Origin: Prosthecobacter debontii
GTDB lineage: Bacteria > Verrucomicrobiota > Verrucomicrobiia > Verrucomicrobiales > Verrucomicrobiaceae
NCBI GenBank assembly: GCA_945860295.1
Contig: CAMAQH010000039.1
Location: 1-35,781, forward strand
Length of the DNA stretch: 35,781 nucleotides
Direction of reading: 5' to 3'
Position numbers and translations under genes: made by a program
Shown: piece by piece, positions 1-35,781 of the stretch
Position numbering within the stretch: the first letter of the stretch is position 1
How the letters are laid out: each line of letters starts with the position of its first letter
Notes under the pieces: model-generated
Database searches by the model: none
Seen by the model: only the letters and a program-made list of their open reading frames with translations
Told to the model about the DNA's origin: nothing

Positions 1-912
1 CCAGGCTTTGAGGAAAGCGTCGTGCTCAGTACCTGCAACCGTGTCGAGATCTACTCCACCCACACGCATGACAAAGCCCACGCCGCGCATGATGAACTGG
101 TGAACTATCTCGTGCAGCGCTTTGAACTCGCACCTGAGCAGGCTGAAGCACTCGTCACCTACAAGCTTGATGCCGATGAAGCCGCGCGACATCTCTTCCG
201 CGTCGTCAGCGGACTCGACAGCATGGTGCTCGGTGAAACGGAAATCTTCGGCCAGGTCAAAGCCGCCTATCAAGTTGCACTCGGCACCGGCACGACAAGC
301 CGCACGCTGAACAAACTTTTCCAACAAGCCTTCTCCGTCGGCAAAAAAGTGCGCAACGAAACCAGCATTCAGCGCGGCTCCACCAGTGTCGGCAGCGTCG
401 CCGTCGATCTCGCGGAGAAGGTGCATGATCTCAAACAATGCCGCGTCATGCTCATCGGTGCCGGCGAGATGAGCCGCACCTGCGCGCAAAGCCTGCTTTC
501 GCGCGGAGCCAAGAGCATCATCGTGTCCAATCGCAGTCACGATCGCGCCGTCGAACTCGCCTCAGAGATGGGCGGCACCGCACTGAAGTTTGATGAATGG
601 GAAGCCGCCATGCATGAGGTGGATGTCATCATCTCCAGCACCAGCGCCCCGCATTTTGTCATCAAGCCCGACCAGATCCAGCACGTCATGAAAAAGCGCC
701 GCTGGGAGCCCCTGCTCATCATCGACATCGCCGTCCCGCGCGATGTGGACCCAGCCGTGAATGAGATCGAAGGCGTCTATCTCTACGACATCGACGCCCT
801 TCAAGCCATCGCCGACGAAGGCCGCCGCGAGCGCGTCAAACAACTCGCTGCCTGTGAGCAGATCATCGAGGAGCAGTTGGAGAAGTATGGGTTCACTCGC
901 TCCGAGTCCTGA
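1..912 (+). CDS. hemA: Glutamyl-tRNA reductase, 5' end outside window
   Basis: This enzyme reduces glutamyl-tRNA(Glu) to glutamate-1-semialdehyde with NADPH, the first step of C5 tetrapyrrole synthesis. The frame is open from base 1, so the N-terminus (roughly 45 residues by family comparison) lies upstream. Visible marks are the LSTCNR motif with the nucleophilic Cys at window residue 12, the catalytic-domain stretch SGLDSMVLGE, and the Rossmann segment GAGEMSRTCAQSLLSRGA for NADPH. The protein stops soon after the spinal helix (EEQLEKYG), so the C-terminal dimerisation domain of about 100 residues found in the E. coli enzyme is absent. I recall short forms in Chlamydiae, so this may be a PVC trait rather than damage. 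The gene converges on tex across a repeat-rich gap. Identification is secure. A GTG at position 22 could look like a start but falls inside the catalytic domain. Confidence 0.95.
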   Translation, partial: PGFEESVVLSTCNRVEIYSTHTHDKAHAAHDELVNYLVQRFELAPEQAEALVTYKLDADEAARHLFRVVSGLDSMVLGETEIFGQVKAAYQVALGTGTTSRTLNKLFQQAFSVGKKVRNETSIQRGSTSVGSVAVDLAEKVHDLKQCRVMLIGAGEMSRTCAQSLLSRGAKSIIVSNRSHDRAVELASEMGGTALKFDEWEAAMHEVDVIISSTSAPHFVIKPDQIQHVMKKRRWEPLLIIDIAVPRDVDPAVNEIEGVYLYDIDALQAIADEGRRERVKQLAACEQIIEEQLEKYGFTRSES

Positions 913-926
913 GTTCAGAGCGCTAC

Positions 927-1109
927 GTTCGGAGCCCAGCCTTTAGGCTGTTCCCAGTTCGGAGCACCGCTTTTAGGCGGCTCTTTGAACTCCCGAAGTC
1001 CACGAAGACACCGCCTACCACTCGACCTCCGTTCTGTCACCAACACGCAGCGAGCACTCCAAATTCAAAGACCGGCTAAAGCCGGGGCTCCAAACTCAGA
1101 ACTCCGAAC
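927..1109. repeat. Cluster of REP-like hairpin repeats in both orientations
   Basis: Three related units are visible. Unit 1 starts GTTCGGAGCC at 927 and carries the perfect stem CAGCC-TTTA-GGCTG (937-950). Unit 2 starts GTTCGGAGCA at 957, carries the stem CCGC/GCGG (967-980) and ends CTCTTTGAAC. Unit 3 lies in the opposite orientation and carries the perfect palindrome CCGGCTAAAGCCGG (1072-1085); its complement reads GGAGCCCCGGCTTTAGCCGG then TCTTTGAA. A further GTTCGGAGT core (complement) sits at about 1101-1109. The common plan is a GTTCGGAGC head, a GC stem with a TTTA-type loop, and a TCTTTGAA tail. The cluster fills the gap between the converging hemA and tex genes, where it could act as a bidirectional terminator or mRNA 3'-end stabiliser (inference). 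Confidence 0.75.
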
Positions 1110-1118
1110 AGCGCAGCT

Positions 1119-3503
1119 CTACTTCTTCCCCTTCTGCGCCGCTGCGGTGAACCAGTCTCCGCCGCCACCGCCGCCGAAGGGATTGCCCATACCGCCGCCG
1201 CTGGGGCTAGTACGATCACCACCGCCACTGCCGAAGCTGCGCTGGCCACCGCCTTGAGCGCCAGCAGGCGCTCCGGCAGGGCGTGGGCCACCAGCACCGA
1301 CCTTCTTCTCAAAATCAGGCTTGGATTTCATGCTCAGCGCGATGCGCTTCCGCTGAATGTCCACCTCGGTCACAGTGACCATGACTTTCTGCGCGACCTT
1401 CACGACCTCGGCCGCGTCGCGCACAAAAGTGTCACTGAGCTGGCTGACGTGGACGAGTCCATCCTGATGCACGCCGATGTCCACAAAGGCTCCAAACGCA
1501 GTGACGTTGGTGACGATACCCGGCAGCTTCATGCCGACGGTGAGATCCTTCATGTCGTTCACACCTTCGGCAAAGTTGAAGACTTCGTACTGCTTGCGCG
1601 GATCACGACCAGGCTTAGCCAGTTCGTTCATGATGTCTTGAAGCGTCGGCAGACCGACTTCTTCGCTAACATACTTTTTCAAATCCAGTTTCTGACGCAA
1701 CTCGGTGCGCTGCATGAGATCAGCCACCGTGCAGCCCAGATCGCCGGCCATCTTCTCGACCAGCGGATAACGCTCGGGATGCACCGAGCTGGAATCAAGC
1801 GGGTGCTCGGCTCCGCGAATACGCAGGAATCCAGCGGCTTGCTCAAAGGCTTTGTCGCCCAGACGCGGGACTTTCAGCAGATCTTTACGCGTCTTGAAAG
1901 GACCGTTCTCATTGCGGAATGCAACGATGTTTGCCGCGTGCGTGCTGTTGAGTCCGGACACATAACTGAGCAACTGCTTGCTGGCCGTATTCAACTCAAC
2001 ACCGACGCCGTTCACAGCACTGACGACGACATTATCAAGGCTGCTCTTGAGCTGGTTCTGATCCACATCGTGCTGATACTGACCGACACCGATGGACTTC
2101 GGATCAAGCTTCACCAACTCCGCCAGTGGGTCCATGAGACGACGACCAATCGACACCGCGCCGCGCACAGTGATGTCGTGATTCGGGAACTCCTCACGCG
2201 CGACATCACTGGCGCTGTAGATCGACGCCCCGCTCTCATTGACCATGAGCACGAGGACGCCTTTGGGGATGCCGATCTTGTTGATGAATGTCTCCGTCTC
2301 GCGGCTGGCGGTGCCGTTGCCGATGGCGACGGCCTCAATCTTGTAGCGCTCGATCAAATTCATCACCAGCGTCTTCGCGTGCATCAGGCTGTTGCCTTCG
2401 CCGAGCAGATAGATCACGTCGTTGAACAAGAGCTGACCTTGAGCATCCAGCACCACGACTTTACAACCGGTGCGGAAGCCGGGATCGATGCCGAGTACGC
2501 GCTTCTGACCGAGTGGAGCGGCAAGAAGGAGTTCGCGCAGGTTATCGGCAAAGACGCGCACAGCTTCGGTGTCGGCTTTCTTCTTCGACTCCAGACGCGC
2601 TTCGGTTTCCATGCTGGAGCTGAGCAGGCGCTTGTAGCTGTCGGCGCAGGCGAGCTTCATCTGGTCGCTGCATGAGTTGCCGCCTTTGACAAAGAGCGTG
2701 CTGATGATCTGCACCGCCGTGTCTTCTGGCGGTGTGATGCGCATCAGCAGGAAGCCTTCTTTCTCACCGCGACGAATCGCCATCATGCGATGAGATGGAA
2801 TGGACTTCAGCGGCTCACTCCATTCAAAGTAGTCGCGGAATTTCTGCGCATCAGCCTCGGTTTCTTTGCCAAACATGATCTTGGAAACAACCGTGCTTTG
2901 ATCGGCGAAGAGCTTGCGCAAAGCCGCGCGCGCTTCGGCATTATCACTGATGCGCTCGGCGATGATGTCACGCGCTCCACTGAGAGCATCGTTGGCATCT
3001 TTGACGCGCAATTCTTCGGTCTCATGGTCGAGATTGATGAACTTCGCTGCCTCGTCGTCGAGCTTCACGCCACTGGTGAGCAGATTGGCTTCAATGAAAT
3101 CTGCCAACGGTTCCAGCCCCTTCTCTTTGGCGATCGTAGCGCGGGTGCGGCGCTTCGGACGGAAGGGCGCAAAAATGTCCTCCAGTGTGGTGATCGTTTC
3201 CGCTTTCTCGATCTTCGCGCGCAAAATGTCCGTCATGAGCTTGCGCTCTTCTAGCGACTTCACGATGGCTTCGCGTCGATCATCAAGAGCGATCAGCGCC
3301 TCCATACGTTCCTTCACGGCGAGGATCTGCACTTCATCCATCGAGCCTGTGGCTTCCTTTCGATAACGGGCGATGAAAGGCACCGTGGCACCACCGGCGA
3401 AGAGCTGCGCTGTCGCTCCGACCTGGATGGCCTTGAGGCCGAGTTCTTTGGCCACGCGCTCGACGTGGGCGATATTGATGTTGAGTTCGTTATCAGCAGA
3501 CAT
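1119..3503 (-). CDS. tex: Tex-family S1 RNA-binding protein
   Basis: A 794-residue Tex/YhgF-type nucleic-acid-binding protein, linked in other bacteria to transcription and RNA metabolism. The Tex N-terminal region is clear (VPFIARYRKE at 41-50, FRPKRRTRATIAKEKGLEPLA near 114-134). It is followed by a YqgF/RNase-H-like domain from about 336 (GIDPGFRTGCK), helix-hairpin-helix segments at about 506-550 (SYVSGLNSTHAANIVAFR, VPRLGDKAFEQAAGFLRI), and a C-terminal S1 domain at about 648-718 (GIVTNVTAFGAFVDIGVHQDG). The tail from about 730 is rich in Gly, Pro and Arg, like RNA-binding low-complexity tails. The length is typical of the family. The ATG at 3503 fits the family N-terminus. A 473-residue open frame on the opposite strand is only a shadow. 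Single gene, converging with hemA. Confidence 0.96.
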   Translation of the reverse strand: MSADNELNINIAHVERVAKELGLKAIQVGATAQLFAGGATVPFIARYRKEATGSMDEVQILAVKERMEALIALDDRREAIVKSLEERKLMTDILRAKIEKAETITTLEDIFAPFRPKRRTRATIAKEKGLEPLADFIEANLLTSGVKLDDEAAKFINLDHETEELRVKDANDALSGARDIIAERISDNAEARAALRKLFADQSTVVSKIMFGKETEADAQKFRDYFEWSEPLKSIPSHRMMAIRRGEKEGFLLMRITPPEDTAVQIISTLFVKGGNSCSDQMKLACADSYKRLLSSSMETEARLESKKKADTEAVRVFADNLRELLLAAPLGQKRVLGIDPGFRTGCKVVVLDAQGQLLFNDVIYLLGEGNSLMHAKTLVMNLIERYKIEAVAIGNGTASRETETFINKIGIPKGVLVLMVNESGASIYSASDVAREEFPNHDITVRGAVSIGRRLMDPLAELVKLDPKSIGVGQYQHDVDQNQLKSSLDNVVVSAVNGVGVELNTASKQLLSYVSGLNSTHAANIVAFRNENGPFKTRKDLLKVPRLGDKAFEQAAGFLRIRGAEHPLDSSSVHPERYPLVEKMAGDLGCTVADLMQRTELRQKLDLKKYVSEEVGLPTLQDIMNELAKPGRDPRKQYEVFNFAEGVNDMKDLTVGMKLPGIVTNVTAFGAFVDIGVHQDGLVHVSQLSDTFVRDAAEVVKVAQKVMVTVTEVDIQRKRIALSMKSKPDFEKKVGAGGPRPAGAPAGAQGGGQRSFGSGGGDRTSPSGGGMGNPFGGGGGGDWFTAAAQKGKK

Positions 3504-3516
3504 GGTTGGAAAATGG

Positions 3517-3553
3517 ATGATTTGAAATTTGAGATCTGAAATTTCAGATTGGA
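3517..3553. repeat. AT-rich palindromic repeat upstream of tex
   Basis: The stretch contains TTGAAATTT twice in slightly different forms and a perfect 16-bp palindrome, ATCTGAAATTTCAGAT (3534-3549). It lies just upstream of the tex start in the divergent tex/pheA gap. Its composition is far more AT-rich than its surroundings. Similar TTGAAATTTG-type repeats are common in planctomycete and verrucomicrobial intergenic DNA as I remember them, so a mobile or repeat origin is as likely as an operator. I see no convincing sigma-70 promoter in the rest of the 3504-3739 gap. Confidence 0.5.
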
Positions 3554-3739
3554 GGTCGGTCTGAGGTAGCGAGGTGCTTGTGCGGCAGCAAGATGGAAGG
3601 CGCGAGAAAGAGAAAATTTACTGCCTTGACTCATGCTGGCACAGATCATCGAATCGGAACAATTCCTGCACTGTAACTTCCACCCTCGACCACGCTCTTC
3701 ATCTGCTTTAGACTCAGCGCGTCGGTTCCCACATCCCTC

Positions 3740-4576
3740 ATGTCCGCCTACTCATCCATCATCGCCTGCCTCGGACCTGAGGGCAGCTTTTCCCATCTGC
3801 TCACCCAGCAGCGCTTTCCAGCTGCGGCAGTTCAGCTCATGGGAACGATCGGCGAGGTCTTCGACTACCTCGGCTCACACACCGACGCACTCGGCATCGT
3901 GCCCATCGAGAACTCTTCCGGCGGCTTTATCATCGACACGGTGGACCGGCTCGTGGATGAGCGCTGCATGTTGCACATCGTGGAAGAACTCACGCTCGAT
4001 GTGAAACTCGCGCTGCTCGGCAAATCCGGCGTTTCCGTGCAGACCATCCACTCGCACGCCATGCCGTTCTTCCATTGCGATGAATGGCTGACGGCCCACT
4101 ACCCGAATGCCAAAAGAGTCGTCGAAGCCAGCACCTCGAAAGCCGCTGAGAAAGCCGCTACGCTTGACGGTGCCGCCGCCATCGGTCCGCGTCAAAATGC
4201 CGAGCGTCATGGACTCGCGCTGCTTCACTTCCCCATCGCGGGGGATGTGCCGAACATCACACAGTTTTACCTGCTCGGTCATCGCGAAAACGCGCCATCC
4301 ACGCAGAACAACCGCACTGCCCTCGTCGTCGAGTTGCCTGATCGCGCAGGCAGCCTCTGTCGCTTCCTGACTCCGTTAAGCAATGCCGCTGTGAACTTGA
4401 AGCGTCTCGAATCTCGACCCATTCGCGGCCAGCCAAACAAGTACCGTTTCTATATCGAGATCGAAGGCTCCCCCGCCGAGCCACACTTCCAATCCGCCCT
4501 CGATCAAACTCGCGCCGATGGCGCCGCGACCCGCAGCGTCGGCTCGTATCCGGCAGGTCGGCGCTTCGAGTCATAG
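3740..4576 (+). CDS. pheA: Prephenate dehydratase with ACT domain
   Basis: Converts prephenate to phenylpyruvate in phenylalanine synthesis. The 278-residue protein is a stand-alone dehydratase plus regulatory ACT domain, with no chorismate mutase part. Seen: GPEGSFS at 12-18, PIENSSGG at 55-62, a conserved-type His in SHAM near 105, AAIGPRQNAERHGL near 146-159, and an ACT domain from about 192 (TALVVELPDRAGSLCRFL) with the Phe-binding ESRP motif at 224-227. The catalytic motif, normally T-R-F, reads NITQF at 172-176, so the Arg is replaced by Gln while the Thr is kept. ATG at 3740 fits the family start; no strong Shine-Dalgarno is visible. The C-terminus is short and Arg/Gly-rich. Cytoplasmic; feedback control by phenylalanine is expected from the ESRP motif. 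Confidence 0.93.
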   Translation: MSAYSSIIACLGPEGSFSHLLTQQRFPAAAVQLMGTIGEVFDYLGSHTDALGIVPIENSSGGFIIDTVDRLVDERCMLHIVEELTLDVKLALLGKSGVSVQTIHSHAMPFFHCDEWLTAHYPNAKRVVEASTSKAAEKAATLDGAAAIGPRQNAERHGLALLHFPIAGDVPNITQFYLLGHRENAPSTQNNRTALVVELPDRAGSLCRFLTPLSNAAVNLKRLESRPIRGQPNKYRFYIEIEGSPAEPHFQSALDQTRADGAATRSVGSYPAGRRFES

Positions 4577-4732
4577 CCGACTTTTGAAATCAACTCCGTT
4601 GCCATAGCAAAATCAGGGTTTTCCAAGTTACCCGATTTGATTCAGAATAAGCAGTCTTTTAGCGCACCCCCGGCCATTGCAGGGTTGGCTCCATGTGTGC
4701 GCAGCCACCCCACCCTGCGCCAACGCATTCTC

Positions 4733-5401
4733 ATGATCACACACCCAACCACCCGCCAGCCCTGGCTCCACGCACTGCTCGTCCTCACGCTTAGCATTCT
4801 CGTTTGTTATTCCTTCACAACCGCCCGCGCCGTTGAAAAAGAAGTCCCCGCCAAAGTCCGTGAAGGCGAAACCATCAAAAAGCCCACTAGTGATGCGGAC
4901 ACTCCTGTACGCAAAGGTGAAAGTAAGCGTGAAGGCAGCATGAAGAAAAACCGCGAGAGAGAACGCGACAGCGGGACCAAGAAGACCCGCGCTCGCGATG
5001 ACGAAGACGGCGTGAAAAAGCCCGGCACTGACGACGGAGAAAAGCCACGCACCGGCCAACGTGACGGCGTGAAGAAACCCGGTGGCGAGCGCGATGGCGA
5101 AGGCCGCCCCTCCGCCGAAGGCGGCACCAAACCCCGCAAAGGCGATGGCAACTCCGCAGCCATCAAGAGCAGCAAGGTCATCACCATGCACGTTACCGCC
5201 AACGGCGACACAGTCCTCATCAACGGCGAAAAGCAGCCCATTAGCGGCCTTCGCGGTCACCTCAGCACCTTCCTCCTCGATCACCCCGGCGCCAAAGTCA
5301 TCGTCTCCGGCGATCCCGACACCCCGCTCAAGTCCCTCCACGAAACCGCCGATGCCGTTCGCGACAACGGCAACAAGAACGTCGGGATCAAGGCGGAGTG
5401 A
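4733..5401 (+). CDS. TolR/ExbD-like C-terminal domain on a membrane- or signal-anchored protein
   Basis: I start this at the ATG at 4733 because it places a hydrophobic segment (residues about 12-30, HALLVLTLSILVCYSF then ARA) at the N-terminus as a signal peptide or anchor. A TTG further upstream at 4637 would add 32 unlikely residues. The 222-residue protein then has a long, very charged, Gly/Lys/Arg/Asp-rich linker (about 35-145) with repeated VKKPG and KP-G motifs. It ends in a compact domain (about 148-222): ITMHVTANGDTVLINGEK, LRGHLSTFLLDHPGAKVIVSGD, then LKSLHETADAVRDNGNKNVG. That strand/helix order resembles the periplasmic domain of ExbD/TolR. No ExbB/TolQ gene lies nearby, and the linker is much longer than in true ExbD. 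The fold assignment is inference; the function is unknown. Confidence 0.65.
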   Translation: MITHPTTRQPWLHALLVLTLSILVCYSFTTARAVEKEVPAKVREGETIKKPTSDADTPVRKGESKREGSMKKNRERERDSGTKKTRARDDEDGVKKPGTDDGEKPRTGQRDGVKKPGGERDGEGRPSAEGGTKPRKGDGNSAAIKSSKVITMHVTANGDTVLINGEKQPISGLRGHLSTFLLDHPGAKVIVSGDPDTPLKSLHETADAVRDNGNKNVGIKAE

Positions 5402-5538
5402 ACTCACCTTCATTCATGAACGCGCAACAATTTGTCGCCGCCTTCAAGGCTGAGAAGGATTGCCTAAACGATGTTCGTCGAGACACATTTTATACGATCT
5501 TCAGAACACCTGATCAGCTTCTCGCCCCAATAACTGCC

Positions 5539-7110
5539 ATGAAAAGCTGCTGTGTTTCCTTCGTCATTCTGATTTCGTCATTCGTCCTTCCGCCGCTCAC
5601 GACGGCTGCGACGGCTGCGACGGCTGCGACGGCTGCGACGGCTGCGACGGCTGCCGAAGTCTCCGCAGCGGCGATCAAAGCCGTCTCTTTCTACCATACC
5701 AAAGCGGCGACGCACGGCGGCTACGTCTATCGCTACAGCGCTGATTTCACGTTGCGTGAAGCGGAAGGAATTCCCGGCCCAGACACGATCTGGATTCAGC
5801 CGCCAGGGACGCCTGCAGTCTCGATGGCGATGCTGGATGCTTATGAGGCGACGAAGGATGAAAAGTGCCTTGTAGCCGCCGTAGAGGCCGCACGATGCGT
5901 GTCGCGCACGCAACTCGCTTCGGGCGGTTGGGACTACTCGGGTCACTTCGATGCCAAAGGCCGCGAATCGAAGCTCTATCGCCGTGACGCGGACGGAAAG
6001 CTCATTCCACGATCGCAAACCGCCACCCGCGAGGCGGGCTGGCACAACTGGCGTCGTCAGGAAAAAAACAATTACTCCACCTATGACGACGATGTCTCTC
6101 AGGCCGCCACGCGACTGCTTGTGCGTGTGGATCACGCGCTCGGTGGCAAGGACGCCGAGATCAGAGAAGCCGCCGACTTCGCGTTGCACACGATCATCAT
6201 GACGCAGTATCCGGCGGGCGGTTGGAGCGCGAATTTCGACGACGCCCCCACATCGCCGCCGCCTGCGGACAAGTATCCGATCAAGCCCGGCAACTACCCC
6301 GCCGACTGGCCGCGCAAGTGGCCGAAGGACTTCAGCGGCTGCTATGTGCTCAATGACAACACGCACGCCACGCTCATGAGCACGCTGCTGCTTGCCTGGG
6401 AGCTTCGCGGCGATCCAAAATACCTCGATGCAGCCAAACGCGGCGGCGATTTCCTCGTCACTGCGCAGATGCCCGACCCGCAGCCCGCCTGGGGCCAGCA
6501 ATACAACGCCGAGATGCAGCCCGTGTGGAGCCGCGCCTTTGAACCGACCGCCATTTGCGGTCGCGAATCTCAGTCAGCGATGTGGGCCTTGCTGAAGCTC
6601 ACCGCCGCCACGGGCGATAAAAAATACCTCCCGCCCGTCGCCAAAGCCATCACCTACCTCCGCACCGTGGTCCTGCCCGACAACCAGCTCGCCCGCTTCT
6701 ACGAACTCAACACCAACAAGCCCCTCTACTTCGAGCGCGGCCCCGGCGGCAAAGGCTTCGAGCTGACCTACTCTGACAAAAAAGCCTCCTCCAATTACGG
6801 CTGGGTCTGGGACAGCGAGCTCGATGCGCTGCAAGCCACCGGCAGCCAGATCGCCCGTGGAGAAAAGGTCGCCTTCCCTAGTGTCGAAAAAGAACGCTGG
6901 TCCTCCCCGCCCACCGACAAAGACATCGCCACCATTCTCAAAGAACAAGCTCCCAACGGATCCTGGCCCGTCACCGACGGCGAACGCGGCATCATGCGTG
7001 ATGCCAACAGCAAAAAGCAAAAGCCCGCCAGCGGCGTGATCTACAGCCTAGACTTCACGCAAAATGTGAAGGCGCTCAGCGCATGGCTGAAAGCGAAAGG
7101 ATCGAAATGA
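5539..7110 (+). CDS. Secreted pectate-lyase-like (alpha/alpha-barrel) protein
   Basis: A 523-residue exported protein. The ATG at 5539 gives a clean signal peptide (MKSCCVSFVILISSFVLPP); an earlier in-frame start at 5398 would bury it. After a Thr-Ala-Ala repeat the protein shows alternating helical segments with Gly-Gly-Trp turns: GGYVYRYS, GGWDYSGHFD, GGWSANFDD, and later DNTHATLMSTLLLAWELRGDPKYL, QMPDPQPAWGQQYNAEM, FEPTAICGRESQSAMWALLKL, LARFYELNTNKPLYF. This matches proteins annotated as pectate lyase (PL10-like) in planctomycetes and verrucomicrobia, with an alpha/alpha-toroid. I have not verified catalytic residues, and many such proteins have no proven activity. It begins 137 nt after the TolR-like gene and is followed by a hairpin repeat and a decayed DUF1549-DUF1501 relic, suggesting a former polysaccharide-use locus. 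Confidence 0.62.
   Translation: MKSCCVSFVILISSFVLPPLTTAATAATAATAATAATAAEVSAAAIKAVSFYHTKAATHGGYVYRYSADFTLREAEGIPGPDTIWIQPPGTPAVSMAMLDAYEATKDEKCLVAAVEAARCVSRTQLASGGWDYSGHFDAKGRESKLYRRDADGKLIPRSQTATREAGWHNWRRQEKNNYSTYDDDVSQAATRLLVRVDHALGGKDAEIREAADFALHTIIMTQYPAGGWSANFDDAPTSPPPADKYPIKPGNYPADWPRKWPKDFSGCYVLNDNTHATLMSTLLLAWELRGDPKYLDAAKRGGDFLVTAQMPDPQPAWGQQYNAEMQPVWSRAFEPTAICGRESQSAMWALLKLTAATGDKKYLPPVAKAITYLRTVVLPDNQLARFYELNTNKPLYFERGPGGKGFELTYSDKKASSNYGWVWDSELDALQATGSQIARGEKVAFPSVEKERWSSPPTDKDIATILKEQAPNGSWPVTDGERGIMRDANSKKQKPASGVIYSLDFTQNVKALSAWLKAKGSK
5601..5654 (+). repeat. Six perfect tandem copies of a 9-bp unit (GACGGCTGC)
   Basis: Six exact copies lie just after the signal-peptide coding region of the pectate-lyase-like gene. 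They encode repeated Thr-Ala-Ala. Because the unit is three codons long, gain or loss of copies keeps the frame and only lengthens the spacer after the signal peptidase site. Confidence 0.95.
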
Positions 7111-7130
7111 AACCCACTTACCCAGAATTT

Positions 7131-7191
7131 AGGCAGAAGAATGGGGGCAAAAGAATGGGTTCTTTATTCTCCTGCCCCCATTCTGTTGCCT
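7131..7191. repeat. Long imperfect inverted repeat (hairpin element)
   Basis: The left arm AGGCAGAAGAATGGGGGCA (7131-7149) pairs with the right arm TGCCCCCATTCTGTTGCCT (7173-7191), with two mismatches in 19 positions. The loop itself contains AGAATGGG and ATTCT, allowing a second short pairing. The element begins about 20 nt after the stop of the pectate-lyase-like gene and ends directly before the first recognisable codons of the DUF1549 relic. It may serve as a transcription stop. Its sequence resembles a purine-rich GGCAGAAGAATGGGGG intergenic repeat I recall from verrucomicrobial genomes (from memory, not searched). Confidence 0.8.
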
Positions 7192-7220
7192 GCTTCTAAC
7201 TCGTTTTCATCGCGACAAAC

Positions 7221-7911
7221 CTCCTCGCCGCCCAGAAATACGACAACCCCACGCCCTGGTCCTACCAGCGTATCTTCCATCATCCGGTTCAAGTCACCAA
7301 AGACGATCTCGACCGCTTCATCCTTGCGCGACTAGAAAAAGAAAACCTCGGCCCCATTGGTGACGCACCACGCGCCATCCTTATCCGCCGCGCGTCATTT
7401 GATGGATAATCTCCGCGAGCTCGGCAACCCGAAGGAAACCATCCGCTACGATCACGATCCACACTTCTGCCTGGGCGTCATCGAGAGCGAGATCAAAGAC
7501 TGCTAACTCGCCGTCGGTGGCGATCCATTTGAGCGCGAGGCCGCGCCTGATAGCGGCAAAATGACCATGCCCGCGCTGCCACCCATGCCCGTCATTTCGC
7601 CAAAATCATCGGGCAGTATCGAACTCGCGCAATGGATGACGCAACCCACGCATCCGCTCACCTCCCGTGTCATGGTGAACCGCCTCTGGCAGCCTCTTTT
7701 CGGCTAAGGACTCGTGCGCACGCACGATGACTTCGGCATCACCGACATGGGCGATACGGCAGAGACGGGCATCATCACCACGCATGATCTGCATGCCACG
7801 GTCCTCCATCTGCTCGGGATCAATCACGAGCAGCTGACCTACCGCTACGCTGGCCGAAACTTCCGCCTCACGGATGTGGAAGGCGTGGTGGCGAAGGACA
7901 TCCTCGCTTAA
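7221..7911 (+). pseudogene. Decayed, internally deleted DUF1549-DUF1553-DUF1501 relic
   Basis: Three recognisable pieces survive. The first (7221-7409, one frame) reads PWSYQRI, DRFILARLEKE and ILIRRASFD, the N-terminal part of a DUF1549 protein, then hits TAA. The second (from 7402, next frame) reads CLGVIESEIKDC-stop, GGDPFERE, then SGSIELAQWMTQPTHPL and VMVNRLWQ, the start of DUF1553, with in-frame TAA codons at 7504 and 7705. The third continues in that frame from DDFGI straight into [18 protein letters not shown] and [15 protein letters not shown], the C-terminus of a DUF1501 protein, ending at 7911. Large internal deletions must lie near 7401-7408 and near 7740. Intact relatives of all pieces occur at 19618-28553. 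The remnant is not functional. Residues before 7221 (LVFIAT) may be the end of a signal peptide. Confidence 0.88.
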
Positions 7912-7959
7912 AGCAACCGCCCCGACTCAGGAGGCTCAACCCATGGCTGTCCCAATCCT

Positions 7960-8334
7960 TCAAGAATGCGAAATGACAAACTCCTCCATCTTCCCATCCG
8001 GTCCGAAGAAGATGTAGATCTTGATTCCATTTCGACGACCAAATGCAAACGCAGCGTGGCTTGCAATCCGATCTGGCAGAGGTCGCCACCCAGTCATTGG
8101 AAATCGTTTACCCGCCTTCAAGGATTCGTGTGGTATGCCAAAGTATTTGATGACCTCAGATCTGGATGGGTTGCTGCGTAGGAAGGTCAAATCCTGCTTC
8201 GGCTCAACGACGAACGGGTGGTAAATAATTGGGTAGTAAATGAAAGCGTAAAACCCATAACCGACCGTAGCTACACATGCTAAAACCAAGAGCGTCTGAA
8301 GAAGCTTTCTTTCCATAGTGAGGATTAAAGTCAT
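7960..8334 (-). CDS. Small membrane-anchored protein, possibly BamE/SmpA-like
   Basis: A 124-residue protein with one N-terminal hydrophobic segment (about residues 12-36, LLQTLLVLACVATVGYGFYAF). The soluble domain contains SRSEVIKYFGIPHES and ends with a KIYIFFGPDGKMEEFVIS strand pair. That layout (helix, GxP turn, then F-x-DG-K strand) recalls the BamE/SmpA/OmlA fold, but there is no lipobox Cys and the match is weak. The start ATG overlaps the TGA of the upstream M50-HlyD gene by four bases (ATGA), suggesting translational coupling and a shared job. A second in-frame Met at residue 7 (8316) is an alternative start. It is the last gene of the minus-strand run and faces the DUF1501 relic. 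Confidence 0.7.
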   Translation of the reverse strand: MTLILTMERKLLQTLLVLACVATVGYGFYAFIYYPIIYHPFVVEPKQDLTFLRSNPSRSEVIKYFGIPHESLKAGKRFPMTGWRPLPDRIASHAAFAFGRRNGIKIYIFFGPDGKMEEFVISHS

Positions 8335-10535
8335 AGCCGGTAATCCAGGCTGATGAAGTCCAGGAGTTTCATCCAGAGAATGAGATGCACGGGCTGCATG
8401 GGGCCGTGAATGCGCACGGTGCCGGTCATGCCGGGACGTAAAAAATAATCGGCATTTGGTATGGCTACGAGCACGCCGTAAGTCGTCTCCAGCGGCATCA
8501 GGCGGCCTTCGGCATTGGGTTGCGCGGCGAGATCACCACCGAGCGTGGCGACGAGATTAGGCGGCAGTTCACGCGCGGGCGGTGTTTTGCGATCTTCGAT
8601 CACAGAGCCCTGGAACATTCGATCTGGCGCAGCGGACACTCGCAGATCGACAGCCTGTCCGGCACGTATGTGGCGGGCCTGGCGTTCGTTGAGCGGGATG
8701 TAGATCTGAATGGGATCAAGCTGCACAATCTCGCACATGGCATCGCCAGCCCTGAGGCTGCCTGCGGCGATCCGTTCGAGATCGGGCGTGATGACAATGC
8801 CTGCGCGTGAAGCTCGAAGGGTGAGGCGTGACGTGAGACGTTGGGCCTCCTTGAGAGCGACCTGGATTTGAGCGAGCTGAGACTGTGCCTGCTTGTAGGC
8901 GGCGGGCGCTTCGCTGCCGATGGTCATGTCGAGTTCACGTTCGGCGCGCTCGACTCGCAGTTCGGCGGCGTTCACATCGGCGGTGAGACGCGGGTTGCTC
9001 AGCACCGCGATGGCATCACCCACTTTGACTTCTTGACCCGTCTTAACCCGGATCCCCACGATGCGTCCCGACACTTCTGCGCGAACAAACTCTGCCTCAA
9101 CGGGCTGCATCACGGCGGGCCGCTCCACATTCACCGGCCAGGGCATTTGCAAAAGCAAAGCGCCAAGTACAAGAATCACGCTCAGGATGATCCAGGGTCG
9201 GCGGTTCGTGCGTGTGGCGGCGCGGTCGGCGGTAAGCTGTTTGGAGAAGAAAGACATCGCAGGCACAAGCAGCATCGAGATCAGCGCGCCGATGCCAATC
9301 CAATCGCCAAGCCACGCAAGTCCGTAGGGCTTGAGCAGATGATCGAAAAGCATCGCGATGCCGAGCGTGATATAAAGCAGGTAGAGCTGCGCCGCCACAC
9401 TGTAGAAAACGAACCAGCCTCGATTGCGACGCGGCAGCATGGACTCGACGGATGGCGTGCCGCCGTTCGGGCCGAAACAGAGGCGACGCATCATTCCACT
9501 CACGCACATCTGCGCTTTGGCACGCAAGTTCGGAACATCTAGCACGTCGGTGAGGATGTAGTAGCCGTCGAATTTCATCAGTGGGTTGGCATTGAAGAGC
9601 ACGGTCCACACGCTGGTGATGAGCATAAGATTGAAGAGAAGCTGCTGCGTCGATCCAGGCTGTGACACGGCCCAGAGCAACGTGGCGATGGCGGCGATCA
9701 CCAGTTCGATGTAGATGCCCGCCGCCGCGACGAGGATGCGGTGCCGCTTCTTCGGGAAGAGGTAGCTGTCGGTGACATCAGCATAGAGGAATGGCGAGAA
9801 GACGATGACCATCGCGCCCATCTCATGCACCTCACCGCCGTAGTGCTTGCAGGTCAGGCCGTGACCGAACTCATGAATGATTTTAACCGCAATCGTGAGC
9901 ACCCAGATCAGCGCGAGATTTGGCAGCGTGAGGAAGTTGTTCAGCGACGGAGCGATGCGCGGAAAATTCAGCGCAAACACCGCGACCCCGGCGAGCAGGA
10001 TGACGAGACTAATCGCAAAGCCAAGCCACGACCAGACCCAGCGCATGCGCCGTTCCATCCGAATGAGAACAGTGTCCGGGTCCCACAGCGGGATCTTCAG
10101 GAAAAGCGACTTCATGAACAGCCCCCATGGCGTGATGACCGGCTGCCGCGCTGTCTTGAGTCGTTGCTGGTGTCGTGCCGCTACGGCTGTTGTTTCCAAA
10201 AACCCGCCGAGTAGCAGTTCATTGGCAAAACGCAGGATGCGCTCGGTGATCTCAGTGCGCGACTGGCTCAGTGCTGCCTGTGGCTGAGATTGGTAAAAAG
10301 CCGCGCGTATCGCGGCGACGTCGCGTTTGCCATCGAAGAAAGAAGCCAGAGCAAAATCCTCGGCAGGCAGACGGAAGTATTTCAACGAGAGCGGATCTTT
10401 GATGATGGCAAATGCACGTCCTTCAAAGAGCTGGTGGCTGATCATCAAATCCGAGCGTAAGGCCGATGGCACAGTGCTTTCTACGTCTGGCGCTTTCTCA
10501 GCCGTGACCTCTGTGATGGACAAGGCTGCTTGCAT
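8331..10535 (-). CDS. PqqD-like / M50 metallopeptidase / HlyD-type fusion protein
   Basis: A 734-residue membrane protein with three parts. Residues about 28-115 look like a PqqD-type winged-helix peptide-binding domain (AFAIIKDPLSLKYFRL, FFDGKRDVAAI, RFANELLLGGFLE). Residues about 165-465 form a polytopic M50 core with the zinc motif HEFGH at 221-225 and a second metal-site motif NANPLMKFDGYY at 315-326 (Asp 323 the likely ligand). After the last membrane helix (about 446-463) comes a periplasmic HlyD-like arm: half-barrel VSGRIVGIRVKTGQEVKVGD near 488-507, a coiled coil, a second half (LRASRAGIV), then a beta domain. Such proteins are known as putative peptide zinc metalloproteases or adaptor fusions associated with peptide export. 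A separate HlyD-like gene ends 6 nt upstream. No ABC transporter or precursor peptide is evident in the window. Substrate unknown. Confidence 0.85.
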   Translation of the reverse strand: MQAALSITEVTAEKAPDVESTVPSALRSDLMISHQLFEGRAFAIIKDPLSLKYFRLPAEDFALASFFDGKRDVAAIRAAFYQSQPQAALSQSRTEITERILRFANELLLGGFLETTAVAARHQQRLKTARQPVITPWGLFMKSLFLKIPLWDPDTVLIRMERRMRWVWSWLGFAISLVILLAGVAVFALNFPRIAPSLNNFLTLPNLALIWVLTIAVKIIHEFGHGLTCKHYGGEVHEMGAMVIVFSPFLYADVTDSYLFPKKRHRILVAAAGIYIELVIAAIATLLWAVSQPGSTQQLLFNLMLITSVWTVLFNANPLMKFDGYYILTDVLDVPNLRAKAQMCVSGMMRRLCFGPNGGTPSVESMLPRRNRGWFVFYSVAAQLYLLYITLGIAMLFDHLLKPYGLAWLGDWIGIGALISMLLVPAMSFFSKQLTADRAATRTNRRPWIILSVILVLGALLLQMPWPVNVERPAVMQPVEAEFVRAEVSGRIVGIRVKTGQEVKVGDAIAVLSNPRLTADVNAAELRVERAERELDMTIGSEAPAAYKQAQSQLAQIQVALKEAQRLTSRLTLRASRAGIVITPDLERIAAGSLRAGDAMCEIVQLDPIQIYIPLNERQARHIRAGQAVDLRVSAAPDRMFQGSVIEDRKTPPARELPPNLVATLGGDLAAQPNAEGRLMPLETTYGVLVAIPNADYFLRPGMTGTVRIHGPMQPVHLILWMKLLDFISLDYRL

Positions 10536-10541
10536 GAGGCG

Positions 10542-11279
10542 TCAGGGTTTTGCCACTTCTAACTCTGCTCTCATGCCAGCTTTGAGCTTCAATTCCTTGT
10601 TATCCACGAGCAGTTTGATGCGGTAGAGACCGCTTTCGGCATCCATGCGCGGGTCGATGAAATCGATGGTGCCGGTGAAGACTTGCGGGTAGGTAAGCGA
10701 GGGGACTTTGAATTTGAGATCTGCCCCTGGCTTGAGCGTGCGGGCTTGATCGGGCTCCAGATAAAACTGGGCATAGACCTGCAGGATGTGGACGATCTGG
10801 ACGACGGTTTCATTGAGCAGCACCGCTTCACCGGGTTCCTTGTCCCGCTTCACCACGACGCCCTGAATCGGCGCGCTGATAGTGCGTTGTTTGAGCCGGA
10901 CCTGAGCGGCCTGCATTTGAAGTTTGGAGAGGTCGTGCTCGATCTGCTTCTTGAGCGCGTCCTCGCGTGTGCCGATCTTTTCAGCGAGCAGCTTCTGTGC
11001 GGCTTCATGATCAAACTTGGCTTTCTCCAGCACCTTTGCCATACGCTCGACATCAAGCTTCTCGACTTCGTCGTTGAGCTTCACGAGTGGCTGCCCTTTT
11101 TCGACCGTGTCGCCTTCTTTGACGAGCACTTCAGCGACGATGCCCGTGGCGGCGGTACCGACTTCGACATCATGCAGCGGGAGGATCAGACCGGGAACAG
11201 GGGCTGCCTGAAGTGCCTTAGAAAGCAGCATCAGAGCGATGATGGCGTCACGCCACGAGCGGCAGGTTTGGATCGACAT
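10542..11279 (-). CDS. HlyD/RND-type periplasmic adaptor subunit
   Basis: A 245-residue membrane-fusion protein. The N-terminus DAIIALMLLSKALQAAP looks like a signal peptide. It is followed by a lipoyl-like half (GIVAEVLVKEGDTVEKGQPLVKL), a helical hairpin (about 75-130, EKLDVERMAKVLEKAKFDHE), the second half (ISAPIQGVVVKRDKEPGEAV) and a beta-barrel domain ending KAGMRAELEVAKP. It is short for the family but complete. Its start overlaps the 3' end of tsaD by 32 nt, and it ends 6 nt before the M50-HlyD fusion, so the two adaptors are probably made together. A later Met (11231) would shorten the signal peptide too far. It lacks an obvious partner pump in the window. Confidence 0.85.
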   Translation of the reverse strand: MSIQTCRSWRDAIIALMLLSKALQAAPVPGLILPLHDVEVGTAATGIVAEVLVKEGDTVEKGQPLVKLNDEVEKLDVERMAKVLEKAKFDHEAAQKLLAEKIGTREDALKKQIEHDLSKLQMQAAQVRLKQRTISAPIQGVVVKRDKEPGEAVLLNETVVQIVHILQVYAQFYLEPDQARTLKPGADLKFKVPSLTYPQVFTGTIDFIDPRMDAESGLYRIKLLVDNKELKLKAGMRAELEVAKP

Positions 11280-12249
11280 CGGCGGTGAGGGGTGAAGTTT
11301 GGCCTAGCTGAAAGCGCTGCATGGCGGCGTAGGCGATCATGCCTGCATTGTCGGTGCAGAGTTCGGGACGGGCAAGGAGAAGGGTGAGTCCTTCCTTTTC
11401 ACAGCGTGCGCTGAGCTTGGCGCGCAGGCCGCGATTGCAACTGACACCGCCACTGACGGTGACGAGTTTCTCACGGCATTGACGTGCAGCGAGGATGAGC
11501 TTTTCGACGAGCACTTCGAGGATGGCCTCCTGCACACTCGCACAAACATCGGCGAGCGTGGCAGGGTTTCGCAGATCGAGCTTCGGCAACTCGTAGAGCA
11601 CGGCGGTCTTCAGGCCGCTGAAGCTGAATTCGAGACTGTGACCATCGTGAAAGCTGCGGGGGAAAGCATAAGCATCCGCTCGGCCTTGGGAGGCGAGTTT
11701 GTCAATCTCAGGTCCACCGGGATAGGGTAGGCCGAGCATCTTGGCGACTTTATCAAAGGCCTCGCCTGCGGCGTCGTCACGGGTTTTGCCCAACAAACGA
11801 TACTGTCCTACTCCCTGCATGTGCAGCAGCATGGTGTGACCGCCGCTAACGATGAGCGCCACGCAGGGGCGAGGCGGGCCATTGCCGGCCATGAAGGGAG
11901 AAAGCAGATGCCCTTCCATGTGATTCATGGCGAGGAAGGGCTTGTTCTCCGCCGCCGCCAGCGCTTTGGCCATGCTGGTGCCGATGAGTAGCGAGCTGAC
12001 GAGACCAGGCCCTGTGGTGGCGGCAAAGGCGCGCATGTCGGCGAGCTTCACACCCGCTTCTGCGAGCACTTGCTCAACGAGTGGTCGCACATGAAGAACG
12101 TGATTTCGTGAGGCGACTTCAGGCACGACGCCGCCATACTGGCGATGAATCTCAATCTGTGAGGCGATGGCCGATGCGAGTAGCACACCGTCCGCCGTGC
12201 AGATGGCGGCGGCGGTTTCATCACAGGAGGATTCGAGGGCGAGGAGCAT
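11248..12249 (-). CDS. tsaD: tRNA N6-adenosine threonylcarbamoyltransferase
   Basis: Universal enzyme (formerly Gcp/YgjD) that transfers threonylcarbamoyl from TC-AMP to A37 of ANN-decoding tRNAs, acting in the cytoplasm with TsaB and TsaE. The 333 residues are full length. Seen: the N-terminal ASKHA signature LALESSCDETAAA (3-15), VVPEVASRNH (41-50), the metal-binding NHMEGH (109-114, His 110 and His 114), IVSGGHT, TRDDAAGEAFDKVAKMLGLPYPGGP, VSGGVSCNRGLR and the late Asp in CTDNAGMIAYAA. The start at 12249 is fixed by the LALESS motif at once after it. It lies 13 nt after an M23 peptidase gene and overlaps the following adaptor gene, so this essential gene is embedded in an envelope-protein operon. 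Confidence 0.97.
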   Translation of the reverse strand: MLLALESSCDETAAAICTADGVLLASAIASQIEIHRQYGGVVPEVASRNHVLHVRPLVEQVLAEAGVKLADMRAFAATTGPGLVSSLLIGTSMAKALAAAENKPFLAMNHMEGHLLSPFMAGNGPPRPCVALIVSGGHTMLLHMQGVGQYRLLGKTRDDAAGEAFDKVAKMLGLPYPGGPEIDKLASQGRADAYAFPRSFHDGHSLEFSFSGLKTAVLYELPKLDLRNPATLADVCASVQEAILEVLVEKLILAARQCREKLVTVSGGVSCNRGLRAKLSARCEKEGLTLLLARPELCTDNAGMIAYAAMQRFQLGQTSPLTADVDPNLPLVA

Positions 12250-12262
12250 AAGTGACGAAGGG

Positions 12263-13255
12263 TTAAAGCCCGGCCATGAGTTGGATGAATCTCATTCCTT
12301 CGACGGTGATTTTGCCGTTGTTGCTGATGAGGCCACGGGTGGCGTAGTAGTTGGGCATGGGATCCGTTTTCAGCCAGCTCACGATGGGTCCTGAGACGGC
12401 CTGTGAGCATGGTTTGATGCAGATAGGCAAACCCCAGCGTGTGCAGCGGATCTGCCATGACGCGGCACTGGCAGCGGAGCTTTCGCGGAGCCATGGGTGT
12501 CTCTTCAGCAGTTCCATTTTGGCGCTGCCTGGCACGGTGATCTCGATCCATGCTTCACTACTTCGCATCCATTCTGCGACGGAGAGTGCGGGGTTCTTTG
12601 CATGGGCCAAATAAAGCGCCTGGAGATCGAGTCCGAGCAGGTTCATGCCGTTGTAGATGCCGTGATGATTCGGTGTATTGAATCCTGTGCTGTGCCAAAG
12701 ATCGAACTCAGTGGAGAGCATGACATTCAACTCAACATGTACATGCGCACGACGTTGGTCGATACCGCTGCCTGTGAAACCCATGCGTGCGATGACCTGC
12801 CCGGCAGTGACCTGGGTGCCAGCAGCAACGCAGGCTGTTTTTAAATGCGCATACAGTGAGAAGAACGGCCCCTCACCCCAGTCATGCTTGATGACGATGT
12901 AGTTGCCGTAATTGCTCTGGCCAGCGCTCGCGGTGACATAGACGACCTCACCGGGCAGCATGGAGTGGACCTCATCGAGAGGATTACCAGCGGCATCACG
13001 CTGAAGCGGTTTCACATCCAGCCCTTCATGAAAACGCGCGTATGCGATGCCACTGCTGATGCGACGGGGATCACGCCAGAAGCCAAACTGTCCGCCTTCC
13101 CAGGGGGTTGTTTTCTCGCCTTCAAAGTTACGATCCACGTGCTGAAAATAGTCAGGGCCACCTCCTTTGAGTAGCGCGTCATTTGCCGTGGGCAGTCGGA
13201 GGTCCAGGGCTGATAGTGGGCAGCAGAAAGCAAAGAAGAGGAAGAGGCCGCGCAT
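12263..13255 (-). CDS. Secreted M23-family (LytM-like) metallopeptidase
   Basis: A 330-residue exported protein with signal peptide MRGLFLFFAFCCPLSA. The peptidase core has the LytM zinc motifs: HEGLD (His 76, Asp 80), YAHLK near 135-139 and HVH in RAHVHVEL (His 171, His 173). GEVVYVTASAGQSNYGNYIVIKH and GTQVTAGQVIARMGFTGSG are the typical strand segments. A C-terminal extension of about 150 residues (from about 180) is not recognised; it contains WMRSSEAWIEITVPGSAKMELL and ends KITVEGMRFIQLMAGL. The predicted role is cleavage of peptidoglycan cross-links or another envelope peptide. It sits 18 nt after the S41 protease gene and 13 nt before tsaD, so the three are likely co-transcribed. Confidence 0.9.
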   Translation of the reverse strand: MRGLFLFFAFCCPLSALDLRLPTANDALLKGGGPDYFQHVDRNFEGEKTTPWEGGQFGFWRDPRRISSGIAYARFHEGLDVKPLQRDAAGNPLDEVHSMLPGEVVYVTASAGQSNYGNYIVIKHDWGEGPFFSLYAHLKTACVAAGTQVTAGQVIARMGFTGSGIDQRRAHVHVELNVMLSTEFDLWHSTGFNTPNHHGIYNGMNLLGLDLQALYLAHAKNPALSVAEWMRSSEAWIEITVPGSAKMELLKRHPWLRESSAASAASWQIRCTRWGLPICIKPCSQAVSGPIVSWLKTDPMPNYYATRGLISNNGKITVEGMRFIQLMAGL

Positions 13256-13273
13256 GTTTCGAACTGGAAAAGC

Positions 13274-14770
13274 TTAGTTTGTTTTGCTGGGAACTGGCTG
13301 TGGATCGGCAGCAGGCAATGGCAGGGCTTTGGGGACGTTTGGCGGAGCTTTGATGACGGCGGGCTTGGGCTTCGGCTCCTCTTTGGGACGGAAGGATTCG
13401 AAGACGAGCGCGCCTTTTAAGGCATCGACGGCGCGATCGAGCTGCCTGTCGCCGAGGTTGGATATCTCGATGGCGGCGGCTTCACCGGTGCCGTGATTGT
13501 TGCGCCACTTGGCGACGCGGATTTCTTCGTCGGTGGTGAGTGTGGAGGTGATGTTTGGCTCGACTCCGTGCTCGTGAATGGTGCGATGACTGGGCGTGTA
13601 ATATTTAGCAATTGTGAGGCGCATGGCGGCTCCATTTTTCATGGGCAGGATGCTTTGCACGCTGCCTTTGCCAAAGCTGGTGGTGCCAATGATGATGGCG
13701 CGCTTCAAGTCCTGCAAGGCTCCAGCGGTGATCTCGGCGGCGCTGGCACTGCCGTGATTGATGATGACGGCCATGGGATAGCGACGCAGCTTTTTGCCAT
13801 CGCGTGCCGGCGTGCGATAGGGAGGCGGATTCTGCGAGGAGATGCGGCCCTCAGTGGTGACCACGACGGTGCCCTCTGGCAGGAACTCACCACACACGGC
13901 GATGGAGCTATCGAGCAGGCCACCGGGGTTGTTCCGCAGGTCGAGGACAAAGGCCTGCATGCCCAGCTTTTCGAGTGCATCGAGAGCGGCGCTCAGATCG
14001 CTGGCGGTGGCTTGGGTGAACTGTGAGATGCGAGCGTAACCAATTTTGTATTCACCAGCCATCTTCGGCACAAAGAGCATGGCGTCATGCACGGAGGTTT
14101 CACTGAGGGTTTCACGCACGAGGGTAAACTCCAGGAATTGCCGGGTGCCGGGCCGGCGCACGGTGAGCTTCAATGACTCGCCGGTCTTACCTGTGAGGAG
14201 CTGGATGGCTTCCGCCACGCCGACACTGTCGGTTAGAACTTCATTGATCCGCACCATCTGATCTCCGGCGATGACGCCTGCGCGCGCAGCGGATCCCTCT
14301 TCACGCACGCTGATGATGGTGAGTGTGCCATCACGCAGTGCGACGCTGATGCCCACGCCTTCTGAGGTGTCGCTCTGCTCGCGCTGCATGTCTTCAAAGA
14401 GCGACTTGCCCATGTACTCGCAGTGCGGATCGAGTCGGCGGAGCATGCCTTCGAGCGCGCCTTCGACCAGCGCCTCGTAGGTGATCTTGGACTCATCGAC
14501 ATAGCTCTGGCGGATGGTTTCCATGACGCGCGTGAGCAACTCCATCTGGCGATAAGCATCCTCCGGCGGCGGCTTCGGAGTTGGTTCCTTGGATTTCTCG
14601 GCGGCGGGCTTCGGCGGCGCTGGATCGTCCCTGGGTTTTGGTTTTGGCGACGTCTGCGGAGTCGGGGTGGAAGCTAACGTGGATGCCGGAGTAGCCGCCT
14701 GTAGAGCGGCTCCGGTGACAAGGCAGAGACTAAGGGCCAAAACGCAACGCATGAGCGGACAGTGCATCAT
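13274..14770 (-). CDS. C-terminal processing peptidase, S41 family (CtpA/Prc-like)
   Basis: A 498-residue periplasmic serine protease. A signal peptide (MRCVLALSLCLVTGAALQA from Met 7) precedes a Pro/Lys-rich linker (about 30-70). A helical N-domain follows, then a PDZ domain at about 135-205 (GVGISVALRDGTLTIISV, GSAARAGVIAGDQMVRINE), and the S41 core with YARISQF, LDLRNNPGGLLDSSI (278-290), NHGSASAAEI (Ser 343 the likely nucleophile) and FGKGSVQ (Lys 368 the likely base). The C-terminus is again Pro/Lys-rich. Members of the family trim C-termini of envelope proteins or control peptidoglycan hydrolases, so the M23 gene directly downstream is a plausible target (inference). It is the first gene of the minus-strand operon and diverges from zwf. 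Met 1, 2 or 7 could be the start. Confidence 0.93.
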   Translation of the reverse strand: MMHCPLMRCVLALSLCLVTGAALQAATPASTLASTPTPQTSPKPKPRDDPAPPKPAAEKSKEPTPKPPPEDAYRQMELLTRVMETIRQSYVDESKITYEALVEGALEGMLRRLDPHCEYMGKSLFEDMQREQSDTSEGVGISVALRDGTLTIISVREEGSAARAGVIAGDQMVRINEVLTDSVGVAEAIQLLTGKTGESLKLTVRRPGTRQFLEFTLVRETLSETSVHDAMLFVPKMAGEYKIGYARISQFTQATASDLSAALDALEKLGMQAFVLDLRNNPGGLLDSSIAVCGEFLPEGTVVVTTEGRISSQNPPPYRTPARDGKKLRRYPMAVIINHGSASAAEITAGALQDLKRAIIIGTTSFGKGSVQSILPMKNGAAMRLTIAKYYTPSHRTIHEHGVEPNITSTLTTDEEIRVAKWRNNHGTGEAAAIEISNLGDRQLDRAVDALKGALVFESFRPKEEPKPKPAVIKAPPNVPKALPLPAADPQPVPSKTN

Positions 14771-14952
14771 TCCGGCGGGAGCGACAGAGTAAAATTGCCG
14801 TGTGAAGTCGGCGCATCAATGGGGCGCCCATGCCTGGTATGAAGTGATTTCATCCGCAGCGGCACGCTGCCTGCGCTTCACGGGTTGCCAGCCAGCGGGA
14901 AGCGGGTAGTCTCTGAGCTGCTCCTCACTGGGCGGGCGCATTTTTTCTCAAC
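14771..14952. other. Divergent intergenic region between the S41 operon and zwf
   Basis: This 182-bp gap must hold the promoters for the minus-strand protease operon and for zwf. It is GC-rich. I see a small GCAGCG/CGCTGC stem, but no confident -35/-10 pair, operator or RNA element. Confidence 0.4.
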
Positions 14953-16494
14953 ATGTCTGATCTGGAAAATCCCTTTCAACAAACGCTGCTTCAGCGCCAT
15001 CGCGCGGAGCCTTGCACAGTGGTCATCTTTGGTGCCACGGGCGACCTGACGAACCGCAAGCTGATCCCTGCCTTCTACAATGTGGCTGCCTGCGGCGATC
15101 TACCGCCGCAGTTTAAAGTGGTCGGCTTTGCTCGGCGTGATAAAACGGATGAGGTCTTCCGCAAGGAGCTGGAAGAGGGAAATCGCAAGAACTCACGCCA
15201 GCCACACACAGACGAATTGTGGGCCAGCTTTTCTCAGGGAATTCACTATCACCGTAGCGAGTTCGAAGATCCCTCTGGCTATGTTGAACTGAAGATGCTG
15301 CTCGATCAATTCGACAAAGAGCGCGGCACACCTGCGAACCGTTTGTTTTATCTGGCGTCTGCACCAGAGGCCTTCAAGCCGATCCTGGAGATGCTGCGCG
15401 CTACGGGATTAAATCGCGGGGTGAGTGGAAAATGGGCGCGTGTGGTATGTGAAAAGCCGTTTGGTAAAGATCTCGCTACAGCGCGCGGATTGAATGCCGT
15501 GGTGGCTGAGACTTTTGAGGAAAAGGACACTTACCGCATCGACCATTATTTGGGCAAGGAGACGGCTCAAAACATCATGGTGCTGCGCTTTGCCAATGCA
15601 CTCTTTGAACCGAACTGGAACAGCAAATACATCGACAATGTGCAAATCACCTGCGCCGAAAATCTGGGCATGGAAGGTGGTCGCGGCGGTTACTACGACA
15701 CGGCGGGTGCCTTGCGTGACATGGTGCAAAATCATCTCTTTCAGCTCCTAAGTCTCGTGGCCATGGAGCCGCCGACCGATCTTAGCGCTGATAGTGTGCG
15801 CGATGAAAAAGTGAAGGTGATCCGTGCGCTACGTCCACTCATCGGCCCGGAGGCTGTGGGTGCGAATGTGATCCGCGCTCAATACACTGCGGGCAGTGTC
15901 GATGGAGTCTCGCGCGTGGGCTATCGTGCGGAAGACCGCGTGAATCCTGAGTCGAAGACGGAGGCCTTTGTGGCTCTGCGTTTATACATCGACACTTGGC
16001 GCTGGCAGGGCGTGCCTTTTTACATCCGCGTGGGCAAGCAACTGCCAAAAAAAGCCACGGAGATCAGCATCCATTTCAAAAAGCCGCCGCAGGTTCCCTT
16101 CGCCACGGCGCGCCTTCCCGGCAGCAGTGAAAACACGCTCGTCATCCGCATACAGCCGGACGAAGGCATCGCCCTGCGTATCTTGGCGAAGCAGCCTGGG
16201 CAGGCGCTGTCCATGCAGCAGGTGAAGATGGATTTCCGCTATTCATCCAGCTTTGGCAAGGCAAGCCCTGAAGCCTACGAGCGCCTCTTGCTCGATGCCA
16301 TGGCGGGTGATGCAACGCTATTCGCTCGACGTGATGAAGTGGAGAATGCGTGGAAGTTTATCGATGAGATCGAGCACGCCTGGCACCAGTCTGAAACGCC
16401 GCCGCCGATGTGCGACTACCCCGCCGGAAGCTGGGGCCCCAAAGAAGCCGACGACCTCCTGCGCCAAGATGGCCATGAGTGGCGGCTGCTGTGA
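14953..16494 (+). CDS. zwf: Glucose-6-phosphate 1-dehydrogenase
   Basis: Oxidises glucose-6-phosphate to 6-phosphogluconolactone, the entry to the oxidative pentose phosphate (or Entner-Doudoroff) route. The 513 residues are full length. The nucleotide-binding fingerprint GATGDLTNRK is at 27-36, EKPFG at 167-171, and the substrate/catalytic motif RIDHYLGKE at 195-203 (catalytic His in this motif). Further family blocks are NIMVLRFANALFEPNWN, GGYYDTAGALRDMVQNHLFQLL, FYIRVGKQLPKK and YERLLLDAMAGD. The start ATG at 14953 precedes the motif at the usual distance. It stands alone, with no pgl or gnd beside it, and converges on a block of decayed minus-strand genes. Confidence 0.97.
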   Translation: MSDLENPFQQTLLQRHRAEPCTVVIFGATGDLTNRKLIPAFYNVAACGDLPPQFKVVGFARRDKTDEVFRKELEEGNRKNSRQPHTDELWASFSQGIHYHRSEFEDPSGYVELKMLLDQFDKERGTPANRLFYLASAPEAFKPILEMLRATGLNRGVSGKWARVVCEKPFGKDLATARGLNAVVAETFEEKDTYRIDHYLGKETAQNIMVLRFANALFEPNWNSKYIDNVQITCAENLGMEGGRGGYYDTAGALRDMVQNHLFQLLSLVAMEPPTDLSADSVRDEKVKVIRALRPLIGPEAVGANVIRAQYTAGSVDGVSRVGYRAEDRVNPESKTEAFVALRLYIDTWRWQGVPFYIRVGKQLPKKATEISIHFKKPPQVPFATARLPGSSENTLVIRIQPDEGIALRILAKQPGQALSMQQVKMDFRYSSSFGKASPEAYERLLLDAMAGDATLFARRDEVENAWKFIDEIEHAWHQSETPPPMCDYPAGSWGPKEADDLLRQDGHEWRLL

Positions 16495-16523
16495 GTGAGC
16501 CGCCCTGCGCCAGAGGTTGCTCG

Positions 16524-16747
16524 TCAGGTCATTTCAAAAGACGCTTTAGCTGCCGCGCTGCCGACAAACGTATCATTTCCGTGGAAATGAACACGGCATC
16601 CTTCGTAACTCACGGCTCCATCTGCTGCCACGACTACGTGTTGAGCTTTTGGACGTAGTCAGATAAAGCGGCGGCGTGGTTCATGATGGGTTCAGCCGCA
16701 CAGAGCTGGAGAAGTATGGTAAAGAGAGCAGAGGCGATGTACTTCAT
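16524..16747 (-). pseudogene. Remnant of a short exported protein gene
   Basis: On the minus strand, 16747-16634 reads as a signal peptide plus a few codons (MKYIASALFTILLQLCAAEP, then AAALSDYVQKLNT) before TAG. In another frame, directly after, 16650-16524 reads HVVVAADGAVSYEG then CRVHFHGNDTFVGSAAAKAS and stops. The two pieces look like the start and end of one gene joined by a large deletion plus a frame change. It lies 31 nt downstream of the sialidase stop, in the same direction, so it was probably the third gene of that operon. I do not recognise the family. The rest of the gap (16495-16523 and 16748-16778) shows nothing else. Confidence 0.45.
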
Positions 16748-16778
16748 GAAGCGGCTTCGATTGCCCACCGAAGCTTCA

Positions 16779-17830
16779 TCATTGCGGCCACTGACTGTCC
16801 ACGAAGGGTTTCGTGATCAGCTTCGCAGGATCAACGACGACATGCCTCACCTTCTGGCGTTTCCAAGTGTAGGTGATGTGGACGAGTCCGTCCTTAGTCT
16901 GAATGATCGCGGGATAACTGAACTCCTTTTTCGGCTCGTCTTCAAACAACAGCGCGGCTTCCCAGGTCTTGCCATCCTTGCTCACCGCGAGATTGAGCGG
17001 ACTGCGGCCTTTGGCAGTGTGATTGTAGATAAGCAAATGACGACCATTCGCGAGCGTAAAGGCGTCTGTGCCGGAGTTCGGATTCGGCAGGTCTGTGAGT
17101 GAAATCTCGCCCCAAGTCTTGCCGGCATCGTCGGAAGTGATTTGGAAGACTTTGCCTGCTTCGTGCGGCCCACGGCCTGGAGTTTGTCGCCGCCGAGGAA
17201 AAGGATGCTCGGCTGGATGGCACTGACGGTGAGCCCGTCGTGAAGCAACTCAGTGCGTGTCCAGGTTTTGCCAAGATCGGAGGTGCGCTCGAAGTAGATG
17301 GCCCAGGCGCTGGGTTTGGTGTCGGTCTCATTGCTCGTGCCGCAGAGGATGTCGCCATTCGCGAGTTGCACGGGCTTGTTCTTGATCGGGCCGAAGATGC
17401 CTTTCGGCAGCTTTTGAGCCGCAGACCATGTTTTGCCGCCATCGGCGCTCGTTTTGAGCTCACCCCACCACGTGCTCGGTGATGGGCCGACTTTGAAGAA
17501 CAGCATCAGCGGTGCGTCCTTTGGCTGAAACAAAACCGGATTCCATGTTGGATGACGCGTGCCATCCGCCTGCACACCATTGGCCGTCTCGACGCTCTCG
17601 GTCCATTTGCCATCGGGAAGCTGACGTGACACCCAGATGCACACGTCAGGATTCTTTTCTGCCGTGCCGCCGAACCATGCCGAAACAAGTCCAGTGGGTG
17701 TCTCAGTGATCGTGGTGGCGTGGATCTGCGGGTAAGGGCCGATGCCGTAGATGAACTCGGTTTTAAGAATGGCAGGATCGGAAGCCAGCAGCGCAGTGAT
17801 GGGGATAATGCAGAAGAGCAGTGATTTCAT
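16779..17830 (-). pseudogene. Sialidase (BNR/Asp-box) family gene with a frameshift
   Basis: The first frame (from 17830) gives a signal peptide (MKSLLFCIIPITALLA), then the family hallmarks AWFGGTAEKNPDVCIWVSRQ, RHPTWNPVLFQ, LMLFFKVGPSPSTWWGELKTS, an Asp-box ADGGKTWS, GPIKNKPVQLANGDILCG and SDLGKTWT. Near 17158-17166, just after LQAVGRTK, the homology moves to another frame: AGKVFQITSDDAGKTWGE, LPNPNSGTDAFTLANGRHLL, NLAVSKDGKTWEAALLF, down to the stop at 16779. One missing base would explain it. Together the parts make about 350 residues, full length for PF13088-type exo-alpha-sialidases. It may be a true pseudogene or an assembly error; the damaged neighbours favour decay. The gene starts 9 nt after the truncated aldolase. 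Confidence 0.85.
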
Positions 17831-17839
17831 GGTGTGAAG

Positions 17840-18346
17840 TTACAAGAGGCCTAGAGCAATGAGTCTTTCACAAATGATTTCGCGTTCGGCATCACGGAAG
17901 CGGTGGAAAGGCTCGGCCATGTGGTCTTCGCAGATGCCCATGAGACTAAGAGCGCACTTGAGGCCCTTGATGATGGCGCTCTTGTGCTTGCCTACGGTGT
18001 AGATACTGCCGGCGAGTTGCATGACCTGCGCGTGGAGTTCGCGGGTGCGTTTCAAATCCTGCGCGACGGCGGCTTGATACATCTGCACATAGAGTTTCGG
18101 ATGCAGATTGGCACCGCCATTGATGCCACCGTGGTCGCCGAGCAGCACAGCTTCGGCAGTAAGTTCCTCGGGGCCGACGAGCACACTCCAATCAGCGCGC
18201 TGCTTCGCGACTTCGATGAGGCGGTGGAAGTAGATCATGTGGCGCGAGCTGTCTTTGACACCGCAGACGCCCGGCATCTCGGCGACGAGATCCTGCACAT
18301 ATTCGAGCATCTCCGGTGGCGCGGCAGGGAAGTAATACGGCGGCGA
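17840..18346 (-). pseudogene. 5'-deleted DapA/NanA-family aldolase
   Basis: The C-terminal half of a class I aldolase of the dihydrodipicolinate synthase / N-acetylneuraminate lyase superfamily. Seen: PPYYFPA at the upstream edge, the Schiff-base motif GVKDSS (Lys), YFHRLIEV, LVGPEELTAEAVLLGDHGGINGGANLHP, and a helical C-terminus. Missing are the first 100 or so residues with the GTTGE-type phosphate loop, and also the stretch carrying the YN-P catalytic Tyr between PPYYF and the Lys motif. An internal ATG at 18310 could still give a 156-residue product, but it could not be an active aldolase. The homology stops at about 18343, where the AraC fragment begins on the other strand. Beside a sialidase gene, a sialic-acid lyase role for the ancestor is attractive but unproven. 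Confidence 0.8.
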
Positions 18347-18645
18347 AGCACTGCCATGTCTCGGCAGCCTACATGACGCGACTTTTCAAACGCTATGACA
18401 CGGAGACGCCGCTGGCCTGTCTGACTATGCTGAAGATGTCACAAGCGATGATCAAGCTGCGTCTGCCTGAGACGCAAGTGAAGGCGGTGGCGGCGGAGCT
18501 GGGCTATAAAAGTGCCGCTCACTTTTCGCGAGCCTTCAAAGCCTGGAGTAGTCTCTCGCCCACGGAGATTCGTTCTGACGGCTCATGTTCCTATCACCTC
18601 TCATGCATCCCAAACTCTCTCTCTTGCTCGCCATTCAGATTCTGA
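18316..18645 (+). pseudogene. 5'-deleted AraC-family regulator (HTH domain only)
   Basis: The plus frame carries the C-terminal AraC/XylS helix-turn-helix domain: CHVSAAYMTRLFKRYDTETP, LRLPETQVKAVAAELGYKSA and AHFSRAFKAWSSLSPTEIR. Both HTH halves are nearly complete, but the ligand-binding N-terminal domain (typically about 180-200 residues) is gone. Homology begins near 18343. The codons between a GTG at 18316 and that point read antisense aldolase sequence. A 109-residue HTH-only protein could be translated from that GTG and might still bind DNA, but this is speculative. Its end overlaps the start of the NHL-repeat gene by 43 nt. It was probably the divergently transcribed regulator of the aldolase-sialidase operon. 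Confidence 0.78.
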
Positions 18646-19589
18646 CAGGCTTCACTTTACTGGCCACCGATTCCCATCACGAGGTTGTCGCAGACTGGCC
18701 CAAGTTGCCAGAAGCTCACGTTCTCGGCCTCTGCGCCGGAGTCGGTGTCGATGCGCAAAACCGCGTGTTTGTCTTCCACCGCAGTGGACGAAAGTGGTCG
18801 AATCCGTTTCCGACGGAGCCGATTGAAGCACCGACGGTAAGTGTGATCGATGGCACTTCCGGCAAGCTACTCAGCTCTTGGGGTGCAAACATGTTTATCA
18901 TGCCGCATGGACTCACAGTCGATCATGAGAGCAATCTTTGGCTCACGGATGTCGGGCTGCATCAGATCTTCAAATTTACGCCAGAGGGCAGGCTGCTGCT
19001 AACGTTGGGAGAGCGCGGCAAGCCGGGCAATGACCACTCGCATTTCAATCTACCCACCGATGTCGCAGTGCTGCGCGATGGTTCGTTTTATGTGGGCGAT
19101 GGCTACAAGAACACCCGCGTGATGAAATTCACCACCGATGGCAAGTTTGAGTTCGAGTGGGGCACGAAGGGCAAAGGCAACGGCCAGTTCAATCTTCCGC
19201 ATGGCATCGCCATTGATGCTCAGGGCCGTGTGATTGTTTGTGATCGCGAGAACGAGCGGCTCCAAGTCTTTGATGCCAAAGGCGGCTTCCTTCACGAATG
19301 GAAAGGCCCGCAGATCGGCAAACCCTACGGTGTCGAGATCAGCATCAACGGCCACATCTTCATTATCGACGGCGGCTCGCCTTCATTAAAGCCTGCGGAG
19401 CGTGGCAAGGCTGTCGAACTCGATTCACATGGGCAGGTGCTGGACACTTTCGGTTCGTTTGGAAAAGAGCCCGGGCAGTTCCAACTCGGCCACGACATCG
19501 CCATCGATCCAGACGGTGCCGTGTATGTTGCTGAAGGCACAGGAGCGCGCGTGCAGAAATTTGTGCGTCGATCTGGATCGGCAAAGTAA
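18603..19589 (+). CDS. Exported NHL-repeat propeller protein, peptidyl-hydroxyglycine amidating lyase-like
   Basis: A 328-residue exported protein. I use the ATG at 18603, which opens a signal peptide (HPKLSLLLAIQILTGFTLLA), rather than the ATG 18 nt upstream. The body is a six-bladed-propeller type with NHL units: MPHGLTVDHESNLWLTDVG, LPTDVAVLRDGSFYVGDGY, LPHGIAIDAQGRVIVCDREN, YGVEISINGHIFIIDGG and LGHDIAIDPDGAVYVAEG. Phe-Asn-Leu-Pro-His-Gly turns and a late Gly-His-Asp match the peptidylglycine alpha-amidating-lyase-like family common in planctomycetes and verrucomicrobia. Its real substrate in bacteria is not established; lyase activity is inferred from family only. It is the first intact gene of the plus-strand run, ending 28 nt before a DUF1549/DUF1553 gene. 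Confidence 0.85.
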   Translation: MHPKLSLLLAIQILTGFTLLATDSHHEVVADWPKLPEAHVLGLCAGVGVDAQNRVFVFHRSGRKWSNPFPTEPIEAPTVSVIDGTSGKLLSSWGANMFIMPHGLTVDHESNLWLTDVGLHQIFKFTPEGRLLLTLGERGKPGNDHSHFNLPTDVAVLRDGSFYVGDGYKNTRVMKFTTDGKFEFEWGTKGKGNGQFNLPHGIAIDAQGRVIVCDRENERLQVFDAKGGFLHEWKGPQIGKPYGVEISINGHIFIIDGGSPSLKPAERGKAVELDSHGQVLDTFGSFGKEPGQFQLGHDIAIDPDGAVYVAEGTGARVQKFVRRSGSAK

Positions 19590-19617
19590 ACGGTGTGACG
19601 GGCGTAGTACCGGCGTT

Positions 19618-22236
19618 GTGTTGTGCCGCATCGTCCAGATCAGTGCCTTATTCATCTCCACGAGTTTGCTCGCGGCGGAGCATTGGTCGTTTCAGCCGCT
19701 GAAGGCGGGCAAAGGCAACAGCATAGATGAATTCATTCAGCGTGGGCTCGCAGAGAAGGGCATGAAGTCATCGCCACGCGCGGATGCACACACCCTCATT
19801 CGCAGGGCCACCTTTGATCTCACTGGCCTGCCTCCGTCGGACGAGTCAGACTCGTCCGACATGTCAGACAAACACTTCGCGCACCTCGTGGACTCCCTTC
19901 TGGCGAGCCCGCACTACGGCGAGCAATGGGCGCGTCATTGGCTAGACGTGGCGCGCTACTCAGACACGAAAGGCTACGTTTATGCGCGTGAAGAAAAGCA
20001 GTGGGTTCATGCCACGCCGTATCGCGACTGGGTGGTGCGCGCCTTGAACGAAGACATGCCCTATGATCGCTTCTTGTTGCTACAAATCGCCGGTGATCAG
20101 ATTGTGCCACCTAACTCGCCTGACCTCGCCGCGATGGGATTTCTCACGCTCGGGCGGCGCTTTCTCGGCGTCACGCACGACATCATTGATGATCGCATCG
20201 ATGTCGTCACACGTGGCACTCTCGGCCTCACCGTCGCCTGCGCGCGCTGCCACGATCACAAGTTCGATCCCATTCCCACACGCGACTATTATGCGCTCTA
20301 CGGCGTCTTCCAAAGCAGCGCCGAGGCAGTGGTGCCTTGCGCTGTGGTCAGAAACGAAGAGCTGTCCGCTCTGGTGAAAAAGAACCGCGAGCTGATGACG
20401 AAACGCCGCGGCGAACAGATGGCACGCACGCGGGCACGATCTGCCGATTACATCGCCGCGCAGAAGGATCTGGAGAAGTATCCTGAAGAGGTCTTTGGCC
20501 AGCTTCTCGATGATAAAGACCTCAATCCCTTCATCGTGCATCGTTTCACCGCGTGGCTTGAAAAGCATCCTGGCAACGAATTGACCGAAGACACACTCAA
20601 GCAACTCGGCTCGCCCGCTTTCGTGCCCGATGAACACATCGCCAACATCGAGATGTATTTCCCCACAGGTGTAACCACCGAGCTGTGGAAATCACAGGCT
20701 GATGTAGATCGCTTCATCATCAAAAAAAGTGCCGCACCAGCTCACGCGACCGTTTTGGTCGATCGTCCACTGCCCAGCATGCCGCGTGTTTTCATTCGTG
20801 GCAATCCGCTGACGAAGGGCGATGAAGTGCCGCGTCAGTTCTTGAGCGCGTTTGGCAAACAAACGCCGTTCACAAAAGGCAGCGGTCGTTTAGAACTCGC
20901 GCAGGCCATCACCGATCCGCGCAATCCGCTCACCGCCCGTGTGATGGTGAACCGCCTCTGGCAGCACCACTTCGGGCGCGGACTGGTCAGCACACCGAGC
21001 GACTTCGGCAAGCAAGGCGGTGCGCCGAGCCATCCCGAGCTGCTCGACTGGCTCGCGCAGCGCTTCATCGACTCCGGCTGGAGCATCAAGGCCATGCATC
21101 GGCTCATCATGTCTTCAAAGACGTATCAGCAGAGTAGCCAGTCGAGTGATCTGAGTGATCCCGACAACCGCCTGCTCTCCCGAATGAACCCGCACCGCCT
21201 CAGCTTTGAAGAAGCACGCGATGCATGGATCTCCGCCGCTGGCCGACTGAATCGGCTTGTGGGTGGTCGTCCTGAAGCACTGTTCGCGAGCAGCAACACT
21301 CGCCGCACGCTCTACGCGCTCGTGGATCGCGAGAATGTGCCCGCTGTCATGCGCACCTTTGATTTCGCCAATCCCGATCTCTCCATCCCGCAGCGCACTG
21401 AGACCACGGTGCCTCAGCAGGCCTTGTTTGGCATGAATCATCCCTTTGTCGTGCAGCAGGCGAAGTCGCTACTAAATCGTCCCGAGGTGAAGTCCGCCGA
21501 TGCCAGCACACGCATCCACCGTATTTATGCCCGTCTGTTTCAACGTGCTCCGATGTCCGATGAACTGAACTTTTCTCTCGGATTTGTTCATGAAGACCAG
21601 GCCCCCATCATCGCCACTGCTGATCACTCTAAGTCCTGGCAATACGGCTACGGCGAGTGGGACGAGAGCACCGGCAAGGTGAAACACTTCAAGCCGCTGC
21701 CCCACTTCACCGGCATCGCTTGGCAGGGCGATGAAGCGTGGCCTAACGAAAAACTTGGCTGGGCGCAACTCACCGCCAGCGGTGGCCATCCTGGCAATGA
21801 CCGAAAGCACGCCGTCGTACGCCGCTGGGTTGCAGGGACTGATGGCAGCTACACGATCAATTCCACACTCATCCACGAACCGCAGGTCGGGGATGGCATC
21901 CGCGCCTTTGTGAGCCATTCACGCCTCGGTAAGCTGCGTAGCGCCACGGTGCTGGGAGTCGATGCCGTGATGAACCTCGATACCATCGCATTTAAAGCGG
22001 GCGACACCCTCGATTTCATCGTTGATATCGGCAGCGGCCTGAACAGCGACCAGTTCCTCTGGTCCCCGAAGATCACATCTTCTCTCACAGCCGTCACGGG
22101 CGCAGGCGGCGACACGCCGAATGACACCTGGGAAGCCGAAAAAGATTTCTCCGCCCAACCCAAATCCCAACTCACCGCCTGGGAGCAACTCGTGCAGGTG
22201 CTGATGCTCTCAAACGAGTTCATGTTTGTTGATTGA
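19618..22236 (+). CDS. DUF1549/DUF1553 (PSCyt2/PSD1) protein without an N-terminal cytochrome domain
   Basis: An exported protein of 872 residues. I choose GTG 19618 (or TTG 19621), which gives a signal peptide (LCRIVQISALFISTSLLAAE); an open frame from 19402 merely overlaps the previous gene. DUF1549 is clear: HTLIRRATFDLTGLPPS, YGEQWARHWLDVARYSDTKG, DMPYDRFLLLQIAGDQI and CARCHDHKFDPI (Cys at 208, a c-type-heme-like CxxCH). DUF1553 follows: SGRLELAQAITDPRNPLTA, RVMVNRLWQHHFGRGLVSTP, MSSKTYQQSS, TTVPQQALFGMNHPFV. About 180 residues (21601-22140) of beta-rich sequence (GIAWQGDEAWPN, GDGIRAFVSHSRLGK, FIVDIGSGLNSDQFLWSP) interrupt the end of DUF1553 before LVQVLMLSNEFMFVD. Unlike the second paralogue at 23609 it lacks the PSCyt1 heme domain. 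Function unknown; usually paired with DUF1501. Confidence 0.9.
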   Translation: MLCRIVQISALFISTSLLAAEHWSFQPLKAGKGNSIDEFIQRGLAEKGMKSSPRADAHTLIRRATFDLTGLPPSDESDSSDMSDKHFAHLVDSLLASPHYGEQWARHWLDVARYSDTKGYVYAREEKQWVHATPYRDWVVRALNEDMPYDRFLLLQIAGDQIVPPNSPDLAAMGFLTLGRRFLGVTHDIIDDRIDVVTRGTLGLTVACARCHDHKFDPIPTRDYYALYGVFQSSAEAVVPCAVVRNEELSALVKKNRELMTKRRGEQMARTRARSADYIAAQKDLEKYPEEVFGQLLDDKDLNPFIVHRFTAWLEKHPGNELTEDTLKQLGSPAFVPDEHIANIEMYFPTGVTTELWKSQADVDRFIIKKSAAPAHATVLVDRPLPSMPRVFIRGNPLTKGDEVPRQFLSAFGKQTPFTKGSGRLELAQAITDPRNPLTARVMVNRLWQHHFGRGLVSTPSDFGKQGGAPSHPELLDWLAQRFIDSGWSIKAMHRLIMSSKTYQQSSQSSDLSDPDNRLLSRMNPHRLSFEEARDAWISAAGRLNRLVGGRPEALFASSNTRRTLYALVDRENVPAVMRTFDFANPDLSIPQRTETTVPQQALFGMNHPFVVQQAKSLLNRPEVKSADASTRIHRIYARLFQRAPMSDELNFSLGFVHEDQAPIIATADHSKSWQYGYGEWDESTGKVKHFKPLPHFTGIAWQGDEAWPNEKLGWAQLTASGGHPGNDRKHAVVRRWVAGTDGSYTINSTLIHEPQVGDGIRAFVSHSRLGKLRSATVLGVDAVMNLDTIAFKAGDTLDFIVDIGSGLNSDQFLWSPKITSSLTAVTGAGGDTPNDTWEAEKDFSAQPKSQLTAWEQLVQVLMLSNEFMFVD
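19836..19860. repeat. Perfect 11-bp inverted repeat inside the DUF1549 coding region
   Basis: The arms GTCGGACGAGT and ACTCGTCCGAC are separated by CAG. The element is read in frame as Ser/Asp/Glu-rich codons (SDESDSSDMSD) where relatives have a variable loop after LTGLPP. It is most simply a palindromic repeat unit that was tolerated in a surface loop. Confidence 0.9.
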
Positions 22237-22237
22237 T

Positions 22238-23590
22238 ATGAATCTGCCTCTCACACGCCGAGATTTTCTGAGCCGCTCCGGCATGGGGATGGCAGCGCTT
22301 GGGTTGGCTGACTTACATGCATCAAAGCCGCACTTCGCGCCGAAGGCGAAGCGAGTGATCCATTTCTTCCTCAATGGCGGACCATCGCATGTCGATACGT
22401 TTGATCCGAAACCGGCGCTGGCAAAGTATGAAGGCAAGCCGGTGACGAGTCATCGCATCACCGAGCGAAAGACAGGCGCGGCCTTTCCTTCACCGTTCAA
22501 GTTTCAGCGTTACGGGCGGAGCGGGATTGAGGTGAGCGAGTTGTTCGCGAAAACAGCGGCGCATATCGACGACATCGCGGTGATCCGGTCGATGCAGGCT
22601 CAGGTGCCGAATCATGAGCCGTCACTGATGCTCATGAATTGCGGTGATTCGATCCAGGCTCGCCCGAGCCTCGGCGCATGGCTGACGTATGGCCTTGGCA
22701 GTGGCAATGAGAACCTGCCAGGCTTCATCGCGATGTGCCCAGGCGGCATGCCGATCAAGAGTGCGGAGAACTGGCAGTCGGCGTTTTTGCCGGGAGCGTT
22801 TCAGGGAACCTATGTTGATTCGCAGCATCAATCCGTGGATCGTTTGATCGAAAATATCCGCAGTCCACATGCCGACACGCGCGTGCAGATGCGGCAGCTC
22901 GAACTCATGCGGCGGCTCAATGACGCGCATCGTCAGCAGCGCAGTGATCCTCGGTTGGAAGCCCGCATTCAGAGCTTCGAGCTGGCCTTCCGCATGCAGA
23001 TCGAGGCGGCGGATGCCTTTGATGTGAGCAAAGAACCGCAGCACATGCGCGACCTGTATGGCGACGGCGTGCATGGCCGACAGACGCTCATCGCACGGCG
23101 ACTTCTGGAGCGTGGTGTGCGCATGGTGCAGCTCTGGCATGGCGCGGGTCAGCCATGGGACAATCACGACAACATCGAGACGAATCATCGCAAACTCGCC
23201 GCACAGATCGACCAACCCATCGCTGCATTGCTGCACGATCTGAAGCAGCGCGGCATGTTGGAGGATACGCTCGTCATCTGGGGCGGCGAGTTTGGTCGCA
23301 CGCCGACCGTCGAGTTGAGTGGCGGCAAATCGAAGCTCGGACGCGATCACAATCACTACGGCTTCAGCGTCTGGATGGCGGGCGGCGGCATCAAAGGCGG
23401 CACGGTCTATGGCAGCACCGACGAGTTCGGTTTCGCGGCCCAGGAGAATCCGACCAGCGTGCATGACCTCCATGCGACGATCCTTCACCTGATGGGTCTC
23501 AATCACGAAGAACTAACCTATCGTTACGCCGGCCGTGATTTCAGGCTCACGGATGTCTATGGGGATGTCTTGACGCCCATTTTGGCATGA
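22238..23590 (+). CDS. DUF1501 exported (Tat-type) protein
   Basis: A 450-residue DUF1501 protein, a family related to the alkaline-phosphatase/sulfatase fold. I start at ATG 22238, one base after the stop of the DUF1553 gene, because LTRRDFLSRSGMGMAALGLA directly follows as a twin-arginine signal. Family marks are HFFLNGGPSHVDTFDPKP, VRSM-type IRSMQAQVPNHEPS, RPSLGAWLTYGLGSGNENLP, a helical middle with QSFELAFRMQ, MVQLWHGAGQPWDNHDN, LVIWGGEFGRTP, DHNHYGFSVWMAGGGIKGG and HDLHATILHLMGLNHEEL, then YRYAGRDFRLTDV. The His/Asp-rich motifs suggest metal binding. It almost always travels with DUF1549/DUF1553 proteins, as here. The Tat signal implies folding, possibly with cofactor, before export. 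Activity undetermined. Confidence 0.92.
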   Translation: MNLPLTRRDFLSRSGMGMAALGLADLHASKPHFAPKAKRVIHFFLNGGPSHVDTFDPKPALAKYEGKPVTSHRITERKTGAAFPSPFKFQRYGRSGIEVSELFAKTAAHIDDIAVIRSMQAQVPNHEPSLMLMNCGDSIQARPSLGAWLTYGLGSGNENLPGFIAMCPGGMPIKSAENWQSAFLPGAFQGTYVDSQHQSVDRLIENIRSPHADTRVQMRQLELMRRLNDAHRQQRSDPRLEARIQSFELAFRMQIEAADAFDVSKEPQHMRDLYGDGVHGRQTLIARRLLERGVRMVQLWHGAGQPWDNHDNIETNHRKLAAQIDQPIAALLHDLKQRGMLEDTLVIWGGEFGRTPTVELSGGKSKLGRDHNHYGFSVWMAGGGIKGGTVYGSTDEFGFAAQENPTSVHDLHATILHLMGLNHEELTYRYAGRDFRLTDVYGDVLTPILA

Positions 23591-23608
23591 GGGACACTGG
23601 CGATCGCT

Positions 23609-25993
<2,385 letters not shown>

Positions 25994-26013
25994 ACGTTCA
26001 TTTCTCCACCGCT

Positions 26014-27153
26014 ATGCCACCGAAGAAACCAAAAATGCCCGCAAAGAAAAAAACCAACGAACGCCTAGCTCGCGGACGTGTGCATGATGGTGCCCAGTTC
26101 ACCGCCGCAGCACTCGCAGGCGACATGCCTTCGGGCTATGGGCGCATGCTGAACGAAATCAAAAAGCAGGTGCAACAAGCTCGTCTGCGCACAGTTCTCG
26201 CAGCCAACGCCATGATGGTCGTCGCCTACTGGGAGGTGGGTCGTGTGATCCTTTCACGACAGCAATCCGAAGGCTGGGGTGCCAAGGTGATCGACCGCCT
26301 CTCCATCGACCTACGAACCGCCTTTCCTGACATGCAGGGGCTCTCCCCACGGAATCTCAAATACATGCGCGCCTTTGCCTCTGCGTGGCCAGACGAATCA
26401 ATTGTGCAACGGGTAGTTGCACAATTGCCCTGGAAGCAAAACATTGCTCTTCTTGATAAGCTCAAATCTCCAACCGAACGGCTCTGGTATGCTCGTAAGG
26501 CGGCAGAAAACGGTTGGTCACAGCCCATTCTTTGCCTGCAAATCGAGAACGAACTGCATCAGCGCGAAGGCAAGGCGCAGAGCAACTTTGAACTGACACT
26601 GCCGCCTGAAGACTCCGATCTGGCCGCGCAGATTTTCAAAAACCCGTATCTCTTCGACTTTGTCGGCACGGATGATCCAAGACGCGAGCGCGAGCTAGAA
26701 CAGGCACTCGTGGATCACATTCAGCATTTCTTGCTCGAGTTAGGAGCTGGATTCGCCTTTGTGGGGCAGCAGGTTCATCTCGAAGTGGGTGACGATGACT
26801 TCTATATCGACCTGTTGTTCTACCATTTGCGACTTCGACGCTATGTCGTGGTGGAGTTGAAGAACCGCGAGTTCAAGGCGGGTGATGCAGGCCAGATGAA
26901 CCTCTACCTTTCCGCTGCCGACGACTTACTAAGGCACGCTGACGATCAACCAACCATCGGCCTACTGCTGTGCAGAGGGCGCAACAAACTGGTCGTCGAG
27001 TATGCATTGCGCGGGCTGGACAAGCCGATTGGCGTCGCTGGCTGGAAAACCAACCTTGTTGAGACATTGCCTAAAGAACTACAGAGCAGCCTGCCAACCG
27101 TGGCTCAGATCGAAGCCGAGTTGAGCAGCAAAACCGCCAAACACGCCAAGTGA
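26014..27153 (+). CDS. DUF1016 / YhcG-family PDDEXK nuclease
   Basis: A 379-residue cytoplasmic protein; no signal peptide. The ATG at 26014 is favoured over a TTG at 25990 that overlaps the previous stop. A Lys/Pro-rich basic N-terminus (1-20) leads to the DUF1016 N-terminal helical domain (about 40-180: VVAYWEVGRVIL, LSPRNLKYMRAFASAWPD, QLPWKQNIALLDKL). The C-terminal PDDEXK domain has DDDFYIDLLFYH (Asp 266), VVVELKN (Glu 281, Lys 283) and AGQMNLYLSAAD, a complete catalytic set. Relatives occur near restriction-modification and mobile defence genes, though their role is unsettled. Here it sits alone between a DUF1553 and a DUF1501 gene. Its stop codon shares a base with the next start (TGATG). 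It is the only non-exported product in that run, which hints at insertion of an accessory gene. Confidence 0.93.
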   Translation: MPPKKPKMPAKKKTNERLARGRVHDGAQFTAAALAGDMPSGYGRMLNEIKKQVQQARLRTVLAANAMMVVAYWEVGRVILSRQQSEGWGAKVIDRLSIDLRTAFPDMQGLSPRNLKYMRAFASAWPDESIVQRVVAQLPWKQNIALLDKLKSPTERLWYARKAAENGWSQPILCLQIENELHQREGKAQSNFELTLPPEDSDLAAQIFKNPYLFDFVGTDDPRRERELEQALVDHIQHFLLELGAGFAFVGQQVHLEVGDDDFYIDLLFYHLRLRRYVVVELKNREFKAGDAGQMNLYLSAADDLLRHADDQPTIGLLLCRGRNKLVVEYALRGLDKPIGVAGWKTNLVETLPKELQSSLPTVAQIEAELSSKTAKHAK

Positions 27154-28553
27154 TGAACACGATACATTCACGACGCGAGATGCTGACGACGATGTCTTCC
27201 GGCATCGGCTGGCTGGCGTTTTCATCGCTGGCCCAACAAGCCGTAGTCAAAGGCGGTCTGGCTGCCAAAGAGCCGCATTTTGCACCGCGTGCGAAGCGGG
27301 TGATTTTTCTCACGATGCGCGGCGGGCCGTCGCATGTGGATCTCTTTGATTACAAGCCTGAGCTGATCGCACGCAACGGCAAGACAGCGAGTTTGGGGCG
27401 TGATTCATCGGGCGCGAAGCTGTTTGGGCCGGTGCATCCGTTTGCGCAGTTTGGGAAGTCGGGACAGTGGATGACGACGCTGTATCCAAAGCTGGCAAAG
27501 CACGCGGACGACCTCTGCATCATCAACTCGATGCACACTGACCTGCCGAATCACGCACAGGCTTTCGGGCAGATGCACACGGGTAGTTTTCAGTTTGTGC
27601 GGCCATCGATTGGTGCGTGGACACTTTATGGCCTCGGCACCGAGAATGAAAATCTGCCGGGGTTCATCACACTCAATCCACCGGCGGACAATGGCGGTGC
27701 ACAAAACTACGGCAGCGCGTTCTTGCCCGCGATCTGCCAGGGCACGAAACTCGGCGGCAGTCAGTTGCCGGAGCTGTATTCGGCCTTGTTGAAGAAGGAC
27801 GTGGCTCCAGGACCACCGATGAAAAATATCGTGAGCGCATCGCCGCGCGAGTTGCAGCGCGCGCAGATCGACCTCATTCGCGGTTTGAACGAGCGGAAGC
27901 TGGAGCGCGACGGCTTTAATCCTGAGATCGAAGGTGCCATCCAGTCCTTTGAACTCGCGTTTCGCATGCAGAGTGAGGTGCCCGACGTGCTCGACCTTCG
28001 CAGTGAGCCGGAGCACATCCTGAAGCTCTACGGCATCGGCCAGGGGAAGGATCAATTCGCGAGGCAGTGCCTGCTGGCGCGGCGCATGGCCGAAGCAGGC
28101 GTGCGCTTCATCGAGATCGCATCACCAGGGAATTGGGATCATCACAATCGCCTGCGCGAACTGCTGGCGACAAATTGCGCGGCCACGGATCAGCCCATCG
28201 CGGCGCTGCTCACCGATTTGAAAGCACGCGGCATGTTGAAGGACACGCTGGTGGTGTGGGCGGGTGAGTTCGGCCGCACGCCGTATGCGCAGAGCGAGGA
28301 CGGTCGCGATCACAATCACAAAGGCTACTCCATCTGGATGGCTGGCGGCGGAGTGAAGGGCGGCCTTACTTACGGCGCGACGGATGAGACCGGCTACAAA
28401 GCCACACTGAACCCCATGCACATCCACGACTGGCACGCGACGATGCTGCATCTGCTGGGCCTCGATCACACGAAGCTCACCTACAACTACGGTGGCCGGA
28501 ATTTCCGCCTGACGAATGTGAGTGGTGAAGTGGCGAAAGGGATCATCGCGTGA
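27153..28553 (+). CDS. DUF1501 exported (Tat-type) protein, second copy
   Basis: A 466-residue paralogue of the gene at 22238. ATG at 27153 overlaps the nuclease stop by one base; a GTG one codon earlier is also possible. The N-terminus SRREMLTTMSSGIGWLAFSS is a twin-arginine-type signal. Matching family motifs: VIFLTMRGGPSHVDLFDYKP, INSMHTDLPNHAQ, RPSIGAWTLYGLGTENENLP, QSFELAFRMQ, FIEIASPGNWDHHN, LVVWAGEFGRTPYAQ, DHNHKGYSIWMAGGGVKGG and HDWHATMLHLLGLDHTKL, then YNYGGRNFRLTNVSG. It was presumably translated directly after the cytochrome-DUF1553 gene before the nuclease gene came between them. It ends 18 nt before a sulfatase gene. Confidence 0.92.
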   Translation: MNTIHSRREMLTTMSSGIGWLAFSSLAQQAVVKGGLAAKEPHFAPRAKRVIFLTMRGGPSHVDLFDYKPELIARNGKTASLGRDSSGAKLFGPVHPFAQFGKSGQWMTTLYPKLAKHADDLCIINSMHTDLPNHAQAFGQMHTGSFQFVRPSIGAWTLYGLGTENENLPGFITLNPPADNGGAQNYGSAFLPAICQGTKLGGSQLPELYSALLKKDVAPGPPMKNIVSASPRELQRAQIDLIRGLNERKLERDGFNPEIEGAIQSFELAFRMQSEVPDVLDLRSEPEHILKLYGIGQGKDQFARQCLLARRMAEAGVRFIEIASPGNWDHHNRLRELLATNCAATDQPIAALLTDLKARGMLKDTLVVWAGEFGRTPYAQSEDGRDHNHKGYSIWMAGGGVKGGLTYGATDETGYKATLNPMHIHDWHATMLHLLGLDHTKLTYNYGGRNFRLTNVSGEVAKGIIA

Positions 28554-28571
28554 GTCGTTGATGTGCGAGCC

Positions 28572-29972
28572 ATGCATCGACTACTTTGCCTCCTCTTCCT
28601 GACCACAGCCGTGATGGCTGCGGATAAACCCAATGTGGTGATCATCCTCGCGGATGATCTCGGCTACGGCGATCTCGGCTGCTATGGACACCCGAAGTTC
28701 AAGACGCCGCGCATTGATCAAATGGCGGCGGAGGGAGCGCGGCTGACGCAGTTCAACACACCGGCACCCTTTTGCGCACCGACACGCGCGTCGCTGATGA
28801 CGGGTCGTTACCCTTTCCGCTGCGGCATGTCGCAGAACCCTGCGCCAGATGGTGGCCCGGTTTCGGATGCACTGGCACTGCCGAAGAGCGAGGTCACGCT
28901 GGCTCAAGTCTTGAAGTCGGCTGGCTATGCAACGGGCATGGTGGGCAAGTGGCATCTCGGCCACAAAGCAGGTTGGTTGCCGACGGAGCGCGGCTTTGAT
29001 GAATACTTTGGCATCCCGTACTCAAACGACATGCGGCCCGTGCAGGTGCTCGAAGGCACGAAGGTCGTGGAGTATCCCGTCGTGCAGACGACGCTGACGC
29101 AGCGCTACACCGACCGCGCGGTGAACTTCATCAAACGCAACGCCGCGAAACCCTTCTTCCTCTACTTTGCCGAAGCCATGCCGCACAAGCCGCTGGCTGC
29201 TTCTGAGAAGCACTACAAGAAGAGTGGTGCAGGCCTTTATGGTGACGTGATGATGGATCTGGATGAAAGCGTAGGTCGTGTGCTGGATGCGCTGAAGGAA
29301 GCGGGTGTGGATGACAAAACGCTGGTGCTTTTCAGCAGTGACAATGGCGCATGGTTCGGCGGCAGCACGGGTGGTCTGCGCGGCATGAAAGCCACGAACT
29401 GGGAGGGCGCGTATCGCGTGCCGATGATCGCGCGCTGGCCAGGAAAAATTCCTGCCGGACAGGTGAGCGATCAGTTGGCAGTGATGATGGATCTGTTTGC
29501 CACGGTGCTTGAAGCCACGGACACGAAGATGCCAGATGGTCGGCTGTTGGATGGCAAAGGCATCATGCCACTGCTCACGAGTGATGCGAAATCACCGCAT
29601 GCGATCATCTATGGTCAGCAGGGCACGCATCTCGTCACCGTGCGCGATGCGCGCTGGAAGCTACATGTGCTGGCGTCGCGTGGCATGGCGCTGAAACCCG
29701 GTGCAGATGCTCGCTGGCTTGATCCGCGTCTGCCTGATGGCGTGACGATCCTGGCTCCTTTCGAGCAATACAATATCGACGCGCATCCCGGTCTGACCAC
29801 GGGCGTGGAGCCGGCGAAGATGCAGCTCTTTGATCTGAAGAATGATCCGGGCGAGCAGCAGGATGTGGCAGCCGCGCATCCCGCTGAAGTGGCGCGACTC
29901 AAAGCGCTCTTTGATGTGATGAACAAAGATGTGCCAGTGGTTGAAGAGGTGAAGCGCGTACCGATCAAGTGA
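28572..29972 (+). CDS. Arylsulfatase A-type sulfatase
   Basis: A 466-residue exported type I sulfatase. The ATG at 28572 gives a signal peptide (MHRLLCLLFLTTAVMA); a GTG three codons upstream is less likely. NVVIILADDLGYGDLGCYG (21-39) holds the metal Asp pair 28-29. CAPTR at 68-72 is the formylglycine motif (Cys 68 to be oxidised), followed by SLMTGRYP. GMVGKWHLGH supplies the active-site Lys/His, MPHKPL and LFSSDNGAWFG further ligands. Such enzymes hydrolyse sulfate esters on glycans or aryl groups in the periplasm and need a formylglycine-generating enzyme, which is not in this window. The exact substrate cannot be read from the sequence. It follows the DUF1501 gene closely and precedes a second, different sulfatase. 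Confidence 0.94.
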   Translation: MHRLLCLLFLTTAVMAADKPNVVIILADDLGYGDLGCYGHPKFKTPRIDQMAAEGARLTQFNTPAPFCAPTRASLMTGRYPFRCGMSQNPAPDGGPVSDALALPKSEVTLAQVLKSAGYATGMVGKWHLGHKAGWLPTERGFDEYFGIPYSNDMRPVQVLEGTKVVEYPVVQTTLTQRYTDRAVNFIKRNAAKPFFLYFAEAMPHKPLAASEKHYKKSGAGLYGDVMMDLDESVGRVLDALKEAGVDDKTLVLFSSDNGAWFGGSTGGLRGMKATNWEGAYRVPMIARWPGKIPAGQVSDQLAVMMDLFATVLEATDTKMPDGRLLDGKGIMPLLTSDAKSPHAIIYGQQGTHLVTVRDARWKLHVLASRGMALKPGADARWLDPRLPDGVTILAPFEQYNIDAHPGLTTGVEPAKMQLFDLKNDPGEQQDVAAAHPAEVARLKALFDVMNKDVPVVEEVKRVPIK

Positions 29973-30012
29973 TCGGCGCAAGCTTGAGGTGCGGCCTGCG
30001 TTCTCATCGGCC

Positions 30013-31443
30013 ATGCGTTCGCTTTTCTTCTTTCTTCTCGTCTCGTCGCTTCATGCGGCGAAGCCAAACGTTCTGTTCATTATGGCGGATGATTTCCGCC
30101 CGGAGATCGGCTCCTATGGCTCGACAGCACTAACGCCGAACCTCGACAAACTGGCGGCACGCAGCGTGCAGTTTAATCGGGCTTACTGCCAGCAGGCCGT
30201 GTGCAATCCATCGCGCTCTTCGTTGCTCACTGGGCGGCGGCCTGACACGCTCCAGCTCTGGAATAACGGCACGCATTTCCGCGAGTTGAACCCAGACGTG
30301 ACGACTCTGCCGCTGTGGTTCAAGGAGCATGGATACACGACCCGATGCGTGGGAAAGATTTTTCATAATTGGCACACGACGGAGAAAGGAGACCGCCTCT
30401 CATGGAGCGCGGATGAGTTCCTGCATTATGCGAATCATGGCGATGACAAACCGCTGATCTCCGGCGAGTTGCCGCCGAACTCGGCGGTGCTGAGCACACG
30501 AGTTTATGGCGCCACGACGATCTGTGAGCGCCGCGATGTGCCGGACGAAGCCTACTATGATGGTCGTGTGGCGGCTGAGGCACAGCGGGTGATGCAGGAG
30601 GTAAAGGATAAGCCTTTCTTTTTCGCCGTTGGTTTTTGGAAACCCCATGCGCCGTTTAATGCGCCGAAGAAATACTGGGACATGTATGACCGCGCGAAAC
30701 TGCCACCACTGAATGGCGCGCGGCCTGAAGGTGCGCCAGAAATCGCCTTCCATCAGAGCACGGAGATTCTCGGCCCCGTGGCGAAGCAGACGCCAGTGTC
30801 ACCTGAGCAGGCGGCAGAGATGCGGCACGGCTACTTTGCCAACATCAGCTACATGGACGCGCAGATCGGCAAGGTGCTCAGCGCGCTGGAGAAGAGCGGT
30901 GCGGCGAGCAACACGATCATCGTTTTCTTTGCCGATCACGGTTATCACATCGGCGAGCACAGCCTGTGGGGGAAGACCTCAGACTTTGAATTCGACGCAC
31001 ATGTGCCTTTGATGATCAGTGATCTTCGCCTCAGCAATCGAGGGAAGAAAACGAACGCACTGGCCGAACTGGTGGATCTGTTTCCGACACTCGTTGAGCT
31101 GTGTGACTTGCCTATGCCGACAGGCCTCGATGGTGTGAGTCTCGGCCGTGTGCTGACTGATCCGGCGCAGTCGGTTAAGCCGGCGGCTTTCACGCAGCAT
31201 CCGCGACCAGCTTACTTTGATCGCGAGCCAAGCAAGAAACCGAAGGCGATGGGTTACAGCGTGAGGACGAGCGCAGTGCGCTACACTGAATGGCGTGATT
31301 GGCAGACAAAGGAAGTCACAGCGCGCGAGCTGTATGCGACGGAGCAAGATCCGGCGGAATTGAAGAACCGGATCGACGATGCAGCGCTCAAAGATCAACG
31401 CGCTGAGGCAGCGAAGTTATTGCGGGAAAGATTTCCAAACTAA
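30013..31443 (+). CDS. Iduronate-2-sulfatase-like sulfatase
   Basis: A 476-residue exported sulfatase. ATG 30013 opens the signal peptide (MRSLFFFLLVSSLHAA). NVLFIMADDFRPEIGSYGS carries Asp 26-27; the formylglycine motif is CNPSR at 64-68, followed by SLLTGRRPDT. TRCVGKIFHNW, FFFAVGFWKPHAPFNAPKKYWDMY and FADHGYHIGEHSLWGKTSDFE are characteristic of the iduronate-2-sulfatase subgroup rather than arylsulfatase A. Natural substrate unknown; planctomycete and verrucomicrobial members are usually placed in sulfated-polysaccharide loci. It starts 40 nt after the first sulfatase and is the last of the exported genes; the permease gene begins 42 nt later. Confidence 0.93.
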   Translation: MRSLFFFLLVSSLHAAKPNVLFIMADDFRPEIGSYGSTALTPNLDKLAARSVQFNRAYCQQAVCNPSRSSLLTGRRPDTLQLWNNGTHFRELNPDVTTLPLWFKEHGYTTRCVGKIFHNWHTTEKGDRLSWSADEFLHYANHGDDKPLISGELPPNSAVLSTRVYGATTICERRDVPDEAYYDGRVAAEAQRVMQEVKDKPFFFAVGFWKPHAPFNAPKKYWDMYDRAKLPPLNGARPEGAPEIAFHQSTEILGPVAKQTPVSPEQAAEMRHGYFANISYMDAQIGKVLSALEKSGAASNTIIVFFADHGYHIGEHSLWGKTSDFEFDAHVPLMISDLRLSNRGKKTNALAELVDLFPTLVELCDLPMPTGLDGVSLGRVLTDPAQSVKPAAFTQHPRPAYFDREPSKKPKAMGYSVRTSAVRYTEWRDWQTKEVTARELYATEQDPAELKNRIDDAALKDQRAEAAKLLRERFPN

Positions 31444-31485
31444 TTCCCCTTCCCACACGGCCTGCTTTCCGCTAGCAAAGCAGCC

Positions 31486-32862
31486 ATGAATGACTCCACC
31501 GAAACAGAAACTCACGAACTGAACCGAACACTCGGCGGTTGGCAGGTCTTGTTTTATGGACTCGGGTCGATGCTCGGCGCGGGAGTGTATGCGCTCATCG
31601 GTCGTGCAGCGGAAAACCTGGGTAACTCGGTTTGGCTCGCCTTTCTCGTCGCCATGCTCGCAGCGATGCTCACGGGACTTTCGTATGCCTGTGTCGGCAG
31701 TCGCTACGCACGTGCAGGCGGTGCCGCTTATGTGACACATCGAGCGCTGGGTAAGCCTTGGCTGAGTTACATCGTGGGCATCGCGGTGATGATGAGCGGA
31801 CTCACCAGCATGGCCACGGGATCGCAGGCCATCGCGGAGAATTTGGCAAAGGCGTCTGGCATGGATCTGCCGATCAAACTCACTGCTATTGCGCTCGTTT
31901 TTCTCGTCGGCTGTGTGATCTACCGTGGCATCCGTGAGAGCATGTGGGCAAACATGGTCTGCACGATCGTCGAGGCGTCAGGACTGATCTTTATAATCGC
32001 GGTCGGTATGAAGTATTGGGGTAGTGTCAATTATCTAGAGAGTGCGGGGGATACTCTCGCAGGTGGTCCAGGATCAGGCATCACACTGGCGCTAGTGATG
32101 CAGGGCGCGGTGCTGACGTTCTACTCCTTCATCGGGTTTGAGGACATTTTGAATGTGAGTGAGGAGGTGAAAAATCCGAAGCGTGATGTGCCCTTCGGCC
32201 TCATCGGCGCGATGATTCTCGCCACGCTCATTTACATGGCCGTGGCGATCACGGCGGTGTCTGTCGTTCCATGGCGCGAACTCGCCGCAAGCAAGACGCC
32301 TCTCATGGAGGTAGCGCATCGCGCCGCGCCTTGGTTTAAGGGCATCGATGGCGTTTATATCGGCATCACCATCTTTGCCATAGGCAACACCGCGCTGCTA
32401 AATTACCTCATGGGTTCACGTCTGCTTTATGGCATGAGCAGGCAGGGATTGCTGCCGAAAATTCTTGGTAAGGTGCACCCCATTCGCCGCACGCCGCATA
32501 TCGCTGTCATGGTGCTTTTCGTCATCGTCGCCGGTTTGATCCTGAGCGGCAGTGTGAAGCAGCTCGCTGAGTCCACAGTGCTGCTGCTGCTCACGGTTTT
32601 CACGGTGGTGAACATTGCCCTCGTCGTTTTAAAACTCCGCAAAGGCGAGGAGCGTGGCGGCTTTGAGGTGCCCATCATCGTGCCTATTCTTGGCGCATTT
32701 GTATGCGGCACGCTGATCGTCACTCGGCTGAATACTGCGCTCACCAGTAGCAATCCTGCTGAACGTCCTGCGCCAGTGATCGCCATTGCTATTATCCTCA
32801 TCGGCCTTGCGCTTTACAAGGTGCTGAAGCCAAAAGATGTGGCGGCGAAGATCGACGACTGA
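31486..32862 (+). CDS. APC-superfamily amino acid permease
   Basis: A 458-residue inner-membrane transporter with about twelve hydrophobic segments. The first helix carries the APC signature GLGSMLGAGVYALIGRAAENLG. Others include AFLVAMLAAMLTGLSYACVGSRY, YIVGIAVMMSGLTSMATGSQA, AVLTFYSFIGFEDILNVSEEVKNPKRDVP (the conserved GF-E loop), AIGNTALLNYLMGSRLLYGMSRQGLLP and VMVLFVIVAGLILS. It belongs with cationic/neutral amino acid permeases; substrate not assignable. The soluble ends are short. Whether it shares a transcript with the sulfatases is unclear, because the 42-nt gap has no visible terminator. The next gene overlaps its 3' end by 26 nt. Confidence 0.9.
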   Translation: MNDSTETETHELNRTLGGWQVLFYGLGSMLGAGVYALIGRAAENLGNSVWLAFLVAMLAAMLTGLSYACVGSRYARAGGAAYVTHRALGKPWLSYIVGIAVMMSGLTSMATGSQAIAENLAKASGMDLPIKLTAIALVFLVGCVIYRGIRESMWANMVCTIVEASGLIFIIAVGMKYWGSVNYLESAGDTLAGGPGSGITLALVMQGAVLTFYSFIGFEDILNVSEEVKNPKRDVPFGLIGAMILATLIYMAVAITAVSVVPWRELAASKTPLMEVAHRAAPWFKGIDGVYIGITIFAIGNTALLNYLMGSRLLYGMSRQGLLPKILGKVHPIRRTPHIAVMVLFVIVAGLILSGSVKQLAESTVLLLLTVFTVVNIALVVLKLRKGEERGGFEVPIIVPILGAFVCGTLIVTRLNTALTSSNPAERPAPVIAIAIILIGLALYKVLKPKDVAAKIDD

Positions 32863-34058
32863 GCAGCGCACGAGAGTCCTCATCATCGTCGAAAACCTCC
32901 TCGTGCCGCTTGATCGTCGCGTCTGGCAGGAGGCCTGTGCTCTGCGCGATGCAGGACATGAAGTCACTGTCATCTGCCCGCGGATGCGCGGCTACACACA
33001 GGCTGAGGAGATACTCGACGGCATCCAAATTTACCGTCATTGGATCAGTGATGAAGCGCGTGGCATCCGTGGATTTTTTGAATACAGCAGTGCGCTCTGG
33101 GGCGAGATGCGCTGTGCTTTGAAAGCTTGGCGGCGCGGTCGATTCGATGTCATCCACCTGTGCAATCCGCCCGACCTGCTGTTTCTCATCGCGCTGCCCT
33201 TCAAGCTGCTCGGTGATGTGAAGGTGATCTACGATGTGCATGATCTCTGGCCCGAAATGTTCGAGGCCAAGTTTGGCAAACGTGGCCTGCTTTATTGGGC
33301 CGTTCGTCTCGCTGAACGGTGAACGCTGCACGCTGGCGCTCGCCGATGCGGTAATGGCCACGAACCAAAGCGTGCTCGCTACCGTGAAGCAGCGAGGGAA
33401 CAAGAGAGATGACGAAGTCTTCATCGCCCGCACCGCGCCGAACACGCTCGACACGAACGCGCCGGTCGATGTTGGTTTGAAAAAAGGGAAACGTTTCCTC
33501 GTCGGCTACATCGGCGTCATGGGGAATGCCGACGGCGCACGCTATCTCATCGAGGCCGCGCAGCACATCATTCATACGCGAGGGCGGAGTGACGTGCAGT
33601 TTCTGCTCATAGGCAGCGGCCCCGAGCACGCGGAGTTGGTGCGTTTGCGTGATTCACTTGGCCTCGCAAACAGCATCGACATGCCGGGCCGTGTCTCGAA
33701 TGAGTTTCTCTTCACCGCGCTGCAAACCATGGATCTCGGCGTCGCCTGTGATCCCATCAAAGACTACAGCGACCACTGCACCATGAACAAGACCCTGGAG
33801 TACATGGCCTTCAGCAAAGCGCAGGTTATGTTCGGAACGCGAGAGGGCCGTTTCTCCGCTGGTGACGCCGCGCTGTATGTCATGGAAAACAGCGCAGCTC
33901 TGCTTGGCGATGCCATTTTAGAACTGCTCGATGACGAGCCGCGCCGCCAGCAGATGGGCGTGCTCGGTCATGAGCGTCTCACCACCGAGCTGAGCTGGTC
34001 GCGGAGCATAGAAGCACTCCGAAAGGCGTACGCCCGTGCCGGAGGATGGGTCCGCTGA
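32837..34058 (+). pseudogene. GT4-like glycosyltransferase interrupted by a 7-bp duplication
   Basis: The first frame (from ATG 32837) gives a GT-B N-domain: RVLIIVENLLVPLDRRVWQE, GHEVTVICPRM, RFDVIHLCNPPDLLFL and VIYDVHDLWPEMFEAKFG, ending VRLAER then TGA at 33320-33322. Homology resumes at once in another frame with ERCTLALADAVMATNQSV, then FLVGYIGVMGNADGARYLIE, FLLIGSGPEHAELVRL, MPGRVSNEFLFTALQTMDLG and NKTLEYMAFSKAQVMF. At the break, GAACG occurs twice seven bases apart (33314 and 33321); removing one 7-bp copy restores AERCTLALAD. The full protein would be about 405 residues. A tandem duplication is less typical of a sequencing error, so real inactivation is likely, unless re-initiation makes two chains. 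The C-part could start at several internal codons. Confidence 0.88.
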
Positions 34059-34124
34059 TTCACCGGTTGAACACGCGGCCTGTCTGCGCTTTTCTCCGCG
34101 CGTCACTTTCCCCCTATAAAAAAC

Positions 34125-35501
34125 ATGAATTACGACCTTATCGTCATCGGCGGCGGGCCTGCGGGCTACGTCGGAGCAATCCGCGGAGCCCAATTGGGTA
34201 AAAAAGTCGCTGTCGTCGAAAACGACCGCGCTGGTGGCACTTGCCTGAACTGGGGCTGTATCCCGACGAAAGCTCTGCTGAAAAACGCTGAGCTGTATCA
34301 CACACTCACGCATCGCGCTGAGGAGTTCGGCTTGAAGATCGAAGGCATCAGCTACGACTGGAGCAAGGTCATCGGCCGCAGTCGTGGTGTTTCAGACAAG
34401 CTGAACAAGGGCATCGAATTCCTGCTCAAGAAGAACAAGGTCGATTACATCAAAGGCACCGCTAGCATCCCCGCCGCAGGCAAGGTCGAAGTCACCGCGG
34501 CTGATGGCACGAAGGCCACTCATGATGCTGCGAACATCCTCATCGCCACTGGCGCAAAAACGCGCGACATGCCGGGGTTCCCCTTCAATGGCAAGACGGT
34601 CATCGGCAGCAAAGAAGCCATGACTTTGGAAAAGCAGCCGAAGAGCATCATCGTCATCGGCGCAGGTGCCATCGGCATTGAGTTCGCGTATTTTTTCAAC
34701 GCTTATGGCACCAAGGTCACCGTCGTCGAGATGCTGCCAGACGTGCTGCCGGTGGAAGACACCGAGGTCAGCAAGACGCTGGAAAAGAGCTTGATCAAAT
34801 CAGGCATCCGCATCCTTACCAACACGAAAGTCACTGGCACTTCCGAAGACGGCAAAGGCGTGAAAATCACCGTCGAAGGTGCCGCCAATGAAACACTGGA
34901 GGCTGACATCTGCCTCGTCGCCATCGGCGTGAAGCCCGTGTTGCCCGGCGGCATCGAACTGAAGCTCAGTGACCGTGGTTGGCTAAATACCGACGACCGT
35001 TATCAGACCAACATCAAAGGCATCTACGGTGCTGGCGACATCATCGGGCCGCCGTGGCTCGCGCACGTTGCCAGCTACGAGGCCGTGCAGTGCATCGAAG
35101 GCATGTTCAGCGCACACAAGCCCAAGAAAGTCGGTGTCTTTCCCGGCTGCACCTACTGTCATCCGCAGGTCGCCAGCATCGGCCTAACGGAACGTGCGGC
35201 GAAAGAAAAGGGCCTCAAGTTCAAGGTCGGCAAATTCCCGTATGCAGCCAGTGGCAAAGCCCTCGCCGCTGATGAACCCGAAGGTTTTGTGAAGATCCTC
35301 TACGGCGAACCGCACGGTGAGATCATCGGCGCGCACATCATCGGCAGCGAAAGCACCGAGATGATTGCCGAGATCGGCCTCGCCATGAACCTCGAAGCCA
35401 CTTGGGACGAAATCGAAGCCACCATCCACGCCCATCCGACACTGTCAGAGATGATCAAGGAAGCGACGGAAGTCGCGAAGGGGCATCCGATCCATGTGTG
35501 A
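34125..35501 (+). CDS. lpdA: Dihydrolipoyl dehydrogenase (E3)
   Basis: FAD-dependent enzyme that re-oxidises dihydrolipoamide in pyruvate and 2-oxoglutarate dehydrogenase complexes and the glycine cleavage system. The 458 residues are full length. FAD motif IGGGPAGYVGAIRGAQLG (8-25), redox-active disulfide GGTCLNWGCIPTK (Cys 40 and Cys 45), NAD-binding VIGAGAIGIEFAYFF, the second FAD motif GIYGAGDIIGPPWLAHVA, and the C-terminal catalytic HAHPTLSE (His/Glu pair) are all present. ATG at 34125 sits right before the FAD motif. It is not next to other dehydrogenase-complex genes in this window, and a strong hairpin terminator follows. Confidence 0.97.
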   Translation: MNYDLIVIGGGPAGYVGAIRGAQLGKKVAVVENDRAGGTCLNWGCIPTKALLKNAELYHTLTHRAEEFGLKIEGISYDWSKVIGRSRGVSDKLNKGIEFLLKKNKVDYIKGTASIPAAGKVEVTAADGTKATHDAANILIATGAKTRDMPGFPFNGKTVIGSKEAMTLEKQPKSIIVIGAGAIGIEFAYFFNAYGTKVTVVEMLPDVLPVEDTEVSKTLEKSLIKSGIRILTNTKVTGTSEDGKGVKITVEGAANETLEADICLVAIGVKPVLPGGIELKLSDRGWLNTDDRYQTNIKGIYGAGDIIGPPWLAHVASYEAVQCIEGMFSAHKPKKVGVFPGCTYCHPQVASIGLTERAAKEKGLKFKVGKFPYAASGKALAADEPEGFVKILYGEPHGEIIGAHIIGSESTEMIAEIGLAMNLEATWDEIEATIHAHPTLSEMIKEATEVAKGHPIHV

Positions 35502-35527
35502 GTAAGTTTGTCTCCAAGAATCCTTTA

Positions 35528-35560
35528 GAAAGGCAGCCTTCATCGGCTGCCTTTCTTATT
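35528..35560 (+). terminator. Rho-independent terminator after lpdA
   Basis: A perfect 11-bp stem GAAAGGCAGCC / GGCTGCCTTTC (35528-35538 and 35545-35555) with a TTCATC loop, followed by TTATT. It begins 26 nt after the lpdA stop. The U-tract is short, but the A-rich left flank could also let it stop the gene arriving from the right. Confidence 0.88.
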
Positions 35561-35646
35561 TGGAGTGCTCAGAAAATTCCACATCAACATCAAAGCCAGT
35601 CTTTGGCTTCACGCCGAACCCCTTGGATTCAACCCGGATTCCGAAG

Positions 35647-35781
35647 TTAGGCAGCGTTTTTGAGTTCATTATCGTTCGGTGGTGAGTGGTCAGGAGGCAA
35701 CTTCGGCGAAGTTCGTTTCTGCCACTCCAAGACCTTGTCGATCAGGGGCTTGTGCTTGCCCGCACCACCCCAGCTTTGGGC
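35647..35781 (-). CDS. C-terminal end of an unidentified protein, cut by the window edge
   Basis: On the minus strand the frame is open from the window edge to a TAA at 35647-35649, giving 44 residues: AQSWGGAGKHKPLIDKVLEW, then QKRTSPKLPPDHSPPNDNEL and KNAA. Composition and codon use look protein-like, with an amphipathic helix and a Pro-rich end. A sulfatase C-terminus is one possibility, but I cannot identify it. Between the lpdA terminator and this gene (35561-35646) I see nothing else. Confidence 0.5.
   Translation of the reverse strand, partial: AQSWGGAGKHKPLIDKVLEWQKRTSPKLPPDHSPPNDNELKNAA

Follow-up and report, generated by a model that had tools for sequence, protein, structure and literature searches.

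The protein encoded at positions 8331–10535 of the window (the whole analysed stretch of 35,781 nucleotides from Prosthecobacter debontii) probably belongs to an export machine devoted to surface proteins that carry an N-terminal tag, in which it would be the inner-membrane component for recognition and processing. Instead of an orphan peptide exporter, the system of the window is a variant, lacking SecA and divided over separate loci, of a secretion module about which little is known. The SecA-bearing form of the module is already known (2015; accessible text of PMC4452313), and the new elements are the likely cargo and its signal. A candidate cargo and a candidate signal are thereby found for a machine described from gene neighbourhoods alone, and what the widespread LEPR-XLL leader means becomes open to testing. 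The parts of the fusion are located as follows.

8331–10535, minus strand: RRE(PqqD-like)-M50/S2P-HlyD fusion, one intact ORF of 734 aa, core of the machine
10179–10472, minus strand: RRE/PqqD-like putative leader-binding domain, residues 22–119 (predicted model against structures; PF05402 in 12/63 members)
9537–9929, minus strand: S2P/M50 core, residues 203–333 (RseP, SpoIVFB and mjS2P structures; PF02163 in 63/63 members)
9861–9875, minus strand: HEFGH zinc motif, residues 221–225 (H221, E222 and H225 invariant in 63/63)
9561–9587, minus strand: NPLMKFDGY motif, residues 317–325 (N317, D323 and G324 invariant in 63/63)
8373–9146, minus strand: adaptor arm, predicted periplasmic, residues 464–721 (MacA/MexA/AcrA fold match; PF16576, 3e-16)

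The family alignment (A2/A3) comprises 63 sequences, that is, the window fusion and the 62 relatives kept from 67 ORFs of 640–800 aa. Seven of its positions never vary: H221, E222, H225, N315, N317, D323 and G324. The HExxH motif and the distal D-G motif both fall within the membrane core, the pattern by which M50/site-2 proteases are recognised; by its zinc-site residues the M50 domain is an intact peptidase, with proteolysis itself predicted. For the window sequence, Pfam places HlyD_D23 (PF16576) at residues 484–645 and M50, weakly and below its cut-off, at residues 212–291 (2.7e-4), and the window fusion alone gives no PqqD match. The family counts listed above hold at E ≤ 0.5, with best values of 1e-10 for PF02163 (M50) and 6.5e-8 for PF05402 (PqqD).

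The predicted structures (pLDDT 88 for the full-length fusion and 92 for residues 1–456) were compared with known folds. Residues 22–119 of the model match 5V1U with a Z score of 10.8 (2.6 Å over 84 residues), 6JX3 with 10.8 and 5V1V within 10.4–10.8; all three are lasso-peptide B1 proteins whose structures include the bound leader. Against PqqD, the scores are 8.7 (5SXY) and 6.3 (3G2B). The membrane core of the model matches RseP, SpoIVFB and the M. jannaschii S2P (mjS2P) with Z 9.3–10.7, and residues 464–721 match MacA, MexA and AcrA with Z 16–18. Foldseek alone returns no PDB match at E ≤ 0.001 for residues 1–456 (best 0.012, mjS2P), and the RRE and S2P fold calls are taken from the VIA-align second look instead of from Foldseek E-values. 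In the model, residues 22–119 fold as an RRE/PqqD domain; for its putative leader binding, the observation is co-occurrence with leaders. A sequence-only reading had proposed a PqqD-like domain, an M50 peptidase (HEFGH plus NPxxKFDGY) and an adaptor arm in one chain, and had staked this on the PqqD-like fold; both the architecture and the fold are borne out by the intact ORF, the invariant motifs and the matches of the model. Because the membrane part contains seven long helices in the model and six stretches by simple hydropathy, the sidedness of the RRE and of the adaptor arm is not settled; going by the side of the membrane on which domains of these kinds are known to lie, the RRE would be cytosolic and the arm periplasmic.

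Two further ORFs flank the fusion closely.

10542–11279, minus strand: separate HlyD/RND-type adaptor, 245 aa, hydrophobic segment 13–33 (TIGR01730, 140.9 bits against a cut-off of 94.9)
7960–8334, minus strand: small ORF of 124 aa that begins with a hydrophobic segment and shares 4 nt (ATGA) with the fusion stop

Six nucleotides separate the end of the adaptor ORF from the fusion downstream, and the two are neighbours in 11 of the 16 genomes with a window-type fusion. The adaptor is not adjacent in G005, G023, G037, G039 and G044, and the stretches compared around the GAF-HlyD genes of these genomes hold no close copy of it. The small ORF has no family match in Pfam or NCBIfam, nor any tblastn match (E ≤ 1) in the 206 other loci, including the flanks of fusions 62–74% identical; among the 207 loci it matches the window genome alone and, judged by sequence, lies outside the conserved machine. 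The positions of both neighbours, a second adaptor 6 nt upstream and a stop/start-coupled small ORF downstream, had been described correctly from the sequence. The conserved three-gene unit of adaptor, fusion and small gene that was built on them is rejected, since the small gene has no match in the other loci; the adaptor is adjacent only in the fraction given above. The 23 window ORFs scanned (23609–25993 and 29989–31443 are among the few left out) contain no ABC transporter or radical-SAM domain, in agreement with the sequence-only reading, and no recognisable daptide enzymes.

Elsewhere in the window, the plus strand between a pectate lyase and the small ORF (7140–7915) resembles, on inspection by eye, the end of a broken gene of DUF1501/DUF1553 type; intact relatives of that gene are located at 19402–28553. 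A DUF1016/YhcG PDDEXK nuclease (25990–27153, plus strand; PF06250, 2e-62) is flanked by a DUF1501 gene and, judged by eye, a DUF1553-like gene, and starts overlap stops in this group.

The genes recurring around the fusion, in loci found by the fusion alone and in stretches of related genomes, are an OEP channel, a small HlyD, a GAF-HlyD and the fusion, sometimes with a short SecA-like protein and then sometimes with a giant protein. In the window genome, the TolC-like channel and the GAF-HlyD occupy another contig (C2:218924–222517).

C2:220547–222517: GAF-HlyD of the window genome (PF01590 and PF16576)

The cognate GAF-HlyD is present in 15 of the 16 window-type genomes, the exception being the fragmented G045, and in no other of the 96 relatives at E < 1e-70. 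In the window group, OEP and GAF-HlyD form a locus of their own, an OEP being found in 8 of 9 stretches around the GAF-HlyD gene. The tails of the fusion (LDFISLDYRL, window 8331–8390) and of a GAF-HlyD (RWLRMRWWL, L115:10450–10518) appear by eye to be short and to contain aromatic residues and arginine; each is possibly a docking end.

The short SecA-like protein, mostly 630–710 aa long (SecA_DEAD 9e-78 in L128), separates two groups of fusions. In a tree of 99 sequences (FastTree, midpoint-rooted, untrimmed alignment), the SecA-less clade of the window spans several phyla. SecA lies within five genes of the fusion in 0 of its 28 mapped loci, 14 of which have over 3 kb of flank at each end, versus 18 of 41 in the other clade, and the lack of SecA therefore looks like a clade trait. 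A GAF-HlyD is near the fusion in 19/28 and 33/41 loci, respectively. At the genome level, matches to the short SecA better than 1e-97 are found in 18 of 19 genomes with a SecA-type fusion, in 0 of 16 with the window type and in 0 of 61 others. The window genome itself has one full SecA (1072-aa ORF) and a sub-cut-off match in a helicase-like frame; a secondary SecA is absent.

A recurring motor in the SecA-less clade was sought by neighbour clustering, among the 14 largest clusters per clade, and by Pfam on 84 window-clade neighbour ORFs of 200–900 aa, among the 25 commonest of 123 families; the ORF caller is simple and misses some genes (e.g. the G041 adaptor, seen by tblastn). ABC_tran occurs in 4 of the 84 ORFs, so that no pump recurs with the fusion in this clade. 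Three of the four are an ABC exporter (L037), a Wzt-type ATPase (L046) and, by eye, a UvrA-like ORF (L090), and two families matching Wzt_C lie among the four. Radical-SAM is not found among these 25 commonest families. In L037 (Brevifollis gellanilyticus), a cultured window-type strain and the nearest named relative of the window, the ABC exporter (ABC_membrane and ABC_tran; L037:5591–7492) lies two genes upstream of the fusion; a protein kinase also precedes the fusion there and the small adaptor is missing. A DUF3467 protein (PF11950) stands beside the machine in three SecA-less relatives (L041:12176–12505, 2e-12; L042:4585–4965, 3e-15; L044:1204–1599, 3e-9), and a methyltransferase-domain protein lies between GAF-HlyD and OEP in two Opitutaceae loci (L046:7002–8399 and L048:7082–8449).

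Candidate cargo for the window-type fusion is found elsewhere in the genome. The window genome has no match to LEPR-8K (NF012209) at E ≤ 1, the 17-bit cut-off not being reached, and its leaders are of a different form. The leader at the start of a 568-aa protein on contig C1 (104637–106343) contains LESLESRLAPAG; that of a broken copy on contig C40 contains LEPRSAPAG. The C40 gene (L181:7617–8788) is split into several short frames (50, 185 and 119 aa), as either a decayed copy or an assembly fault. Both candidates are unlinked to the fusion, and one of the two copies is broken. When a leader profile (A1) of four rows from three genomes is searched over the 96 relatives, proteins starting with LExLExRxAPAG are found at E ≤ 1e-4 in the same 16 genomes as the window-type fusion, i.e. 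16/16 versus 0/80 (Fisher 1.5e-18 over 96 genomes, with relatedness not accounted for). Within the genus (48 genomes) the split is 16/16 versus 0/32. Because three of the 16 genomes supplied the A1 rows, the independent finds are 13 of 13. Weaker matches (E 0.007–0.1) occur in 8 of the 80 genomes negative for this fusion type, nearly all over the repeat part; in G003, which lacks the fusion, one match falls over the leader part (E 0.007) in a 66-aa frame. Two distant members, L123 and L124, have a leader protein and a GAF-HlyD near the fusion.

Among the cargo stretches, a leader ORF is present in 19 of 20 (the exception is L191). These 19 ORFs contain 12 cysteines in 12124 residues; one is the 50-aa broken copy and the others measure 568–1144 aa. 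G, N, T and S are abundant in the three cargo proteins whose complete sequences were inspected. With N-termini taken from the last Met before the leader motif, no strongly hydrophobic N-terminal stretch is seen in the window-type cargo, the highest 17-residue mean being 1.29. The likely cargo proteins are large and poor in Cys, consist of beta-repeats and bear a leader at the N-terminus; they are not small peptides, which replaces the peptide substrate assumed in the sequence-only reading. A cut after APA is a guess.

The scattering of the parts over contigs, the broken cargo copy and the lack of a secondary SecA in the genome would also be expected if the window copy were a decaying remnant that has lost its SecA motor and its cargo. 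This seems unlikely, as the catalytic residues are intact, the leader protein is kept in all 16 window-type genomes and the GAF-HlyD in nearly as many, and the missing SecA looks like a trait of the clade. The earlier alternative of a system that is either incomplete or works differently does not hold in its first half: the machine is not simply incomplete, its channel and GAF-HlyD lying on C2 and its candidate cargo on C1 and C40.

For the other fusion type, the candidate cargo consists of giant adhesins with a LEPR-XLL leader at their start, which adjoin the fusion in some relatives. At E ≤ 0.05, a threshold chosen after the table was seen, LEPR-8K is matched in 21 of the 96 relatives, comprising 19/19 SecA-type genomes, 1/16 window-type and 1/61 with neither (Fisher 3.7e-18). 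The curated cut-off gives 23 genomes, adding G011 and G024, both without a fusion, and raising the last count to 3/61; LEPR-8K without a fusion is also found in G062 and G177. Relatives of the Neptunomonas genome behind L112 form a second set of 144 genomes, 60 of them with a fusion and 41 with a LEPR-8K match at E ≤ 0.001; the fusion is present in 40 of these 41 versus 20 of the 103 without LEPR-8K (Fisher 2e-19, relatedness not accounted for). Of the 62 LEPR matches in the set, 49 share a contig with a fusion; the distance is at most 5 kb for 17 and at most 45 kb for 47. The 20 of 60 fusion genomes without a LEPR-8K match perhaps carry variant leaders or are incomplete, as perhaps do the 11 without one among 28 other fusion genomes (17 have a match); these 28 were hand-picked from 78 loci, in several cases on account of a leader protein already seen there. 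Of the giant leader proteins scanned, 4/4 have cadherin- or Ig-like domains and 3/4 DUF4347; the RTX repeat match in that of L107 is below cut-off, and the candidates of L128 (2310 aa) and L124 (873 aa) have no Pfam domain.

As a neighbourhood control, a fixed regex was run against the N-terminal 70 residues of ORFs of at least 300 aa outside the machinery, using the 72 of 78 loci with a fusion ORF longer than 300 aa. It matches 15 of 246 N-termini near fusions, in 15 of the 72 loci, whereas 500 shuffles give 0.14 matches on average and never more than 2; 57 of the 72 loci have no leader ORF in the stretch covered. In control ORFs of the window genome there is 1 match in 63, which reads by eye like the start of release factor 2 (a chance match). 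Since the regex was written after examples had been seen, this result is support and not a blind test. A single coincidence is argued against by the occurrence in one genus in 16 of its 48 genomes, together with the recurrence of the pattern in another phylum. Collectively, the co-occurrence of fusion type with leader type is specific and splits by fusion type.

The RRE fold would also be expected of RiPP maturation of a daptide or epipeptide-like kind, in which the fusion would cleave and export a small modified peptide. The strongest NCBIfam match of the fusion is indeed the daptide HExxH peptidase NF041824 (residues 39–428, 5e-58), followed by a weaker match to YydH/LiaK, and the two Opitutaceae loci have their methyltransferase-domain neighbour. 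However, the daptide score of 196.9 bits does not reach the curated cut-off of 300, radical-SAM is absent from both the window ORFs and the common neighbour families covered, and the leader-bearing neighbours of the fusions are large (436–3249 aa); a small-peptide system is accordingly set aside as improbable. An efflux or adaptor complex for small molecules, with the peptidase regulating or maturing pump parts, would account for the HlyD/RND-type adaptors, the OEP channel and the ABC exporter of L037 and is the least probable reading, given the rarity of ABC_tran, Wzt_C-matching families included, around window-clade fusions and a leader/fusion match that is specific and splits by fusion type.

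Returning to export of leader-tagged surface proteins, a short leader (LExLExRxAPAG in the window type and LEPR-XLL in relatives) would be bound by the cytosolic RRE, just as RiPP leaders are by RRE domains. Next, the M50 domain may cleave at or near the leader, or its site may gate passage, and the fused arm, the separate HlyD and the GAF-HlyD would together form a periplasmic conduit to the TolC-like channel. Hand-over across the envelope, already suggested from the sequence, is judged right as the likely task. Where relatives have SecA, pushing of the chain is probably the work of this short ATPase, as was proposed for the module in 2015 (accessible text of PMC4452313). It can be put forward tentatively, with the balance somewhat against it, that this is a secretion route of its own kind, in which an RRE reads the leader, an adaptor-fused site-2-type peptidase processes it and a TolC-like conduit exports the protein, with the window clade lacking a dedicated ATPase and two leader dialects pairing with two machine types. 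These findings point to recruitment of a leader reader of RiPP type for giant adhesin export in Planctomycetota, Verrucomicrobiota and Proteobacteria.

Peptidase-containing ABC exporters working with HlyD and TolC likewise combine leader recognition, a leader peptidase (C39), an adaptor and a channel. They differ in that C39 is replaced here by an RRE and an S2P-type peptidase, and in that no ABC motor recurs with the fusion. In classical type I secretion the ABC transporter is encoded with the adaptor, unlike in the 23 window ORFs scanned. The daptide peptidase NF041824 resembles the fusion over both its RRE-like and its M50 parts, and the fusion differs from it by the added adaptor arm and the sub-cut-off score.

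The closest counterpart is the secondary SecA_DEAD/type-I-related module described by Kamneva, Poudel and Ward in 2015. According to the accessible text of that paper (PMC4452313), it comprises an M50-HlyD protein, a GAF-HlyD, a HlyD/biotinyl-lipoyl protein and sometimes an OEP, and occurs in Planctomycetes, Verrucomicrobia and Proteobacteria; its authors propose SecA as the ATPase, M50 as the pore and a role in secretion, and call the broader role "completely unknown". Its main text, as accessible, mentions neither LEPR nor PqqD. The window system shares with this module the M50-HlyD protein and, elsewhere in the genome, the GAF-HlyD; in contrast, the secondary SecA by which the module is defined in that text is lacking in the window genome and in all 16 window-type genomes. 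The literature searched, with most subscription papers outside it, yielded no paper linking LEPR proteins to the M50-HlyD machine. In the accessible text of the other papers, a giant LEPR-XLL protein of a Vibrio appears with no mention of the M50-HlyD machine (PMC10868602) and LEPR-XLL is mentioned as a transcript only (PMC9611531), while a classical type I S-layer system (PMC13274458) and a citation of Kamneva only (PMC5313232) have no bearing here. With respect to the signal itself, LEPR-XLL (NF012209) is the leader domain of the cargo candidates in SecA-type relatives, and the leader of the window genome is, by comparison, a variant ending in APAG.
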